A stretch of 64,000 nt of DNA from Mesoaciditoga lauensis cd-1655R = DSM 25116 (GTDB taxonomy: Bacteria > Thermotogota > Thermotogae > Mesoaciditogales > Mesoaciditogaceae), in NCBI RefSeq assembly GCF_000745455.1, contig NZ_JQJI01000002.1:62001-126000 (forward strand), written 5' to 3'. Each line of letters opens with the position of its first letter. Within the stretch, counting starts at the first letter, position 1. Positions 1 through 64,000 of the stretch are shown piece by piece. The notes under the pieces were generated by a model that was given only the letters and a program-made list of their open reading frames with translations, was not told the DNA's origin and did no database searches. A program made the position numbers and the translations under genes.

Positions 1-203
1 TTGATAACAAGGTATTTTGGAATGATTTTATTCAGAACTACAACAACAGACAGAATAGAGAATCGGCATGTTTTACCCACACTAAACTGATGAGAACCCA
101 AAATTCTCATTTGCTCTCACTCTAACTTCTTGCTATTTACAATATTCACTGTGAGTTAATGTATAATCTTCAAGATTAAAAATAAAATTTGGAGATGATG
201 GTC
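1..203. other. Upstream intergenic region of mobB
   Basis: No gene is visible on either strand. A TATAAT hexamer at 162-167 could be a -10 element for the mobB-mobA pair, but the best upstream partner (TTTACA at 136-141) is 20 bases away, so the promoter is only tentative. The first 120 bases show nothing I can name. Confidence 0.4.
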
Positions 204-932
204 TTGAAACTAATAGAATTCTTTGGCCCTTCTAATTCTGGAAAAACGGTTGCTATAACGAAGATGGCTGAGATGTTGAAAAAACATGGCTACTCTGTGG
301 CTACAGTTAAAAGCACACCTCATTCTCTTGATTACGAGAGCGACTCAAAAGACAGCATGAAATACCTTGAAGCAGGGTCTAATTTGTCAGTCGCCATTGG
401 AAAAAATGGAACCATCTTTCACCTTTCAAAATCCGTAAAATTGTTTGAAATTCTGGAACATATAAACTACGATTTTGTGCTCGTAGAAGGAGAAACAGGG
501 TTTCCAATGCCTAAAATACTTTTCTTAAAGGAAAAAGAAGGAATAGAAAGAATAGACGATTTAACAATAGCGGTGGTTGGAAACATTGAGGATGAAAATA
601 AAAATCTTCAAGAAATCAAACCTGGCGATTACGAGACACTTTACAACATCATTCTCGCACAGGCAATGCCACCTCTTCCAGGTGACGATTGTGGACATTG
701 CGGAAGCGACTGCACAACGATGATGATAGGCATAATAAAGGGAGAAAAAACTTACAAAAACTGTGTTAAACTTTCCAAAAAATCTGTTAACGTAGAATTT
801 GATGGAAAAAACGTACCAATATTGCCATTTATTTCTTCTATAATCAGTGATGTTAATGCCGGCATCTTGAAAAATCTAAAAGGCATGAAGAGAGAAGGGC
901 GCGTCAAAATAGAGTTTGATTTGAGAGACTGA
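204..932 (+). CDS. mobB: Molybdopterin-guanine dinucleotide biosynthesis protein MobB with C-terminal Fe-S motif
   Basis: GTP-binding adaptor of molybdenum (or tungsten) cofactor maturation, thought to assist MobA. The P-loop GPSNSGKT lies at residues 8-15, directly after the N-terminal strand, as usual for MobB. I chose TTG 204 because GGAG at 191-194 sits nine bases upstream and the protein then begins KLIEFFGPSNSGKT; starts at TTG 189 or ATG 195/198 would lie on top of that ribosome site. The C-terminal half has Cys163-x2-Cys166-x3-Cys170-x16-Cys187 preceded by PLPGDD, resembling the small 4Fe-4S domain of RnfB/CODH-type proteins. It is followed four bases later by mobA. No molybdoenzyme gene is visible in this window. 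Confidence 0.85.
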   Translation: MKLIEFFGPSNSGKTVAITKMAEMLKKHGYSVATVKSTPHSLDYESDSKDSMKYLEAGSNLSVAIGKNGTIFHLSKSVKLFEILEHINYDFVLVEGETGFPMPKILFLKEKEGIERIDDLTIAVVGNIEDENKNLQEIKPGDYETLYNIILAQAMPPLPGDDCGHCGSDCTTMMIGIIKGEKTYKNCVKLSKKSVNVEFDGKNVPILPFISSIISDVNAGILKNLKGMKREGRVKIEFDLRD

Positions 933-936
933 AAAG

Positions 937-1521
937 ATGGGAATATCTCTTGCCATACTCACCGGCGGAAATTCAAAGAGATTCGGCACTAACAAGTGTA
1001 CTTTCCAATTAGGCGGAAAAACGATGATCGAGATGATGCTGGAATCCGTCTCTTTTCTGTTCGATGAGATCATATTTGCCGGTACAGATCCAAAAATAAA
1101 AGTGGGCAAAGTAGCGCCTGATCTGCATCCCAACAAAGGACCCGTCGGTGGACTGGAAAGTGCGTTAATGCGCGCGAAAAATGAATACGTCTTCCTGTTG
1201 GCATGCGATATGCCACTTGTTTCTTCTATTGTGATAAAGAAAATGATCGATAGTGTGAAGGATCAAAGTATTCTGTGTCCTTTCGTGGATAAAAAATACC
1301 AAACGACCCATGCAATATATTCAAAAAGCATATTACCCATTGTGCGAAAAGAATTAAAAAGGGATAAATCCACTCTTACTCATATAGTACTGACTGCAAG
1401 TAACGTAACTTTCTTGGACGAACGTTTTTTTCATGATGTTGAAAAATATGAACGAAGCTTCAAAAATTTCAATTCCCTAGAAGAGTTAAAAAGGCAGCTT
1501 GGAAGGGCCTCGCTTTCGTAA
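937..1521 (+). CDS. mobA: Molybdenum cofactor guanylyltransferase
   Basis: Transfers GMP from GTP to molybdopterin to make the guanine dinucleotide cofactor. The nucleotidyltransferase signature LTGGNSKRFGTNK is at residues 8-20, a GPVGGLESAL segment follows, and the metal-binding ACDMPL motif is near residue 90. At 194 residues it has the normal family length. The ATG follows mobB by four bases with only a weak ribosome site (GAGAG at 924-928), suggesting translational coupling. It probably acts with MobB in the cytoplasm. Confidence 0.9.
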   Translation: MGISLAILTGGNSKRFGTNKCTFQLGGKTMIEMMLESVSFLFDEIIFAGTDPKIKVGKVAPDLHPNKGPVGGLESALMRAKNEYVFLLACDMPLVSSIVIKKMIDSVKDQSILCPFVDKKYQTTHAIYSKSILPIVRKELKRDKSTLTHIVLTASNVTFLDERFFHDVEKYERSFKNFNSLEELKRQLGRASLS

Positions 1522-1565
1522 AGGGCCCTAAAATATGCCTCATTTTTGTGATACAATATAAATAG

Positions 1566-1652
1566 AAACGGGGAGCCGGTGGACCGGCTGAGAGGAGGCT
1601 GAAAGCCTCGACCCTTTGAACCTGCTCCGGGTAATGCCGGCGAAGGGAAAAA
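1566..1652 (+). promoter_or_regulatory. TPP (THI-box) riboswitch aptamer
   Basis: The conserved thiamine-pyrophosphate aptamer elements occur in order: GGGGAGCC at 1570-1577, a hairpin GCCGG/CCGGC, CTGAGA at 1588-1593, an extra hairpin GAGGCTGAAAGCCTC, then GACCCTTTGAACCTG, CCGGGTAATGCCGGCG and AAGGGA. It lies immediately upstream of thiB-thiP, which fits sensing of intracellular TPP to control thiamine uptake. Confidence 0.95.
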
Positions 1653-1656
1653 TGGG

Positions 1657-1691
1657 CCGTTCCCCGTTTTGTTTGGGAACGGATTTTTTAT
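1657..1691 (+). terminator. Riboswitch-controlled terminator with competing antiterminator
   Basis: CCGTTCCC at 1657-1664 pairs perfectly with GGGAACGG at 1675-1682 and is followed by a T-run, giving an intrinsic terminator. The nine bases AAACGGGGA at 1566-1574 are also perfectly complementary to TCCCCGTTT at 1661-1669. That antiterminator pairing uses the 5' strand of aptamer helix P2 and part of the terminator stem, so the two folds exclude each other. Inference: TPP binding frees 1661-1669, the terminator forms and expression is off. Confidence 0.85.
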
Positions 1692-1711
1692 TTTAATGGA
1701 GGTGGCGTTGT

Positions 1712-2704
1712 ATGAAAAGGTTCATGGTGGTACTTTCCGTTGTGGTGTTGATAGTGGTTGGAGTTTTTGCCACGGAGACGCTCACTGTTTACACTTACGA
1801 TAGCTTTATATCCGGCATGGCAAAACAGGTTGGACCTATCTTTGAAAAGATGTACAACTGCAAGGTGAATTTTCTCTCATTCGGAGATTCGGGCAGTTTG
1901 CTGTCGTGTTTGATTTTGGAAAAGTCACATTCAAGGGCAGATATCGTGATAGGTTTGTCTCAAAGTCAGCTTCCCAAAGCCCTGCAAGCCGATATATTCC
2001 TTCCATACAAGCCCACTGACGTTGCAAGCATTGTGAACAAATCTTTTTTGGTAGATAAGGAATACAGAGTTATTCCCTTTGATTACGGTGCTTTGGCCAT
2101 TGATTACAACATCAAGAGTGTCAAAAATCCTCCAAAGAGCTTTAAAGAACTTCTTGAACCCCGCTTTGCGCATTCTTTGATAGTAGAAGATCCAAGGACA
2201 TCGAGTACCGGTTTGGATTTCTTACTTTGGACCATAGGGGTTTACGGAGACAAATGGCAAGATTATTGGAAGGATCTTTTGAATTCAATAAAAACGGTAA
2301 CCGCCGGATGGGACAGCGCCTTTGAAATGCTGGAAAAGGGCGAAGCACCAATGATGGTAAGCTTTGCAACGGATGAAGCTTACAATTATTACTATTACAA
2401 AGGCTCTAACATTGGTGTGATAATACCTTCCGAAGGGGCATACGTTATGGTTGAATACGCGGGCATATTGAAAAGGACTAGACATTTGAGTTTGGCTCAT
2501 AAATTCATGGATTTTATCCTTTCAAAGGAATTTCAAAGTGCCATCCCTTTGAATCAATGGATGTATCCAGTTACGAACGTGAAGCTTCCTGAAGTTTACA
2601 AGTACGCTCCCAGGATATCAAAAGACGTTATTCTTGATCCTTCGCTTATTCAAAAGAACCTTTCAAAATGGATTGAGGAATGGAGTATGTTGGTGATAAA
2701 GTGA
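1712..2704 (+). CDS. thiB: Thiamine ABC transporter substrate-binding protein
   Basis: Secreted protein that captures thiamine or its phosphates for the ThiP permease. An N-terminal signal peptide covers about residues 1-20 (MKRFMVVLSVVVLIVVGVFA). The mature protein opens with LTVYTYDSF, the typical start of ThiB/TbpA proteins; ADIVIGLSQSQ and IPFDYGALAIDYN are also family-like. At 330 residues the length is normal. A GGAGGTGG ribosome site precedes the ATG. The TPP riboswitch directly upstream supports thiamine as the ligand. Confidence 0.9.
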   Translation: MKRFMVVLSVVVLIVVGVFATETLTVYTYDSFISGMAKQVGPIFEKMYNCKVNFLSFGDSGSLLSCLILEKSHSRADIVIGLSQSQLPKALQADIFLPYKPTDVASIVNKSFLVDKEYRVIPFDYGALAIDYNIKSVKNPPKSFKELLEPRFAHSLIVEDPRTSSTGLDFLLWTIGVYGDKWQDYWKDLLNSIKTVTAGWDSAFEMLEKGEAPMMVSFATDEAYNYYYYKGSNIGVIIPSEGAYVMVEYAGILKRTRHLSLAHKFMDFILSKEFQSAIPLNQWMYPVTNVKLPEVYKYAPRISKDVILDPSLIQKNLSKWIEEWSMLVIK

Positions 2705-4284
2705 GAAAAAAAGATTATCTTGAGATGCTTCCCACCGCCATTTTGATGGTGGGAGCATTTTTACTTCCGCTGGCTTTGATAATAATCTACGCTTTTGAAT
2801 TCAAAGGCAGGCTGAATTTTTTTTCACCGTTAAACCTTCATGTTGTGAAATTCACCTTTTATCAGGCCACACTTTCAGCGCTTTTTGCAAGTGTAATCGG
2901 ATTTCCCGCCGCTTATTTAATAGGGAAGACGAACTTCAAGTTCAAAGGAACTTTTTCAGCGCTTTCAAGCATTCCTTTCGTCATGCCATCTGTTTCCATG
3001 GCTTTGGGCTTTTTCACGTTTTACGGAGCAAATGGCTTTTTAAACGAGTACTTCTTATGGCCTTTGTTTCATGTGAGATTTGAGCCTCTTTTTTCACTTT
3101 TCGGAATAATCATGGGAAATGCCTTTTACAATTTTCCTCTTGTGATGATCATCGTGGGCGGTGCGCTTGCCAGCGTGAATCCAATTTATTTAGAAGCCGC
3201 TAGGATAGACGGAGCTTCTAAGTTAAAAGGATTTTTCTACGTGGAGCTACCGATAATTTTCCCCGCCATGGTAAGTGCTTTTCTTTTGGCGTTTATTTAT
3301 TGTTTTACCTCCTTTGCCGTTGTGCTCATATTGGGTGGCGCAAGATATGCCACCATAGAGGTTCAGATATACATGTATTTGAGGACGCTTTTGGATTTCA
3401 AAAATGCGGCTGCCTTAACGGTTGTACAATTATCTTTTGTCTTTTCGCTTGCTTTTGTTTTCTCGTTGTTAAAAAGAGGCTTCGGAGTTTTTTCACAAGA
3501 GATTTCTAGTTCAAAATCCAAATTCCCATTATGGGGATATTTTTACGTGATTTTCATGGGGATTTTCGTTTTCGGACCAATCTTTTCACAAGCGTTCGCT
3601 GGATTTTGGAACTTTCAAAAATCATCTTTTACCTTAGAATGGATGAAAAACCTATTTTCTGGGCAGATGGATCCTTACATAGGGAATTCCATTTTTTATG
3701 CCATCTTTTGGACGTTGATTTTTGCCGTATCAAGCTCTTTGATGGTCATGATACTCTCAAGCATTTCAAGCAGGGTTATCCAGAAGAAAAAGATGCACCT
3801 TTTGGATGCCCTTTTCACATCACCACTTGCAATATCTCCCGTGACGTTGGCGTTTGGGTACATCATCCTGGAGGGGTACGTTTACATTACTTTTCCAGTA
3901 GAGATGGTTGCCATTTACACCGTGATATCTTTCCCCATAGGTTTTCAGATTTTTTCATCTGCCTGGGAGAGATTTCCATCGTTTGTGGATGATGCAGCGT
4001 CTATTGATGGTGCAGGCTTTTGGACGAAGCTTTTTAAGATATATCTTCCCATCTTGAAGCCCCAGATGTTTTCTTCTTTTCTTTTTTCTTTCGCAATAGC
4101 GATGGGAGAAATGGGGGCCACTATGGTACTTTACGATCCAAGGTTTCCCACGATTTCCGTCAGCGCTTACAGACTTTTTTCTTCGCGCCATATTCCAGAA
4201 GCGCAAGCGCTTGGAACACTTCTTACCATATCCACTTTTATCATTTTCTACATAATTGAAAAGCCGTTTTTAACTGAAAAATAG
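2680..4284 (+). CDS. thiP: Thiamine ABC transporter permease
   Basis: Inner-membrane permease of about 530 residues with two tandem copies of the binding-protein-dependent permease fold, as in ThiP. EAARIDGA near residue 174 and DDAASIDGAG near residue 442 are the two EAA-type cytoplasmic loops that contact the ATPase. About 12 membrane segments are apparent. The longest start is ATG 2680 inside thiB. GTG 2701, overlapping the thiB stop as GTGA, is an equally good and perhaps better start, giving MRKKDYLEML. No ATPase gene (thiQ) follows, so the ATPase must be encoded elsewhere. Confidence 0.88.
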   Translation: MEYVGDKVRKKDYLEMLPTAILMVGAFLLPLALIIIYAFEFKGRLNFFSPLNLHVVKFTFYQATLSALFASVIGFPAAYLIGKTNFKFKGTFSALSSIPFVMPSVSMALGFFTFYGANGFLNEYFLWPLFHVRFEPLFSLFGIIMGNAFYNFPLVMIIVGGALASVNPIYLEAARIDGASKLKGFFYVELPIIFPAMVSAFLLAFIYCFTSFAVVLILGGARYATIEVQIYMYLRTLLDFKNAAALTVVQLSFVFSLAFVFSLLKRGFGVFSQEISSSKSKFPLWGYFYVIFMGIFVFGPIFSQAFAGFWNFQKSSFTLEWMKNLFSGQMDPYIGNSIFYAIFWTLIFAVSSSLMVMILSSISSRVIQKKKMHLLDALFTSPLAISPVTLAFGYIILEGYVYITFPVEMVAIYTVISFPIGFQIFSSAWERFPSFVDDAASIDGAGFWTKLFKIYLPILKPQMFSSFLFSFAIAMGEMGATMVLYDPRFPTISVSAYRLFSSRHIPEAQALGTLLTISTFIIFYIIEKPFLTEK

Positions 4285-4436
4285 GATTTTTTGACCATTA
4301 TTGGCCGTCAACGGAATTTATTACCGTTATACTTTCATTTCCTCCATTTTTCTTTAAATTGCATACGATATTTTGTTTTTATGCCATTTATGGTGTATGA
4401 TCTAAATTGTATGCATATTAAGAAGAGGTGAGAGGG
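4285..4436. promoter_or_regulatory. Intergenic region with a paired TAAATTG motif
   Basis: Two similar blocks, TAAATTGCATACG (starting 4355) and TAAATTGTATGCA (starting 4403), lie about 48 bases apart. Their cores TGCATAC (4360-4366) and GTATGCA (4409-4415) also form an inverted repeat. This could be an operator or promoter region for the CBS-glgA-galT operon, but no known regulator is identified and the call is weak. Confidence 0.3.
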
Positions 4437-5039
4437 ATGGAAGTAAGAGATTGGATGGAAAAAGATTTTGAAAAGATTCCCGCAGATGCTTTAATTGGAA
4501 AAGCAAAGGAAATTCTGAGGTCTGAGGATGCCAATTGTGGCGTTGTGTGTGATGGTGATGAATTCGTTGGGATATTGAAAAGCGATAAGATCCTTGGAGT
4601 GGATGACGACAAACCGGTTTTGGATTTCGTTGATAAAGTCGTTTACGTCCTTGATCCTCAAGACACCCTAGATGAAGCAGCGGTATTTTTCCTGGAAGCG
4701 GATATGGAAAAGCTTCCCGTTCTTGAGGATGGAAAGATCGTTGGGGTTTTGGATCTTTTCCAAATACTCGACGCGTTCACGCAGATGGCGGGTTTCGGTG
4801 AAGGTGGCATAAGGCTTGAACTCGAACTTGAAGATGCTCCCGGGGAATTGAAGAAAGTTATAGACATCCTTTACGCTCATTCTTTGAACATATTGTCGGT
4901 GTTGGTGCACAATTCAAGGGAAGTTGGAAAGAAAATCGTTATTTTGCGTGTGATTGGTAAGAACGTGAAGGATCTTGCAAAAATTTTAGAAGTGAGTAAT
5001 ATAAGTTACCGTTCAATCATAAAAGAAGAAGAAGTGTGA
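4437..5039 (+). CDS. CBS-pair protein with C-terminal ACT-like domain (AcuB-like)
   Basis: Cytosolic protein of about 200 residues. Two CBS domains occupy roughly residues 1-115 (VRDWMEKDFEKIPADALIGK...; LPVLEDGKIVGVLDL), followed by an ACT-like fold (RLELELEDAPGELKKVIDIL...) at about 125-198. CBS pairs usually bind adenosine nucleotides and ACT domains small metabolites, so a regulatory role is likely, but the target is unknown. ATG 4437 is preferred over GTG 4428 because AGGTG at 4426-4430 is well spaced from it. Its end overlaps the region before glgA, so it may belong to the glycogen operon. Confidence 0.7.
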   Translation: MEVRDWMEKDFEKIPADALIGKAKEILRSEDANCGVVCDGDEFVGILKSDKILGVDDDKPVLDFVDKVVYVLDPQDTLDEAAVFFLEADMEKLPVLEDGKIVGVLDLFQILDAFTQMAGFGEGGIRLELELEDAPGELKKVIDILYAHSLNILSVLVHNSREVGKKIVILRVIGKNVKDLAKILEVSNISYRSIIKEEEV

Positions 5040-5056
5040 AAAAGGAGGTAGTAGCG

Positions 5057-6499
5057 GTGAAAGTCGCGGTTGTTTCTTTTGAGGTTTACCCATTGGCTAA
5101 GGTTGGAGGACTTGCCGATGTTGCGGGTGCGCTTCCAAAAGCGCTTAAGAAGAAAGGAATAGATGTATCGATATTCATGCCTTTTCATAAAAAAGTGAAG
5201 GATAACGTTAAAAAGTTGGAACTTCCTTTGAAGAAAGTTCTGGACGAATTCGATTTAGGGCTTGATACGACCGAAAAAGCGTCTCTCTTCCAAACGATCT
5301 TGCCGGGCACCGATATACCGGTTTATTTGGTGGAAAACGCCCATTACTTTTCTTCGGAAGACGTGTACGGATCACCAGACGGCGGAGAGCAAGCTATATT
5401 CTTTACCAAAGCTGTTTTAGAATCCATAAAGAAGATGGGAGAGCCGTTTGACGTCATTCATGCCAACGACTGGCAAACTGGGTTATTACCCGTTTATTTA
5501 AAAACGGTTTATTCTAACGACGCCATATTTAGTCGAACGGCTACCGTCTACACGATTCACAATTTGGGATATCAGGGAATATTCGACAGACTTTACATGG
5601 ATTTTGCCAAGCTTCCGGGTTATCTTTTCAATCCAGATGGAGTTGAATTTTACGGCAAGCTGAATTTCATGAAGGGCGGAATAATATTCTCGGATATCGT
5701 GAACACGGTTAGTCCAACTTACGCACAAGAGATAAAAACTCCTGAATACGGAGAAAAACTTGAAGGAGTCCTTCAAGCAAGAAGCGATGTGCTTTACGGC
5801 GTGCTTAATGGAATAGACTATGAGGAAAACGATCCTTCCTCCGATAAGAGAATTCCATATCATTACAGTGTGGATAACATGGATGGAAAATGGAAGGACA
5901 AAGAAGAATTGCAAAAGGAAATGGGTTTGGAAGTTAAGCCAGATATTCCGGTGATAGGTCTTATAAGCAGATTAGTCGATCAAAAAGGGTTGGATTTGGT
6001 CAACGATGTGATGAGATATGTTATGAGTTGTGGTGTTCAATTTGTCTTATTGGGAACGGGAGACAAGAAATACGAAGAGTCTTTCTCAAATCTTGCAAAA
6101 GAATTCCCAGGCAAAGCCGGCGTGAAAATAGGCTTTGATATAAACCTGGCACAACGCATTTACGCCGGTTCCGATTTTTTCCTCATGCCTTCTAGGTATG
6201 AGCCTTGTGGACTGGGACAGATGTACAGTCTTAGATACGGAACAATACCGATAGTCAGATACACAGGCGGTTTGGCCGATACCGTTAACGAATTTGACGG
6301 CGAAAAGGGAAATGGTTTTGGATTCAAGCCATACGATTCCGCTTATTTGGCAAGAACCATTGTTAAAGCTTTGTATTACTACAACAGAAAAGATGATATG
6401 AAAACCCTTATACGTAACGCCATGACCACAGACCTTTCATGGGAGAGATCTGCGCAAGAGTACTTGAAACTTTACAATTTAGCTCTAAAAAATCATTGA
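5057..6499 (+). CDS. glgA: Glycogen synthase (ADP-glucose type, GT5)
   Basis: Adds glucosyl units from ADP-glucose to the growing alpha-1,4-glucan. Starting at GTG 5057, with AGGAGGTA at 5043-5049 as ribosome site, the protein opens KVAVVSFEVYPLAKVGGLADV. This is the canonical GlgA N-terminus containing the K-x-G-G-L nucleotide-binding motif. The C-terminal lobe holds SRYEPCGLGQMYSLRYGT and RYTGGLADTV, the GT-B motif with the catalytic Glu region. The length, 480 residues, is normal. An upstream GTG at 5036 overlaps the CBS gene but would place the Shine-Dalgarno inside the coding sequence. Confidence 0.95.
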   Translation: MKVAVVSFEVYPLAKVGGLADVAGALPKALKKKGIDVSIFMPFHKKVKDNVKKLELPLKKVLDEFDLGLDTTEKASLFQTILPGTDIPVYLVENAHYFSSEDVYGSPDGGEQAIFFTKAVLESIKKMGEPFDVIHANDWQTGLLPVYLKTVYSNDAIFSRTATVYTIHNLGYQGIFDRLYMDFAKLPGYLFNPDGVEFYGKLNFMKGGIIFSDIVNTVSPTYAQEIKTPEYGEKLEGVLQARSDVLYGVLNGIDYEENDPSSDKRIPYHYSVDNMDGKWKDKEELQKEMGLEVKPDIPVIGLISRLVDQKGLDLVNDVMRYVMSCGVQFVLLGTGDKKYEESFSNLAKEFPGKAGVKIGFDINLAQRIYAGSDFFLMPSRYEPCGLGQMYSLRYGTIPIVRYTGGLADTVNEFDGEKGNGFGFKPYDSAYLARTIVKALYYYNRKDDMKTLIRNAMTTDLSWERSAQEYLKLYNLALKNH

Positions 6500-6510
6500 G
6501 GTGATTTGAC

Positions 6511-7521
6511 ATGCCAGAACTTAGAAAAGATCCAATTGTTAGAAGTTGGGTCATAATATCCACGGAACGCGCAAAACGTCCACATGATTTTGCGAAGCCA
6601 AAGGAAGAAAAGGTAAGCAAGTTCGATCCTTTCGCACCGGGAAACGAATCCGTAACCCCACCAGAGATAATGGCTTTCAGGCCCGCTAACACCCAACCTG
6701 ACACGCCAGGATGGTGGATAAGGGTTGTTCCAAACAAATTCCCCGCTTTAGATCCAAATTTGGATTTGAAGAAACTTGGGCACGGTATCTACGATTCCAT
6801 GTCGGGTTTTGGAGCTCATGAAATAGTGATAGAAACTCCAGACAGCGAAGCCACGATAGCCACCCTTGATTACAAACAGGTTGAAGAGATAGTGTGGGCT
6901 TATCGCGAAAGGTACAACGCCCTTTTGAAAGACGAAAGGATAAAGTACGTCTTGATCTTCAAAAACTATGGAGCAGATGCTGGCGCTTCGCTCGCACACT
7001 CTCATTCTCAAATAATTGCCACTCCAACGGTTCCAAGCCGAGTTGTGAGTGAAATGGAAGGATCAAGCGAGTACTACAAATTCAGGGAAAGATGCATTTA
7101 CTGCGATATCATTCAGCAAGAGAAGATGGAAAACACCAGAATCGTAGAAGAAAATGAGGATTTCATAGCTTTTGAGCCTTACGCTTCACGCGCACCATTT
7201 GAAACATGGATACTTCCCAAAACCCATCAGTACGATTTTGGAGAGATAAGCGAAGAAAACGTGAAGACATTCTCCAAAATTTTGAAAAACGTGCTTTTGC
7301 GTATGAGAATATCCCTGGACGATCCGCCATACAATTTCATGATACATACAGGCATGCCATCTGGAGAGGGAAGAAATTATTACCATTGGCATCTTGAAAT
7401 AGTGCCTCGCTTGACAAAATTGGCTGGTTTTGAATGGGGTTCCGGATTTTACATAAACCCAACACCACCAGAAGAAGCTGCCAAATATTTGAGAGAAGTC
7501 GACATTTCAAAGGAATCATGA
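6511..7521 (+). CDS. galT: Galactose-1-phosphate uridylyltransferase
   Basis: Exchanges UDP between glucose-1-phosphate and galactose-1-phosphate (Leloir pathway). It begins with the family-typical PELRKDPIVRSWVIIS. The active-site region reads SLAHSHSQIIAT (catalytic His-x-His) near residue 165, and a second His cluster YYHWHLEIVPRL lies near residue 290. CIYCDII near residue 189 may bind metal. 336 residues is close to the thermophile GalT length. A GAGGTGATT ribosome site precedes ATG 6511. No galK or galE is visible next to it; the glgA neighbour suggests sugar-phosphate and glycogen metabolism. Confidence 0.93.
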   Translation: MPELRKDPIVRSWVIISTERAKRPHDFAKPKEEKVSKFDPFAPGNESVTPPEIMAFRPANTQPDTPGWWIRVVPNKFPALDPNLDLKKLGHGIYDSMSGFGAHEIVIETPDSEATIATLDYKQVEEIVWAYRERYNALLKDERIKYVLIFKNYGADAGASLAHSHSQIIATPTVPSRVVSEMEGSSEYYKFRERCIYCDIIQQEKMENTRIVEENEDFIAFEPYASRAPFETWILPKTHQYDFGEISEENVKTFSKILKNVLLRMRISLDDPPYNFMIHTGMPSGEGRNYYHWHLEIVPRLTKLAGFEWGSGFYINPTPPEEAAKYLREVDISKES

Positions 7522-8321
7522 AAAAGATAAAAGTTGTAAACCTTAGAAGAACTGTCCCCATAAGCGTAACGGGGACAGTTTGTGCCTTACATTGCAAACA
7601 TTGCAATGCGCATTACCTCGAACACATGATGGCTATAAACAAAACAAATATCCCACAACCAACGAAGAGTCTTCTTATAAGTGGTGGCTCGACGAAAGAC
7701 GGAAGGGTGCCTGTTTTGGAACACATGGATAAGATAAGGGAATTGAAGGCGAAAGGGTACAGACTGAACTTTCATGTGGGGTTAATTGACGAAAAGGAAG
7801 CTTTTGAGATATCCAGGGTGGCAGATGCCATATCTTTCGACTTTGTTGGCGACGATGAGACGATAAAATACGTGTACAATCTGGACAAAAAAGTTTCTGA
7901 TTACATACGAACTTTTGAAGTGCTGAAAAAGTTCAGCGATAACGTTTATCCACATATCACCGTGGGGCTGAATTGTGGCAAGATAACGCACGAGTACAAA
8001 TCGATAGACATTCTTTCAAAGTATGCCCAAAAAAAGGTGGTTTTTATCGTTTTCATTCCAACGGTTGGCACTCAATTTGAGAATTGCCCTACTCCTCTAC
8101 TAGAAGATGTCAAAAGTGTATTCGCATATGCGCGGGAGAAGTTCGATTGTGATTTGAATTTGGGATGTATGTACCCCAAAGGAAAAGACAGAGATGAAAT
8201 CGCCATGGCAGCGGTCGATGCGAATTTTAACGTCATAACCCAACCCTCCAAAAAAGTTGTGGAGTATCTTAAAAAAGAGGGATATGCCATCGAATATTCT
8301 GATGAATGTTGTGTATTGTGA
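7518..8321 (+). CDS. Radical SAM protein of unknown function (biotin-synthase-like, COG1856 type)
   Basis: The start overlaps the galT stop as ATGA, so the genes are translationally coupled. Cys22-x3-Cys26-x2-Cys29 (CALHCKHC) is the radical SAM 4Fe-4S motif, followed by LLISGGSTKDGRVPV, which matches the SAM-binding GGE-like and glycine-rich strand. The protein is a single compact domain of about 267 residues and ends in a CC pair (DECCVL). It resembles the uncharacterised homologues of biotin synthase seen in anaerobes and archaea. Substrate unknown. A longer start at 7434 lies inside galT and is not credible. Confidence 0.72.
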   Translation: MKKIKVVNLRRTVPISVTGTVCALHCKHCNAHYLEHMMAINKTNIPQPTKSLLISGGSTKDGRVPVLEHMDKIRELKAKGYRLNFHVGLIDEKEAFEISRVADAISFDFVGDDETIKYVYNLDKKVSDYIRTFEVLKKFSDNVYPHITVGLNCGKITHEYKSIDILSKYAQKKVVFIVFIPTVGTQFENCPTPLLEDVKSVFAYAREKFDCDLNLGCMYPKGKDRDEIAMAAVDANFNVITQPSKKVVEYLKKEGYAIEYSDECCVL

Positions 8322-8336
8322 ATTAATTCTCATTCT

Positions 8337-8365
8337 TGGATATAGGAAAGGAAATATGGTATCAT
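8337..8365 (+). promoter_or_regulatory. Probable promoter of the TetR-family gene
   Basis: TTGGAT at 8337-8342 and TATCAT at 8360-8365 are separated by 17 bases, a plausible housekeeping sigma promoter. The palindromic operator begins two to four bases downstream of the -10 element, so repressor binding would block transcription initiation. Confidence 0.5.
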
Positions 8366-8366
8366 T

Positions 8367-8384
8367 TGACCGATCGGTAAATCA
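8367..8384. promoter_or_regulatory. Palindromic operator, probably for the adjacent TetR regulator
   Basis: ACCGATCGGT at 8369-8378 is a perfect ten-base palindrome inside a longer near-palindrome (TTTGACCGATCGGTAAAT). Operators of this form are common for TetR-family repressors. It lies about 50 bases before the regulator start, which suggests autoregulation. Confidence 0.65.
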
Positions 8385-8431
8385 ACTTCAACTTGGCTTC
8401 AAATCAACTTCGTGAAGAAGGGAGGGCCTTT

Positions 8432-8986
8432 ATGGCCACTCGTTCGGGGAATAAAACCAGAGAAAGTATACTGCAAGCGGCCCGTGAAGCGTTTGCTTCT
8501 AAGTCTTATGCGGAAGTTTCGATGGAAGACATAGCCAAGATAGCCAACGTGAAGAAGCCGTTGATATATTATTATTTTCCCAGTAAAGAAGAATTGTTTA
8601 AAGAGGCATGGGATGAAGCTTTTCGTACCCTGGAAGACAAAGTGTTTGGCCCAAGGGAAGAAGAAGGCAAATACGTGCGAAAAGTCAAACAATTTTTGAG
8701 GGCTTATATCGACTTTTTGCGTAACGATCGTAAATCATTGCGGCTTATTGAAAGGGAAAAGAACAGATTTTATTCCGAAAAGAGCAAGAATTGGCAATAT
8801 ATGAAGAAGAGGTACGATGTTTTTGTCCAACAAGTTGCCGATGTTATTTCTTCTGAAACCGGTGACTCATCTTCGGAGTACGCTCGAGCGATAACCGACA
8901 TAGTTGGTTCTTCGGCCCTTTTACCTGAAGGCCAAATGTCACCTGATACGCTTGAACTGATAATAATAAAGGGAATTAGATCGTAA
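8432..8986 (+). CDS. TetR/AcrR-family transcriptional regulator
   Basis: DNA-binding repressor of 184 residues. The N-terminal helix-turn-helix covers about residues 10-56: TRESILQAAREAF, VSMEDIAKIANVKKPLIYYYFPSKEELF is the typical TetR core. The C-terminal ligand-binding helices are not specific enough to name a ligand. ATG 8432 has GGAGG at 8421-8425; a TTG at 8393 is less likely. No obvious efflux or catabolic gene lies beside it, so its regulon beyond its own promoter is unknown. A bidirectional terminator follows. Confidence 0.88.
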   Translation: MATRSGNKTRESILQAAREAFASKSYAEVSMEDIAKIANVKKPLIYYYFPSKEELFKEAWDEAFRTLEDKVFGPREEEGKYVRKVKQFLRAYIDFLRNDRKSLRLIEREKNRFYSEKSKNWQYMKKRYDVFVQQVADVISSETGDSSSEYARAITDIVGSSALLPEGQMSPDTLELIIIKGIRS

Positions 8987-8995
8987 AAAATTGCA

Positions 8996-9020
8996 AAAGG
9001 GCCTTGCGGCCCTTTTTTTA
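8996..9020. terminator. Bidirectional intrinsic terminator
   Basis: AAAAGGGCC, loop TTGC, GGCCCTTTTTTT form a strong stem with A-tract and T-tract on either side. It sits between the convergent TetR and pckA genes and can serve both. Confidence 0.9.
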
Positions 9021-9030
9021 TTCAAAAACT

Positions 9031-10497
9031 TTAAAGTGATTCGATTATATCTTCATTCACACCATGAATGTTTCTCAAAGCTTCTTTTCGCTCTTTGCGA
9101 AGATCGCTCATTTTCTTTTCGTATTCTTCTTTTGAATAGAAATTCATGGGATCGAATTTGGATATATCCAAACCTTCAGCTTTTACTGGCACTTCAAATC
9201 CAACGACGGGATCTTTTTTGAATTCTATCTTTCCGCGCAAGGCGTTTTCGACGAACATAAAGGTGTCTTGCGGTTTTATCTTCAATCCATCACGTCCGCC
9301 TATCCAGCCGGTGTTGATGACAAAGGCTTGGAATTCCTTTCCTTTCAAGAATTCTTTGAATGTGTTTATTTCTTTGGCAGGGTTCTCTATTATGAACGGG
9401 TTAAATCCAACTGTCCTAACTGGTTGTCCAACTTTGGATGGATCGTCTGCACTTGTTATAGTGGATTCTCCCAATCCAAACACCGCCGCCGCTTGTTCAT
9501 AAGAGTCCAGCTTCAATATAGGCGGAATGTCATCTCTGCGTGTGTTGAAAAATATGGTGTTCACTTTTCCAACACTGTAGGAGGAAGCATGGAATGGTAT
9601 GTGTTCCCTGGGAAGTACAGCTCTGCCGTTTGTGCTAACGCTCATGTTGTCAAAGTCCACTTCTCCATCTTTAGAAACGTATACATTTTCAAGGATGGAT
9701 CCTTCTTCTTTAACAGCGGCCAGGAGAAGCGGCTGAGATGTTATGCTATCCGTCTTCACGTAAAAGTTCCTTTCAGAACCAAAAGCATCAAGCTCAGAAT
9801 TCAAGAAGTTTATGTCATCCTGGACTATTTCCACGGATTCGGGGTCTTTTAAGTCGTGAGTTGCACACGTTAGCGTGGTTTTTCCCGTTCCGCTTAAACC
9901 GAAAATAAGAACGCCAAATCTCTTCATTTCGCCGTTTATCATGAGGTTGTAAGCCTTTGAACCAGCGTGAAGGCCGAGATGTGAGTGCTTTTCCCTGGCA
10001 AGATACATTGCCAATCTTAAAGCTGCCATTTTCGTTTCACCATAATAATCAGAACCAAGAATTATTTCGGTAGCTTCATGTGGGAATACCATTATCCTCC
10101 TTTCTGGATATTCCGGGATCGTGATGACGTTTATCTCGTCATTTTCCTTGCCATTTGGCTCAAACAGATTTCTTTGGAACATGTAAGCAAGCTGAGGGTA
10201 TTTTTCGCTGACAAACAAGGTTGCTTTGAAGGTGCAGCTGGAACCATCTCCAACTCTGGAATCGATCTTTATCATCTTGTGCGAATCAAGATATTCCTGG
10301 ACATCCTTGATGTACTTTTGCGCTTCTGCATCTGAGATTTCATAATTTTTGGTGAATTTTGCGCTTCTTGATTTGACTTTGGAATGAAAAAGTGGAAGAT
10401 GCAAGTTGTTTGGAAGAGAAAATTCTTTTGACATTTCCCACAGCTTATCGCTTGACGGATTATCAATGGTAAGCTGGGGCGAAACTTTGAACATCAT
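9031..10497 (-). CDS. pckA: Phosphoenolpyruvate carboxykinase (ATP)
   Basis: Interconverts oxaloacetate + ATP and PEP + CO2 + ADP, linking C4 acids with gluconeogenesis or fermentation. The P-loop GLSGTGKTTL and a following VEIVQDDINFLNS metal-binding segment are characteristic of the ATP-dependent enzyme. About 488 residues. The start was set at the ATG at 10497 because a GGAG (complement of 10506-10509) lies eight bases upstream; the longer reading from 10548 would overlap nfo. It is the last gene of the long minus-strand block, followed by the shared terminator. Confidence 0.88.
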   Translation of the reverse strand: MMFKVSPQLTIDNPSSDKLWEMSKEFSLPNNLHLPLFHSKVKSRSAKFTKNYEISDAEAQKYIKDVQEYLDSHKMIKIDSRVGDGSSCTFKATLFVSEKYPQLAYMFQRNLFEPNGKENDEINVITIPEYPERRIMVFPHEATEIILGSDYYGETKMAALRLAMYLAREKHSHLGLHAGSKAYNLMINGEMKRFGVLIFGLSGTGKTTLTCATHDLKDPESVEIVQDDINFLNSELDAFGSERNFYVKTDSITSQPLLLAAVKEEGSILENVYVSKDGEVDFDNMSVSTNGRAVLPREHIPFHASSYSVGKVNTIFFNTRRDDIPPILKLDSYEQAAAVFGLGESTITSADDPSKVGQPVRTVGFNPFIIENPAKEINTFKEFLKGKEFQAFVINTGWIGGRDGLKIKPQDTFMFVENALRGKIEFKKDPVVGFEVPVKAEGLDISKFDPMNFYSKEEYEKKMSDLRKERKEALRNIHGVNEDIIESL

Positions 10498-10526
10498 AAA
10501 ACCATCTCCTTTTGAAATTTCAATTA

Positions 10527-11369
10527 TCATAATCCCAATTGGGACCAAATTTCTTTTACAATGGCTATGTCTTCTGCGTGTTCAATATCGCTACCAGGCG
10601 TTTCGAGTATCATTGGCATTTGATGAAATTCTTCGTATGAAAAGAATTTCAAGAAGCCTTCTCTTCCAATGTATCCTTTTCCTATCCTCTCGTGACGATC
10701 TTTTCCCGCCCCCAAGGGATATTTTGAATCGTTCAAATGGCACATCACCAAATTTTCCATTCCTATTGTACCTTCTATTTCGTTTATCAACTTTTTTATG
10801 CCATCTTCGCTGGTTATATCATATCCACCGTCAAAGCCGTGGCACGTATCGTACGTGAATTGAATGTTGCGCCTTGATAGTTTCTTTATCTCTTCCAATT
10901 GTTTGAAGTTATATCCTATATTCCCACCCTTTGGGGCCACTATTTCTAAAAGCAGGGTGACATCTGTCGGAGATTCATCCGCAATTTCCCTTACGGCGTC
11001 GGCACATCTTTGGACGCCGTATTCCTCTGATTCACTTAGCTTGCTGCCGGGATGAACGTTTACGTATTTCAGACCTAAAAGATGTGCTATTCTCATTTCT
11101 TCCTTCATCAAGGATTTGGACTTTTTCCACACTTCATCTCTTGGACTGGCAAGGTTTATAAGATAGCTGGCATGTATCAAAACTTTTTGGGGATCTAATT
11201 TCCATCTTGCCATCTCCATCTTGAATTTTTCCGCGTCTTTCTCTTTGGTTGTGATTCTCCACATTCGTGGGCTGTGGGAGAAAATTTGAAAGGTGTTCCC
11301 CCCAATTTTCACAGTTCTGGAAGGAACACTGGCAATGGGGGAACCCATATGAGCACCTATGAACATCAT
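10527..11369 (-). CDS. nfo: Endonuclease IV (AP endonuclease)
   Basis: Cuts DNA 5' to abasic sites during base-excision repair. It opens MMFIGAHMGSP, the family N-terminus with a metal-ligand His. Further signatures are LLEIVAPKGGNIGYNF (metal-binding Glu), FTYDTCHGFDGGYD, CHLNDSKYPLGAGKDRHERIGKG and ILETPG. These cover the trinuclear zinc ligands of this TIM barrel. 280 residues is the usual length. The ATG overlaps the stop of the upstream glucosidase gene by four bases (ATGA), so the two are co-translated. Confidence 0.93.
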   Translation of the reverse strand: MMFIGAHMGSPIASVPSRTVKIGGNTFQIFSHSPRMWRITTKEKDAEKFKMEMARWKLDPQKVLIHASYLINLASPRDEVWKKSKSLMKEEMRIAHLLGLKYVNVHPGSKLSESEEYGVQRCADAVREIADESPTDVTLLLEIVAPKGGNIGYNFKQLEEIKKLSRRNIQFTYDTCHGFDGGYDITSEDGIKKLINEIEGTIGMENLVMCHLNDSKYPLGAGKDRHERIGKGYIGREGFLKFFSYEEFHQMPMILETPGSDIEHAEDIAIVKEIWSQLGL

Positions 11370-13612
11370 TTTAAGTCCGCCACTTTTATCAAGACCTGTG
11401 GGACACCATTTTCAAAGCGAATATCGGCATTTTTGCCGTTCACAATCACGTTGGATGCTTTTTCGATAGATAGAAACCTGAAAACGAACTTTTTATATCT
11501 TCCTTCGTATCCATGGTTTAAATACTTCACGTTGACGTAAAGGGTTTCGGCACTGTTTCCAACGGAAACTTCGTACAAGTTGTACTTTCCATTTTTGTAG
11601 TCAAGGCTTTCACCATCATCTTCATATACTACCATTTGAGCCTCTTGACCGTATACGTCTAAGTAAAGATTCATTTGTGGCTTTTCAAAGATGTAGTTAA
11701 ACGGATCTGTCCTCGGAATTATAGAATTTTCTTTTGCAAATACAGGTATTTCTTCCAATGGAGCGTCCACTTTGTAAATCCTTTTACCTTCGTAAATGTG
11801 GCCGTCTCTTGTGTCTATCCATTTTCCAGCTGGAAAGTAAACCGGACGCCAAAAGGCATTAGAATGTGTTATAGGAGCAACCATTATGGAATCCCCAACC
11901 ATGAATTCATCGTTTACGGAATAAAGAGTTTCGTCATCCTGGTCATGCATGAATAGAGGTCTCATGATCGGAAGACCTGTAATGGATGAATGATAGAACA
12001 ACGTGTAAAGATGCGGAAAGAGTTCGTATCTTTTCTTTATATGCATTTTTATTATCTCTTCGGTTTTCTGATCGAAGGCCCATGGTTCTTGATGACGGGT
12101 TCCTATGGCTGAATGGTTTCTGAAAAATGGGAAAAAGACGCCCATTTCTGTCCATCTTATTAAGAGTTCGGCAGTGGCATTTCCACCAAATCCTCCAACA
12201 TCCGTTCCACAAAAAGGTACGCCACTTAATCCCAAACCCATTGATATCGCCATTTCACCCTTTAAGTGCTCCCACCAGCTGGTGTTGTCTCCAGTCCATA
12301 TAGCCGCATATTTTTGAATTCCGGCAAAGCCGGATCTGCTTAAAATAAACGGTCTTTTACCTTTTCTGAAAGTTTCAAAAGCTTGAGTTGTCGCCTGGGC
12401 TTCTAAAAGAGCGTAAGCATTTCTCACTTTTAAGTGTTCCCACTCTTTTCCGTCATCACCTTTGTGTACTATGTCATGAGAATACTCTTTTTGATTCTCA
12501 AAGCTTTTCAATCTTCCAAGTACGGAGAAATCAAAATCTTCTCGCTGAGCGATGCTTTTCAATTCGTTATTTTTTTCGTCATCCCATACCACAGCGGGTT
12601 CATTCATATCGTTCCATATGCCGTCTACTCCCATATCAAAGAGCTTTTTGTGCTGGGCAGCCCACCATTTCCTGACATCTTTTCTTAAGAAATCCGGGAA
12701 ATTACATCTTCCAGGCCAAACGTACCCAACGAATGGAGAGCCATCTTTTGACTTTACGAATGCGTCTTTCTTCTTGCCGGATTCGTAAACCTCATAGCCA
12801 TCTTCCACTTTTACACCTGGATCTATTATAGGCACCACCTTGAATCCCATTTTTTTCAACTCGTTAACGGTTTCTTTTGGATTTGGAAAGCCCTCCTTTG
12901 ACCACGTGAAAACCTTGTATCCGTCCATGTAATCGATGTCAAGGTATATCACATCACAGGGAATGCCATCTTTTCTCATTCTTCTTGCCACCGATATAAC
13001 TTCATCTGATGGGAAATAACTCCATCTTGATTGCTGGTATCCAAGGGCCCATGCAGGTGGTAATTGCATCTTTCCCACAAGGCTGGAAAAATGTTTTAAA
13101 ACATCTGAAACCTTTGGGCCATAAATGGCATAAAGTTCTATTCCTTCGTCTTCGACTTCAATTGTGTACGTGTCTCCTTGCATATCAAAAGATGTTTTTG
13201 AAGTCGAATTGACGTAAAAGCCCATGGCCGGCTTGTTAGGTGAAAGCACGATGAAAAAAGGAATGGAAACGTATAGAGGATCGGTATCTGGTAGGTGCAA
13301 AGGATTGTCCCTTGTCATCATCACCATTTTTCTTCCTCTTTTATCAATCTCTCCCATTTTTTCACCAAATCCAAAAAAATGAGCTTGCTTTGAATTACAT
13401 ATTAAGCAAGCTTTTCCATTTTCTTCGTAGTATTTTTCCACAGTCGCCAGTTTTTCTTCTTTTGTAAGGAAAATCATCTTTCCTTCAGAATCAATTTCTA
13501 CTTTGAAATCCGTTTCTTCCTCAAATAAAAAAGGCATTGTGATATCTATTGGGTTGGAAGGGGCCCCAAACTCCAACTTAAAAACGGCGTTGTTTATCTT
13601 TTTAAAATTCAT
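11366..13612 (-). CDS. Alpha-glucosidase / alpha-xylosidase-type glycoside hydrolase, family GH31
   Basis: Hydrolyses alpha-linked glucosides from the non-reducing end. The GH31 catalytic nucleophile motif WNDMNEP is present in the middle of the protein, with IDYMDGYKVFTW upstream and SRSGFAGIQKYAAIWTGD and FCGTDVGGFGG around the acid/base and substrate-binding loops. The N-terminal beta-sandwich and C-terminal beta-domains are recognisable by position, and 748 residues fits. There is no signal peptide, so it acts in the cytoplasm, probably on imported malto-oligosaccharides or glycogen breakdown products. The exact specificity cannot be read from sequence. Confidence 0.87.
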   Translation of the reverse strand: MNFKKINNAVFKLEFGAPSNPIDITMPFLFEEETDFKVEIDSEGKMIFLTKEEKLATVEKYYEENGKACLICNSKQAHFFGFGEKMGEIDKRGRKMVMMTRDNPLHLPDTDPLYVSIPFFIVLSPNKPAMGFYVNSTSKTSFDMQGDTYTIEVEDEGIELYAIYGPKVSDVLKHFSSLVGKMQLPPAWALGYQQSRWSYFPSDEVISVARRMRKDGIPCDVIYLDIDYMDGYKVFTWSKEGFPNPKETVNELKKMGFKVVPIIDPGVKVEDGYEVYESGKKKDAFVKSKDGSPFVGYVWPGRCNFPDFLRKDVRKWWAAQHKKLFDMGVDGIWNDMNEPAVVWDDEKNNELKSIAQREDFDFSVLGRLKSFENQKEYSHDIVHKGDDGKEWEHLKVRNAYALLEAQATTQAFETFRKGKRPFILSRSGFAGIQKYAAIWTGDNTSWWEHLKGEMAISMGLGLSGVPFCGTDVGGFGGNATAELLIRWTEMGVFFPFFRNHSAIGTRHQEPWAFDQKTEEIIKMHIKKRYELFPHLYTLFYHSSITGLPIMRPLFMHDQDDETLYSVNDEFMVGDSIMVAPITHSNAFWRPVYFPAGKWIDTRDGHIYEGKRIYKVDAPLEEIPVFAKENSIIPRTDPFNYIFEKPQMNLYLDVYGQEAQMVVYEDDGESLDYKNGKYNLYEVSVGNSAETLYVNVKYLNHGYEGRYKKFVFRFLSIEKASNVIVNGKNADIRFENGVPQVLIKVADLK

Positions 13613-13613
13613 T

Positions 13614-14240
13614 TTAATATCCTCCTTCAGACAACATCTCGTTCACGTTCATCGTTCTTGAGTTCATTCTCAACAACCTCACTCCTCTATCTGTATGAAT
13701 CAATATATAAGTGTTTAGTGGCGAACCACTCATCACAATAGATGATGAGTTCAAGGTGATCGTGTAAGAAGTGGAGACCGATGGAGTGCAATTCACGTAA
13801 AATTTTTGAGGAGAAAGGCCAGGCGTTACTTCAGATTGAAACACGTATTTCCCATCTTTCATCACGCCTATCCAAACTTCGTTTGTGCCCGTGACGTAAA
13901 TGGAGAAAAAGTCCTTTCCCTTTTCATCCTGGGCAAGCGTAACGATCTTCTGCAAATCTATTTTTGAATTGGACAGGTAATGATAGGCGTTGATGTAAAG
14001 GTCTATCATTCCCCCTGGCCTTAAAGAAGCATCTATTGAGGAGATCTCGTTTTCTATTTTACTTATTTTGACGTTTATCGATTTGTCCATCACGGTATTT
14101 ATATCCTCGATCTCTTTTGCGTTCATCTTTATCAAGGATAAATTCACTATTCCCATGAACGCACCAAAGACCGCGGCAATTATTATAAGGACTATCATTA
14201 TCTTAAAAAGTAAAGGGGTTTCTTCTTCTGAATTGGCCAT
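13614..14240 (-). CDS. Membrane-anchored protein of unknown function
   Basis: About 208 residues with a short cytoplasmic N-terminus (MANSEEETPLLFK), one hydrophobic helix (MIVLIIIAAVFGAFMGIV) and an outward-facing region. The first part after the helix looks helical or coiled (MNAKEIEDINTVMDKSINVKISKIENEISSI); the rest is beta-rich and Ser/Thr-rich. ATG 14240 has a good GGAGG five bases upstream, better than 14252. It follows the sigma factor gene by about 15 bases and ends just before the glucosidase. It lacks an anti-sigma zinc motif, so I do not call it an anti-sigma factor. Not recognised. Confidence 0.6.
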   Translation of the reverse strand: MANSEEETPLLFKIMIVLIIIAAVFGAFMGIVNLSLIKMNAKEIEDINTVMDKSINVKISKIENEISSIDASLRPGGMIDLYINAYHYLSNSKIDLQKIVTLAQDEKGKDFFSIYVTGTNEVWIGVMKDGKYVFQSEVTPGLSPQKFYVNCTPSVSTSYTITLNSSSIVMSGSPLNTYILIHTDRGVRLLRMNSRTMNVNEMLSEGGY

Positions 14241-14255
14241 CTTTACCTCCAAAAA

Positions 14256-14882
14256 TTACAAAACATTTATGTAAGAACGAACGATATCGTACATTTCTAT
14301 AAGAGGTTTTAACTGCTTTTTTATCTTCTGTAAAGTGTTATCCACATATTTTACCTTTTTTCCAACACTTTTGGCTATTTCTTTGTACGGAATTTTTTGA
14401 AGATACATTTCGAATATGTAATACTCTTCTTCCGCAAGGATATTTTTGCATTCGTTCATGAATTCCTCAACCACGTATCCTTCAAATAGACTTTGTTCGT
14501 ATCCAAGGTTCAAAACTTTATCTTCTTCACTTTCATCAAGGAAAAAGTCTATTTTGAGCGAATCGGTTAGCATCTTGTTTTTTCTTCTGTTCAAATAAGT
14601 AAGAAAAGATTTTATTTCCGATTCTATGGACTTCCACGCAAAACTTGTGAAAGAGCTTTTCCCTTCCTTATAATAATAAATCGCTTTCAGTATTCCAACG
14701 AGTCCGTTTTGAATGAGATCGTCTTTTTCTGCCCATTCGGTGTAATACTTGCTCGATATCTTTACCACCATGGGATAGTATCGTTCCACGATGAAATCAG
14801 TTGCCTCTTTGACACCGCTTTGGGCCAGTCTTATAAGTTCAATGGTTGGCTTGCTTCGAAATTTATATTTCAGATGGAGCAT
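14256..14882 (-). CDS. RNA polymerase sigma factor, sigma-70 family (SigH/ECF-like)
   Basis: 208-residue protein. Residues about 15-100 match sigma region 2: ELIRLAQSGVKEATDFIVERYYPMVVKIS, DDLIQNGLVGILKAIYYY and SFTSFAWKSIESEI, which carries the -10 recognition and core-binding surfaces. A C-terminal region 4-like helix-turn-helix (YYIFEMYLQKIPYKEIAKSVGKKVKYVDNTLQKIKKQL) follows. It therefore probably directs RNA polymerase to an alternative promoter set. It sits between the propeller-like secreted protein and the membrane-anchored protein with very short gaps, suggesting one operon. The regulon and the controlling signal are unknown. Confidence 0.78.
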   Translation of the reverse strand: MLHLKYKFRSKPTIELIRLAQSGVKEATDFIVERYYPMVVKISSKYYTEWAEKDDLIQNGLVGILKAIYYYKEGKSSFTSFAWKSIESEIKSFLTYLNRRKNKMLTDSLKIDFFLDESEEDKVLNLGYEQSLFEGYVVEEFMNECKNILAEEEYYIFEMYLQKIPYKEIAKSVGKKVKYVDNTLQKIKKQLKPLIEMYDIVRSYINVL

Positions 14883-14892
14883 ATTGGATTCA

Positions 14893-16533
14893 TCACTTCA
14901 TCATGTTTTGCAACGTATAATAAACACTGTCGCTAAACTCGTTATTTGCGCCGTATGTTAATTTTACCTCATCCACGCCGCTTGGAAGCCCAGTTCGATA
15001 AGAACCTTTAAATTCAAAAGCGTGCATTTTGGGAATGAATTCGTTAAAACGTTGAGCTTCTTTTTGAGAAATGAAATCGCCACCTGTGAGTTTCACAAGC
15101 TCTTCTTCACCCTTGGATGGGAAAACGTCTTTGATTATGTAAAGGGTAACGTTGTTGAGAATAATTGAGGAAAACAATGCCTTTTCATGCCCTTTTAAAT
15201 CAGATGCTTTCAATATGACAACGTTACGCTTGTTTTTGTCCATTTTGAACAGATCGTTGATTTGCACTTTCGGATGCAGAACCATTTGGATCTCACTCCT
15301 TGAAAAGTTCACCGCCTTGGTAAATCCGTTATCGTTTATGACAGCTTTATTGGGGTTTTCTAAATTTGAACCAAGTGGATCTAAAACTCTGAATGTCACG
15401 TTCACTTTACCACCTGAAAACGACAAGTTATCTATCACCGGTATAAAAGCATCAGAATGTGTTTTCACTTCGTATAGGTTCACTTGATTACTTTCAACAT
15501 CACAGGTCATAAGAAGCCTTTCCGCAAAAGATGAGGAAAAGACGGACTTCGAATTGTTCAAAGGAAATTTTATTCCTCCAACGCTTAAATCTTTGGAATT
15601 TATAAATAAAACGCTGTCTTCAAGAATTTCAAATGAAGTCGGAGTGTTTCCCTCAGGAAAGGGAATAGAAGATAATTCTTTACCATTTATCACGTCAAAT
15701 CTTCGAATGGATTTGTCTGTAAAATCCATGACGTACATAATTCCAGCCGATTCACGCACACTTCCAAGGATGTGAACTCTTTCTTTGAAAAAGTCAAAAG
15801 TCTTGAAAATTTTTCCCGTGCATTCGAAAACGTCTATTACATCCTTTCCAGAATCAAGTACGTACACCCTTCCCACATTATCAACAAATGAAACTACCGG
15901 GTAAGAAAATCCCGTTGCAAACAGGCTCTTTTTTGAAAAATCAGGAGAATACTCGTATATGCTCCCATTTTTAAAGGAGATGAAAAACGAATCAAGCTTG
16001 TGAGAGTAAACCATAGATGTTGGAGTGGAGTTTACAGTAAGCGTATGCCGTATTTGGGATGTTCCAAATTCCTCAACAAAGTGATTGCTGGCATCTAAAA
16101 CGTAATAATTTTCATACCTGGCAGCCACAGATATTGGGGTATAAAAAACTTCTCCTCCATAAAACCCCTTTATGGAATTCACGTAATCCACATTTGTAAA
16201 GGGGGAAAATGATGTTACAGAGGCGTTGAGCAATGAGCTTAAAAGGCGATAAACGGCTTTTGGATGAAAAACGCTCGCGGCCATTTCCAACGAATCTTTG
16301 GCTTGCTTTGTTTCTCCTTTCATAAGCTCCAAACGAGCCTTGAAATACCATAGATCTGGGGCATAAGAGATGTTTATGGTCGAAGATAGAGAAAGATTTA
16401 CAAGCGAAATTGCCTGATCTATATCAGATTTTTCCCAACTTTTAACGGCAGCAGAGAACGACACCAGATAATTTTCAGAAAAGATGGATATGAACAACAA
16501 GACGATAAAGATTCCAAAAAGAACTTTTTTCAT
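14893..16533 (-). CDS. Secreted beta-propeller-like protein with N-terminal helical repeat, unknown function
   Basis: 546 residues with a signal peptide at about 1-20 (MKKVLFGIFIVLLFISIFS). Residues about 25-110 look like a TPR-type helical pair (SFSAAVKSWEKSDIDQAISLVNLSLSS...AKDSLEMAASVFHPKAVYRLL). From about 115 to 350, repeated short beta units with V-x-V-D-S/D patterns suggest NHL-like propeller blades (RVYVLDSGKDVIDVFE; IMYVMDFTDKSIRRFD). The C-terminal 180 residues are a separate beta-rich part. The start overlaps the plsY stop by four bases. No catalytic motif was recognised; a role in envelope binding or sensing is only inference. Confidence 0.55.
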   Translation of the reverse strand: MKKVLFGIFIVLLFISIFSENYLVSFSAAVKSWEKSDIDQAISLVNLSLSSTINISYAPDLWYFKARLELMKGETKQAKDSLEMAASVFHPKAVYRLLSSLLNASVTSFSPFTNVDYVNSIKGFYGGEVFYTPISVAARYENYYVLDASNHFVEEFGTSQIRHTLTVNSTPTSMVYSHKLDSFFISFKNGSIYEYSPDFSKKSLFATGFSYPVVSFVDNVGRVYVLDSGKDVIDVFECTGKIFKTFDFFKERVHILGSVRESAGIMYVMDFTDKSIRRFDVINGKELSSIPFPEGNTPTSFEILEDSVLFINSKDLSVGGIKFPLNNSKSVFSSSFAERLLMTCDVESNQVNLYEVKTHSDAFIPVIDNLSFSGGKVNVTFRVLDPLGSNLENPNKAVINDNGFTKAVNFSRSEIQMVLHPKVQINDLFKMDKNKRNVVILKASDLKGHEKALFSSIILNNVTLYIIKDVFPSKGEEELVKLTGGDFISQKEAQRFNEFIPKMHAFEFKGSYRTGLPSGVDEVKLTYGANNEFSDSVYYTLQNMMK

Positions 16534-17150
16534 GTCTTCGTCCCACCGAACAACTCTTTTATAGATTTAAGGATGTCCATTTTGTTTTCTTTTCCATGAA
16601 TTAACCGTTTGATGTTCGAACGATGCCTGTAAACACTTAAAAGCGTCAAAAACAACAAAGCCAGTCCAAACCGCCACTTGCCAAAAAGAAACGTTTCTAT
16701 CACCAGTATAAACATCGATACCATGGATGCAAGGGATACATATTGGGTGCTTAAAGTTATCAATAGCCATATGAAAACGAATTCAATTCCAAACCACGGT
16801 TTCACTGAGAAGATGAAACCCAACGTACAGGCTACTCCCTTACCACCGTGAAATTTCAAATATACTGGATAATCATGTCCTATAACAGCTGCGATCCCAA
16901 TAAGATAAACCCATATTTCGCCCATGCCAAATGCGTAAGCGATTAAAACCATTACCAGAGCTTTGGAAGCGTCCGCAAGCATGGAAAGACCACCTATGGC
17001 AGAACCAGCCGCGCGAATAGCGTTAGTTCCACCAACGTTTCCGCTTCCGATTTTTCTTACATCCACTCCCTTTAACGCGGGGAAGATGAAACTAAACGGT
17101 ATACTTCCAACGAAGTATGAGATTATCACGAAAACGATCTTCCCCATCAT
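16530..17150 (-). CDS. plsY: Glycerol-3-phosphate acyltransferase PlsY
   Basis: Integral membrane enzyme that acylates sn-glycerol-3-phosphate with acyl-phosphate, the first step of phospholipid synthesis. Signatures are YFVGSIPFSFIF, KIGSGNVGGTNAIRAAG and PVYLKFHGGKGVACTLG, the three conserved cytoplasmic motifs of PlsY. Five membrane segments are visible, and 206 residues is standard. It lies two bases downstream of der, as I recall for Thermotoga. Confidence 0.93.
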   Translation of the reverse strand: MMGKIVFVIISYFVGSIPFSFIFPALKGVDVRKIGSGNVGGTNAIRAAGSAIGGLSMLADASKALVMVLIAYAFGMGEIWVYLIGIAAVIGHDYPVYLKFHGGKGVACTLGFIFSVKPWFGIEFVFIWLLITLSTQYVSLASMVSMFILVIETFLFGKWRFGLALLFLTLLSVYRHRSNIKRLIHGKENKMDILKSIKELFGGTKT

Positions 17151-17152
17151 AA

Positions 17153-18466
17153 TTACCTTCTCGCTTTCACTACGATCTTTATAGGAGATGAACTCAGTTC
17201 TGGAATAGTCCTTCTTAAGAAATTTATGAAAGATCTCTTGGTAGAATCGCTGAAAAGATCTGGAGAATTGACAAAAAGACTGAAAGTTGGAGGAGCTGTC
17301 ATTATTTGAGTGGCGTAGTATATTTTCAATTTGCGCCCACGTTTTGAGGGCATAGCGTGTGAGTAAGCGAATTCTGTCGCCGCTTTTGCTATACGCGAAG
17401 TGGAGGTCTTGCTTGTATAAGCGTCATAAGCTTCGATTATTCCGTCTAACAGACTTTCTATGTTCCAATTGTTTTTGGCCGATATCGCCACTTTAGGACA
17501 ATAATCCATGAAGAAAAACTCATTTTGAACGGTGTCCTCCACATAAGCCTTTCTTATATCCCATTTGTTCATCGCTACTATGGGAGCTTTTGAATGCTCC
17601 TGAACAAGAGAGGCTATCTTTTTGTCTTGGGTTGTAACACCTTCACTTGCGTCTATAACTATAACAGCTATGTCTGAGTTCATTATAGCCCTTATCGTTC
17701 GAGCACCACTGAAAGATTCGACGGTTCCTTTCTTTACTCTGCTTCTTCTTCTTAACCCAGCTGTGTCTATGAATGTGATCTCTTTTTCTTTGTAATTGAT
17801 GGATGCATCTAAAGTATCACGAGTGGTGCCCGGTATATCGGTAACCATTGAAAATTTTTCTCCCAGAATTGCGTTTAAAAGAGAAGATTTCCCAACGTTC
17901 GGTTTACCTATTATCGCAACTTTTATGGAAGGATTTTCAACGGTGTGATCTATATCTGGCAGCCTTTGTGATATTTCTTCTACAAGGATATCAAAACCAA
18001 TTCCGTGTTCGGCAGCCACTTCTATGGGTTCCCCCATAGAAAGAGCGTAAAAGTCAGATATATGTTCGAAATACGCTGGTTTATGCTCGGTCTTGTTAAC
18101 GACGAAAAGAAAAGGTTTTCCCGATTTTCTTACGAGATTTGCTATTTCCTCATCTTCTTTGGTAACGTTGCTTCTACCATCCACAACGAATACGACTAAA
18201 GCCGCTTTTTCAATCCATTCACGGAACGATGCGTTCATCTCTTTTTCGATATCGTCCGATGGATTTATAAAGTATCCAGGGAGATCCACCAGCCTGACTG
18301 GTTTCCCGTTTATTTCCGTATCAAAAACTACAGGGTCTCTGGTTAGCCCTTCGTAGTCGGCAACCAGAGATCTCCTGTAACCTATCAATCTGTTGAAAAT
18401 ACTAGATTTTCCAACGTTTTTTCTGCCGGCAAAAACTACGGCCGGTAATTCATTTCTGCTCTTCAC
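17153..18466 (-). CDS. der: Ribosome-assembly GTPase Der
   Basis: Essential double-GTPase for 50S subunit maturation. Two G domains are present: GRKNVGKSSIFN with DLPG and VNKTE in the first half, and GKPNVGKSSLLN, DTAGLRRRS and MNKWD in the second. A C-terminal KH-like domain covers about the last 85 residues. In the first P-loop the usual Pro of GRPNVGKS is Lys (GRKNVGKS). The GTG start overlaps the end of the S1 gene by 17 bases. 437 residues is normal. Confidence 0.94.
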   Translation of the reverse strand: MKSRNELPAVVFAGRKNVGKSSIFNRLIGYRRSLVADYEGLTRDPVVFDTEINGKPVRLVDLPGYFINPSDDIEKEMNASFREWIEKAALVVFVVDGRSNVTKEDEEIANLVRKSGKPFLFVVNKTEHKPAYFEHISDFYALSMGEPIEVAAEHGIGFDILVEEISQRLPDIDHTVENPSIKVAIIGKPNVGKSSLLNAILGEKFSMVTDIPGTTRDTLDASINYKEKEITFIDTAGLRRRSRVKKGTVESFSGARTIRAIMNSDIAVIVIDASEGVTTQDKKIASLVQEHSKAPIVAMNKWDIRKAYVEDTVQNEFFFMDYCPKVAISAKNNWNIESLLDGIIEAYDAYTSKTSTSRIAKAATEFAYSHAMPSKRGRKLKIYYATQIMTAPPTFSLFVNSPDLFSDSTKRSFINFLRRTIPELSSSPIKIVVKARR

Positions 18467-20126
18467 GTTTCTCTTTTACCATATCCTCTATCGTTGTTGT
18501 CATAGGCTTGGAGTTGAGATAAGATTCTTTTTCGTTTGGGCTTTCGGCTTCATGTGCCTTTACATCTCCATCTTTCAAAGTTACCACCATATCTCTTTCA
18601 TCTATTTCTGGATTGTAAGTAACCTTGTGAACTTTTCCCTTAAAGGTTTTTCCCTCTTTTACACCTTCCACAAATTGGGACTTTGGCAGGAATCCTTCCA
18701 CGTTGTATTCCACAACCCTTACGATAGCTCCAGAATTTTTAACGCTTATTATCTCGCATTCTACCGGAGTGCCAACTTTAACTTCTTTTGAGAGTTTTTC
18801 CCATGGATCCGGGGTTGTCCTCTTGATGCTTAACCTTATTCTTCGACTTTCCGGTTCTATGGCAAGAATCTTTGCATTTACCTTGTCGCATATTTTCAAA
18901 ACTTCGGATGGCCTTTTAACAAAATTCCATGAAAGTTCCGAAATATGAGAGAAGCCCGTCAAACCTTCTTCAATTTTAAGAAGAACACCATTTTTAAGGA
19001 ATCTAACTACTTGTGCTTCCACTACATCATCAACGTGATAGCGATCTTCGATATCTCTCCACGCTTCGTCTTCCAATTTTTCTCTGACCTTTTTTATGCT
19101 GAAAGAGATCTTACGCTCCTCGGTGTCTATGTTCAAAACTTCGACTTCAATTTCCTGTCCTTCTTTGTATTCTCTACAGCGATCTTCAAAAGGTATTTCG
19201 GAAGAATGGACCAGTCCTTTTATGCCATCATCCAATTTCACGAATAGGCCAAATGAAGCTTTTCCGCTTATGGTTGCCTTTACAACGCTTCCAACTGGGT
19301 ATTTTTCTTCTATTTTTTCCCATGGATCTGGAACCATTCTTTTAAGGCTTAGAGACATCTTTCCGTTTTGTACATCTTTGGATATGACCACGGTTTCCAC
19401 TTCATCACCCACGTGGAATTTTGATCTCAGGTTCACACTTTTCTCCCAGCTTACTTCCGAACGGGGCAAGAGGGCGGTCATTGGCCCAACATCTATGAAA
19501 ACACCAAAATTGGTGATTTCCGCAACCTTACCTTTTATCTTTTGACCTTCTTCAATTGAGTTTAAGAATTCCTCTTTTTCTTTGTTTAACAACGAATCCC
19601 TTGAAACAACGATGTTGTTTCTTCCCCTTCCTCGTTGTTCAAAGGTTATAACTTCAAATTCGTATTCGTTTTTTGGCAATTCAGAAGGATCCAATGAGTT
19701 AAGTGAAGAAGCCTGTGAGCCAGGAAGGAAAGCCGAAAGTGCTCCTTCAATTTCAACGTTATACCCTCCACGGACTTTTCTGACTATCCTTCCTTTTACT
19801 ACCGTTCCTTTTCCACCTTTTCTCAAAGCATCAAGTACTTTTTTTGAGACGTATTTCTTTTCGGAAAGATACAGCCTGCTTTCTTCATCGTTTTTATATC
19901 GCGTAACCACGGCTTCTATAACATCGCCTGGTTTGTATTCGCTTATATCTTTAACTAGATATCCTTCTTTTATGAAGCCCTCTGTTTTAGCTGAGATGTC
20001 AACTATTATTTTGTCTTTTTCCACCTGTATGACTTTGCATTTTTTCACGTCTCCTATGTTAGGAGTTCCGAGATCTTCCTCCTGCAAATATTTTTCCATC
20101 TCTTCATTTCTTTCGCCGTTTTCCAT
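18450..20126 (-). CDS. rpsA: 30S ribosomal protein S1-like protein with several S1 RNA-binding domains
   Basis: 558 residues built from about six S1 OB-fold repeats. Examples are GDVKKCKVIQVEKDKIIVDI, KGTVVKGRIVRKVRGGYNVEI, GQKIKGKVAEITNFGVFIDVG, VGSVVKATISGKASFGLFVKL and DVVEAQVVRFLKNGVLLKI. The DPWEKI/L spacer recurs between domains. It binds mRNA and helps initiation; extra acidic residues at the N-terminus are not typical of E. coli S1. It lies between ispH and der. Whether it is a true ribosomal S1 or a free S1-domain protein cannot be settled by reading. Confidence 0.85.
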   Translation of the reverse strand: MENGERNEEMEKYLQEEDLGTPNIGDVKKCKVIQVEKDKIIVDISAKTEGFIKEGYLVKDISEYKPGDVIEAVVTRYKNDEESRLYLSEKKYVSKKVLDALRKGGKGTVVKGRIVRKVRGGYNVEIEGALSAFLPGSQASSLNSLDPSELPKNEYEFEVITFEQRGRGRNNIVVSRDSLLNKEKEEFLNSIEEGQKIKGKVAEITNFGVFIDVGPMTALLPRSEVSWEKSVNLRSKFHVGDEVETVVISKDVQNGKMSLSLKRMVPDPWEKIEEKYPVGSVVKATISGKASFGLFVKLDDGIKGLVHSSEIPFEDRCREYKEGQEIEVEVLNIDTEERKISFSIKKVREKLEDEAWRDIEDRYHVDDVVEAQVVRFLKNGVLLKIEEGLTGFSHISELSWNFVKRPSEVLKICDKVNAKILAIEPESRRIRLSIKRTTPDPWEKLSKEVKVGTPVECEIISVKNSGAIVRVVEYNVEGFLPKSQFVEGVKEGKTFKGKVHKVTYNPEIDERDMVVTLKDGDVKAHEAESPNEKESYLNSKPMTTTIEDMVKEKREEQK

Positions 20127-20159
20127 AATTTTCCCCCACGAGTTGTGGGTACACCTCCT

Positions 20160-21017
20160 TCAGTTTTTGATTTTTTTTAACCTCTCTACCACTCCCTCAA
20201 TGGCTTTAGAAGGAGTTGAGGTCCCACTGCAGATTCCAACTTTTTTTGCTGACATAATCCACTCTTCTTTTATTTCGCTTGCATTCAGGATCATGTGGGA
20301 ATTCTTGTTCATATTTTTTGCTATCTCATAAAGTTTCTTTGTATTCGAACTCTTTTTGCCTCCAATGACAATACACGTATCAGTTGTGGCTGCCAATCTT
20401 TTCACTTCATTTTCCCTGTCCACCGTTACGGAACATATGGTGTTGTGAATGTGGAAATCGGAAAAAGATTTCATAGAGTCTAAAAAGTACTTTGCCATCT
20501 TTTTGAATCCATCCGTATCCATCGTGGTTTGGGAGAAAAGGGCCACTTTTTGTACCTTGATTGGAGATTTTGGTATTTTTTCGAAATTCACAACTTTTAC
20601 ATCATCTACGCAACTCTTTAGATATTCAACTTCCGCATGTCCTTCCCTTCCAAATAAAAAAATCTTATAGCCATTTTCTTTCTCTTTGCTCATCAAATAT
20701 GCAACGTTGTTTACAACTGGACACGTTGCATCGACAACCTTGTTTGCCTTTTCCTTCAACTTATTTCTCATTGGAACCGGGATGCCATGAGCTCTTATCA
20801 AGACAGTTGAATGGGAAAGATCTGGCCAACTGTCGGCGTTGATATCTAAGGTCTTCAGACCAAGATTTTCCAGGCGTTTCATTTCTTCTTCATTGTGTAT
20901 CAAATCGCCCGTTATGTAGACTTCCTCATCTTTCTTCAAGAGCTCTTCTGCCATTCTAACGGCTCTTTCCACGCCAAAGCAAAATCCAATGGTTTTTGAG
21001 ATGATGATGTCTAACAT
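20160..21017 (-). CDS. ispH: 4-hydroxy-3-methylbut-2-enyl diphosphate reductase IspH
   Basis: Last step of the methylerythritol phosphate pathway, giving IPP and DMAPP. The 4Fe-4S cysteines appear in GFCFGVERAVRMAE (about residue 13), DATCPVVNNV (about 97) and HNTICSVTVDRENEV (about 193). LIRAHGIP and FGREGHAEVEYL are further family signatures. 285 residues is normal. The start overlaps the end of cmk by seven bases. Confidence 0.94.
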   Translation of the reverse strand: MLDIIISKTIGFCFGVERAVRMAEELLKKDEEVYITGDLIHNEEEMKRLENLGLKTLDINADSWPDLSHSTVLIRAHGIPVPMRNKLKEKANKVVDATCPVVNNVAYLMSKEKENGYKIFLFGREGHAEVEYLKSCVDDVKVVNFEKIPKSPIKVQKVALFSQTTMDTDGFKKMAKYFLDSMKSFSDFHIHNTICSVTVDRENEVKRLAATTDTCIVIGGKKSSNTKKLYEIAKNMNKNSHMILNASEIKEEWIMSAKKVGICSGTSTPSKAIEGVVERLKKIKN

Positions 21018-21655
21018 TTTTTAAGCTTCTCCAGTACTATTTCTTTTAATTTTTTTACAACCTCGTTTAAGGTTAAAGAGTCGGTATTGAACATCAAAGC
21101 ATCTTCAGCGGGTTTTAGAGGAGCTACTTCACGACTTGAATCTATTCGATCGCGAGATTCTATTTCTTTTACAACATCTTCAAATCTTATGTTTATGCCC
21201 TTTAATTGATATTGGGCGTATCTTCTTTTTGCCCTTTCTTCCACAGATGCTACCAGGAATATCTTAACACACGCGTTGGGCAGCACGACCGTTCCAATGT
21301 CTCTTCCTTCAACAACTATATTCTTTTCATCCGCCAATTCACGGGTTTTCTGGGTAATGATTTCCCTCACTTTTGGCATCTCTGCCACCTTTGAAACCAC
21401 TTTTCCTATTTCCGGAGTTCTTATCTCATCCCCCAGTGCTTTTCCGTTCATCCTCAACGTACCATTTACCAGTTCAAATTTGGCGTTGTTCAACATGTTG
21501 AAAAAATCATCTTTGCCATATCGTAACCACAGAAGAGCGGCACTTCTGTAAAGAGCCCCCGTATCGAGATGTTCAAAGCCAAGCTCTTTTGCAAGACGTT
21601 GAGCAACAGAAGATTTACCGGATCCTGCCGGCCCGTCGATGGTTATATACATCAT
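21011..21655 (-). CDS. cmk: Cytidylate kinase
   Basis: Phosphorylates CMP and dCMP with ATP. The P-loop ITIDGPAGSGKSS is at the N-terminus, followed by LDTGALYRS, VVEGRDIGTVVLPNA and SRDRIDSSREVAPLKPA, which are the nucleotide-binding and lid motifs of the family. 213-214 residues. The start (ATGATG at 21655/21652) overlaps the STAS gene stop. Confidence 0.94.
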   Translation of the reverse strand: MMYITIDGPAGSGKSSVAQRLAKELGFEHLDTGALYRSAALLWLRYGKDDFFNMLNNAKFELVNGTLRMNGKALGDEIRTPEIGKVVSKVAEMPKVREIITQKTRELADEKNIVVEGRDIGTVVLPNACVKIFLVASVEERAKRRYAQYQLKGINIRFEDVVKEIESRDRIDSSREVAPLKPAEDALMFNTDSLTLNEVVKKLKEIVLEKLKKC

Positions 21656-21987
21656 GATAAGGCTTCTTCAAGCGTATCGAAGATGTTGAATACCATGTTT
21701 AACCTTGTCAATTCAAAGATCTTCTTCACATTTCCCCTTAGCCCAAAAAGCCTTAGCTCTTTTGAATTTTCAGATGCACGTTTCAACAGCGAGACAAGTG
21801 CTCCGAGACCGGCGCTGTCTATGTAGCTCAAATCGGTCATGTCTAAGAGGATCTTGTCTCCATGTCCTTTGATAATTTCCATCATCTTTTCTTTGAATTC
21901 TATAGAATGATATGCGTCAAGTTCTCCTGTCAGCATTATCAGTACATCACTGTTTATCATCTTGATGTCAATTTTAAAATCTTGCAT
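21652..21987 (-). CDS. STAS-domain anti-sigma factor antagonist
   Basis: 111-residue single STAS domain. The phosphorylatable serine motif is intact: LLDMTDLSYIDSAGLGALVSLLKRA, with Ser in the D-S-A-G-L box. Such proteins bind HATPase anti-sigma kinases and are switched by phosphorylation. I recall an anti-sigma factor antagonist at the same place next to cmk in Thermotoga maritima (TM1442). The start overlaps the aspS stop. Possible partners in this window are the two HATPase proteins of the hydrogenase cluster, but there is no direct evidence. Confidence 0.85.
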   Translation of the reverse strand: MQDFKIDIKMINSDVLIMLTGELDAYHSIEFKEKMMEIIKGHGDKILLDMTDLSYIDSAGLGALVSLLKRASENSKELRLFGLRGNVKKIFELTRLNMVFNIFDTLEEALS

Positions 21988-23720
21988 CAGTTATCTACCT
22001 CCACTTTTATTCCTAACTCTCTAAGCTGGATAGCGTTTACTTTTGATGGTGCATCGGCCATCAAATCTGTCCCGCTTGTGGTTTTTGGAAAGGCTATCAC
22101 GTCTCTCAACGATTTTGCCTTTGTCATTATCGCGACCAACCTATCCACCCCTATTGCAAAACCAGCATGGGGAGGCGCACCGTATTCAAATGCCTCTAAA
22201 AAGAATCCAAATCTTTCCTTTGCTTCTTTTTCAGAGAGGCCTATAAGGGTGAATATTCTCTGCTGAAGATCTCTTTTATGTATTCTGACGCTTCCGCTTC
22301 CGAGTTCCCATCCGTTTATCACTAAATCGTAAGCGTGGGCACGAATCTTTGATAAGTCTCCATTTTCATATCTTTCAAGATCCTCTAGATACGGCATGGT
22401 AAATGGATGATGTTGAGCTTGAAAGCGCTCCTCTTCATCATTCCATTCGAACATAGGAAAATCAGACACCCATAGTATTTTAACAGAATTTTCGTCTAAG
22501 ATATCCACTTTTTTCGCAATTTCTATTCTCAATCTTCCCAAAAATTCGTTGATCTTAGGATATTTTCCAACTCCTAAAATGGCCACTTCTCCATCTTGAA
22601 TATCGATTTCCATTTCACTGTTTTTCAAAATCTTCGATACTCCGCCACTATATTCGCCATTTTGCCTTTTTACCCATCCAATTTTCAGGTTTTCCTTTTT
22701 CCCTCTTTCCACGTATTCATCCAACACTTTTCTCGAGAAACCCTCATCGGTCGGAATGACAAAGTATTTCAAGTGTTCGTCTTGTGATGGGGAAAGGAAC
22801 TTTAAATCTCTATTGCCAGCTTTTTCCGTCGCGTCATGGAGAAGCATTTCAAAACGGGTATCCGGCTTATCACTTCCGTATTTTTCCATAGCTTCATGAT
22901 AAGTCATAACGGGTATTTCATCTATTTCAACGTTCAATATTTTGCTGTAAAGATGCTTTATCAGACCCCCAACCGTTTCAAGCACATCCGATTGCTCGAC
23001 GAACGACATTTCAAGATCTATTTGAGTGAATTCAGGTTGTCTGTCGGCCCTTAAATCTTCATCTCTGAAGCATCGGGCTATTTGATAATATCTGTCCATT
23101 CCGGCGATCATCAAGAGCTGCTTGAAAATTTGCGGCGATTGTGGTAGCGCATAAAACATCCCTTTCTTCACCCTTGATGGTACGAGAAAATCACGCGCCC
23201 CCTCTGGTGTGGATTTTGTGAGGTAAGGGGTTTCAACTTCTACAAAGTCCAACGCGTCCAGATATTTTCTTGTTTCTTGTTCCACTTTGTGTCGGAATAT
23301 CAAGTTTCTTTGAAGGCTGGAATGCCTCAAATCCAAATATCTATATTTTAACCTTGCCTCTTCGTTTCCCTCTTCACGGTTTATGTATATAGGAGGGGTT
23401 TTCGATTCAGCAAGCACTTCCATCTCTTTTGCAAGAATTTCCACTTCTCCGCTTTCAAGATTTTCATTTTTTGCCTCAGCTGGGCGTTCTCTCACTATTC
23501 CCTTTATTCCAACGACATATTCAATTGAAATTTTCTCAGCTTCTGTGTACACATCTTCATTTGGATCGAAGACAACTTGGACAACTCCATATCGATCCCT
23601 TATCCACATGAATATGATTCCACCCAGATTTCTTATTCTGTCCACCCAACCGTTTATGATGACTTCTTTCCCGATGGTGTTGATGTTTATCTCATTCAAT
23701 TTATGGGTTCTTTTCAGCAT
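21987..23720 (-). CDS. aspS: Aspartyl-tRNA synthetase
   Basis: Class II synthetase of bacterial type, 577 residues. It has an N-terminal OB anticodon-binding domain (IIFMWIRDRYGVVQVVFDP), motif 2 (RCFRDEDLRADRQPEFTQID), the bacterial GAD insertion in the middle, and C-terminal motif 3 (GAPPHAGFAIGVDRLVAIM). It charges tRNA-Asp; discrimination between Asp-only and Asp/Asn-charging types is not possible here. It is the first gene of the long minus-strand block. Confidence 0.95.
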   Translation of the reverse strand: MLKRTHKLNEININTIGKEVIINGWVDRIRNLGGIIFMWIRDRYGVVQVVFDPNEDVYTEAEKISIEYVVGIKGIVRERPAEAKNENLESGEVEILAKEMEVLAESKTPPIYINREEGNEEARLKYRYLDLRHSSLQRNLIFRHKVEQETRKYLDALDFVEVETPYLTKSTPEGARDFLVPSRVKKGMFYALPQSPQIFKQLLMIAGMDRYYQIARCFRDEDLRADRQPEFTQIDLEMSFVEQSDVLETVGGLIKHLYSKILNVEIDEIPVMTYHEAMEKYGSDKPDTRFEMLLHDATEKAGNRDLKFLSPSQDEHLKYFVIPTDEGFSRKVLDEYVERGKKENLKIGWVKRQNGEYSGGVSKILKNSEMEIDIQDGEVAILGVGKYPKINEFLGRLRIEIAKKVDILDENSVKILWVSDFPMFEWNDEEERFQAQHHPFTMPYLEDLERYENGDLSKIRAHAYDLVINGWELGSGSVRIHKRDLQQRIFTLIGLSEKEAKERFGFFLEAFEYGAPPHAGFAIGVDRLVAIMTKAKSLRDVIAFPKTTSGTDLMADAPSKVNAIQLRELGIKVEVDN

Positions 23721-23926
23721 GTTTTTGCTTCTCCTTTCAAATCACGAAATATCTTAGTGAATTATACCATTTTTGACTGGCTGAACCATTCTTTCACGTA
23801 GACGGTGAAACCAATTTACTCATCTGGTTTCATTCGATTATTCGCAATATTAGTGTTAACAATGCTAAAAAGCAACTACAAAGTACAAATCCAGTCAAAA
23901 AGAATTTAAATCTCACCCTCTCACCC

Positions 23927-24103
23927 TCGAGGTACTTGTCAGAACATATGAGCTCTCCAGCTGGAAATTCAAAATATGAGGTTGAAAGGCACAGGACGTG
24001 TTGAGAAAGCGAAGCACTCATGGATGAGTGTCTGAGCGTGCCTCGTTTTTTGAGTCGTAAGATGGATAAAAGAGTGAATCGTGCTGGCACGTGTTTTGAT
24101 TAA
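23927..24103. repeat. Dispersed cloverleaf repeat, chimeric copy (A left arm, C right arm)
   Basis: The left arm matches type A (GGTACTTGTCAGAAC, then ATTCAAAATATGAGG) while the right arm matches type C (GTTTTTTGAGTCGTAAGATGG, split, then GTGCTGGCAC). The outer arms therefore do not pair, but the inner hairpins GGCACAGGACGTGTT (wobble-paired) and CACTCATGGATGAGTG are kept. The 5' flank (23870-23920) resembles that of the copy at 56060. Confidence 0.85.
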
Positions 24104-24131
24104 TCACGTTTTTCTTCGTCTTTCCCTCCCA

Positions 24132-24226
24132 TTTTTTGAAGTTTCTGTCAAAACATATGAAGACGCCATACAAGATGCGAAATAACAGAGTTGGAGGCAC
24201 AGGATGTGCCGAGAAAGCGAATCTAA
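24132..24226. repeat. Dispersed repeat, left half of type B
   Basis: It carries the type B left arm (TTGAAGTTTCTGTCAAAAC, CATACAAGATGC-like, ATAACAGAG) and the inner hairpin GGCACAGGATGTGCC, then stops after GAGAAAGCGAATCTAA. The right arm is missing. It is joined to a complete C copy with the same spacing and T/CT-rich junction as the pair at 34031-34324. Confidence 0.85.
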
Positions 24227-24249
24227 CACTTTTTTCTCTCTCTCACCCC

Positions 24250-24451
24250 ATTCGAAACACTCGCCAGCACTTATGAACTCGCCATCTGAAGACTCATAAA
24301 AACGAGGTTGGGAAACACACGGACGTGTTGAGAAAGCGAAGCACTCACGGATGAGTGTCTGAGCGTGCCTCGTTTTTTGAGTCGTAAGATGGGTAAAAGA
24401 GTGAATCGTGCTGGCTGGGTTTCGATAAATATTTTCTTGCACAACATGAGC
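24250..24451. repeat. Dispersed cloverleaf repeat, complete type C
   Basis: Long imperfect palindrome. Outer arms: ATTCGAAAC (24250) with GTTTCGAT (24419-24426), and CCAGCAC with GTGCTGG. Middle arms: CCATCT with AGATGG and GACTCATAAAAACGAG with CTCGTTTTTTGAGTC. Inner hairpins: AACACACGGACGTGTT and CACTCACGGATGAGTG. A terminal-repeat-like CTTGCACAACATGAG follows the right arm. Confidence 0.88.
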
Positions 24452-24455
24452 TGAG

Positions 24456-25289
24456 TTACTTTCTGGGTAGAGAAGTTTTCACCTTTCTGTTTCGCACCCA
24501 TTTTAAAATAAGAGAGATGAAAAATATGGTCGTTGCCACGAAGACGACAGAAGGCCCAGAAGATATGTTCAATTCGAAGGATATGAATATTCCTATGAAA
24601 ATAGATATCATTCCAAAGAGAACTGACAACAAGGTGATGATGCTGAACCTTTTTGACAACATTTTAGCCGAGACGCCAGGAGCAATCATGATGGAACTTG
24701 TCAAAACAACACCAACGAATCTCACCGCTGCCACGGTTACCAAAGCTGCGATAGCCATGAAGATGTAATAATCCACTTCTACTGGTACGCCGACTATCTT
24801 CGAAAAGTCTTCATCAAAGCTGGAATATATCACCGCTTTTCCACGAATAAGATACCAAAACATTGTTATACCCAAAATTATCACGGCGAAGTACATGTCT
24901 TTTCTGGATATGGCCAGAAGATCTCCGAAAAGATACCCCATAACATCCGGATGGTATCCTTTGTTCAAGCTTATCAACCATATTCCCAATGCCATAGAAA
25001 AAGCAAAAAGGGTTCCTATGGTCGCATCTTCAGAGATTTTCCCAGTTCTGCTTACAAACCCTATGAATATCCCCAAACCTATGGCAAACGCTACAGCCAT
25101 CCATAGCGGAGATATTCCCAAAAATATTCCAAGCGCTATGCCTGCGAACGTTCCATGTGAGATGCCGACACTTATAAAAGACATCTTTCTAAAGATGAGA
25201 AGAGGACCTAACATGCCCGCTATGATTGCCACTATTTCCCCGCCAATTAACGCATTTTGAACGAATGGGAATTTTAAAAGTTCAAACAT
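24456..25289 (-). CDS. Zn/Mn-type metal ABC transporter permease (ZnuB/MntB family)
   Basis: Hydrophobic permease of 277 residues with about eight to nine membrane segments, e.g. IVAIIAGMLGPLLIFRKMSFISVGISHGTFAGIALG, which is the ABC-3 family N-terminal region. The start was set at the second ATG (25289), six bases after GGAGG (complement of 25296-25300); the longer frame from 25367 runs back inside the ATPase gene. It overlaps the ATPase gene end by eight bases. It forms one transporter with the next two upstream genes. Confidence 0.88.
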   Translation of the reverse strand: MFELLKFPFVQNALIGGEIVAIIAGMLGPLLIFRKMSFISVGISHGTFAGIALGIFLGISPLWMAVAFAIGLGIFIGFVSRTGKISEDATIGTLFAFSMALGIWLISLNKGYHPDVMGYLFGDLLAISRKDMYFAVIILGITMFWYLIRGKAVIYSSFDEDFSKIVGVPVEVDYYIFMAIAALVTVAAVRFVGVVLTSSIMIAPGVSAKMLSKRFSIITLLSVLFGMISIFIGIFISFELNISSGPSVVFVATTIFFISLILKWVRNRKVKTSLPRK

Positions 25290-26034
25290 CATCTTCCTCC
25301 GATGGTAGGTGAAAATGCTTTGTGAGTCTAAAATTTGGACCGTACATCCTTGCCACTTCTGGCTCATTGAGCAATTTCACAACTTCATTGTGTGGAATTA
25401 ACTTTCTATTTATACAGAAGACGTTTTCGGCATACGCCGTTGTGAAGCCTATATCATGACTTGACATTATTATGGTTAAACCATGTTTTTCCTTTATCTT
25501 TTCGATCATTTCGTAGAAACTAGACTGGGACCTTGGATCCATGCCAGTTAAGGGTTCATCCATTAAAATGATGTGAGACTCACTGGCCAACGCCCTTGCT
25601 ATAAGCACTCTTTGCTGTTGGCCACCGCTTAAATCACCTATAGGGCGATTGGCGTGAGAAAACATTTTAACTTCTTTCAAAAACTGAAGCGCTTTTTCTC
25701 TTTTTACCTTTGAAGATTCTTTAAATCTATATCTTCCCATTTCCACAACTTCCACGGCGCTAAGTGGAAAGTCATAAAACTGAGCACCGCGTTGGGCTAG
25801 ATAACCAATAGAATAGAGTTTTCTATACTTCCTTATATCCATATTTTTTATCGTTATCTTCCCGGAATATGGGACTAGACCCGCTATCGCCTTTATAAGG
25901 GTAGTTTTACCCCCTCCATTTGGCCCCATCACCACATGAAATTTCCCAAGTTCTAATTTCAAGTTTATGTTATACAATGCCACTTTACCATCGTATGACA
26001 CTGTTAGAGATTTTATTCCCAAAAAATCGCTCAC
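25282..26034 (-). CDS. Zn/Mn-type metal ABC transporter ATPase (ZnuC/MntA family)
   Basis: ATP-binding subunit of 250 residues. Walker A GPNGGGKTTLIKA, Q-loop YLAQRGAQ, signature LSGGQQQRVLIARAL, Walker B IILMDEPLTGMD and the switch His in IIMSSHDIGF are all present. The start overlaps the stop of the binding-protein gene by four bases. Note the Gly in the second half of Walker A (GGGKT), common in this subfamily. Confidence 0.92.
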   Translation of the reverse strand: MSDFLGIKSLTVSYDGKVALYNINLKLELGKFHVVMGPNGGGKTTLIKAIAGLVPYSGKITIKNMDIRKYRKLYSIGYLAQRGAQFYDFPLSAVEVVEMGRYRFKESSKVKREKALQFLKEVKMFSHANRPIGDLSGGQQQRVLIARALASESHIILMDEPLTGMDPRSQSSFYEMIEKIKEKHGLTIIMSSHDIGFTTAYAENVFCINRKLIPHNEVVKLLNEPEVARMYGPNFRLTKHFHLPSEEDDV

Positions 26035-26870
26035 TTTAAAGCCTCCGCGAACTTTTGTGCGATCTCTTCCATGAGGTCGAAATAGTCGTAAATGTAAACG
26101 GGATTTATCTCGATGATTTTTGCACCCGTTTGAGTGGCAAGGTTTTCGCTCATTCTGGAAGGGGTCACCGGATCGCCAATTATATGGGTTATTCGGTATT
26201 TTTTCATGGCCAGTATGATGTTTTTATATTCTATGGGGGTTATCCCTTGACCTGCGTTGTTTTCCAAGCTGTATTCTTTTCCAAGTTCGTAAGCTCGCGC
26301 AAAATAATCCCACGCTGGATGTTGAGCCACAAAAGGTTTTCCTTTGTAAGGAGAAAGCATATTCGATATTTTCGAATTCAAATTTTCCAGTTTTTCGATC
26401 ATATTTCCCAAATTTTCAGCGTAGTAATTTTTATGAGATGGAGATGCTTTTACAAGAGCGTAGTATACGTTTATGCATATCATCTCGTAGAGTTTCACAT
26501 CCAACCAAACATGGGGATTGTAATTTTCATCTTCACCTATTAGAAACTGATGAAAATTCGAGGCCGTGTCCACTACGTTGATATTTGGATTTATGGCCAT
26601 CACTTTTTGAGCTATCCATTTGTCTTCTTTCAATCCGAGATCTCCAAAGATCTCCGCTTTTGATATCGTCAAAACTTGACGAGGGTTAAGGCTGTAAGTG
26701 TGGGGATTATCTCCGGCGTGAGTGAGAACTTCTATTTTCACGTATTTTCCACCGATCTGTTGAAATGCATACCCCAGAGGGGGTATACTTGTCACAATGA
26801 GGGTTTGAGAAAACATAATTGTGAAGATAAATGTTAAAATGAAAAATAAAAGCGTTATTGGTCTTTTCAC
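26031..26870 (-). CDS. Metal ABC transporter substrate-binding protein (ZnuA/cluster A-I)
   Basis: Secreted binding protein with a signal peptide in about the first 22 residues (KRPITLLFFILTFIFTIMFS). The three metal-ligand histidines are placed as expected: GDNPHTYSL, NPHVWLDV and AQHPAWDYFAR, and a GDPVTPSRM segment with an acidic ligand near residue 225. It lacks the His-rich loop of typical ZnuA, so zinc versus manganese is undecided. GTG 26870 is eight bases after GAGG; GTG 26879 is the longer alternative. Divergent from ccdA across 39-48 bases. Confidence 0.88.
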   Translation of the reverse strand: MKRPITLLFFILTFIFTIMFSQTLIVTSIPPLGYAFQQIGGKYVKIEVLTHAGDNPHTYSLNPRQVLTISKAEIFGDLGLKEDKWIAQKVMAINPNINVVDTASNFHQFLIGEDENYNPHVWLDVKLYEMICINVYYALVKASPSHKNYYAENLGNMIEKLENLNSKISNMLSPYKGKPFVAQHPAWDYFARAYELGKEYSLENNAGQGITPIEYKNIILAMKKYRITHIIGDPVTPSRMSENLATQTGAKIIEINPVYIYDYFDLMEEIAQKFAEALK

Positions 26871-26918
26871 TTTAATCACCTCATAAACATTATATCAGCA
26901 AAGTCAAGGAGGGATAGC

Positions 26919-27596
26919 GTGGATTTCTCGTTAACTACCGTTCAAGTAAATTGGTGGGCAGCACTAGTTGGGGGCTTTTTGAGTTTTTTATCGCCATGTA
27001 TCTTCCCTTTGCTGCCAGGATTCTTGGCATTCTTGATATCTTCTAAAAAAAGAAAAAGCGCGGTGTGGAGGGCATTTGCTTTCTCGTTAGGGCTTAGCGT
27101 GATATTCATCTTGCTTGGACTGGCTACAGGTACTTTTGGAATGTTCCTAAGTGGGTTCAGGAGATGGGTAGAACTCATTGGAGGCGCTATCGTCATAGTC
27201 TTTGGAGTGAGCTATACCGGCCTTTTTACACTCCCCTTTTTTGAAAAAGGCATTTTCATACCGTTTAACAGAGAAGTGGACAGCTTTTGGAGCGCCTTTC
27301 TCTTTGGGCTTGTCACATCTTTTGCCTGGACTCCTTGCATAGGCCCAACACTTGGGGCCATTTTGACCATCGCAGCCACGGGTGACACTTTGAATGGAGG
27401 GATATTGCTTGCATTTTTCTCCATTGGAATAATGGTCCCTCTTCTCTTAGCGGCTTTGCTTGTAGATTACGTGAACAAAGCCATGCCTACAATTTCAAAG
27501 TATCAGACACAGATAAACATAGCTGGTGGGATAATTTTGATAATTGTTGGAATATTGATGATGACGGGAAAACTTGGAATTTTAACCCCGGCATGA
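26919..27596 (+). CDS. ccdA: CcdA-type thiol-disulfide transmembrane transporter
   Basis: 225 residues, six membrane helices. The two conserved redox cysteines occur in the signatures SPCIFPLLPG (helix 1) and WTPCIGPTLGA (helix 4). Family members carry electrons from cytoplasmic thioredoxin to outside thiols for cytochrome c maturation or disulfide repair. No cytochrome c biogenesis gene is near, so general redox repair is more likely. GTG start with AAGGAGGG upstream. Divergent from the metal transporter. Confidence 0.88.
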   Translation: MDFSLTTVQVNWWAALVGGFLSFLSPCIFPLLPGFLAFLISSKKRKSAVWRAFAFSLGLSVIFILLGLATGTFGMFLSGFRRWVELIGGAIVIVFGVSYTGLFTLPFFEKGIFIPFNREVDSFWSAFLFGLVTSFAWTPCIGPTLGAILTIAATGDTLNGGILLAFFSIGIMVPLLLAALLVDYVNKAMPTISKYQTQINIAGGIILIIVGILMMTGKLGILTPA

Positions 27597-27620
27597 TGTA
27601 AAAAACAAAAGTTCTCTGCG

Positions 27621-27728
27621 GATTTGTGTGGATAACATATTTTGAATAATAGCATCCTTTGACATTTTACTACCGCTTTCCAAGGGGTGAAGATGATTTT
27701 TTTCGAAGTCCTGTCAAAACTTCAAAAA
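27621..27728. repeat. Deleted relic of the dispersed repeat
   Basis: Bases 27626-27690 are close to the reverse complement of 53600-53670, the 3' flank of another copy. They are followed by TTCGAAGTCCTGTCA (type A outer end) fused directly to AAACTTCAAAAA (type B outer end). The whole hairpin interior is missing, as expected from deletion between the two arms. The relic reaches the stop codon of the threonylcarbamoyl-AMP synthase gene at 27722. Confidence 0.8.
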
Positions 27729-28348
27729 TTAACTTTCCCCACGATTTTTTCTATTTCCTCTGTTCTTATTGCCCCTTCTCTGAGAATAAGGGGAGGAGTT
27801 TTAGTCATATCCAAAACCGTTGAGGCCTTCCCCTTTTTTACCCTTCCTCCATCTACGTATAAAGCAACTTCATCACCAAGCTGAGAAATGGCTTCTTCAA
27901 CCGTTAAAGGAGAAGGTTGGCTCGATATATTAGCGCTCGTTGCCACTAAAGCTCCAATTTCTTTTGAAAGACGTAAGAAAAAATCGTCGCTTGGCATTCT
28001 CAATCCAATTGTTCCATCCATGGCAACGGCACACTTTGGTGCTTGAGAAGAAGCTTTGAGGACAAATGAAAGAGAACCTGGCCAAAAAGTTTCAACAAGT
28101 TTTAAGACCAGTTCATCTATTCCCGTAGCGTACTTTATCAAGTCCTCTTTTGAGGATATGTGAAGCAACATCGGTTTGCTTTTATCACGCTTTTTCAATT
28201 GATATATTTTTTCTACGGCTTTTTCACATGAAGGAAGTGCACCTATACCGTAAACGGTTTCGGTTGGAAAAACGATGAGTTCACATTCGTTCAGGTATTT
28301 TTTTGCCATTTCCGTGGACTTTGGATCGTTTGCACGTATTATTCGCAT
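27722..28348 (-). CDS. tsaC: L-threonylcarbamoyladenylate synthase (Sua5/YciO/YrdC family)
   Basis: Makes threonylcarbamoyl-AMP from Thr, bicarbonate and ATP for the t6A modification of tRNAs. The YrdC fold motifs are FPTETVYGIGA, KRDKSKPMLLHI, FWPGSLSFVLKA, IGLRMPSD and LVATSANISSQPSP. About 208 residues, i.e. a YrdC domain without the C-terminal Sua5 domain. ATG 28348 follows GAGGTG by four bases; the longer frame to 28384 begins upstream of that site. Its last bases come from the repeat relic. Confidence 0.88.
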   Translation of the reverse strand: MRIIRANDPKSTEMAKKYLNECELIVFPTETVYGIGALPSCEKAVEKIYQLKKRDKSKPMLLHISSKEDLIKYATGIDELVLKLVETFWPGSLSFVLKASSQAPKCAVAMDGTIGLRMPSDDFFLRLSKEIGALVATSANISSQPSPLTVEEAISQLGDEVALYVDGGRVKKGKASTVLDMTKTPPLILREGAIRTEEIEKIVGKVNF

Positions 28349-28394
28349 GATACACCTCGTTTGTTTTTGCTTCTTTTGCTTCAATCAAACAAAC

Positions 28395-28418
28395 AAGCTG
28401 CCCTAATAGGCAGCTTGT
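28395..28418 (-). terminator. Intrinsic terminator after tRNA-Leu
   Basis: On the minus strand AAGCTGCC, a short loop and GGGCAGCTT are followed by GTTTGTTTG. It lies a few bases past the tRNA 3' end and before the tsaC start. Confidence 0.8.
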
Positions 28419-28420
28419 TT

Positions 28421-28509
28421 TGGTGCCGAGGGCGGGACTTGAACCCGCACGAGCTGTAATGCCCACATGGCCCTCAACCATGCGTGTCTGCCAATTCCAC
28501 CACCTCGGC
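28421..28509 (-). tRNA. tRNA-Leu (anticodon GAG)
   Basis: Class II tRNA with a long variable arm. Acceptor GCCGAGG/CCTCGGC, D-arm region GTGGAATTGGCAGAC, anticodon stem CATGG/CCATG around loop TTGAGGG (anticodon GAG, reading CUC/CUU), T-arm GCGGG TTCAAGT CCCGC, discriminator A, and CCA encoded (28421-28423). Confidence 0.95.
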
Positions 28510-28521
28510 AAGACACGCAAA

Positions 28522-28550
28522 ATTATACACTTTCTCGGCGAAATTGTCAA
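28522..28550 (-). promoter_or_regulatory. Consensus promoter for tRNA-Leu
   Basis: Read on the minus strand: TTGACA (complement of 28545-28550), 17-base spacer, TATAAT-like hexamer (complement of 28522-28527). This is a perfect housekeeping promoter ending 12 bases before the tRNA. Confidence 0.88.
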
Positions 28551-28625
28551 GCCTTATAGACAAGGCATATGGTAAAATACTTTTAAAAGATGTGAAAAAT
28601 CAAAAGTAAATTTGGGGGTGTAGGT

Positions 28626-29240
28626 ATGAACATGTTGGATGGATTTGGAAACATTTTTGGGGTGATGAAAAGAAAGCCTAGCGTAATAATTCCATCGCTA
28701 TTCGGAATAGGTACGTTGTTGGTGTTTAACTTGGTGATATTCGAATATGCCGCCAATGTCAGAATTTTAAGCTCAACATGGATACCTTTTGCTTTCAATG
28801 TGCTTAAATGGGCGGTTATCTTTTCCATTTCTGCTTGGACAGCTCTTCTAATAAGCCGAGAAGAAGTGGATTCTGAAAAAGCTTTTTCCAAGTCCTTTTC
28901 GAATTTGTTCGTTTTTTCAACGTTTATGTCTTTCTTTGTAGTGAGCGGATTCGAGATGTACGTGATTCCGGGAATATTCATCCTGTTTTTCATGTTGTAC
29001 ATTCCAACGTATGCAGTCCTTAACGAAGATACCGACGCTCTCAGGGGGTTCAAGGGAAATATGAATTTCATATTGGAAGATGCACATGTAATTCACACGT
29101 TGGTATCTCTGATAATAATCACTCTCCTTATTTTAATCCCCTATGCGGGAGAATATCTTGCGGCTTTTTTCTACATGCTTTGGATTCCAAACATATACAT
29201 TTCTGAAAAGCAAGAAGAAAAAGAAGAAAGTGAAGAGTAG
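28626..29240 (+). CDS. Multi-pass membrane protein, unknown function
   Basis: 204 residues, rich in hydrophobic stretches: about five to six segments (e.g. VIIPSLFGIGTLLVFNLVIF, WAVIFSISAWTALLIS, LFVFSTFMSFFVVSGF, VIPGIFILFFMLYIPTYAVL, IHTLVSLIIITLLILIPYAG) and a charged C-terminal tail of Lys/Glu. A GGGGGTGTAGGT ribosome site precedes the ATG. It is 11-17 bases upstream of relA, so probably co-transcribed. It resembles small DUF-type membrane proteins, but I do not recognise the family. Confidence 0.6.
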   Translation: MNMLDGFGNIFGVMKRKPSVIIPSLFGIGTLLVFNLVIFEYAANVRILSSTWIPFAFNVLKWAVIFSISAWTALLISREEVDSEKAFSKSFSNLFVFSTFMSFFVVSGFEMYVIPGIFILFFMLYIPTYAVLNEDTDALRGFKGNMNFILEDAHVIHTLVSLIIITLLILIPYAGEYLAAFFYMLWIPNIYISEKQEEKEESEE

Positions 29241-29257
29241 CTTTAAGAGGTGTGCTT

Positions 29258-31408
29258 TTGATAGACTATGAAAAAGTAATAAAGGAAATGATAGGCTCCA
29301 TAGAAAAAAGATATGGAGAGGAAAGCGCTAAGCTTGTAAAAAAAGCTTATGAGTTTGCAAAGAAAGCACATGAAGGCCAAAAGCGTGAAAGTGGGAGTCC
29401 TTACATATGCCATCCTGTCAGCGTGGCAAAGATCGTCTTTGATCTCGGAATGGATCCCGAGACCATATGTGGCGCTTTGTTGCACGATGTTGTGGAAGAC
29501 ACTGAAGTTACCATAGATGAAATAAAGAACGAATTCGGTAATGAAATAGGCTTGATAGTAGATGGTCTTACCAAAATACAATCCTTGGAAAAGGAAGATG
29601 TGAAGTTTTCAGAAATAGAAACCATCAGAAAGATGATTTTTGCGATGGCTCAAGACGTGAGAGTGGTTATAGTTAAGCTCGCAGATAGGCTTCATAACAT
29701 GCGAACCCTTAAAACTTACGGAGATGAGGAAAAAAGAAAACAGAAGGCAAGGCAAACTCTGGAAATATATGCCCCCATCGCAAATAGATTGGGAATTTAC
29801 ACTATGAAAAGCGAATTGGAAGATCTGTCCTTTAAATATGTTCATCCTGAAGAATTCAAGAGTATAAAAGAACTTGTGGACAAAAAGATCAACGAAAGAA
29901 CAGAGGAAATAGCTTATTACAAAAATGAACTTGAAAGGGTTTTAAAAGAAAACAAAGTTGATTTTATGGAAGTAGATGGACGTGCAAAACATTTTTACAG
30001 CATTTGGAAAAAGATGAAGAGCAAAAATAAAGAATTTAGCGAAGTGTATGACCTTTTTGCTTTGAGAATACTTGTAAAAGACGTACCGCGTTGTTATGCG
30101 GCATTAGGCGTGGTTCACAACTTGTGGAAACCAATTCCTGGGAGATTTAAAGATTACATAGCTTCCCCAAAATCTAACGGTTACAGAGCGCTCCACACAA
30201 GTGTTGTGACGGAAAAAGGAGAAGTGTTGGAAATACAGATAAGAGACGAGGAAATGCACCGTGAAGCCGAGTATGGCATGGCCGCTCACTGGAAGTACAA
30301 AGAGGGAAAGATAAAGAACAGCGAATGGATAGATAGGCTCTTCGAATGGCAAAAAAATTATGTTAAAGGCCTTTCAAATTGGAAAGAGCTCACAAAAGAG
30401 CTTCAACTCGACGATGTGTTTGTTTTCACGCCTGAAGGAGAAGTAAAAAGGCTTCCAAAAGGTTCCACCCCCATAGACTTCGCTTACATGATCCATACTG
30501 AAATAGGGAATCATTATGTGGGGGCTATTGTGAATGGGAGAATGGTTCCGATTGGTCATAAGTTGCACAACGGCGATCGCGTGCGAATATTAGTGGATAA
30601 AAACAGCTCTGGTCCCAGCTTGGATTGGTTGAAATACGCCAAGAGTTCAAGAACAAAAGCCAAGATAAAGAAATTCTTAAGGGACAAGTTTGCTCAAGAA
30701 TACGTATCAAGAGGTCAGGAAATTCTTCGAGAAGTGGTAAAAAAATATCACTTATCTCTCGAAGATTTCTTTAAACTGGATAAAGTAAAACACTACTTTG
30801 AAACGCACCATATAGAAAGTGAAAGAGAGTTTAAACTAAGGCTGGGAGAGGGGGCCATAACTTCTTTTCAGATAGAAAATTTGTTGGAAGAAAAAAAGGC
30901 AAAAGAAGTTCCGCTCCAACGCTTAAAAAGACCAGAGGGCAAAGAAATACTGATAGAAGATTTAGACGGAATAGAATTTCACTTGGCAAAGTGTTGTAAT
31001 CCCGTTCCCGGTGATCCAATAGTAGGAATCGTGACAAGAAGCCATGGAATAAGTATTCACACGGCAAACTGCAAGAACGTGAAAAACGTTGATAAGAGTA
31101 GAATAGTAAGAGTTTCATGGGGAATGGAATCTGGTGAGCTATTCAGTGTGGGAATAGGGCTTAAAGCCTATGACAGAGAGGGCCTGCTGGCAGATATAAT
31201 AAACCGCATAAGAGAAAAACATGTTCAACTTGCAGGAGTTACCTCCCGAGTGGACGATGTTGGGATAGCACGTATTTCTATAGGCATAAACGTTTCCGAC
31301 CTTAAGCAACTAAAAGATGTCATGTCTCACATAAAAAAGGAAAAAGGAGTCTTGGAAGTTCACAGAGAAAGAGGTGGAATCATTGAGGGCGGTAGTTCAA
31401 AGAGTTAA
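29258..31408 (+). CDS. rel: Bifunctional (p)ppGpp synthetase/hydrolase (RelA/SpoT family, Rel)
   Basis: Makes and degrades the alarmone (p)ppGpp. Domains in order: HD hydrolase (about 45-150; [32 protein letters not shown]), synthetase (about 230-340; [30 protein letters not shown]), TGS (about 385-445; [24 protein letters not shown]), a zinc-finger-like helical region with [12 protein letters not shown], and a C-terminal ACT domain. Both catalytic halves keep their key motifs, so it should be bifunctional. AGAGG at 29246-29250 supports TTG 29258 over GTG 29252. Confidence 0.93.
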
Positions 31409-31835
31409 TTGGGCAAAGGTAGAAGTTGAAGAAAAAATTGTGGGAGAGATAAAAAAAGGATTGTTGGTTTTTTTAGGTGTTGGACAAGAAGATACCCAAA
31501 AAGATTTGGAATGGATGGTGAATAAGATTCCAAATCTAAGGGTTTTTGAAGATGAAGATGAAAAGATGAACAAGTCGTTGATGGATATAAAGGGGGAAAT
31601 GTTGGTGGTTTCTCAATTTACCCTTTATGGCGATTGTAGAAGAGGAAGAAGGCCTTCTTTCTCATCAGCGGCTCCCGCAGATAAAGCGAAAAAGATGTAT
31701 GAAGATTTTTGCGACATGGTGGAGAAAGCCCATGGGATAAAGGTTGAAAAAGGTGTATTTCAAGCCGACATGAAAGTTTCACTTTTGAACGATGGACCTG
31801 TTACCCTTTTGTTAGAATCCAAAGGGACTTTTTAA
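31383..31835 (+). CDS. dtd: D-aminoacyl-tRNA deacylase
   Basis: Removes D-amino acids from mischarged tRNAs. The family begins MRAVVQRV; here TTG-AGG-GCG at 31383 gives exactly that, with GAGGTGG at 31371-31377 as ribosome site, so I prefer it to GTG 31374. The catalytic SQFTLYGD motif and the NDGPVTLLL motif (Gly-cisPro type) are present. About 150 residues. The start lies inside the last codons of rel, the common rel-dtd arrangement. Confidence 0.94.
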
Positions 31836-31846
31836 GGAAAGGGCAC

Positions 31847-31876
31847 TTGATCAGGACTTTATGTTTATGGTAAAAT
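31847..31876 (+). promoter_or_regulatory. Probable promoter for tRNA-Gly
   Basis: TTGATC at 31847-31852, 18-base spacer and TAAAAT at 31871-31876, ending 15 bases before the tRNA. Confidence 0.6.
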
Positions 31877-31891
31877 CTTTGACGTAAGAAT

Positions 31892-31967
31892 GCGGGCATA
31901 GCTCAGATGGTAGAGCATCGGCCTTCCAAGCCGAGTGTCGCGGGTTCGAATCCCGTTGCTCGCTCCA
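31892..31967 (+). tRNA. tRNA-Gly (anticodon TCC)
   Basis: Acceptor GCGGGCA pairs with TGCTCGC; D-arm GCTCAGATGGTAGAGC; anticodon loop CTTCCAA (TCC, reading GGA/GGG); T-arm CGGG TTCGAAT CCCG; discriminator T, and CCA encoded at 31965-31967. Confidence 0.95.
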
Positions 31968-31996
31968 AAAACGGGCATCTAAGATGCCCGTTTTTC
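31967..31996 (+). terminator. Intrinsic terminator after tRNA-Gly
   Basis: AAAACGGGCATCT and AGATGCCCGTTTTT form a long stem with T-run directly behind the tRNA. Confidence 0.88.
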
Positions 31997-32017
31997 AAAT
32001 GAAAGCGGGGAAGGATA

Positions 32018-32239
32018 TTGCTTGCTGTAAAACTAATTTTCGTAATTTTGGGAACGATAGCTTACATATATATGGGAATAAGAATTTTAAAAATGCGAGT
32101 TAAATTCACGGCATTCGTGTATTTTCTCTTACTTTCCGTTTTCATTCTTTCCGTGGTTTTTGATAACAACATCTTCATCTTCACATGGTCATCTTTCAGC
32201 CTTTTAGTTTCTGCCCTTATTTTCATAATGGCCCGCTGA
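32018..32239 (+). CDS. Small membrane protein, unknown function
   Basis: 73 residues that are nearly all hydrophobic: about two to three helices (VKLIFVILGTIAYIYMGI, AFVYFLLLSVFILSVVF, FTWSSFSLLVSALIFIMA). TTG start, with GGGGAAGGA seven bases upstream. It follows the tRNA terminator and precedes repeats. No family recognised; it could be spurious, but the ribosome site and clean membrane pattern support it. Confidence 0.45.
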   Translation: MLAVKLIFVILGTIAYIYMGIRILKMRVKFTAFVYFLLLSVFILSVVFDNNIFIFTWSSFSLLVSALIFIMAR

Positions 32240-32257
32240 ATCTCCGAATTGTGAAAT

Positions 32258-32305
32258 TTATAAAACAAGGTTAGAAAATGCACAGATGTGTTGAAAACGT
32301 TGAAT
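32258..32305. repeat. Degenerate fragment of a type C repeat
   Basis: ATAAAACAAGGTTAGAAAATGCACAG and ATGTGTTGAAAACGTTGAA follow the C-type order (ATAAAAACGAGGTTGGGAAACACACGG, ATGTGTTGAGAAAGCGAA) with many substitutions. Confidence 0.55.
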
Positions 32306-32332
32306 ATACTTTGTTTTTCTTTCACTTTTCCT

Positions 32333-32503
32333 CTTGAAGTTTCTGTCAAAACATATGAAGACACCATACAAGATGCGAAATAACAGAGTTGGAGGCACAC
32401 GATGTGCCGAGAAAGCGAATCTAACAGGATGTTTGTATGCAGCGGGCTCTGTTATGAGCATCTTGTATGGGTATACGTCTGAATCAGTTTTGACAAAACT
32501 TCA
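32333..32503. repeat. Dispersed cloverleaf repeat, complete type B
   Basis: The outer arm TTGAAGTTTCTGTCAAAAC pairs with GTTTTGACAAAACTTCAA (32486-32503). CATACAAGATGC (32364-32375) pairs with GCATCTTGTATG (32457-32468), and ATAACAGAG (32379-32387) with CTCTGTTAT (32446-32454). The inner hairpins are GGCACACGATGTGCC (32393-32407) and AACAGGATGTT (32422-32432). Confidence 0.9.
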
Positions 32504-32645
32504 AAAAATTCTTTCTTGCATAATATGAACTTTGTTAGAAACACTCACAACTTTCTCCTACTCATTTCTTCCCTTACATGTTTAGCAGAACTTTGAAAAG
32601 ACTAGAAAAGGTATATAATTACCCTGGATAATTTGAAATTCAATC

Positions 32646-33878
32646 GTGGAGGAGATAGAAACGATTCTGATAAATGAAGAAATATTGAAAAGTTTCATAT
32701 CATGCCATAGGAAAGCTTTTTTGATAGAAGAAGAAATTCAACGAAACGGCATTTCTTTGCCTGATTTAGATGATGGAAGAACGTTTGCAGCTAACTACGT
32801 AGGAATGCAGTTGGTTGTCAAGGTAGACGAATTTGTAACAATCGATGGTGAAAAGACGGCTGTTCTTGACATCCGATCAAAGACGATCCGAGAACGCCAC
32901 AAGATTTTAGCATCGTTTTTGGCGTTTATCATGAGCTTAAATGAATTTGATATGGCTATAGCCATCAAAACTACGGAAGAATTAAGAAGAATTTACCCCC
33001 GCAAGGAAAAAGCTGAGCGTTTACTTTCAAGTATGAAGGAAGTTTTTTCAGGTCCATCGCCACATCCCACTTTTTCCTTTGCATGTAGAAATTGTCCTTT
33101 TCACAACGACTGCGTCAAATTTGCTTCAGAAAAGGGCGATATATCGATGATAAATGGGGTTGGGCAAGGAAGAAAAAAGGCCTTAGAAAAAGCGGGATAC
33201 TCCAATGTGAAAGAGATTTCGCGGGCAAATCCTGAAACGCTTTCAAAATACATGGGAATAAGTGTCGCACAAGCTGAAAAGATAGTACTTCAAGCAAGAT
33301 CGGTGAGCACTTCGAAATGGTTTTTGATAGATAAGAACAAGAAAGTTCCAGACCGCACAACCGAATATTTTTTCGATGTTGAGAAAGCCGCTGATGAAAC
33401 ATATCTTTTAGGGGTGTTGTTGAAAACCAAAAAGAAAACAGTTTACAAGTATTTCATTCTTCTGGAAGAAGAATGGGAAGAAGAATGGGAAAACTTTTTG
33501 AATTTTGTTAAGCTTCATCCGCGTTCCCCCATATATCACTACGATGTTTTTGACAGAAATGTGATAGAAAAATTTGGCTTCCTTTCTCACAAGAGTGTGA
33601 AGAATGTTCTGAACCGCCTTGAGGATCTTTACGCGATCATAACTCATTCCTTCATACTGCCGGTAAGATTTTATTCCTTAAAAGATGTGGCTAGAACGGT
33701 TGGATTTGAGTGGAGATTAGAAGATCTAAATGGATACGAAGCTATGAAACTCCTTACCGAATGGAAGGAAAAAAGAGATGAAGAGATCCTCGAAAAGATC
33801 GCGATGTACAACGAAGATGACTGTAGGGCCTTACTTGCGGTAAAAGAAAAAATAGGCAAAATACTTAATTCCTATTAA
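32646..33878 (+). CDS. TM0106-family RecB-like putative nuclease
   Basis: About 410 residues. The N-terminal third is a divergent RecB/Cas4-like nuclease with Cys20 (SCHRKAFL) and a later CRNCPFHNDC cluster that together resemble a 4Fe-4S site. A helix-hairpin-helix region follows (MINGVGQGRKKALEKAGYSNVKEIS), then a C-terminal RNase H-like domain (EYFFDVEKAADETYLLG; IYHYDVFDRNVIEKF; YNEDDCRALLAVKEK). It probably acts on DNA ends or in repair; the function is unproven. The GTG at 32646 overlaps GGAGGAGAT, which would better serve a start about five to ten bases later, where only ATT 32664 or CTG 32667 is available. The start is therefore uncertain. Confidence 0.75.
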   Translation: MEEIETILINEEILKSFISCHRKAFLIEEEIQRNGISLPDLDDGRTFAANYVGMQLVVKVDEFVTIDGEKTAVLDIRSKTIRERHKILASFLAFIMSLNEFDMAIAIKTTEELRRIYPRKEKAERLLSSMKEVFSGPSPHPTFSFACRNCPFHNDCVKFASEKGDISMINGVGQGRKKALEKAGYSNVKEISRANPETLSKYMGISVAQAEKIVLQARSVSTSKWFLIDKNKKVPDRTTEYFFDVEKAADETYLLGVLLKTKKKTVYKYFILLEEEWEEEWENFLNFVKLHPRSPIYHYDVFDRNVIEKFGFLSHKSVKNVLNRLEDLYAIITHSFILPVRFYSLKDVARTVGFEWRLEDLNGYEAMKLLTEWKEKRDEEILEKIAMYNEDDCRALLAVKEKIGKILNSY

Positions 33879-34030
33879 TGTAATTGATCCTTCTCAACGC
33901 ACTCATCCTCATTATTCATGACATATGTCAACGTTGTAAGTGTTACTAAGACTCCAAATAAAAGCGTGAAGCCGTGCTAATTGAATTTCAAATTAATTGC
34001 TCTATTCTTTGCCTTTCTTTTTTCCTTTTG

Positions 34031-34120
34031 ATGAAGTTTCTGTCAAAACATATGAAGACACCATACAAGATGTGAAATAACAGAGCTGGAGGCACAAAAT
34101 GTCCGAGAAAGCGAATCTAA
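34031..34120. repeat. Dispersed repeat, left half of type B
   Basis: GAAGTTTCTGTCAAAAC, CATACAAGATGT, ATAACAGAG, then a damaged inner hairpin (GGCACAAAATGTCC) and GAGAAAGCGAATCTAA. The right arm is missing. Same arrangement as 24132-24226. Confidence 0.85.
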
Positions 34121-34145
34121 TAGTTTTTTCTTCTCTCTCTTTTCC

Positions 34146-34324
34146 ATTTCGAAACACTTGCCAGCACTTATGAACTCTCCATCTGGAGACTCATAAAAAC
34201 GAGGTTGGGAAGCACACGGATGTGTTGAGAAAGCGAAGCACTCACGGACGAGTGTCTGAGCGTGCCTCGTTTTTTGAGTCGTAAGATGGATAAAAGAGTG
34301 AATTTGTGATGGCTAGTGTTTCGA
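34146..34324. repeat. Dispersed cloverleaf repeat, complete type C
   Basis: Near-identical to the copy at 24250: outer ATTTCGAAAC with GTTTCGAT, CCATCT with AGATGG, GACTCATAAAAACGAG with CTCGTTTTTTGAGTC, and inner hairpins GCACACGGATGTGTT and CACTCACGGACGAGTG. The outer CCAGCAC arm has decayed on the right side (TGTGATGGC). Confidence 0.87.
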
Positions 34325-34375
34325 TAAATATTTTTGTGTACAAGCCCCCCACCATTATCAACCACTAACTTGTTT

Positions 34376-34405
34376 TTAAAAAAACGGGCTTAAGCCCGCT
34401 TTTTG
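34376..34405 (-). terminator. Intrinsic terminator of the ruvC-polC unit
   Basis: On the minus strand AAAGCGGGC, loop TTAA, GCCCGTTTTTTT, 14 bases past the polC stop. Confidence 0.87.
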
Positions 34406-34418
34406 CATTTTTACATTT

Positions 34419-37400
34419 TCACATCAGAGTTATCTGATCGTTTTCTGGTAAATCTTTTAACGCTCCAAGTTCCCGCAAGATCTTAAGATGAGTTTTGTTT
34501 ATGAGCGTTCTCTTCCTTAAATCTTCTACGGAGCGGAACATCTTCTTCTTTCTTTCTGCCTCTATGGAAGCTGCTACTTTTTCTCCAAGGCCTGGAACTT
34601 TGTTCAGAGGGACACGTAAATCTTTGTCTTCTATGGTGAATTTGGTGGCACTTGATTTGAAAATATCAACATTCTTGAAGCCGAACCCTCTTATCATCAT
34701 TTCACGACAAATTTCCAAGACGCTTTGCTTTGCTTTTTCTTTGACATTTGCAGCTCCTTCTCTTGCCAACCGTTGAAGTTCGAGGTTAACCCACTCCAAA
34801 CCACCTTTTACCACTTTTATATCGAATTCTCCACCTTTAATGGTGAGATAAGTGGCATAGAACGCAAGAGGATGATGCACTTTGAAATACGCTATTCTAA
34901 ATGCCATGCTAACATAAGCAACGGCATGGGCTTTAGGGAAAAGGTATTTGATCTTTTTACAGGAATTAACATACCATGCTGGGACGCCTTTTTCCTTCAT
35001 GATATTCAGATCTTCCTCTTCCAGTTTTTTCCCTTTCCTGACCTTTTCCATTATTTTGAAAGACATAGATGGATCTACGCCTTTTGTGATGAGATAATTC
35101 ATTATGTCGTCACGGCAAGCGATAACCTCTTCCAGCGTTGCCTTTCCCGACTTGATGATGTTCTGGGCGTTATTTGCCCACACATCGGTGCCGTGTGAAA
35201 GACCGGATATCCTCACCAGGTCACCAAAAGTCTTTGGTTTAGTTTCAACCAACATTTGACGCACAAATCTTGTACCGAATTCGGGGATTCCATAAGTTCC
35301 TACTTCCGTACCGATCTGTTTTTTGGTAACGCCTAACGGTTTGGTAGAAGAAAAGATGCCAAGCGTTTTTTTGTCGTTCATAGGTATGTTCATCGGATCT
35401 ATGCCCGTTAAATCTTTTAACATTCTCATAGTAGTAGGATCGTCATGACCTAGTATGTCAAGTTTTACAAGGGTATCGTGTATGGAATGGTAATCGAAAT
35501 GGGTAGTCGTAACATCACTCTTCGTGTCGTTGGCCGGCCTTTGAATAGGTGTGAAACTGTGAATGTCCATGTCTTTTGGAACTATCATCAATCCACCAGG
35601 ATGTTGGCCAGTTGTCCTTTTAACCCCTGTGAGTTTTGAAGCCAGATACTCAATTTCAGCTTTGTTTAGGTTCTCTCCAGTTTTTTCAATGTAGCCCTTT
35701 ACAAAGCCATAAGCCGTTCGTTCCGCGATGGTAGAGATGGTTCCCGCCCTGAACACATGTCTTTTGCCAAAAAGGGTCTCTATAAACTTATGAGCTTTTG
35801 ATTGATAATCTCCAGAGAAATTAAGATCTATATCGGGGACTTTATCGCCATGGAAGCCCATGAAAGTTTCAAAAGGAATATTTTGTCCATCTATTTTCAG
35901 AGGTGCACCACACTTCGGGCAAGCTTTTTCTGGCAAATCGTATCCGGATTCCACGGAATTATCAAATTCGAAATAATGGCATTCTGGGCAGTAGTAATGC
36001 GGCGGTAGTGGGTTAACCTCTGTTATTCCCAACATCGTTGCAACAAGCGAAGACCCCACGGAGCCCCTAGAACCAACCACATAACCGTCTGATTTCGATT
36101 TTTCGACTAATTCTTTGGCTATGAGGTAAAGCACCGCATATCCGTTACCTATTATAGAATGAAGTTCCCTTTCAAGTCTTTCTTCAACGGCTTTTGGAAG
36201 AGGATCACCATATCTTCTTTTTGCCTCTTGGTATGCCTGATTTTTAATCGTTTCCTCCGCGTTGTCGATCTTTGGAGGATGTAACTCTGAATCCACTATT
36301 TTCAATTCTTCTATTTCATCCGCTATCTTGTTTGTGTTTTCTATAACCACTTCTTCACATACTTTATCCAGATCATCTGCGAACTCAGAATCAGAGAATA
36401 TTTTTCTCGCCTCGTCTAACATTTCTTGAGTTGTTCTCAAATACAATCCACCTTGCGAATTGAAATTTTTGTAATCTTGGGCAGCTTGTAAAATGGCCCT
36501 TACCTTCGCATCTTCTGGATTTAAGAAGTGGACATCTCCCGTCATAACGACAGGTATGGAAAGGGCTTTACCCAATGAGTAAACCTTGAGATAGAATTTC
36601 TTGAGCAATTCTTTTGTTATCTCTCGGGAATTATCATCGCTGAGAACATCCAAAGGCATAATTTCGAGGAAGTCATAAAATGAAGCTATGCTGATAAGCT
36701 CGTCGTTACTGGCTCCTCCGAAGTAGTTTTCGGCCAGTTCCCCAGCCGTACATGCGGAACCTATCAAAAGTCCCTTTCGCCTCTTTTGAAGCAAAGATTT
36801 TGGAATTCTTGGTTTTCCTTTGAAATATTCGAGATGAGACTTGCTCACCAACTTGTAAAGATTTTTAAGACCATTTTTGTCCTTAACGAGAATGGTCATA
36901 TGATAAGGGTACAACGATTTTATATCGACGTTTTTGGACAATTCGTTCAGTTTTTCAAGGGTATGAATTCCTTTTGAGGCGGCCATGTCGGTCAGTTTCA
37001 GAAAAACTTCTGCCGTTACCATAGTGTCGTCAAGTGCCCTATGATGATTAAACGTTCCCAAATTGAGAGCTTTCACGACTTTTTCAAGACCATAGCCTGA
37101 AAGTTTTAACAGGGACTTGGAGAATTGCAGCGTATCTATGTAAGGCGTATTAACTTCTATTCCCAACCTTTTTGCACTTTCTCTGAGAAAACGATAGTCG
37201 AAGTCGGCATTATGAGCCACGAATATCGAATCTCTTATGAAATCCAAAAGCTTTGGCAAAACTTCTTCTATTGAAGGAGCATTTTCTACGTCTTCAAGGG
37301 ATATTCCGGTTATTTCCAAAGACTTGTCCGATATTTCTTTAGTTGGTTTGATAAGAGAATGAAATTTATCGACTACCTTTAAATTTTCTATCTTTACGGC

Positions 37401-38567
37401 GCCTATTTCGATTATTTCGTCGTCTATGGCATTTAATCCTGTCGTTTCAAAGTCCACAACGACGAAGCTGTGATTTTTTACTTCACCTTCGACATTTCCG
37501 TTCCTTAATATTTCACCTGTATCATCCACAACGTAAGCTTCCATGCCATACAAAGCTTTTATGCCTGTTTTTTTGCTTGCCTTTTCAAAAGCGGGGAATG
37601 ATTGAATTACGCCATGATCTGTTACGGCAATCGCTTTATGTCCCCATTGTTTCAAAGTTTCAAAAAGTTCATCGACGTTGACAAGCCCATCCATCGAAGA
37701 CATGGTTGTATGAAGATGAAGTTCCACCCTTTTCTTTGGGAATTCATCTTTTCTAAATTCCGGTTTCCATTCTTCAATAGAGTCGACAAGCATGATCTTC
37801 TCATGGCTGAATTTGTCTTCGGATATTTTTCCTGAGACCAACGCATATTTCGGCATTGCTTTTGAAAAATCCGTTGCCATCTTTCCAAACGCTCTACATG
37901 ATATGGCAGAAGAAGGGTCTTTCAAAGAAAATGAGAGGACGGCCGTTTTTCCGTTTCTGAAATCCAAACCAAATGTTTCACCGGCTATCCAAGCTTTTCC
38001 GGAATTCTGAAGGGATTTTATAAGAGAAACTTTCACGTTCTTATGAGTTTTCTTCCTTCCTGTTTTCGATCGTTGAGCAGTCTCTCCATTTTCTATAGGA
38101 GGCGGGCTCATCATTTCGGCTGGTTTTGGCTCTGAAAGGCTTCCTTTTTTAGAACAAAAGATCTCGACTTTCATTGACGGGAAGAACTCTGAAACCAGCT
38201 CATCTATGGCATGCTTAGAACCGTTCACGCTTATTCTTTCTTTTACAAAGTCATTTGAAACGAATATCTTTACCACTTTTCCTTCAATTTTTACATCATC
38301 GAGTACGCCATTCAAAAGCTTGACTTGATTAATAAGCCTATCCTTGAAAAGAGAAACCTTATCGTTGAAATCGAAAGTGTGAACTTTTACGGGTGCCTTC
38401 AGGTATTCAGAAAGGATCCTTTCCAATTCGTTGCTTTTTTCGCTAGGGGCGGTAAATATCTCAATAGAGCCATTATTTATCATGATACTTTCCATCTTTG
38501 GTAAACGTTTTTCCTGAAAAAATGGTATCTCTTTGAAATCTCCATCTGTGAGTATTCTATATTTCAT
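34419..38567 (-). CDS. polC: DNA polymerase III, PolC-type alpha subunit with proofreading exonuclease
   Basis: Main replicative polymerase, 1382 residues. In order: an N-terminal divergent region, an OB-fold (about 180-275), a PHP domain (VELHLHTTMSSMDG near 285, AVTDHG) that is interrupted by a DEDDh exonuclease (FVVVDFETTGL, FVAHNADFDYRFL, HRALDDTMVTAEVF; about 370-535), the remaining PHP, then the polymerase palm with PDIDLNFSGDYQ. A zinc-binding CPECHYFEF...CPKCGAPL pair lies just before the palm. Helix-hairpin-helix near the end (LNKVPGLGEKVAASIEAER). This organisation is typical of Firmicutes and Thermotogota PolC. Confidence 0.95.
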   Translation of the reverse strand: MKYRILTDGDFKEIPFFQEKRLPKMESIMINNGSIEIFTAPSEKSNELERILSEYLKAPVKVHTFDFNDKVSLFKDRLINQVKLLNGVLDDVKIEGKVVKIFVSNDFVKERISVNGSKHAIDELVSEFFPSMKVEIFCSKKGSLSEPKPAEMMSPPPIENGETAQRSKTGRKKTHKNVKVSLIKSLQNSGKAWIAGETFGLDFRNGKTAVLSFSLKDPSSAISCRAFGKMATDFSKAMPKYALVSGKISEDKFSHEKIMLVDSIEEWKPEFRKDEFPKKRVELHLHTTMSSMDGLVNVDELFETLKQWGHKAIAVTDHGVIQSFPAFEKASKKTGIKALYGMEAYVVDDTGEILRNGNVEGEVKNHSFVVVDFETTGLNAIDDEIIEIGAVKIENLKVVDKFHSLIKPTKEISDKSLEITGISLEDVENAPSIEEVLPKLLDFIRDSIFVAHNADFDYRFLRESAKRLGIEVNTPYIDTLQFSKSLLKLSGYGLEKVVKALNLGTFNHHRALDDTMVTAEVFLKLTDMAASKGIHTLEKLNELSKNVDIKSLYPYHMTILVKDKNGLKNLYKLVSKSHLEYFKGKPRIPKSLLQKRRKGLLIGSACTAGELAENYFGGASNDELISIASFYDFLEIMPLDVLSDDNSREITKELLKKFYLKVYSLGKALSIPVVMTGDVHFLNPEDAKVRAILQAAQDYKNFNSQGGLYLRTTQEMLDEARKIFSDSEFADDLDKVCEEVVIENTNKIADEIEELKIVDSELHPPKIDNAEETIKNQAYQEAKRRYGDPLPKAVEERLERELHSIIGNGYAVLYLIAKELVEKSKSDGYVVGSRGSVGSSLVATMLGITEVNPLPPHYYCPECHYFEFDNSVESGYDLPEKACPKCGAPLKIDGQNIPFETFMGFHGDKVPDIDLNFSGDYQSKAHKFIETLFGKRHVFRAGTISTIAERTAYGFVKGYIEKTGENLNKAEIEYLASKLTGVKRTTGQHPGGLMIVPKDMDIHSFTPIQRPANDTKSDVTTTHFDYHSIHDTLVKLDILGHDDPTTMRMLKDLTGIDPMNIPMNDKKTLGIFSSTKPLGVTKKQIGTEVGTYGIPEFGTRFVRQMLVETKPKTFGDLVRISGLSHGTDVWANNAQNIIKSGKATLEEVIACRDDIMNYLITKGVDPSMSFKIMEKVRKGKKLEEEDLNIMKEKGVPAWYVNSCKKIKYLFPKAHAVAYVSMAFRIAYFKVHHPLAFYATYLTIKGGEFDIKVVKGGLEWVNLELQRLAREGAANVKEKAKQSVLEICREMMIRGFGFKNVDIFKSSATKFTIEDKDLRVPLNKVPGLGEKVAASIEAERKKKMFRSVEDLRKRTLINKTHLKILRELGALKDLPENDQITLM

Positions 38568-38629
38568 GAAAGAACACCTTCCATCTTAGGACTTTTTAAT
38601 TTTGAAAGAATTGGAAAAAGCTGAGAATT

Positions 38630-39115
38630 TTACAGCAATTGATGGGCGTGGCACAAAGCTATCGCCAACGCATCCGCCGCGTCATCAGGACGCGGTATGT
38701 CATCCATGTTCAAAATCACCCTTACCATTTCTTGTACTTGTCTCTTTGTGGCTTTTCCATAACTTGTAACAGAAAGTTTTACTTCCATAGGGGTGTATTC
38801 GTATATATTTATTCCAAATTTCTCCAAGGCCAAAAGGATAACACCTCTTGCTTCTCCCACGGATATAGCCGTGGTAACGTTTCTGAAGAAGTACAGTTCT
38901 TCCACTGCCGCTTCATCCGGCTGATATTCCGTTAATATCTTTGAAAGTTCGTCATATATCTTTTCTATCCTTTTGGGAATCGCATCGTGTGCAGAAGTCC
39001 GTATCGCACCGTAAGTTATCATGTTTTCTGTTTGGCCATAAACATCAATAACCCCATATCCAACTATTCCAAATCCGGGATCAACACCAAGAATTCTTCT
39101 TTTTTTATTCTGCAT
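38630..39115 (-). CDS. ruvC: Holliday junction resolvase RuvC
   Basis: 161 residues. The first catalytic Asp is in ILGVDPGFGIVGYGVID, Glu in DEAAVEELYFFRN and EARGVILLALE, and the C-terminal acidic pair in RPDDAADALAIALCH. It cuts four-way junctions with RuvAB. It is transcribed with polC (62-base gap). Confidence 0.95.
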   Translation of the reverse strand: MQNKKRRILGVDPGFGIVGYGVIDVYGQTENMITYGAIRTSAHDAIPKRIEKIYDELSKILTEYQPDEAAVEELYFFRNVTTAISVGEARGVILLALEKFGINIYEYTPMEVKLSVTSYGKATKRQVQEMVRVILNMDDIPRPDDAADALAIALCHAHQLL

Positions 39116-39343
39116 GGGAAAATTATACTCTTTGGATTTTTAGGATCTTTCACACTATGATGAAGAGTTTGACACTTGAAGAATGTAAATTCTGTAAACC
39201 TTTTTTCAGATCGTTCAAAAGCTTTTAGATAGGCCCCATAAACAGAGCTCAAAGTGAATTATGAAGTTGTGGTATTAAAAAATGGCCCCCATTTAATGGA
39301 GGCCATCTCCGCTTATGAAATTTTTCGTGATAGGGGTGTCTCT
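39116..39343. other. Intergenic region upstream of ruvC
   Basis: About 230 bases with no gene and no repeat copy; only the terminator of the lipoprotein gene at its far end is recognisable. Confidence 0.5.
39276..39306 (-). terminator. Intrinsic terminator of the caspase-like lipoprotein gene
   Basis: On the minus strand ATGGCCTCCATT and AATGGGGGCCAT pair with one bulge, then TTTTTTAATA. It lies about 40 bases after the stop. Confidence 0.8.
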
Positions 39344-40600
39344 TTACCAGGATTTGTAGACTTGAGGATTTTCTTTGTTTACCCTACTGCAAAGATCTAA
39401 ATTGAGGTAGAATCCGTAAGAATGATTTGAACCCAGGGCTCCCATATGCGCCTGGTATAAAAGGGCAGATGTGGTCCATATCTTGTTGGCACTTGCGTAA
39501 TTCTTTACAGCCGTCCATTTCGTTGAACTTTCTATGATCGTTTTTGCTCTCTGAAAAAGTGAACTTGTCCACTCTGTTCCAACATCGGAAGGATTGTAGT
39601 CGGTTACCGATCCGTAATGGTCCCAATCAGGCCAGGCAGGTTCGTCTGATCTCGCGGCAGTCGACATCATTCTTACGTTTGAAAGGGAGCTCAGAGTGTT
39701 TATAAAACTTCCGCTGTGGCAGGAACCAAGCAAGAAGTTAAAACTGGTGTATGGATGAGCGGCCATTTTATTTTTAAATTGATAGGCCGTAAATCCATAC
39801 CCTCCCAACCTCACGTAATTCACGTTTCCGTGGGCTATTATGTATATGGTGACCAATCCATATTTGTTCGCCATGTAATCTATCGCTCCCAAAACGTTAA
39901 CCGCATCGTATTGCTCAAGAGTTTTTATTTCCACCGTTCCATACGTTCTGGCGTTTTTATAGGCTTGGAAGAAATGCAAAACCTCGAGGTAAGCATCTTC
40001 TGCGAAGCTAAAGAGATTTTCATTTTGTCTAAGGCCTTGAACTATGATGACGCCTTCACTTTGTTCGAGCTGTATGATCGGAAAATCGTATATCATGTGT
40101 ATCCCTTCTGGACGGTAAAGGGTTATGTTAGATTTGACCACAAGATGTGTTGCTGGAATTGTACGATTTAACTCTGGTGGTATTTCACCGTTGATTTTAG
40201 GTAGCCATTGTGCGGGAAGAACGGTAACACTTCCGGATTTTGACACCAATATGTATTTAACAGGATGGGCATAAAGGGCGCCTGGATTGAGATCAAGGTA
40301 GAAGAAATACGATTCTTCTTTCGCGATGATCCAATCACGAACTACTATGCTACTCTCTTTCGCGTCACTACTCTTAACTTTGTTAGGAGTTATTATCGTT
40401 CCACTCGCAATCGGATCCTCCAGTCTTGAGCATATGTAAGTGGCATTTGGAGTTAAAGCAAGTTGTTGAGGAAGGACGTCATTCACAACGATCTGAGTTG
40501 CTTTTTCATACCCCCCTTGCAACATGTCTAAAAGAAAACATGAACTCAAAATCAAGGCTAGCGTCGCCACCAGCAAAAACAACAAAATGGCAAATTTCAA
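39344..40600 (-). CDS. Lipoprotein with a caspase/legumain-like (clan CD) protease domain
   Basis: About 418 residues. TTG 40600 follows AAAGGAGGTGA. The N-terminus then is a lipoprotein signal (KFAILLFLLVATLALILSSC, lipid-anchor Cys21), so the protein should be exported and membrane-tethered. In the C-terminal half a hydrophobic strand ends in IIAHGN (His257), and 37 residues later a second strand ends in FNFLLGSCHSGSF (Cys294). A His-Gly after strand 3 and a Cys-His-Ser-Gly after strand 4 are the catalytic dyad arrangement of clan CD peptidases (caspases, metacaspases, legumain C13). An Asp/Glu-rich region follows. The N-terminal 200 residues are beta-rich and unknown. Monocistronic. Function unknown. 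Confidence 0.65.
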   Translation of the reverse strand: MKFAILLFLLVATLALILSSCFLLDMLQGGYEKATQIVVNDVLPQQLALTPNATYICSRLEDPIASGTIITPNKVKSSDAKESSIVVRDWIIAKEESYFFYLDLNPGALYAHPVKYILVSKSGSVTVLPAQWLPKINGEIPPELNRTIPATHLVVKSNITLYRPEGIHMIYDFPIIQLEQSEGVIIVQGLRQNENLFSFAEDAYLEVLHFFQAYKNARTYGTVEIKTLEQYDAVNVLGAIDYMANKYGLVTIYIIAHGNVNYVRLGGYGFTAYQFKNKMAAHPYTSFNFLLGSCHSGSFINTLSSLSNVRMMSTAARSDEPAWPDWDHYGSVTDYNPSDVGTEWTSSLFQRAKTIIESSTKWTAVKNYASANKIWTTSALLYQAHMGALGSNHSYGFYLNLDLCSRVNKENPQVYKSW

Positions 40601-40706
40601 GGTATTCACCTCCTTTGCCTCTGAATCCACCATCCCCCATTTTTAGTTAGCGCATTTCATTCCATAAATGTAATTTCGTTTTTAATTTGATGCTTTTTGA
40701 CGTGCA

Positions 40707-40732
40707 TCAAGTTTAAGAAATTGATTGGAAAA
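40707..40732. repeat. Short repeat shared with 53133-53158
   Basis: TCAAGTTTAAGAAAT, two variable bases, then ATTGGAAA occurs here and at 53133-53158, in both cases within 300 bases upstream of a copy of the large element. Meaning unknown. Confidence 0.5.
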
Positions 40733-40795
40733 ATAGAAAGTGAAAAGTGAACGGTAAACAGTGAACAGTGAGGAATTAGCAGTAAAAAGTTATAA

Positions 40796-40822
40796 TTACT
40801 CATCTTGTGCGTGAGTGTCAAG
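40796..40822. repeat. Solo terminal-inverted-repeat-like segment
   Basis: TTACTCATCTTGTGCGTGAG matches the outer end of the large repeat element and is followed by unrelated sequence. A more degenerate one is at 53117-53136. Confidence 0.5.
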
Positions 40823-40875
40823 CAATTAAATGTCATCGATAAATTTAACGCTTACGGCCACTTACAATGACCACT

Positions 40876-41235
40876 TACTCACATTGTGCGTCAATGTTAC
40901 AAAGCATTTCAAAAAAGGGTTAAACCTCACCCTCGAAGTACTTGTCAGAACATATGAGCCCTCCATCTGGAAATTCAAAATATGAGGTTGAAAGGCACAG
41001 GACGTGCCGAGAAAGCGAAGCACTTACGGATGAGTGTCTGAGCGTGCCTCATATTTTGAATTGTAAGATGGAAAGAAGAGCGAATCCGTTCTGACAGGAC
41101 TTCGAAAAAAATTACCTTGGCCGCTTGGAAAGCGGGTATTTAGAATTGTATCCCACTGTGTTGCTCACATGTTCTCATAGAAATTTTTATGTCTCTTGTA
41201 ATGCTTTTCGTAATGTTCACGCACAACATGAGTAA
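40876..41235. mobile_element. Full-length 360-bp MITE-like element, type A
   Basis: Imperfect terminal inverted repeats of 26 bases (40876-40901 and 41210-41235) match at 21 positions; both ends read TTACTCA...TTGTGCGT outward-in. Between them lies the large hairpin: CGAAGTACTTGTCAGAAC with GTTCTGACAGGACTTCG, CCATCT (40963-40968) with AGATGG (41066-41071), ATTCAAAATATGAGG with CATATTTTGAAT, and inner hairpins GGCACAGGACGTGCC and CACTTACGGATGAGTG. The 3' part (41105-41210) is AT-rich and conserved in other copies. No coding capacity. Confidence 0.85.
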
Positions 41236-41288
41236 ATGAAAAGACTATGAATTTGTTATTTTGCTAATTTGAGAATTCTATAGAAAAA

Positions 41289-41328
41289 CCCAGAAAGGCC
41301 TTTCCGTATTTGGAAAGGCCTTTCTATA
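41289..41328 (-). terminator. Intrinsic terminator after psuG
   Basis: GAAAGGCCTTTCC, six-base loop, GGAAAGGCCTTTC: a perfect 13-base stem. On the minus strand it is followed by TGGGTTTTT. Confidence 0.8.
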
Positions 41329-41366
41329 CTTTTTACACATAGAAAGAAAAAGAAGCTATAAAAAAT

Positions 41367-42266
41367 TCACAAGTTCTTTGCAACTTCTGCTGCCAAAGCG
41401 GCATTTGATTTCACAAGTGAGATATTTGCATCGAGCGCTTGTGGAAGCTTCTCCACTATCTTTGAAAGCAAGAAAGGAGTAACATCCTTGCCACTTATTC
41501 CTTTCTTTTCAGCAAGTAAAAGTGCTTCTTTTATCACTATACTTATCTTTTCGGGTTCTATCTCTTCCTCTTTGGATATTGGATTTGCCAGCAACATTCC
41601 ACCATCAATACCCATTTTCATTCTTGTTTCAAAAAGATTGGCAGCTTCTTTTGGAGTATCCACGCGCATGTAAAGCTTTGAGCCACTTGAGCGAGAATAA
41701 AAAGAGGGAAAATCCTCAGTTTTGTATCCAACAACTGTTACTCCCAATGTTTCCAACACTTCCAGGGTTTTTGGTATGTCAAGTATCGATTTCACCCCAG
41801 CAGAGACGACCAAAACTGGTGTTTTGGATAATTCAAAGAGATCAGCAGAAATATCGAACGTTTTTTCCACGCTCCTGTGAACGCCTCCGACTCCTCCTGT
41901 GGCAAAGACTTTTATGCCAGCCAAATGTGCACAGATCATCGTTGCCGCCACGGTAGTGGCACCATTCTTTTTTTGAGAAATGGCGTATGGTAGATCCATC
42001 CTGCTGAGTTTCAAAACATCTTTTGCTTTTGCCATGAATTCAAGCTCTTCCCTGGATAGTCCGACTTTTATTTTGCCATCAATTACGGCGATGGTTGCTG
42101 GAATGGCATCGTGTTCGCGCACCACGTTTTCCAATGAAAGTGCCGTTTCTAAATTCTTTGGATAGGGCATCCCATGGGATATGATCGTAGATTCAAGTGC
42201 TACCACGGGTGCGTTGCTCTCAATTGCATTTTTAACTTCTGGAGAAAGCTCCAAAAAACTCCTCAT
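41367..42266 (-). CDS. psuG: Pseudouridine-5'-phosphate glycosidase
   Basis: Splits pseudouridine-5'-phosphate into uracil and ribose-5-phosphate, salvaging modified nucleotides. Family motifs: VVALESTIISHGMPYPKNL at the N-terminus, the active-site NGATTVAATM, VFATGGVGGVHR, SAGVKSILDIPKTLE and YKTEDFPSFYSRSSG. About 300 residues. ATG 42266 overlaps the macrodomain gene stop (ATGA); the longer frame to 42326 lies inside that gene. No psuK kinase is adjacent. Confidence 0.92.
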   Translation of the reverse strand: MRSFLELSPEVKNAIESNAPVVALESTIISHGMPYPKNLETALSLENVVREHDAIPATIAVIDGKIKVGLSREELEFMAKAKDVLKLSRMDLPYAISQKKNGATTVAATMICAHLAGIKVFATGGVGGVHRSVEKTFDISADLFELSKTPVLVVSAGVKSILDIPKTLEVLETLGVTVVGYKTEDFPSFYSRSSGSKLYMRVDTPKEAANLFETRMKMGIDGGMLLANPISKEEEIEPEKISIVIKEALLLAEKKGISGKDVTPFLLSKIVEKLPQALDANISLVKSNAALAAEVAKNL

Positions 42267-42808
42267 TTTTCCACCCCTTCCATGACTTTTGCGAATATGT
42301 CGTAATCTTTCTTGGAAAACAAACACATCTTAATGAGTTCCAATGTGGTGGTTTTCCCCTCCAAGAATTTTTCAACCGTTTTGAAGAAGATCTTAGCACA
42401 TCTTTCTTTTGGGAAACCATATATTCCTGAACTTACAGCCGGAAACACGATGCTCTTCAGTCCCATCTCGTCTGCTTTTGCCAAAGAATTGTAAAAAGCG
42501 CTTTCCAGTTTTTCATCTTCTTCGCCTTCTCCCCAGATTGGCCCAACGGTGTGAATTACATATTTTGACGGCATCTTTCCAGCAGAGGTAACCGCCACAT
42601 TTCCTGTTGGGACAGGACCGTTTTTTTGAACATACTCCCTAGATTCTTTATTTATGATATCGCCTCCTGCCCTCGCTATAGCCAATGCAACTCCTCCTCC
42701 ATGGGCAAGATGGGAATTGGCGGCATTCACTATTGCATCTGCTTTTTCCTTTGTTATATCGCATTGATCCACGATAAGTGATGTATTACCAATTTTTATG
42801 GTTTTCAT
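42263..42808 (-). CDS. Macrodomain (ADP-ribose-binding) protein
   Basis: About 181 residues forming a single macrodomain. Key motifs are ADAIVNAANSHLAHGGGVALAI (ADP-ribose pocket) and SAGKMPSKYVIHTVGP, then FPAVSSGIYGFP. Such proteins usually hydrolyse ADP-ribose esters or O-acetyl-ADP-ribose. ATG 42808 is preceded by GAGGAGATTC; the longer frame to 42994 would read through a repeat relic. Coupled to psuG by a four-base overlap, which suggests nucleotide-related salvage or repair. Confidence 0.87.
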   Translation of the reverse strand: MKTIKIGNTSLIVDQCDITKEKADAIVNAANSHLAHGGGVALAIARAGGDIINKESREYVQKNGPVPTGNVAVTSAGKMPSKYVIHTVGPIWGEGEEDEKLESAFYNSLAKADEMGLKSIVFPAVSSGIYGFPKERCAKIFFKTVEKFLEGKTTTLELIKMCLFSKKDYDIFAKVMEGVEK

Positions 42809-42872
42809 TTGAATCTCCTCTTTCCTTTTTGGATTGGTACCTTTTTGATTATACTCGAATATGGGGTGCATA

Positions 42873-42957
42873 GTACTCATGTTCTGACAAACACTTCGAG
42901 GGTGAGGTTTAATCCTTTTTTGAAATACTTTGTAACATTGACGCACAGGTTGAGTAA
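42873..42957. repeat. Internally deleted copy of the MITE-like element
   Basis: Read on the minus strand, it starts with a terminal repeat (TTACTCAACCTGTGCGTC), contains the normal 5' flank and the first arm (CGAAGTGTTTGTCAGAAC), then jumps directly to the last bases of the element (ATGAGTAC). The whole hairpin and 3' part are gone; a shared AACATGAG at the joint suggests deletion at microhomology. Confidence 0.75.
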
Positions 42958-42993
42958 AATTGTTACTTTCACGCATATCTAGAGAAAGTAGCA

Positions 42994-43704
42994 CTAAACT
43001 CCTGATGTGCGCGAGAGTATCTCTTTTATAAACTCCCCTTCTAAAGTGATGAAAGAGGGATGAGAAAAATCTCTTTCTTCGTCTTTAAGAGATATGGGAA
43101 ATTCCTTTAAAATGTGTGAAGGCCTAGGAGATAGGAGAATAATTCTATCAGAGATGTAAATGGCTTCTTTCACATCATGAGTAACCATAAGAAGTGTAAA
43201 ACCGATTTTTTCATGCATTCTTTTGATATCCTTCATTATTTCCATTTTCGTTGCAAGATCCAAAGAAAAGAAGGGTTCATCTAGTATGAGAAGGTCTGGA
43301 TTTACCAACAGAGCCCGTGCAAGGTTAACTCTTTGCTTCATTCCCCCACTTAAAGATGAAGGGAAATACGTTTCAAAAGAAGATAAATTCATCTTTTTGA
43401 GGACATTTCTGATTTTCTCATCATTTTTTCTGACAAAACGAAGGTTATCGATGACATTTTTCCAGGGGATAAGAGTTGGTTCCTGAAAAACCATTCCAAT
43501 CTTTTGAGAAGAAATTTGAATCTCTCCAAAAGTCGGCTTTTCCAAACCACTCACGATTCTTAAAAATGTCGTTTTGCCACAACCGGAAGGTCCAAAGAGG
43601 GTCAGCTTTTCTCCCCTTTTAACGTCAAAGCTCCACCCTTCGATTACGGAGAGCTTCCCGAATTTTTTTGAAAGATTCTGCACCTTTAAAGTGAAAGTTC
43701 CCAT
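42994..43704 (-). CDS. NitT/TauT-type ABC transporter ATPase
   Basis: 236 residues. Walker A GPSGCGKTTFLRI, signature LSGGMKQRVNLARAL, Walker B LLILDEPFFSLD, switch His in VTHDVKEA. It resembles SsuB/TauB/ThiZ ATPases. It overlaps the permease gene by 19 bases. The ligand is unknown; it could also serve the ATPase-less ThiBP importer at 1.7-4.3 kb, which is speculation. Confidence 0.85.
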   Translation of the reverse strand: MGTFTLKVQNLSKKFGKLSVIEGWSFDVKRGEKLTLFGPSGCGKTTFLRIVSGLEKPTFGEIQISSQKIGMVFQEPTLIPWKNVIDNLRFVRKNDEKIRNVLKKMNLSSFETYFPSSLSGGMKQRVNLARALLVNPDLLILDEPFFSLDLATKMEIMKDIKRMHEKIGFTLLMVTHDVKEAIYISDRIILLSPRPSHILKEFPISLKDEERDFSHPSFITLEGEFIKEILSRTSGV

Positions 43705-44423
43705 TTTTTGAAGGCCTTCTTTGCATAAAAACGCGAAATCCTTTCTGTACTCAAACCTATTATAACTGCAATAAGCGTTAGAGCATATATTTGTGGTACA
43801 TCAACGTATTGCCTTGCCCAAGAGATTAGGACACCTATTCCACTTCCTCCACAGAGATATTCTGCCATTATCATAACCTTCCACACGCTTCCTACACTTA
43901 CTTCAAATGTTGCCAAAATGAAAGGCATTATTGAGCCCAGGTATACATCTTTCAAGACGTCCTTTTTTGAAACGTTGTAAACTTTTGCCATTTCCAAAAG
44001 AGATTTATCCACGTTTTTCATTCCCGACGCACTTGTGAAAATGGCCGTGGGAAGAAGGGAAAGAAAGCTTATAAGAATTGGACCTCTCCATCCTATGCCC
44101 CACAAGAATATAACCAACGCCAACCATGAAATGATGGGAACCGATTGAATTACCATTACACCTGGGCGTATGAACTCATACAGTGAATCGTTTGATCCCA
44201 TTACCACTCCTATTGGAATCCCGATTCCCATCACCAACAAGAGAGTAAGAAAAGATTTCCAGATCGTAGAAAGTATGGCGCTGAACGTGTCAACCTCTCC
44301 AAATAATTTAATCAATGCCTCGAATGTTTGATAGGGCGTGGGAAGAATTAGCGTGGCCCCGATCATTAAGGAAATGATTTGCCACGCTAAGAGTAAGGTT
44401 GCAATACCTATTAACGTTTTCAA
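43686..44423 (-). CDS. NitT/TauT-type ABC transporter permease
   Basis: 245 residues, about six membrane helices. The cytoplasmic EAA-like loop is LLEMAKVYNVSKKDVLKDVYLGSIMPFIL near residue 145. Overlaps both neighbours by a few bases, so the three-gene transporter is one unit. Confidence 0.85.
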   Translation of the reverse strand: MKTLIGIATLLLAWQIISLMIGATLILPTPYQTFEALIKLFGEVDTFSAILSTIWKSFLTLLLVMGIGIPIGVVMGSNDSLYEFIRPGVMVIQSVPIISWLALVIFLWGIGWRGPILISFLSLLPTAIFTSASGMKNVDKSLLEMAKVYNVSKKDVLKDVYLGSIMPFILATFEVSVGSVWKVMIMAEYLCGGSGIGVLISWARQYVDVPQIYALTLIAVIIGLSTERISRFYAKKAFKKWELSL

Positions 44424-45358
44424 GGTTTGTAAAAGCCCTCATCTGGGAGAATAGGCATCCCCTTTGGATATATCTGGTGGATTTTTTTCAAAAAGGTTGA
44501 AACTTCTGTGGCACATTGTGAAATAGGAACGTAAGTAAAATTCATTCTGGTCATCGAGGCTTTGAGTATGGGAAGAGGGATCTTAAGGTATTTCTTAGAA
44601 AGTTCTAGGGCACCTTCCAAATTTTCGTTCATCCATTTCACTGAACTTGAGAATGCATTCTCCACTTCTGATGTTATCTCTGAATTGATTTTGGCGAAAC
44701 TTTTTTTCACAAAAAGACCGGCAATTGGTATCCTCTCTGGCAAATTCATACTTTTCCCCCATGCTTTTTGGAAATCCAGTACTATTCTACCATTTCCTCC
44801 TGATATTGCCAGAGTGACGAACGGTTCAGGCAATGCCGCGTATTCTATTTTTCCAGATCTGAAAAGGGCCACTATTTCCTGGGGAGGAGCATATTCTATT
44901 TTAACCTCTTTATCAGGAGCTACACCGTTTTTTGCCATGAGGTATCTCATCAAGACATCAACCGTTTGCCCTCGGCCATTTGGTGTGTAAATGCTTTTAC
45001 CAATCAAGCTCTTCCAACCTTTAAAAGATGAATTTTTAGAGGCAACAAGATAAAATACCTTCCATTCATAAACACCCAAGAGTTGGATTTTTATTCCTTT
45101 AGTGTAGAAAATAGCTCCTGCTGTGATCGGAAGGACGGCAAAGTTGACTTTATCGGAATTCAAGAGGGCAAGTGCTTCGTCTGGACTTTTCCAAAGCTCA
45201 ACATTTATGGGAAAAGCAGTTGATACTTTGCCGTTCATGAGCGGAGAAATTGGAATTGTCGTTGGACCCAGGGGATTTATCAAGGTTATCGCCGTGATTG
45301 CTAAAGAGAGACTTCCAATAATAAGAAGTATCGTCGTGAGTAGAAATACCTTTCTCAT
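44420..45358 (-). CDS. NitT/TauT-type ABC transporter substrate-binding protein
   Basis: About 312 residues. Signal peptide at about 1-21 (RKVFLLTTILLIIGSLSLA). The mature part has ALLNSDKVNFAVLPITAGAIF, GKSIYTPNGRGQTVDVLMRYLMA and ALPEPFVTLA, typical of the SsuA/ThiY periplasmic-binding fold. ATG 45358 follows TTGGAGGTG; the longer frame to 45475 lies in the end of hydA. The ligand cannot be deduced. It follows hydA by only about 25 bases, so it may be co-transcribed with the hydrogenase. Confidence 0.83.
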   Translation of the reverse strand: MRKVFLLTTILLIIGSLSLAITAITLINPLGPTTIPISPLMNGKVSTAFPINVELWKSPDEALALLNSDKVNFAVLPITAGAIFYTKGIKIQLLGVYEWKVFYLVASKNSSFKGWKSLIGKSIYTPNGRGQTVDVLMRYLMAKNGVAPDKEVKIEYAPPQEIVALFRSGKIEYAALPEPFVTLAISGGNGRIVLDFQKAWGKSMNLPERIPIAGLFVKKSFAKINSEITSEVENAFSSSVKWMNENLEGALELSKKYLKIPLPILKASMTRMNFTYVPISQCATEVSTFLKKIHQIYPKGMPILPDEGFYKP

Positions 45359-45383
45359 TTTTTCACCTCCAATCCTTCCTCTC

Positions 45384-47147
45384 TTAGAGTGCTCCTGAGA
45401 GTTCTTCTTTTCTTTCAATAATCGAGGCTTTTCTACTTGTGTAATAGGTATGGAGAAGCTTTTTGGACAATTCACTTAACGGTTTTCCATAAAACTCTTC
45501 ATATAGTTGTTTTATGGCAGGATTTTCATGAGATTTTCTCAGTGTTTTTGATTCATCAACAGTGTAAATGGCGTTTGCACGCTTTTCAAGAACATCTGCG
45601 TCAACGGATTTTGGCTGTCCGCCTCCACCAATACATCCACCAAAGCAAGCCATCATTTCAACAAAATCGTAATGTTTCTCTCCATTTTTTATTTTTTCCA
45701 ACAAGCGTATTATGTTGGAAGTTCCATGTGCCACTGCTATGCTAACTTTTCTTCCTTCTAGATCTATTTCCGCTTCTTTAACTCCATCAAAGCCTCTGAC
45801 GTTGCTGAATTCTATCTTTGGCAAATTCTTTTTCGTGGCAAGCTCATATCCCGTTCTCAAAGCGGCTTCCATGACGCCGCCAGTTACTCCGAATATTGCT
45901 GCCGCTCCCGTTGACAATCCCAAAGGAGCATCATATTCTTCTTCTGGTAAATCAAGGAAGTTGATCCTGTGAATTTTTATCATCCTTGCGAGTTCTCTTG
46001 TCGTTATGACTTTGTCTATCAATTGCATTTCTTCAAGATAATGTTGTGGTCTTATTATCTCATCCTTCTTTGCGGTACATGGCATTACCGACACTAAGTA
46101 TATATCATGTGGATCCACGCCTATCTTTTTTGCAAAATACGTTTTGATGGTTGCGGCTAACATTTCCTGAGGCGACTTTGCCGTTGAAATGTTGGGAATA
46201 AACTCTGGAAAATGTTTTTCCACCAAGTTTATCCATCCTGGACAGCAAGAAGTGAACATGGGAGAAGGATGCTCTCCGTGCCCCAAGAGCTGCTCTATCA
46301 ATTCGCTTCCTTCTTCCATGATGGTTAAATCCGCACCAAAGTTGGTATCGAAAACGTAGTCAAATCCTAATTTTCTGAGGGCAGCCACCATTTTGCCGGT
46401 GGAAATGTGACCAGGCTCAGTGCCGAATTCTTCACTTATGGCAACTCTCACCGCAGGAGCGGTTTGAACTATCAAAACTTTTTCATGTTTTCTCAATTCA
46501 ACCTCAACCTGCTTGTAATCCGGCTGCTCCATTATCGCTCCCACTGGGCAAACTGCGCTACACTGTCCACAAGCTATGCAATCTGTATAAGTCATAGGGA
46601 CACCGTATGCTGGCAAAGGTAGGGAGTCTGCGCCTCTATCGGAAAATGTGTAGATGCTCAGTCCTTGTATTTCATCACATACCCTCACACATCTTCCACA
46701 ATCGATGCATTTGTTCATGTCCCTCACGATCGCTGGACTGCTTTCATCGATTGAAAAGTCCCTGAGTTCTTTTGGGAAAGCATTTTTGATGTCGTATTTG
46801 TTAATCAAAGTTTGAAGCTCACACCTTCCGTTAGCTTCACAAGTCATGCAATCATCAGGATGCCTTGAAAGGATAAGAGAGAGATTTTGTTTAAGAGCCC
46901 TTTCAACTCTTGAAGAATGGGTGTTTATCTTCATTCCGTTTTGAACCTGAGTGGTACACGCAGTCATGAGAGTTCTCGCTCCCTCAATTTCAATAGCACA
47001 TACTCTACATGCACCAACATCGCTGAGAGCAGGATGATGGCAAAGCGTTGGTATTTCAATGCCTATTTTTTTGCAAGCTTCTAAAACGGTTTGTCCGCTT
47101 TCCACATCATATTCTTTCCCGTTGATGTTCATACGTACCGTTTCCAT
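45384..47147 (-). CDS. hydA: [FeFe] hydrogenase catalytic subunit HydA
   Basis: Produces or oxidises H2; about 587 residues. In order: N-terminal 2Fe-2S domain (Cys36, Cys47, Cys50, Cys64), a His-Cys3 4Fe-4S site (HPDDCMTCEANGRC), two 4Fe-4S clusters (CIDCGRCVRVC, CIACGQCSAVC) and the H-cluster domain with L1 TSCCPGW, L2 MPCTAKKDE and L3 MACFGGCIGGGGQP. In L3 the residue after the first Cys is Phe (TTT codon) where Pro is usual. It lacks the longer C-terminal tail of the T. maritima subunit. ATG 47147 follows TTGGAGGTG. It is divergent from the rest of the hydrogenase genes. Confidence 0.93.
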   Translation of the reverse strand: METVRMNINGKEYDVESGQTVLEACKKIGIEIPTLCHHPALSDVGACRVCAIEIEGARTLMTACTTQVQNGMKINTHSSRVERALKQNLSLILSRHPDDCMTCEANGRCELQTLINKYDIKNAFPKELRDFSIDESSPAIVRDMNKCIDCGRCVRVCDEIQGLSIYTFSDRGADSLPLPAYGVPMTYTDCIACGQCSAVCPVGAIMEQPDYKQVEVELRKHEKVLIVQTAPAVRVAISEEFGTEPGHISTGKMVAALRKLGFDYVFDTNFGADLTIMEEGSELIEQLLGHGEHPSPMFTSCCPGWINLVEKHFPEFIPNISTAKSPQEMLAATIKTYFAKKIGVDPHDIYLVSVMPCTAKKDEIIRPQHYLEEMQLIDKVITTRELARMIKIHRINFLDLPEEEYDAPLGLSTGAAAIFGVTGGVMEAALRTGYELATKKNLPKIEFSNVRGFDGVKEAEIDLEGRKVSIAVAHGTSNIIRLLEKIKNGEKHYDFVEMMACFGGCIGGGGQPKSVDADVLEKRANAIYTVDESKTLRKSHENPAIKQLYEEFYGKPLSELSKKLLHTYYTSRKASIIERKEELSGAL

Positions 47148-47204
47148 TTTTTCACCTCCAAAGGAAATCTTTAATTTTTTTATCTTCATAGTCCTTCCGC
47201 CATT

Positions 47205-47232
47205 ATCTTAATTGACTCTTGATATATGTCAA
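47205..47232 (-). promoter_or_regulatory. Probable hydA promoter
   Basis: On the minus strand TTGACA (complement of 47227-47232), 16-base spacer, TAAGAT (complement of 47205-47210). About 58 bases before the hydA start. Confidence 0.6.
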
Positions 47233-47461
47233 GTTCAAGAATTTGATCAGAGAGTAGAATACTCAATGAACGTTCTTTATTTAACAAGCAAAGCACTTTT
47301 TGAAGTTTTTCAAATGCGTCAAATATCTCAGAGAAATGCGATTTGGACGATTAAAAATGCTCGAATGAGATATTGTGATTTTATTCTCAATTTAATTTTA
47401 CAATAAATCGTGAAAAAATGCAAATTATATATCCTTTAGAATTTATTTTTTTATTTTTGGC

Positions 47462-47490
47462 TTTACATGTTCAAGAAAATGTGTTAAAAT
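47462..47490 (+). promoter_or_regulatory. Probable promoter of the hydrogenase accessory/hydCB operon
   Basis: TTTACA at 47462-47467, 17-base spacer, TAAAAT at 47485-47490, followed 34 bases later by the first start codon. Confidence 0.65.
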
Positions 47491-47523
47491 TAATTGTGAA
47501 AAAAATAATTTGTGGAGGATAAT

Positions 47524-47886
47524 GTGCTTTTTTCCGAAATAGTTGAGAAACTTAAAGGGAAAATGTTGTGGAGCCCAGAGGACAAAAAGATGAATGAGTA
47601 CTCAACTGTTTGTGCAACGGACATGCTGAGTGAACTTCTTGCAATAGGAAAAGAGAAGATAGTTCTTCTGACAGGCCTGTGCACTCCACAAATGATAAAT
47701 ACGGCTGACATAGTTGGAATCGGAGCGGTGATAATTGTCAGAGGAAAAAATGTTCCACTTTCTACGGTAAAGAAAGCGCAAGAATTTGGGATTCCTCTAG
47801 CGGTTACGAACTTAACGATGTTCTCTGCGTGTGGCGTGCTTTTTTGCAACAATTTAAAAGATGTGAATGGAAATGGAAAAGGATAG
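47524..47886 (+). CDS. DRTGG-domain protein of the hydrogenase cluster (first copy)
   Basis: About 120 residues. It has the DRTGG/HPr-kinase-N-like pattern of small alternating alpha/beta units: VCATDMLSELLAI, IVLLTGLCTPQMINTADIVGIGAVIIVRGK, TVKKAQEFGIPLAVT. GTG 47524 lies five bases after GGAGG (47514-47518). Such proteins recur in clostridial and Thermotogae [FeFe]-hydrogenase clusters; their biochemical role is not established. First gene of the plus-strand operon. Confidence 0.7.
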   Translation: MLFSEIVEKLKGKMLWSPEDKKMNEYSTVCATDMLSELLAIGKEKIVLLTGLCTPQMINTADIVGIGAVIIVRGKNVPLSTVKKAQEFGIPLAVTNLTMFSACGVLFCNNLKDVNGNGKG

Positions 47887-47889
47887 CCT

Positions 47890-48840
47890 ATGAACAAGAT
47901 CGATAAAATTTTGAAGAGGATTCAAAATTATTTCAAAGAAGTAAAAGTGAAAGAGTTCATGTCCTCCCCTGTTATCAGCATTCACATGGATAGAAAACTA
48001 TCTTGTGCCAAGGAAATGCTAAGGCTAAAGCGCTTTTCAGGAATGCCTGTAATAAACGATGAAGAACGTCTGGTGGGAATAATAAGCGTTGAAGATATTA
48101 TCAGGGCTGTTGAAAATAAAAATTTGGATTCCAAGGTATTCGAAGAGATGTCAAAAGATGTTGTGACTTTGGATGAAGAAGACAAAATAACCGATGTGGT
48201 CAGAAATTTCGAAGTTTACGGTTTTGGAAGATTTCCCGTTGTTGATAAAGAAAAACATGTGATCGGAATAGTTACAAAGCATGATCTTATGACGGCATTG
48301 TTATCTAAATTAAGCATCCTTTACGTTCATGATGTTAGAAGGGAGCCATTCGTCGCTACAGAAAATTTTCGTTCCAGCTTAACTGGAATAAACATTGAAA
48401 ATGAAGTAGCCGAATTCAAATTTTATATAGATTATAAGGATATCTCTATGGCAGGAAGTGGAGCATCTAAGCTGAAAAAATTTTTGTTGTCAAAAGGATT
48501 TCCACCAAAGTTTGTGAAGCGAGTAGCAGTAGCCACTTACGAAGCGGAAGCAAATGTGGTAATACACTCGGGTGCCTTTGGGGTAATTAAAGCATATGTA
48601 GAGCCATATTACGTAACAGTTAGGGTGGAAGACAACGGAAAAGGCATAGAGGATGTAAAAGTGGCAATGCAAGAAGGATTTTCAACAGCCCCTGATTATG
48701 TAAGGGAAATAGGATTTGGGGCAGGAATGGGATTGCCAAATATGAAAAAATGCTCCGACAAATTGATGATCCTTTCTGAACCCAAAAAAGGTGTGATAGT
48801 AGAGATGAATTTTTGGAGGCGAGAGGATGAAAATATCTGA
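47890..48840 (+). CDS. CBS-pair protein fused to a HATPase (anti-sigma-kinase-like) domain
   Basis: 316 residues. Two CBS domains fill about 15-135 (VKEFMSSPVISIHMDRKLSCAKEM; MSKDVVTLDEEDKITDVVRNF). A GHKL ATPase of the RsbW/SpoIIAB type follows at about 180-312, with VAVATYEAEANVVIHSGAFG (N-box), VRVEDNGKGIED (G1) and GFGAGMGLPNMKKC (G2). It could phosphorylate a serine on a partner in response to nucleotide binding at the CBS pair. Overlaps the next gene. Confidence 0.78.
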   Translation: MNKIDKILKRIQNYFKEVKVKEFMSSPVISIHMDRKLSCAKEMLRLKRFSGMPVINDEERLVGIISVEDIIRAVENKNLDSKVFEEMSKDVVTLDEEDKITDVVRNFEVYGFGRFPVVDKEKHVIGIVTKHDLMTALLSKLSILYVHDVRREPFVATENFRSSLTGINIENEVAEFKFYIDYKDISMAGSGASKLKKFLLSKGFPPKFVKRVAVATYEAEANVVIHSGAFGVIKAYVEPYYVTVRVEDNGKGIEDVKVAMQEGFSTAPDYVREIGFGAGMGLPNMKKCSDKLMILSEPKKGVIVEMNFWRREDENI

Positions 48841-49150
48841 GCTTGAAAGCTTCGGGTTCGAATGCTTGGTACCTGCCGAAGGGGAAGTATTTCATGGTTA
48901 TGTGGGAGATCTGTTGAGTGAAGTGATGGCCCATGCGGAAAGTGAAAGTGTTTGGCTCACCGTTCAATCACATGTGAACATCGTAGCCGTGGCGGTTGTA
49001 ACCGGCATTAAGGCGATAATTCTATGTGGTGGATGTAAGTACGATTCAGAAACGTTGAAAAAGGCCAAAGAAGAAAAGATAGCTCTCTTTAGAACGAAGA
49101 TGAACTCTTTTAAAAGCGCTGGAAAGCTTTACCAAATAGGCTTGAGATGA
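48827..49150 (+). CDS. DRTGG-domain protein of the hydrogenase cluster (second copy)
   Basis: 107 residues, same fold family as the product of 47524-47886 (VYHGYVGDLLSEV-like start, VAVVTGIKAIILCGGCKYDSETLKKAKEEKIALF), though only distantly similar. The start overlaps the CBS-ATPase gene by 14 bases and the stop overlaps the PHP gene by four bases. A CGGC pair could bind metal or be redox-active, which is speculative. Confidence 0.68.
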   Translation: MKISELESFGFECLVPAEGEVFHGYVGDLLSEVMAHAESESVWLTVQSHVNIVAVAVVTGIKAIILCGGCKYDSETLKKAKEEKIALFRTKMNSFKSAGKLYQIGLR

Positions 49151-49845
49151 TGTTAAAAGCGGATTTTCATATCCATAGTTGTCTTTCGCCTTGTGCCGAT
49201 TTAATGATGACCCCAAACGAAATAGGTAAACGCCTAAGAAAGGCTCAAATAGATTGGGTTTCCATAACAGATCATAACAGTTGTGGAAATGTTTCGATCT
49301 TTGAAAAGGTGCTGGAGAAGTACGAAATATCCCTTTTACCGGGCATAGAAGTTCAAACAAAAGAAGAGGTTCACGTGTTGATTTACTTGAAAGACATCGA
49401 AACTGCTCAGTTTTTTTCAGAAGAAATAGGAGAACATTTACCGAAAATGAAAAACGATCCCGAGAGATTTGGATACCAACTCTTGGTGAATGAAGACGAT
49501 AAGTTCATCGGCATGGAAGATAAAGTTCTTTCCGCTTCTGTAGATCTATCGATCAACGAATTATGGAATTTATCACGGAAATACGGTGCCTTGTTCGTTT
49601 ACGCTCATCCTGACAGACGATTTGGAATTATAAAGCAACTTGGATTCATACCAGAAGAACCTCCATTTGATGCGATAGAAACTTTTGACAATGCGGAAAT
49701 GAAAATAGAAAAAGCGGTTTTAAAATCATCGGACGCGCATTTCTTGTCCCAAATTGAAAAGCCCACTGTGAAGATAAAAGTTGGCGCTCCTACTTTTGAA
49801 GAATTCAAAAATGCCCTTTTTACGAAAGCGGTGTGGATGCTTTGA
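49147..49845 (+). CDS. PHP-domain phosphoesterase-like protein of the hydrogenase cluster
   Basis: 232 residues. Metal-ligand motifs of the PHP fold are complete: ADFHIHSCLSPCAD, ITDHNSCGN, LPGIEVQT, VYAHPDRRFG and SSDAHFLSQ. Predicted phosphatase or phosphodiesterase; PHP proteins occur at this place in hydrogenase clusters, where their substrate is unknown. Confidence 0.8.
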   Translation: MMLKADFHIHSCLSPCADLMMTPNEIGKRLRKAQIDWVSITDHNSCGNVSIFEKVLEKYEISLLPGIEVQTKEEVHVLIYLKDIETAQFFSEEIGEHLPKMKNDPERFGYQLLVNEDDKFIGMEDKVLSASVDLSINELWNLSRKYGALFVYAHPDRRFGIIKQLGFIPEEPPFDAIETFDNAEMKIEKAVLKSSDAHFLSQIEKPTVKIKVGAPTFEEFKNALFTKAVWML

Positions 49846-50396
49846 GAACGTTGGCAGATCACGTGTTAGATGTTGCTCAAAATTCTGTCAATGCCGGTGC
49901 AAAATTCATTGATTTGCAATTTTTGGAAACAGAGAACGATATCTTTTTGGAGATAAAAGACGATGGAAAGGGAATGAACCAAGACATTTTTTTAAACGTA
50001 TTCGATCCTTTTTTCACAACACAGAATAAATCAAAAAAAATTGGTCTGGGCCTTCCATTTTTGAAGCAAAATGCGGAATTAACAGGCGGGTATGTTGAAT
50101 TGAAAAGCAAAGAAGGTATAGGAACAATTCTAAAAGCGAAATTCATAAAAAACATAGACTGTCCTCCCCTCGGAGATTTGGCTGGAACATTCGCAAGTTT
50201 GGTGACATCGTCAAGAAAAGTTAATTGGCATGTATTGAGGTGTTTAAAGGAGAATTGTTACTCATTTTCGACGGATATGCTGGAAGGAGTTGACTTAACT
50301 TCTCCAAAAGTTATAAAAGGTGTTTTTGAATACTTTGAAAATATGGAATCAAAAATTCGAAAAAGCGGAGGTGGTAAAGGTGCCCACAATTCTTGA
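49833..50396 (+). CDS. GHKL/HATPase protein of the hydrogenase cluster
   Basis: About 187 residues. A compact histidine-kinase-type ATPase core: LADHVLDVAQNSVNAGA (N-box), DDGKGM (G1) and KKIGLGLPFLKQNAEL (G2), LKSKEGIGTILKAKF. There is no HisKA domain. The C-terminal 70 residues contain two cysteines and no known domain. The start (GTG 49833 or TTG 49842) overlaps the PHP gene. It could act on the DRTGG or STAS proteins, which is inference. Confidence 0.75.
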   Translation: MDALRTLADHVLDVAQNSVNAGAKFIDLQFLETENDIFLEIKDDGKGMNQDIFLNVFDPFFTTQNKSKKIGLGLPFLKQNAELTGGYVELKSKEGIGTILKAKFIKNIDCPPLGDLAGTFASLVTSSRKVNWHVLRCLKENCYSFSTDMLEGVDLTSPKVIKGVFEYFENMESKIRKSGGGKGAHNS

Positions 50397-50895
50397 AACG
50401 GATCCAAGGTATGCAGAACTTGACGAGTACATTGAACAAGTTAAGGAAAACAAAGGAGTGCTTATTGGCGTACTTCATAAAGCTCAAGAGATCTTTGGGT
50501 ATCTTCCAATTGAAGTTCAGCATCACGTGGCGCAAAAATTGGGAATTCCGGATAGCACGGTTTATGGTGTGGTGACTTTTTATTCCTTTTTCACCATGAA
50601 ACCACGAGGAAAGTACCAGATAAAAGTGTGCATGGGTACGGCATGTTATGTGAAAGGTGGCAATAAGCTTTTAGAAAGATTACGAGAAGAATTGAACATT
50701 AAAGGAGAAGAGCCAACTGAGGATGGGCTTTTTTCCATTCATGAAGTTAGATGTTTGGGTGCTTGCAGCATGGCACCAGTTGTGTTAATAGGCGAAAGAG
50801 ATTTTCATGGAAGAGTAACGCCGGATATGATACCTCAAATTCTTGAAGAGTACAGGAAGAAGGAGGAGAAGAAAGATGAAAATAAAGAGTCTTGA
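50380..50895 (+). CDS. hydC: HydC, NuoE-like 2Fe-2S hydrogenase subunit
   Basis: About 172 residues. Helical N-terminus then a thioredoxin-like 2Fe-2S domain with Cys in CMGTACYVKGG and CLGACSMAP, the NuoE signature. GTG 50380 follows GGAGGTGG by five bases; the longer frame from 50320 lies in the preceding gene. With HydB and HydA it makes the bifurcating complex (NADH plus reduced ferredoxin to H2) in Thermotoga. Confidence 0.92.
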   Translation: MPTILETDPRYAELDEYIEQVKENKGVLIGVLHKAQEIFGYLPIEVQHHVAQKLGIPDSTVYGVVTFYSFFTMKPRGKYQIKVCMGTACYVKGGNKLLERLREELNIKGEEPTEDGLFSIHEVRCLGACSMAPVVLIGERDFHGRVTPDMIPQILEEYRKKEEKKDENKES

Positions 50896-51250
50896 AGAGT
50901 TGCAAAAGATAAAAGAAGAATTCTCTAAAAATTTGAAATGGAGAGATTCAAAGAAAAGGGGAAGGATAGTCGTGGCCATGGGCACATGTGGTATCAGCGC
51001 TGGAGCAAAGGAAACGCTGAGAGCCATAGTGGATGAGCTTGATAAAAACTCCATAGACGATATAGCGGTTATTCAATCCGGATGCATGGGATTGTGTGAA
51101 GTTGAGCCAACTGTCGAGGTCCAAATTGGAGAAGAAGAACCAGTTGTATATGGGCATGTGGATGAAAAGCAAGCGAGGAGAATTGTGAAAGAGCATATCA
51201 TAAACGGGAAGATCTTGAGTGACATTCTTGTGAAACGTGGAAAGGTTTAA
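50876..51250 (+). CDS. Thioredoxin-like 2Fe-2S ferredoxin of the hydrogenase cluster
   Basis: About 124 residues. After a helical start, RIVVAMGTCGISAGAKETLRAI and IQSGCMGLCEVEPTVEVQIG give the Cys pattern of small thioredoxin-fold 2Fe-2S ferredoxins, similar to the N-terminus of HydB. ATG 50876 follows AAGGAGGAGAAG. It overlaps hydC by 20 bases and precedes hydB by 15. Probably an extra electron carrier or subunit of the complex. Confidence 0.82.
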   Translation: MKIKSLEELQKIKEEFSKNLKWRDSKKRGRIVVAMGTCGISAGAKETLRAIVDELDKNSIDDIAVIQSGCMGLCEVEPTVEVQIGEEEPVVYGHVDEKQARRIVKEHIINGKILSDILVKRGKV

Positions 51251-51265
51251 ACGGGAGGTGAGCAA

Positions 51266-53086
51266 ATGCCAGTTGAAAATACCATCTTAATTTGTGCTGG
51301 TGGAGCATGCATATCTTCAGGAGAAGAATCTGTTAAATCGGTTTTGGAAGAAGAATTGAAAAAATACAATTTGGACGAAGTTGTGAAGGTCATAGAAACA
51401 GGTTGTATGGGAGCTTGCAACCTTGGCCCTATTATGATAGTGTATCCAGAAGGAGTTTTTTACCAAAAGCTCAAGCCACAAGACGCAAAGAAAATAGTGG
51501 AAGAGCACCTTTTAAAAGGAAGAGTGGTTTCTTCTTTGCTTTACAAGGGGCCTACTGGGACCATAAAGCCAAGGGTTAAAGAAGAGCTCCCGTTCTTCAC
51601 AAGACAAGTTAAGATCGCTACAAGGAATTTAGGGCTTATCGATCCTTTTAACATAGATGAATATATAGCAAATGATGGATATTTTGCTCTAAGTAAGGTG
51701 TTGAAATCCTCTCCCGAATGGGTCATAGAAGAGATAAAGAAAAGTGGATTAAGAGGAAGAGGTGGTGCGGGGTTCCCAACTGGTTTGAAATGGGAATTCA
51801 CACGAAAATCCGCCGCAGAAGAGAAATATGTTATTTGCAATGCAGACGAAGGAGATCCTGGAGCGTTCATGGATAGATCTGTGTTGGAAGGAGACCCTCA
51901 TACTATAATCGAAGGCATGGAAATAGCCGGTTATGCCATTGGAGCTAAAAAGGGTTACATATATGTCAGGGCTGAATATCCTTTAGCCATTGAAAGGCTT
52001 AACCACGCCATTTCTCAAGCAAAGAAATACGGACTCCTTGGCGAAAACATACTCAACACAGATTTTTCTTTCGATATTGAGTTAAGAATAGGTGCAGGAG
52101 CCTTTGTATGTGGTGAAGAGACGGCTCTTATTCAATCTGTTGAAGGCTTGCGCGGTCAACCCATCCAAAAGCCACCGTATCCTGCCCAAAAGGGTGTGTG
52201 GGGTAAGCCTACTCTGATAAACAACGTCGAAACGCTGGCAAACATTCCAGTTATCATAAATAAAGGAGCAGAATGGTTTTCCTCCATAGGAACAGAAAAA
52301 TCAAAAGGGACCAAAGTTTTTGCGCTCTCCGGGAAGATAAACAACGCTGGCTTGGTGGAAGTGCCAATGGGAACGACTTTAAGGGAGATAATATTTGAAA
52401 TAGGCGGTGGAATTCCCAACGGGAAAAAATTCAAAGCAGTTCAAACCGGCGGTCCTTCGGGAGGCTGTATACCTGCTGAATATTTAGATACGCCGGTTGA
52501 TTACGAATCTCTTACCAAGTTGGGAACTATAATGGGTTCAGGCGGAATGGTCGTGATGGATGAAGATACGTGTATGGTTGATGTGGCTAGATATTTTCTT
52601 CAATTCAGTGCTGACGAGTCTTGTGGAAAGTGTACACCTTGCCGGGAAGGAACCAAAAGAATGCTTGAGATATTGGATAAAATAGTTGAAGGAAGAGGCG
52701 AGATGAGTGATATAGAAGCGCTTGAAAATCTTGCTCTTACCATAAAAGATAGCGCTCTGTGTGGGCTTGGGCAGACGGCTCCAAATCCAGTTCTTTCCAC
52801 ATTGAGATATTTCAGAGATGAATATGAAGCACATATAAAAGAGAAAAGATGTCCAGCAAAATCATGTAAATCATTGATAGCTTATAGAATAGATCCAAAC
52901 GCTTGTGTCGGATGTACAGCCTGCGCACGAGCTTGCCCTGTAAATGCGATAGATGGGAAAGTTAGGCAAACTCATAAAATTGATCAGCAAGCGTGTATTA
53001 AATGCGGAAGTTGTTATGAAGTATGTCGTTTTGACGCCGTTAAAAAAGTAGACTCTGTTGATCTGTTGAAATCATCTGCTGTGTGA
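51266..53086 (+). CDS. hydB: HydB, NuoF-like flavin/Fe-S hydrogenase subunit
   Basis: 606 residues. In order: N-terminal thioredoxin-like 2Fe-2S domain (CAGGACISSG, ETGCMGACNLGP), the NuoF core with FMN/NADH loop (GLRGRGGAGFPTGLKWEF, NADEGDPGAF, CGEETALIQSVEG), the N3-type cluster (ESCGKCTPCREG) and a C-terminal 2x4Fe-4S ferredoxin (ACVGCTACARACPVNAI, ACIKCGSCYEVCRFDAV). It oxidises or reduces NAD(H) and passes electrons to HydA. Its catalytic partner hydA is divergently encoded 5-6 kb upstream rather than directly behind it. Confidence 0.94.
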   Translation: MPVENTILICAGGACISSGEESVKSVLEEELKKYNLDEVVKVIETGCMGACNLGPIMIVYPEGVFYQKLKPQDAKKIVEEHLLKGRVVSSLLYKGPTGTIKPRVKEELPFFTRQVKIATRNLGLIDPFNIDEYIANDGYFALSKVLKSSPEWVIEEIKKSGLRGRGGAGFPTGLKWEFTRKSAAEEKYVICNADEGDPGAFMDRSVLEGDPHTIIEGMEIAGYAIGAKKGYIYVRAEYPLAIERLNHAISQAKKYGLLGENILNTDFSFDIELRIGAGAFVCGEETALIQSVEGLRGQPIQKPPYPAQKGVWGKPTLINNVETLANIPVIINKGAEWFSSIGTEKSKGTKVFALSGKINNAGLVEVPMGTTLREIIFEIGGGIPNGKKFKAVQTGGPSGGCIPAEYLDTPVDYESLTKLGTIMGSGGMVVMDEDTCMVDVARYFLQFSADESCGKCTPCREGTKRMLEILDKIVEGRGEMSDIEALENLALTIKDSALCGLGQTAPNPVLSTLRYFRDEYEAHIKEKRCPAKSCKSLIAYRIDPNACVGCTACARACPVNAIDGKVRQTHKIDQQACIKCGSCYEVCRFDAVKKVDSVDLLKSSAV

Positions 53087-53185
53087 TTTAAATTATGCGA
53101 GTCGAATTAAGTAAAATACTCATTTTTTTGTGTCAAGTTTAAGAAATCAATTGGAAATGAACTCTTCTCGCTATTTTATGGACAT

Positions 53186-53285
53186 TCTGCCCCACACGCA
53201 TGGAAAAAGTGTTGACGAAGTCATTTCCATATAAGTCTGTCCCCGCTTGTAGGGGAAGTGGCGGCGAAGCCGGCGTAGGGGCAGA
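53186..53285. repeat. GC-rich nested hairpin patch
   Basis: TCTGTCCCC (53236-53244) can pair with GGGGCAGA (53278-53285); inside it CCCCGCTTGTAGGGG and GGCGGCGAAGCCGG form smaller hairpins. TCTGCCCC at 53186-53193 is an earlier partial copy. Much richer in GC than its surroundings; it looks like a separate palindromic repeat type seen in many genomes. Confidence 0.55.
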
Positions 53286-53337
53286 GTTTTGATGGTAAAC
53301 TAAAGAGAAGAGATAACGAATCCTACTCCACCATTTG

Positions 53338-53390
53338 GAATTTTGTCAAAACTGATTTAGACGTATATCCATACAAGATGTGAAAGAACA
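53338..53390. repeat. Dispersed repeat, fragment with type B end
   Basis: GGAATTTTGTCAAAACTGATTTAG followed, split here, by ACGTATATCCATACAAGATG matches one end of a B copy (compare 54302, 32503 reversed). It stops before the inner hairpins and is joined to a type A copy. Confidence 0.75.
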
Positions 53391-53410
53391 AATAAGAGTT
53401 TTTTCATCCC

Positions 53411-53670
53411 TCGAAGTACTTGTCAGAACATATGAGCTCTCCATCTGGAGATTCATAAATATGAGGTTGAGAGGCACAGGACGTGCCGAGAAAGCGAAGC
53501 CTCACGGACGAGTGTCTGAGCGTGCATCATATTTTGAATTGTAAGATGGAAAGAAGAGCGAATCCGTTCTGACAGGACTTCGAAAAAAATCACCTTGACT
53601 GCTTGGAAAGCGGTAGTAAAATGTCAAAGGATGCTATTATTCGAAATATGTTATCCACACAATTTGGTAA
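53411..53670. repeat. Dispersed cloverleaf repeat, type A with divergent 3' flank
   Basis: Hairpin 53411-53582: CGAAGTACTTGTCAGAAC with GTTCTGACAGGACTTCG, CCATCT with AGATGG, inner GGCACAGGACGTGCC and a shortened second hairpin (CTCACGGACGAG). The 3' flank 53590-53670 (GCTTGGAAAGCGGTAG onward) differs from that of the other A copies and is found in reverse complement at 27621-27690. Confidence 0.87.
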
Positions 53671-53722
53671 AGACGCTCGGAGAGAATTGAAAAGAAAATT
53701 CACGCACACCGGTAGAATGATG

Positions 53723-53752
53723 AAAAGCGAGGCAAAAGCCTCGCTTTTTTAA
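53723..53752 (-). terminator. Intrinsic terminator of the AhpD-like gene
   Basis: GCGAGGC, loop AAAA or TTTT, GCCTCGC with T-tracts on both strands, 20 bases after the stop on the minus strand. Confidence 0.85.
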
Positions 53753-53771
53753 GGGAGTGTTCTTCAGTTTC

Positions 53772-54134
53772 TTATTTCGCTCCAAATTGATCGCACGCGT
53801 CTATAACATATCTTATATACGCAACAGCTGGTCCACCACCCATTAATCCGGCAACCAATGCTGATTCAAGTATTTCTTGGCGTGTGGCACCTTCTTTTAT
53901 GGCGTTTTTTGTATGGAAAGCTATACAATATGGACAGTGAGCTGTTATTCCAAGCGCTATTGACATTAATTCTTTTATCTTTGTTGAAAGCGCCCCTGGT
54001 TTCTCAGCTTGTTTCACGAATTCCATTAACGCTTTTGCGTATCCCGGTTCAGCTTTCCCAGCTTCTTTCAGCAAATCCATGAATTGATCGTAGTAGTGAT
54101 TCATGTCAGCGGCTAACGGTTTTTTCTCTTCCAT
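53772..54134 (-). CDS. AhpD-like carboxymuconolactone-decarboxylase-family protein
   Basis: About 120 residues, one helical AhpD/CMD domain. The redox motif is intact: Cys67-Pro-Tyr-Cys70 and His74 (ITAHCPYCIAFHTKNAIKEG), with AGLMGGGPAVAYI near the end. Probably a thiol-dependent peroxidase partner or disulfide reductase against oxidants. ATG 54134 follows AAGGGGTGAG. Monocistronic. Confidence 0.87.
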   Translation of the reverse strand: MEEKKPLAADMNHYYDQFMDLLKEAGKAEPGYAKALMEFVKQAEKPGALSTKIKELMSIALGITAHCPYCIAFHTKNAIKEGATRQEILESALVAGLMGGGPAVAYIRYVIDACDQFGAK

Positions 54135-54301
54135 TTTTCTCACCCCTTTGTGAAATATTTAACTCATACTTATTATAGCACTATTTGTTCTTTTTTTCAC
54201 GTTAAATGTTAAGAAGTTTTTTTGATTCAAAGTAAATTCATTTTCTAAAATTATACGATTGTTTAAATGAGAAAATGGTTCTCATGTTGTAAGAAGAATT
54301 T

Positions 54302-54472
54302 TTGAAGTTTTGTCAAAACCGATTCAGACGTATACCCACACAAGATGCTCATAACAGAGCCCGCTGCATACAAACGTCCTGTTAGATTCGCTTTCTCGGC
54401 ACGTCCTGTGCCTCCAACTCTGTTATTTCGCATCTTGTGTGGCGTCTTCATATGTTTTGACAGAAACTACAA
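54302..54472. repeat. Dispersed cloverleaf repeat, complete type B, reversed
   Basis: Reverse complement of the copy at 32333. Outer arms TTGAAGTTTTGTCAAAAC and GTTTTGACAGAAACT; CACACAAGATGC (54337-54348) with GCATCTTGTGTG (54430-54441); ATAACAGAG with CTCTGTTAT; inner GGCACGTCCTGTGCC. Compared with 32333 one stem pair changed on both sides, keeping the pairing. Confidence 0.9.
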
Positions 54473-54493
54473 ATTTTTATTATCGTATAATGG

Positions 54494-54856
54494 ACTCAAC
54501 CTGTGCGTCAATGTTACAAAGCATTTCAAAAAGGGATTAAATCTCACTCTCGAAGTACTTGTCAGAACGTATGAGCTCCCCGTCTGAAGATTCAAAATAT
54601 GAGGTTGAGAGGCACAGGACGTGCCGAGAAAGCGAAGCACTCACGGACGAGTGTCTGAGCGTGCCTCATATTTTGAATTGGAAGGCGGAAAGAAGAGCGA
54701 ATTCGTTCTGACAGGACTTCGAAAAAATTGCTTTGACCGCTTGGAAAGCGGGTTTTAAATCAAAAAGTGTTGTTAAATGCTGCTTATATGTTTTCATAGA
54801 AAATTTTTGTAATGTCTCTTGTAATACTTTTCGTAATGTTCACGCACAACATGAGT
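54494..54856. mobile_element. Full-length 363-bp MITE-like element, type A
   Basis: Terminal inverted repeats at 54494-54517 and 54833-54856 (ACTCAACCTGTGCGTC / CACGCACAACATGAGT). The hairpin has CGAAGTACTTGTCAGAAC with GTTCTGACAGGACTTCG; CCGTCT (54580-54585) with AGGCGG (54683-54688), a covariant of CCATCT/AGATGG; ATTCAAAATATGAGG with CCTCATATTTTGAAT; and inner hairpins GGCACAGGACGTGCC and CACTCACGGACGAGTG. Same 5' and 3' flanks as the 40876 copy. Confidence 0.88.
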
Positions 54857-55009
54857 AATGGAAAACAATGATTAGGTGATAAGCTCAGAGTCTAATAAAT
54901 TAGTAGGGATAGATTCAAATGAAAAACAGGGGAAGGAGTTGGTTGACTTTTTTGGGCCTGGCATACTTTAAATTCAGCATGGAATAAATCAGACAAAAAG
55001 GAGGATAAG

Positions 55010-55972
55010 ATGAAAATATCGGTTATAGGGGCTGGAAGCTGGTCAACGGCTATGGCAAAGGTACTTTCACAAAAGGGGCATGAAGTTACGTTATGTGCTA
55101 GAAAGGAAGAAGATGCCAAAAGGATGGAACTAGAAGGAGAAAATTTGAAACATCTTGCAGGTGTTGATTTACCGAAAAAACTCAATTTTTCCTCATTTAA
55201 AAAGATTCCCCCTTCAGAGGTAGTGGTTTTTGGAGTGCCTGCCCAGCATGTTAGGGACGTTTTAAAAGAGATTGAGTTCGAAACACACGGAATAGTAAAC
55301 TTGGCAAAAGGATTGGAAATAAAAACACTTAAAAGAATGGAAGAAGTTTTTAAAGAATTCACAGATGTACCTTATGCAACTATTTCCGGGCCGAGTCATG
55401 CCGAAGAGGTGGCAAGGGAGATTCCCACAAGTGTCGTAGTGTCTTCCAGAAAACGCGAATTTGCCGAGGAAATTCAGAAAGAATTCAGCACGAATAGATT
55501 CAGGCTGTATCTTAACGATGATCTTAGTGGCGTGGAAATTGGAGGAGCATTGAAAAATGTTATAGCCATCGCGGCAGGGGTGCTAGATGGATTTGGTGGA
55601 TGGGATAACTCGAAAGCTGCGCTGATCACACGGGGCTTGGCAGAGATAACGAGGATAGGAATAAAATTGGGCGCCGATCAAAAGACGTTTATGGGTTTGT
55701 CCGGCTTGGGAGATCTGGTGGTCACGTGTACAAGCAGATATAGCAGGAATAGAACGATAGGCGAGATGATAGGAAAAGGCGGAATGTTTTCCGATGATAG
55801 CAATTTTGTAGTTGAAGGCGCTTACACGGTTGTGGCGGAATTAAAGTTGGCAAAAAAGTTGAAGGTGGATACTCCCATTGCACGAGCTGTTTATGCTCTG
55901 ATATACGAACATAAATCTCCTTTTGAGCTTATAGAGAAACTCATGAAGAGGCCGTTAAAAGAGGAATGGTAA
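55010..55972 (+). CDS. gpsA: NAD(P)+-dependent glycerol-3-phosphate dehydrogenase
   Basis: Reduces dihydroxyacetone phosphate to sn-glycerol-3-phosphate, the substrate of PlsY. It starts with the Rossmann motif KISVIGAGSWSTAMA (GxGxxS/A), then NLAKGLE, ISGPSHAEEVAREIPTSVVV, GGALKNVIAIAAGVLDG, GLGDLVVTCTSRYSRNRTIG (active-site and NAD region). 320 residues is normal. AAAAAGGAGGAT lies before the ATG. Confidence 0.95.
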   Translation: MKISVIGAGSWSTAMAKVLSQKGHEVTLCARKEEDAKRMELEGENLKHLAGVDLPKKLNFSSFKKIPPSEVVVFGVPAQHVRDVLKEIEFETHGIVNLAKGLEIKTLKRMEEVFKEFTDVPYATISGPSHAEEVAREIPTSVVVSSRKREFAEEIQKEFSTNRFRLYLNDDLSGVEIGGALKNVIAIAAGVLDGFGGWDNSKAALITRGLAEITRIGIKLGADQKTFMGLSGLGDLVVTCTSRYSRNRTIGEMIGKGGMFSDDSNFVVEGAYTVVAELKLAKKLKVDTPIARAVYALIYEHKSPFELIEKLMKRPLKEEW

Positions 55973-56059
55973 CTCACATTGAGCTTCTATGTTAAAAGTT
56001 AAAAAGTATCATCAATACCAAACATTGCAAATAACCAAATTAACTAAAATGAGACTAAA

Positions 56060-56420
56060 AGCACGTGAAAAGCAACTACAAAGCACGAAGCTAATCAAGA
56101 AATTAATTCTCATCCTCGAAGTACTTGTCAGAACATATGAGTTTTCCATCTGAAGACTCATAAAAACGAAGTTGGGAAACACACGGATGTGTTGAGAAAG
56201 CGAGGCACTCGCGGATGAGTGTCTGAGCGTGCCTCGTTTTTTGAGTCGTAAGATGGATAAGAGAGCGAATCCGTTCTGACAAGCACTTCGAAAAAAATGC
56301 CTTGACAGCTTGGAAAGCGGGTTTTAAATCAAAAGTATCGTCAAATGTGGTTCACATGTTCTCATAGGGAGATTAATGCTTCTTGTAATACCTTTCGTAA
56401 CGTTCGCGCACAGCATGAGA
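56060..56420. mobile_element. MITE-like element, A/C hybrid with near-full length
   Basis: The outer arms are type A (TCGAAGTACTTGTCAGAAC, GTTCTGACAAGCACTTCGA) but the inner arms are type C (GACTCATAAAAACGAA with CTCGTTTTTTGAGTC, AACACACGGATGTGTT). The 3' flank GCTTGGAAAGCGGG... and the end CGTAACGTTCGCGCACAGCA match the full A elements. The 5' end is less clear and resembles the flank at 23870. Confidence 0.82.
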
Positions 56421-56494
56421 TGGTAATGATTTTATGTAAACACAATATTTTGTTTGTATGACGTATTAATTTTCTTATCGTTTTTTTAGTTAAC

Positions 56495-56523
56495 TTGACA
56501 ACTTGTTAAGAGTGAGATATAAT
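56495..56523 (+). promoter_or_regulatory. Perfect consensus promoter of the oligopeptide-type ABC operon
   Basis: TTGACA at 56495-56500, a 17-base spacer and TATAAT at 56518-56523, about 60 bases before the start codon. It matches the housekeeping consensus at all 12 positions, suggesting strong basal transcription. Confidence 0.88.
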
Positions 56524-56581
56524 TTCTATTGCATTTCTCCTAACTGGAGAGAAAAATATAATTTGAAGGGGGGCTTCATGC

Positions 56582-58423
56582 GTGAGAAAAGCAATATTTT
56601 TGGTAGCACTTATGATCCTTGCGCTCGGAGTGCTATCGCTCGCAGGAGGCACAGTAAATTACGCTTTGGTCTCAAACATCACGACTCTTAACATTTGGTC
56701 TATGTTGGGACCAAATGCAACGGCCTGGAATTTCTACGTGGGCTTAACTAAGTACGGTGCATTGTACACGTTGTCTGACGTAACCTTTGCAGTTGTTCCG
56801 TCTTTAGCCGACGGGATGTGGACACCACTTAAAAAGGTTACGGAAGACGGTACGACAATGTACGTCACGACAGTTCATCTTTTGAAAGGTGTTAAATGGT
56901 CGGATGGTACACCTTTCACAGCAGACGATGTGGTATTTTCTTACGAAGTACCGTTCAAGCTCAAAATACCTGGCAACTGGATGAGTAACCTTGATCCAAG
57001 TGTTTTTGCCAAGATTGAAAAGGTTGACGATTACACGGTCAAGATCTACATCCACAAACTGAGTGGGAAATTCATCTATGGTGTGCTTCAAAGCACAATC
57101 GTCCAGAAGAAATACTGGGAACCAGTCTACGAAAAAGCTCTCAAGCAACACGATCCGGCGAAGTACATGATGTCTTACGGCCCAGTTTTAGATGAGCCAT
57201 CAATTGGGGCTTTCACAGTTCCAAAATGGCAAAAAGGTGCTTTCGTCGTAAACCAAGCGGTAAAAGATTACAGCTTTAAAGGTCAAGAAGAGATAGAATA
57301 TGAAAACGGCGCAGTGCGTTACATAACGCCAACTCTTGGATTGGATCAGACGTTCTACGGAAAAGCTGAAGGAAAAGTACTTCACGACTTCACGGTTGGT
57401 CCGTACGTAGATTCGATCATATTCAGGATCTACCAGAACCAATCAGCAGCTATCCAAGCTTTGTTGAAAGGGACTGTTGACTTCGTGCTCAATCCGAATG
57501 GATTGCAAAAGGGATTCCAAGCTCAGTTGAAATCCAATCCACACATAAAGATGGTTTCCAACCCGGCTAACGGCTTCCGCTACATTGCTTTCAACATGAG
57601 ACGCTATCCAATGAGCTTGAAAGCTTTCCGTGTGGCAATTGCTTACCTTGTAGATAGAGATCTTCTCTGCAACAAGATACTTCAAGGAGTGGCCATACCT
57701 TTGGCAACGGTCGTTCCACCAGGTAATGCGTTCTGGTATGACAAGAACGTTAAGCCTTACGGCGAAGGCATGACGACAGCTCAAAGGTACGAAGCAGCCA
57801 TAAAGGTGCTTAAAGATGCTGGTTTTAAATGGTTGGTTGAGCCTAAACTCAAGAACGGACAACTTGTCCAGCGTGGTATGGGTCTTATCGCTCCAAATGG
57901 AAAGCTGATTAAATCGATAAAACTCATGGCTCCTTCTGCTGGATACGATCCTATGAGGGCAACAGCTGCTCTTTGGATTGAGAAGTGGGCAAACGATATA
58001 GGCATACCGATAGTGGCAGATTTGACCTCATTCAACAACATCGTCAGCGCAGTTTGGGATCAGAAGTACAACTTTGACATCTACATGCTTGGTTGGGGTC
58101 TTACCATTTATCCAGATTATCTGAGAGACTTCTTCTATTCAAAGAACGGTATCAATCCTGGAGATTGGAACACTCCCGGATACAACAATCCTGAATTCGA
58201 TAAAGTCGCTGATGAGTTCATAGATCAAACGGATATGAAAAAAGCACAACAGTATGCTTACAAACTTCAAGAAATGCTTGCTAAGGATGTTCCATACGTT
58301 GTTCTATTCACATCTCCTATAGTGGAAGCTTATAGGGATAGAATATCCTTTGCTTACACGAAAGTGCTCGATGGAATTCAAGGCACAAATGGAGAGAAAG
58401 CTTACGTCAAAATCGTAAAATAA
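56582..58423 (+). CDS. Oligopeptide/oligosaccharide-type ABC transporter substrate-binding protein (family 5)
   Basis: 613 residues. Signal peptide at about 1-22 (RKAIFLVALMILALGVLSLAGG). The mature part has LLKGVKWSDGTPFTADDVVFSYE, the family-5 signature region, and GFRYIAFNMRRYPMS...VAIAYLVDRDLL further on. GTG 56582 with AAGGGGGG at 56567-56573. In Thermotogae such Opp-type proteins often bind oligosaccharides rather than peptides, so the ligand is open. First gene of the operon. Confidence 0.88.
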   Translation: MRKAIFLVALMILALGVLSLAGGTVNYALVSNITTLNIWSMLGPNATAWNFYVGLTKYGALYTLSDVTFAVVPSLADGMWTPLKKVTEDGTTMYVTTVHLLKGVKWSDGTPFTADDVVFSYEVPFKLKIPGNWMSNLDPSVFAKIEKVDDYTVKIYIHKLSGKFIYGVLQSTIVQKKYWEPVYEKALKQHDPAKYMMSYGPVLDEPSIGAFTVPKWQKGAFVVNQAVKDYSFKGQEEIEYENGAVRYITPTLGLDQTFYGKAEGKVLHDFTVGPYVDSIIFRIYQNQSAAIQALLKGTVDFVLNPNGLQKGFQAQLKSNPHIKMVSNPANGFRYIAFNMRRYPMSLKAFRVAIAYLVDRDLLCNKILQGVAIPLATVVPPGNAFWYDKNVKPYGEGMTTAQRYEAAIKVLKDAGFKWLVEPKLKNGQLVQRGMGLIAPNGKLIKSIKLMAPSAGYDPMRATAALWIEKWANDIGIPIVADLTSFNNIVSAVWDQKYNFDIYMLGWGLTIYPDYLRDFFYSKNGINPGDWNTPGYNNPEFDKVADEFIDQTDMKKAQQYAYKLQEMLAKDVPYVVLFTSPIVEAYRDRISFAYTKVLDGIQGTNGEKAYVKIVK

Positions 58424-58439
58424 GGATTTTGCTTTTAAA

Positions 58440-58468
58440 AGCCGGGCTTAACGCCCGGTTTTTTTAAA
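58440..58468 (+). terminator. Intercistronic terminator/attenuator after the binding-protein gene
   Basis: CCGGGC, loop TTAA, GCCCGG then a T-run. It lies between the binding-protein gene and the permease genes, so it probably lowers permease expression relative to the binding protein. Confidence 0.85.
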
Positions 58469-58495
58469 ATTTTGTTGAATTAGGAGGACTTCAAA

Positions 58496-58522
58496 ATGAT
58501 TGTGGGTGAAGATGAATGTTAA
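58496..58522 (+). CDS. Eight-codon leader mini-ORF coupled to the permease gene
   Basis: A strong ribosome site GGAGG (about 58482-58486) precedes ATG 58496, which encodes MIVGEDEC and stops at TAA 58520-58522. The permease ATG (58516) lies inside the last codons in another frame. The mini-ORF may deliver ribosomes to the permease start. Alternatively the strong site serves the permease indirectly and the peptide is incidental. Confidence 0.4.
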   Translation: MIVGEDEC

Positions 58523-59670
58523 AGTACATAGGTAAAAGAATCATCCAGATTTTAATATTGCTTGTTATCTATGTAGCAGTGGTCTTTTTCTTGCTCCACG
58601 CAATGCCGGGTGGCATAAAGGCCATGCTCACGATGAATCCGAATTTAACTCCACAAGCAAGAGATGCCATTCTTCACGCCTTTGGTCTTGACCAATCTCT
58701 CTGGATTCAATTTTTGTCTTACCTGAAAAACATTTTCACACTTAATTTAGGGGTTTCTTTTTCATTTTATCCAACCCCTGTTTGGAATATTATTGCCGAG
58801 AGATTACCAAGAACGATATTACTTTTCACAACGGCTACTCTTATTTCTTTCTTCATAGGCTTCAGTTCAGGAAAATCCCTTGCTTGGAAAAGAGGGAAGG
58901 CATCTGAATACGTTGCAACAGTTGTAGGCGTCATAACATACACCGTTTTCACACCCCTTTTAATATTCGTTTTGATTTGGTTCTTTGGAGCTTATTTAGG
59001 AATAATGCCTATAAACCAATTTTTGAATCCGGATTTGTGGCTTAAAACGAATTTTAGCGCGCAAACTATTTTCCTTTACTTACTTTTAACGATAAGTCTC
59101 GTGGGAATCGCCATGTTGGTTTCTTTTGCCGTAGCGAGAAAGGTTTCTCATAAGGTAAAGACGAGAAAGATAATATTTTACACTTCTACCGCCGTTGTAA
59201 CTGCACTTTCAATATTTTGGTGGGCCATAAGTCCTTATGGAATTTACGGCGCAGATATAATTTGGCATATGGTTCTGCCGGTTTTGTCCGTTACAATCAT
59301 TTCTTACGCTGGAACCATGCTTGTCATGAGGGACTCCATGCTTGAAACCATAAAAGAGGATTTCATAACGACCGCCCGCGCAAAGGGCTTACCCGATAAA
59401 GTCGTAAGAGATAAACATGCGGCACGAACGGCCATGTTGCCAGTTATAACCAACTTCGTTCTTTCCATGGGTTTTGTGGTAAGTGGAGGTGTTATAACAG
59501 AATCGCTCTTTTCATGGCCTGGAATGGGAATGACCCTTCTTAATGCCACGCTGGGGAAAGATTATCCTCTTGCTTCAGGTGCCTTGATATTCACAGGCAT
59601 ATTCGTATTATTTGCGCATTTGGTAATTGACATAGTATATGCGTTCCTCGATCCGAGAATTCGCTATTAA
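58516..59670 (+). CDS. Oligopeptide-type ABC transporter permease (DppB-like)
   Basis: 384 residues, longer than the usual 310-340. N-terminal YIGKRIIQILILLVIYVAVVF is the DppB first helix. The C-terminal half has DFITTARAKGLPDKVVRDKHAARTAMLPV (EAA loop) and SWPGMGMTLLNA. The extra length is a middle stretch with two additional hydrophobic segments (about 59070-59230). Weak GGTGA before ATG 58516. Confidence 0.88.
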   Translation: MLKYIGKRIIQILILLVIYVAVVFFLLHAMPGGIKAMLTMNPNLTPQARDAILHAFGLDQSLWIQFLSYLKNIFTLNLGVSFSFYPTPVWNIIAERLPRTILLFTTATLISFFIGFSSGKSLAWKRGKASEYVATVVGVITYTVFTPLLIFVLIWFFGAYLGIMPINQFLNPDLWLKTNFSAQTIFLYLLLTISLVGIAMLVSFAVARKVSHKVKTRKIIFYTSTAVVTALSIFWWAISPYGIYGADIIWHMVLPVLSVTIISYAGTMLVMRDSMLETIKEDFITTARAKGLPDKVVRDKHAARTAMLPVITNFVLSMGFVVSGGVITESLFSWPGMGMTLLNATLGKDYPLASGALIFTGIFVLFAHLVIDIVYAFLDPRIRY

Positions 59671-59684
59671 GGAGGTGGAGATGA

Positions 59685-60656
59685 ATGTCGACAAAAGAAG
59701 TTGAAGGCACCTTTGAATCTCCATTTGTTATAAAAATGAAATTGGCGTGGCGTTCGTTTAAAGAAAATTGGAAGATCTTCTCGGAATCAAAAATAGGAGT
59801 CTTAGGATTATGGATAGTTATAATATTCGCAATAGCTGGCTTCGTCGTTTATCCGATACTTGCTGCTACCGTCTGGAAGCCAACGTTGTCCGGAATGGTT
59901 TCTTACGACCCTGTAACTGGTTACGATTTCACGCAAGCGATAAATCCGGCACCACCTTCTTTACACCACCTTTTGGGAACAGACCCACTTGGAAGGGACG
60001 TGTTAGCGCAGCTTTTGTATTCAACTCCAAGAGAGTTTGCCCTGGGAATTTTGGCGGCTCTTTTAACGGTTTTCATAGGAACGATAATAGGAACCGTCTC
60101 GGCATATTACGGAGGTGCCATAGACACATTCTTCATGCGTTTGGCCGATTTGGTTTTACTCTTTCCGTTCATCCCATTTTTGATAGTCTTAAGTGGAATG
60201 ATCCAAATAGATCTTTTGAGATTGGCGTTGATAATAGGGTTGATATCCGGTTTTGGAGGAATAACCATCGTTTTGCGTTCCCAAGCCATGATAGTGAAAG
60301 TAAAACCTTTCATAGAATCCGCTAAGATATCCGGGGCGAGCAATCCCTATTTGATAGTGAACCATATAATTCCAAACGTTATGCCACTGTCGTTCTTGTA
60401 CATGATGTTCAACGTTACCGGAGCAATCTTTTCAGAAGCCGTTTTGTCTTTCTTTGGTTTGCTTAACATAAGAATGTCATGGGGATTGATGATATACACC
60501 GCGGATACAGCCGGTTACATAGTTGGGAGCAATATAGGACATTACTGGTGGCTGTGGCTTCCACCAGGTGCCGCGATTACCCTTTTGTGTGGCGCTTTTT
60601 ACTTCATAGGCCGCGGACTTGATGAAGTCGTGAATCCAAGGCTGAGGAGAAGGTGA
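59685..60656 (+). CDS. Oligopeptide-type ABC transporter permease (DppC-like)
   Basis: 323 residues. After a cytosolic start and helix 1 comes LLGTDPLGRDVLAQLLYSTPREFALG, the DppC signature, then ESAKISGASNPYLIVNHIIPNVMPL (EAA loop) and WWLWLPPGAAITLLCGAFYFIG. A GGAGGTGGAG site precedes the ATG. It pairs with the DppB-like protein. Confidence 0.9.
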   Translation: MSTKEVEGTFESPFVIKMKLAWRSFKENWKIFSESKIGVLGLWIVIIFAIAGFVVYPILAATVWKPTLSGMVSYDPVTGYDFTQAINPAPPSLHHLLGTDPLGRDVLAQLLYSTPREFALGILAALLTVFIGTIIGTVSAYYGGAIDTFFMRLADLVLLFPFIPFLIVLSGMIQIDLLRLALIIGLISGFGGITIVLRSQAMIVKVKPFIESAKISGASNPYLIVNHIIPNVMPLSFLYMMFNVTGAIFSEAVLSFFGLLNIRMSWGLMIYTADTAGYIVGSNIGHYWWLWLPPGAAITLLCGAFYFIGRGLDEVVNPRLRRR

Positions 60657-60661
60657 TTTAG

Positions 60662-61651
60662 ATGAGCACGGTACTAGAACTCAAAGACTTGAAGATGTAC
60701 TACAACACCAAAGAAGGAATCGTCAAAGCGGCCGATGGCATTTCTTTTGTGCTTAGCCAGGGTGAATCTATGGGACTTGTTGGAGAATCCGGTTGCGGGA
60801 AAACCACTGTGTCCATGTCGATCATGAGATTGTTGGCAGAAAACGCCAGCATAGTAGGTGGTCAAATACTTTTCAAAGGAAAAAATATTGTTAATATAAG
60901 CGAAGAGGAAATGAACAAGATAAGATGGGCTGGCATTGCGATGATATTTCAGGCGGCCATGAACTCCTTGAATCCCGTTTACAGAGTCGGCGATCAGATA
61001 ATCGAAGCCATATTGACCCATGAGCCAGATGTAACTTTCGAAGAGGCAAGAGAACGTGTGGCTGAGCTTTACAAATTGGTTGGCCTTGATCCAAAAAGGA
61101 TGGACAACTATCCTCATGAATATTCCGGTGGCATGAAGCAGAGAGCGGTTATAGCCATGAGCCTGGCATGCAATCCGGATTTGATAATAGCAGATGAACC
61201 AACTACCGCCCTTGACGTTATAGTGCAAGATATGATACTTAAAGAGCTATCAAAGATCCAAAAGAAGCTTAACATGTCCATGATTTACATTTCACATGAC
61301 ATAGCGGTTATAGCAGAAGTGGCGGAAAAGATCGCCATAATGTACGCTGGAAAGATAGTGGAACTTTCAGATTCTGTCACGATATTCAAAAAACCAGCCC
61401 ATCCATACACGGTTGGATTGATGTCGTCTTTTCCGTCAATTCATGGTGAAAAGAAGAAATTGGTGACCATTCCAGGAGAACCGCCAAACCTTTTGAATGC
61501 CCCAGACTATTGCAGATTCGCTCCACGGTGTCCATTTGCCACGAAGGAATGCTGGGAGAAAACACCCCCTTATGAGGAAATAGAACCAAACCACTATGTT
61601 GCATGTTTCCACCCTCAGAATCTCAGAAAGCAGGTGACCACCAATGGCTGA
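60662..61651 (+). CDS. Oligopeptide-type ABC transporter ATPase (DppD-like)
   Basis: 329 residues. Walker A GESGCGKTTVSM, Q-loop FQAAMNSLNP, signature YSGGMKQRAVIAMSL, Walker B LIIADEPTTALDV. The C-terminal oligopeptide-transporter extension has CRFAPRCPFATKECW, cysteines that may bind an Fe-S cluster as known in DppD. It overlaps the next ATPase gene by eight bases. Confidence 0.91.
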   Translation: MSTVLELKDLKMYYNTKEGIVKAADGISFVLSQGESMGLVGESGCGKTTVSMSIMRLLAENASIVGGQILFKGKNIVNISEEEMNKIRWAGIAMIFQAAMNSLNPVYRVGDQIIEAILTHEPDVTFEEARERVAELYKLVGLDPKRMDNYPHEYSGGMKQRAVIAMSLACNPDLIIADEPTTALDVIVQDMILKELSKIQKKLNMSMIYISHDIAVIAEVAEKIAIMYAGKIVELSDSVTIFKKPAHPYTVGLMSSFPSIHGEKKKLVTIPGEPPNLLNAPDYCRFAPRCPFATKECWEKTPPYEEIEPNHYVACFHPQNLRKQVTTNG

Positions 61652-62657
61652 AGTAGAAACCAGTGTTAATACAGAAGTCGTTCTTAAAGTAGAACATCTC
61701 AAGAAATTTTTCCCATTGCGCAAGAATCCTTTTGCGCGAGCGAAGAGCTTTTTGCACGCCGTCGATGATCTGAATTTCGAGATTAAAAGAGGGGAAGTTT
61801 TGGGTCTGGTTGGAGAATCTGGATGCGGTAAAACAACAACAGGCAAGACCCTTTTAAGACTTTACGAACCAACGGATGGAAAGATAACATTTTTGGGAAG
61901 AGATGTAACTCATTTAAGAAGTGCACAAGACAGAAAATGGTTTCACAGCAAAAGCCAGATGATATTCCAGGATCCTTTTGAATCGTTGAATCCGAGAAAA
62001 ACTATATTTGATATCGTTTCGGAACCTATGAACATACAAAACGAAGGAAATTTGAAACAACGAGAAGAAAAGACAATGGAAATTCTTAAAAGAGTTGGAA
62101 TAGCCCCGCCAGATGCTTTTCTTTGGCGTTATCCACATGAGTTAAGTGGAGGGCAAAGACAACGTGTAGCCATAGCAAGAGCGCTGGTGATGAACCCGGA
62201 ATTCGTAGTAGCGGACGAGCCAACTTCCATGCTTGATGTTTCGATAAGAACGCAGGTTATGACTCTTATGATGGATCTCATATCCGACATGAACATGACT
62301 TTCATCTACATAACCCACGATCTTGCCGTGGCCCGATATATGACGAATTACATAGCCGTTATGTATCTTGGAAGAATGGTTGAATACGGTGAAACTGAAG
62401 ACGTAATACAAAATCCACTTCATCCGTATACCAAAGCCTTAATTTCAGCCGTGCCAGTTCCCGATCCGGAGTTCAAGAGGAAATCGCTCCAAATAAAGGG
62501 CGGGATAGGAAAAGCTATAGATCCTCCAAAAATATGTAGGTTTTACGATAGATGTCCATTTGCGACGGAAAGGTGTGGAAAAGAAGAACCACCTCTTTAC
62601 GATGTTGGAAACGGACACAAAGTTGCGTGCTTCCTGTATGAAAAAGATGGGAAGTGA
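61644..62657 (+). CDS. Oligopeptide-type ABC transporter ATPase (DppF-like)
   Basis: 337 residues. Walker A GESGCGKTTTGK, Q-loop MIFQDPFESLNPRKT, signature LSGGQRQRVAIARAL, Walker B FVVADEPTSMLDV. C-terminal CRFYDRCPFATERC mirrors the DppD-like partner. Last transporter gene of the operon. Confidence 0.91.
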   Translation: MAEVETSVNTEVVLKVEHLKKFFPLRKNPFARAKSFLHAVDDLNFEIKRGEVLGLVGESGCGKTTTGKTLLRLYEPTDGKITFLGRDVTHLRSAQDRKWFHSKSQMIFQDPFESLNPRKTIFDIVSEPMNIQNEGNLKQREEKTMEILKRVGIAPPDAFLWRYPHELSGGQRQRVAIARALVMNPEFVVADEPTSMLDVSIRTQVMTLMMDLISDMNMTFIYITHDLAVARYMTNYIAVMYLGRMVEYGETEDVIQNPLHPYTKALISAVPVPDPEFKRKSLQIKGGIGKAIDPPKICRFYDRCPFATERCGKEEPPLYDVGNGHKVACFLYEKDGK

Positions 62658-62666
62658 AATGTTAAA

Positions 62667-63158
62667 ATGTTACTTAAGAAAAGTGGAATCTTAATAGCCA
62701 TTTCCGCACTGATAGCTGTAAACCTCGCGATTCAAATCGCGAGGTTTAACTCTTACACGCTTTTCATGAAAGGATTGAATTTGAAGATTGAAATGACGGA
62801 TTTACAAAAATCAGCAACCAATGTAAAGGCAAAATTTTCATTTGATTTAACAACAAAAGAGAAAGAAACTCATGCTTACGTTTCAGGTATACAGCTCTTA
62901 TTGAAGATAGGAGATGCCGATCTGGGTTATCATCCCATAGTTGGAGATCAGGATATGTTAGGGGAATTCAAAGATGGTAAATTTCATTACACAACTACGA
63001 TAAAGTTTTCAAATGCGCAGGCGGCAGATCTTTTAGCTTTTTTGGGAAAGAAGAAGATAAGTTACAAAGCATACGTTGAACTCCATGTTGTCCAGGGCAG
63101 GCATAATTTGAGAAGTGTCCCAGCACTTCAAGGAAACGTAATGGAGGCGATTAAATGA
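62667..63158 (+). CDS. Membrane-anchored protein of unknown function after the ABC operon
   Basis: 163 residues. One N-terminal helix (SGILIAISALIAVNLAIQIA), then an outside beta-rich domain (LKIEMTDLQKSATNVKAKFSFDLTT...). It begins nine bases after the ATPase gene and overlaps the next gene by four bases, so it belongs to the operon. Not recognised. An inverted repeat CCTCGCGATT/AATCGCGAGG (about 62723-62746) lies within its 5' part. Confidence 0.6.
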   Translation: MLLKKSGILIAISALIAVNLAIQIARFNSYTLFMKGLNLKIEMTDLQKSATNVKAKFSFDLTTKEKETHAYVSGIQLLLKIGDADLGYHPIVGDQDMLGEFKDGKFHYTTTIKFSNAQAADLLAFLGKKKISYKAYVELHVVQGRHNLRSVPALQGNVMEAIK

Positions 63159-63538
63159 GAAAAACGCTGAGATCGCTGATAATATGGTCACTCGCCTTTT
63201 CGATTCCTTTCTTTTTCATAGAATTATCTTTTTTGCTTTCGCCTTTTTCGATTTTGCCAACATGGAGTTTGTACCTGTTGGTGACCATTTTAGGATTTTC
63301 TATAATCATCGCAACGGATGATTTTAGAATAGGCTTTTTCTCCAACCTGGAAGGTGCTGTGATAGCGAGTGTTGCCTATTTTTGGGTTGGAAGCTACCTG
63401 CTTCAAAGCGTAGGAAGCATGCCAGCAGTCATGGCTTCTAATGCGGCCTTGACGTCCATAGTTACCAAGAGCATGACTTTGTACGTTTTTTCACTCTTGG
63501 GAAATTTGGTGGGTTTCCTTGTCAGTGGAATCATATAA
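63155..63538 (+). CDS. Small four-helix membrane protein, unknown function
   Basis: 127 residues with about four hydrophobic helices (SLIIWSLAFSIPFFFIELSFLL, WSLYLLVTILGFSIII, GAVIASVAYFWVGSYLL, LYVFSLLGNLVGFLVSGII). The ATG overlaps the previous stop as ATGA. Probably functions with the preceding protein; no family recognised. Confidence 0.6.
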   Translation: MRKTLRSLIIWSLAFSIPFFFIELSFLLSPFSILPTWSLYLLVTILGFSIIIATDDFRIGFFSNLEGAVIASVAYFWVGSYLLQSVGSMPAVMASNAALTSIVTKSMTLYVFSLLGNLVGFLVSGII

Positions 63539-63558
63539 ATCGTGCGAAAGACAATTTT

Positions 63559-63718
63559 TTCGAAGTCCTGTCAGAGCGAATTCGCTCTTTTTCCATTTTC
63601 AATTCAAAATATGCCATGAGTGGCTTCGCTTTCTCGGCACGTCCTGTGCCTCTCAATTCTGTTATAAGCATCTTGTATGGATATACACATCTGAATTGGT
63701 TTTGACAAAACTTCAAAA
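63559..63718. repeat. Dispersed repeat, chimeric copy (A and B arms)
   Basis: Left end TTCGAAGTCCTGTCAGAGCG and AATTCAAAATATG are type A (reversed). The right end ATAAGCATCTTGTATGG and GTTTTGACAAAACTTCAA are type B. Shared inner hairpin GGCACGTCCTGTGCC, and a shortened GCCATGAGTGGC. The arms cannot pair with each other along their length, so it looks like a recombinant. Confidence 0.82.
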
Positions 63719-63800
63719 CTGAAATCTAAAATGAGTTAGTAAAAAAAATCACAATATGTCGTTTCGTGATATAATTTGTCCTGCAATACTTGAAAGGGTG

Positions 63801-64000
63801 GTGAAAAAGTTGAGAAAAATTTCTGTAGTAGCATTGTTGATCATTAGCTTTTCTTTGGTGAGCTTAGCAAGCACTCTGACGGTCTGGTTTAGCTGGGAAG
63901 GGCAAAACGAATTTTTGTCCATCGTAAAAGAGTTTGAACAAACCCATCCTGGTATACATGTGAACGTCGTTTATGTTCCAAAGATGATTCAAAAATTGAG
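63801..64000 (+). CDS. Start of an ABC sugar-type substrate-binding protein (partial)
   Basis: The gene runs off the window. GTG 63801 or TTG 63810 follows AAAGGGTGG. The visible part encodes a signal peptide (about 20 residues, KISVVALLIISFSLVSLAS), then TLTVWFSWEGQNEFLSIVKEF and EQTHPGIHVNVVYVP, the standard N-terminus of family-1 sugar-binding proteins. A TATAAT-like hexamer precedes it near 63769-63775. Confidence 0.8.
   Translation, partial: MKKLRKISVVALLIISFSLVSLASTLTVWFSWEGQNEFLSIVKEFEQTHPGIHVNVVYVPKMIQKL

Follow-up and report, generated by a model that had tools for sequence, protein, structure and literature searches.

A MITE-like element family of Mesoaciditoga lauensis carries a constrained branched hairpin that is very probably related to the TwoAYGGAY RNA motif

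Background

REP/BIME sequences and similar palindromic repeats of bacteria are intergenic, palindromic and found in paired arrangements. The TwoAYGGAY RNA family (RF01731) has been described from Clostridiales and gut metagenomes (PMC2864571). A tandem-GA motif has been reported for this family, and it has been proposed, as a motif-based hypothesis, to bind CsrA (PMC4333381). The QMITE1 and QMITE2 elements of Coxiella burnetii are MITEs that serve as a source of sRNAs (PMC5896051), and the CsrB/RsmZ sponge RNAs are encoded by single-locus regulated sRNA genes (PMC4383904).

The element family of Mesoaciditoga lauensis analysed here has features in common with each of these systems. With TwoAYGGAY it shares two arms with AYGGAY loops, the tandem-GA motif, an outer stem and the loci and strand picked by models of both in g18, a genus of another Thermotogota family. 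However, the outer stem differs, the copies of the host genome score below the Rfam gathering cut-off, and the host module resides on elements with terminal inverted repeats (TIRs) and target-site duplications (TSDs) at about 100 copies per Mb, whereas the published family is not annotated as mobile (PMC2864571, PMC4333381). QMITE1 and QMITE2 are likewise dispersed elements of 300-400 bp with TIRs and without transposase, and a potential source of sRNAs, but QMITE1 has direct repeats of 2-3 nt and about 50 copies (PMC5896051) as against the TSDs of 7-8 bp seen here, and in the host element the ends are less conserved than the payload, which has a relative among the structural families of Rfam. 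REP/BIME (PMC3733652) are comparable in their intergenic location, palindromic nature and paired arrangements, whereas the host core is a branched hairpin of about 175 nt within elements bounded by TIRs and TSDs. Paired GGA hairpin loops are common to the core and to CsrB/RsmZ (PMC4383904), but the host copies are dispersed and mobile and their binding to CsrA is a prediction from sequence.

Results and discussion

The element and its copies in the window

The window is a stretch of 64,000 nucleotides of the genome of the thermophilic bacterium M. lauensis (contig NZ_JQJI01000002.1, positions 62,001 to 126,000). It contains ten cores in addition to TIR fragments such as that at 42879-42956 (Table 1). 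A previous sequence-only reading had placed an element with imperfect inverted-repeat ends at 40876-41235. The element is real, but these bounds are 2-3 bp too wide, the exact ends being CTCA at 40878 and TGAG at 41232; the inverted repeats are also real, although with the corrected ends 20 and not 21 of the 26 positions are identical. Inspection of the flanks of this copy revealed no recognisable TSD. Two copies, and largely a third, had been described as alike over their whole length. The second (54495-54855) is indeed full length and carries a TSD, but the third has a degenerate 5' end. The large central fold is borne out, with a folding energy of -77.5 kcal/mol (z = -9.6).

Table 1. Positions of the element, its parts and related copies in the window
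Feature	Position	Strand	Basis
Complete TIR-to-TIR element, type A, 355 bp	40878..41232	+	alignment of 40 copies
5' terminal inverted repeat CTCACATTGTGCGTCAATGTTACAAA	40878..40903	+	
3' terminal inverted repeat, reverse complement CTCATGTTGTGCGTGAACATTACGAA, 20/26 identical to 5' end	41207..41232	-	
Core, long hairpin with three-way junction, TwoAYGGAY-like	40933..41108	+	nhmmer, covariation, covariance model R1, fold z = -9.6
Arm 1 GGCAC-AGGAC-GTGCC, GGA loop 40999-41003	40994..41008	+	
Arm 2 CACTT-ACGGAT-GAGTG, AYGGAY loop 41026-41031	41021..41036	+	
Base of arm 2, tandem-GA internal loop (GCGAAGC / TCTGAGC)	41015..41043	+	direct reading; conserved
Small 3' hairpin CCGCTTGGAAAGCGG	41121..41135	+	direct reading; copy alignment
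Second full-length copy, TSD TAATGGA at 54488-54494 and 54856-54862	54495..54855	+	
Core of third copy, hybrid of types A/B; 3' TIR 56397-56419, 5' end degenerate	56116..56294	+	
Core without recognisable TIRs	23927..24099	+	
Type B core, AYGGAY in both loops; RF01731 24.3 bits, below cut-off	24252..24428	+	
Type C core	32335..32506	+	
Type B core	34149..34327	+	
Type A core	53411..53586	+	
Divergent core adjoining the copy at 54495	54300..54470	-	
Degenerate core	63558..63716	-	
5' end fragment, intact TIR 42932-42954	42879..42956	-	

At the Rfam gathering threshold the window contains only tRNAs and a TPP riboswitch (RF00059, 61.9 bits, 1559-1665). Other short repeat families, comprising GTGAACAGTGA-like runs and GTCTGCCCCCACTTGTGGGGGAAGTGTCGGC hairpins, occur in the same intergenic regions (about 40740-40775 of the window and other stretches of the host genome).

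Ends, copy number and mobility

The stretches of the host genome (G000) considered in the current analysis cover 1.82 of 2.17 Mb (84%). The TIR pattern CTCANNNTGTGCGTNAAYRTTAC has 241 matches genome-wide (123+118) as against 3 (2+1) for the reversed control, and 7 matches in the window where 0.02 are expected. The ends of the family have the general form CTC(A/T)NNN(T)GTGCGTNAA, abbreviated CTC(A/T)NNNTGTGCGTNAA. Whole-genome BLAST gave 265 candidates, of which 40 scored as near-full copies, and the reported copies are thus real and far beyond chance. A MAFFT alignment of 40 copies with their flanks has abrupt boundaries at CTCA.../...TGAG, pairwise identity being 0.28-0.32 outside and 0.78-0.94 inside the element (TIRs 0.83-0.90, 3' spacer 0.78, core 0.94). 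The sequence-only reading had staked itself on sharp boundaries and on further copies in the genome, and both came out in its favour.

Pairing of the TIRs gave element lengths of mostly 354-366 bp. Exact TSDs of 7-8 bp flank 23 of the 69 TIR-bounded elements, as against about 0.4 expected with shuffled partners; 19 are of 7 bp and 4 of 8 bp, and a further 6 elements have duplications of 6 bp (expected about 0.3 for 6 bp, about 0.3 for 7 bp and 0.05 for 8 bp). Insertion is therefore accompanied by duplication of 7-8 bp of target. The targets are AT-rich. Insertions at G000:C9:1610 and C11:42792 directly adjoin TATAAT-like sequences, so that promoters, or AT-rich DNA in general, may be preferred as targets. 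A profile search (>60 bits) identified 188 cores in the 1.82 Mb, about 103 per Mb. None lies inside a called gene, as had been claimed for the related pieces of the window; the genes were called with a simple codon-usage caller of our own and not with a published gene finder.

No transposase ORF was found between matching TIRs in the 1.82 of 2.17 Mb, which makes this an orphan MITE family in 84% of the genome; an autonomous relative was not found in this span either. The longest clean TIR pair (G000:C3:562-2938, L085) was considered as an autonomous element and rejected. A group II intron, which encodes a reverse transcriptase of 456 aa, has split this element copy immediately next to its core hairpin. 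Other long TIR pairs enclose ordinary genes and their end matches are unrelated or weak. The IS256 (C29, C64) and DDE_Tnp_1 (C14) transposase loci that were inspected have no matching TIRs by eye. Multicopy IS were not found by self-BLAST of six contigs, and element copies are absent from the plasmid, phage and viral collections searched.

The single site aligned across the junction in a sister species (G012, 83% DNA identity) is occupied with the hairpin deleted, and a clean empty orthologous site was not found in this comparison. This insertion thus predates the split of the species, and copies decay. On the sharp TIRs, the TSDs, the high copy number, the lack of coding capacity and the absence of a transposase between matching ends, the MITE-like layout first read from the window holds, and the family is almost certainly one of non-autonomous DNA transposons (MITEs).

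Structure of the core hairpin

What that reading had missed is that the central fold, which it called unusual, is separable from the MITE. Cores occur also outside TIRs, in pairs, and with different ends in other genera. Three subfamilies are distinguished, namely type A, mostly found in elements of 355-365 bp, and types B and C, which are often arranged in pairs, head to tail, with about 40 bp between them. Examples of such pairs in the host genome are C1:65325-65710, C64:84182-84566 and C65:14103-14488, often preceded by half a type C hairpin. At least one B/C pair lies inside a longer element with the ends CTCTTAATGTG..CACATTAAGAG (C64:64384-64887).

In all the subfamilies a long hairpin leads through a three-way junction to two arms that end in A(Y)GGAY loops, and there is a tandem-GA motif. 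Loops of the A(Y)GGAY form are present in 67 of 69 copies (GGA in arm 1), and arm 2 almost always has AYGGAY; loop 1 is AGGAY in type A and CGA, without GGA, in type C. The consensus structure comprises 63 pairs with 93.7% of the cells paired. Two-sided changes are seen in 26 of the 63 pairs as against a shuffle mean of 14.8 (none of 500 shuffles reached 26) and at most 13 in slid versions of the structure, a covariation that is strong overall but reflects few events since much of it separates two subfamilies (the A/B split). A strong fold is obtained for the opposite strand, too (z = -7.7).

Sequence constraint on the core

When 155 cores were placed on a tree computed with the loop columns excluded, the GGA columns showed 0-2 changes per site, compared with 30, 49 and 42 at the loop pyrimidines. 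Across 43 full-length elements the median number of changes per site is 0 in the core, 2 in the TIRs and 3 in the 3' spacer. Special hypermutation of the loop pyrimidines was considered and rejected: their rate is no higher than that of the other transition hot spots in the element, so that nothing special mutates them and it is the remaining positions that are held back. Within the genome, both the sequence and the fold of the module are strongly constrained.

Conservation of this kind would also be seen if the hairpin acted as a DNA structure that transposition requires or prefers, through cruciform or single-strand recognition and with no role as RNA, because only elements with intact cores would then be copied. 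The TSDs and TIRs prove mobility, individual copies decay, as exemplified by the hairpin-deleted ortholog, and both strands fold, all of which suits such an explanation. The contrast between core and remainder nevertheless persists on terminal branches, with 1.03 as against 2.1-2.6 changes per site. This roughly twofold deficit suggests that the constraint is not confined to the copies that seed others, although terminal branches may include time during which a copy was active. An invariant GGA beside freely changing pyrimidines, as in the described RNA family (PMC2864571), also speaks against a role in transposition only, which we regard as somewhat unlikely.

Relation to TwoAYGGAY

RF01731 belongs to the Rfam clan of CsrA-binding RNAs (CL00106) and has a gathering cut-off of 43 bits. 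The copies of the host genome lie below this cut-off, and no match at E<=0.001 was found genome-wide. RF01731 is the best Rfam match of a type B copy (24.3 bits, window 24284-24390), and a type A copy searched alone gave only chance matches to miRNAs. In genus g18, where alone the cut-off is exceeded, RF01731 scores 45.5 bits at 1839-1979 of locus L059; it scores 40.9 bits at locus L052, which is homologous by BLAST to the window element.

A covariance model, R1, was built from the bacterial family of the host (f1) only and contains no g18 sequence. A search of relatives with such a model, suggested along with the sequence-only reading, gave matches in 14 of 103 Thermotogota genomes, representing seven genera. 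Four of the matches in g18 (G043:C2:50345-50456, G042:C2:1777819-1777945, G042:C2:565917-566043 and G039:C35:17290-17413) lie inside RF01731 matches on the same strand. The homology thus runs both ways, as R1 picks the same loci and strand as RF01731 without having seen g18 sequences. The core is very probably homologous to the TwoAYGGAY motif. The resemblance could instead be accidental, two GGA loops having arisen on an ordinary palindrome, and the sub-threshold scores in the host genome are what one would expect of that. Such convergence is highly improbable in view of two independently built models that, in a third lineage, pick out identical loci on the same strand, a junction similar at the BLAST level to g18 elements, and a tandem-GA motif common to core and TwoAYGGAY (PMC4333381).

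The TwoAYGGAY members of g18 are also dispersed repeats. They are palindromes of about 204 bp with AT-rich inverted ends of their own, CAAAATAAAATA..TATTTTATTTTG (L134 1468-1670 and L136 1478-1681; G040 and G038). That copies scoring in Rfam are themselves dispersed repeats of about 200 bp fits a hairpin that serves transposition only, in which case TwoAYGGAY of Thermotogota would be a piece of mobile DNA and not an RNA gene; the recurrence of cores in different genera with different ends argues against it.

Strand and orientation to genes

Among departures from Watson-Crick pairs, G-U outnumbers A-C on the GGA strand by 156 to 95 (p = 1.4e-4), an excess that is weaker when capped per column pair (83 vs 63, p = 0.12). 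Between co-directional genes, type B cores are antisense in 29 cases and sense in 5 (p = 4e-5), with the 3' end of the core at a median of 75 bp from the stop codon, so that read-through from the neighbour yields the non-GGA strand. Type A is antisense in 23 cases and sense in 14, which is not significant. These observations suggest that it is the GGA strand that matters and that it is selected against in sense transcripts, the alternative being a preference in insertion. Both biases are strand-specific, which speaks against a hairpin acting purely as DNA.

The position of type B past stop codons and the strong fold of the reverse strand could also mean that, at the 3' ends of genes, the non-GGA strand affects transcription or the decay of mRNA, as a bidirectional roadblock or a stabilising 3' UTR hairpin. 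We consider this improbable, as neither strand showed a U-tract or a terminator signal on scanning and direct reading, the G-U bias favours the GGA strand and the orientation bias of type A is not significant. Promoter and terminator signals around the element were at background in the scan, none being above chance.

CsrA and a possible role at the RNA level

The host genome encodes CsrA (G000:C64:5203-5358, 76.7 bits). An ORF that reads as FliW-like by its sequence precedes csrA (L120 1076-1725). The g2 genomes have CsrA, and the R1 search found no element copies in them.

We are inclined to the combined reading that a MITE has amplified a TwoAYGGAY-like GGA-hairpin module that probably functions at the RNA level, and to a similar degree we favour the view that the constraint acts on the RNA. 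CsrA is put forward only tentatively as the predicted partner, and its binding or sponging by the core is what we infer from the paired GGA loops. On the other side stand the sub-threshold RF01731 scores, the promoter and terminator signals at background, the strong fold of the opposite strand, the G-U bias that weakens on capping, the few events behind the covariation, the CGA in loop 1 of type C, the hairpin lost from the orthologous copy, the lack of copies in the g2 genomes despite their CsrA, and the antisense placement. That a selfish MITE spreads a predicted CsrA-binding module, more than 200 dispersed copies of which jointly titrate or locally recruit CsrA, is a speculative and rather doubtful extension.

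The proposed mechanism would be as follows. A putative transposase would recognise the CTC(A/T)NNN(T)GTGCGTNAA ends, and the element inserts into AT-rich intergenic targets with duplication of 7-8 bp. Its payload is a separable and older module, the hairpin of about 175 nt with two GGA-loop arms. The strand with the GGA loops may act as RNA and offer paired GGA hairpins to CsrA, which would be the most likely reason for the constraint, either through numerous short transcripts that serve as sponges or as a handle for CsrA or structure in the transcripts around each copy. The orientation of one subfamily opposite to genes suggests that the GGA strand would be disfavoured in the mRNAs of the genes themselves.

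Implications

With about 100 copies per Mb of a MITE that each carry a conserved TwoAYGGAY-related hairpin, a candidate regulatory RNA rides on mobile DNA. An Rfam family of suspected CsrA binding is thereby linked to a high-copy mobile element, and the more than 150 natural variants in one genome reveal exactly which bases are constrained. Two ideas become testable, that TwoAYGGAY RNAs bind CsrA and that bacterial MITEs amplify regulatory RNA as eukaryotic transposons do. The finding is also a warning that some families of structured RNA may owe their amplification to transposition. If the proposal is true, TwoAYGGAY, an orphan Rfam family, would be in Thermotogota a protein sponge borne by a mobile element and selected copy by copy.
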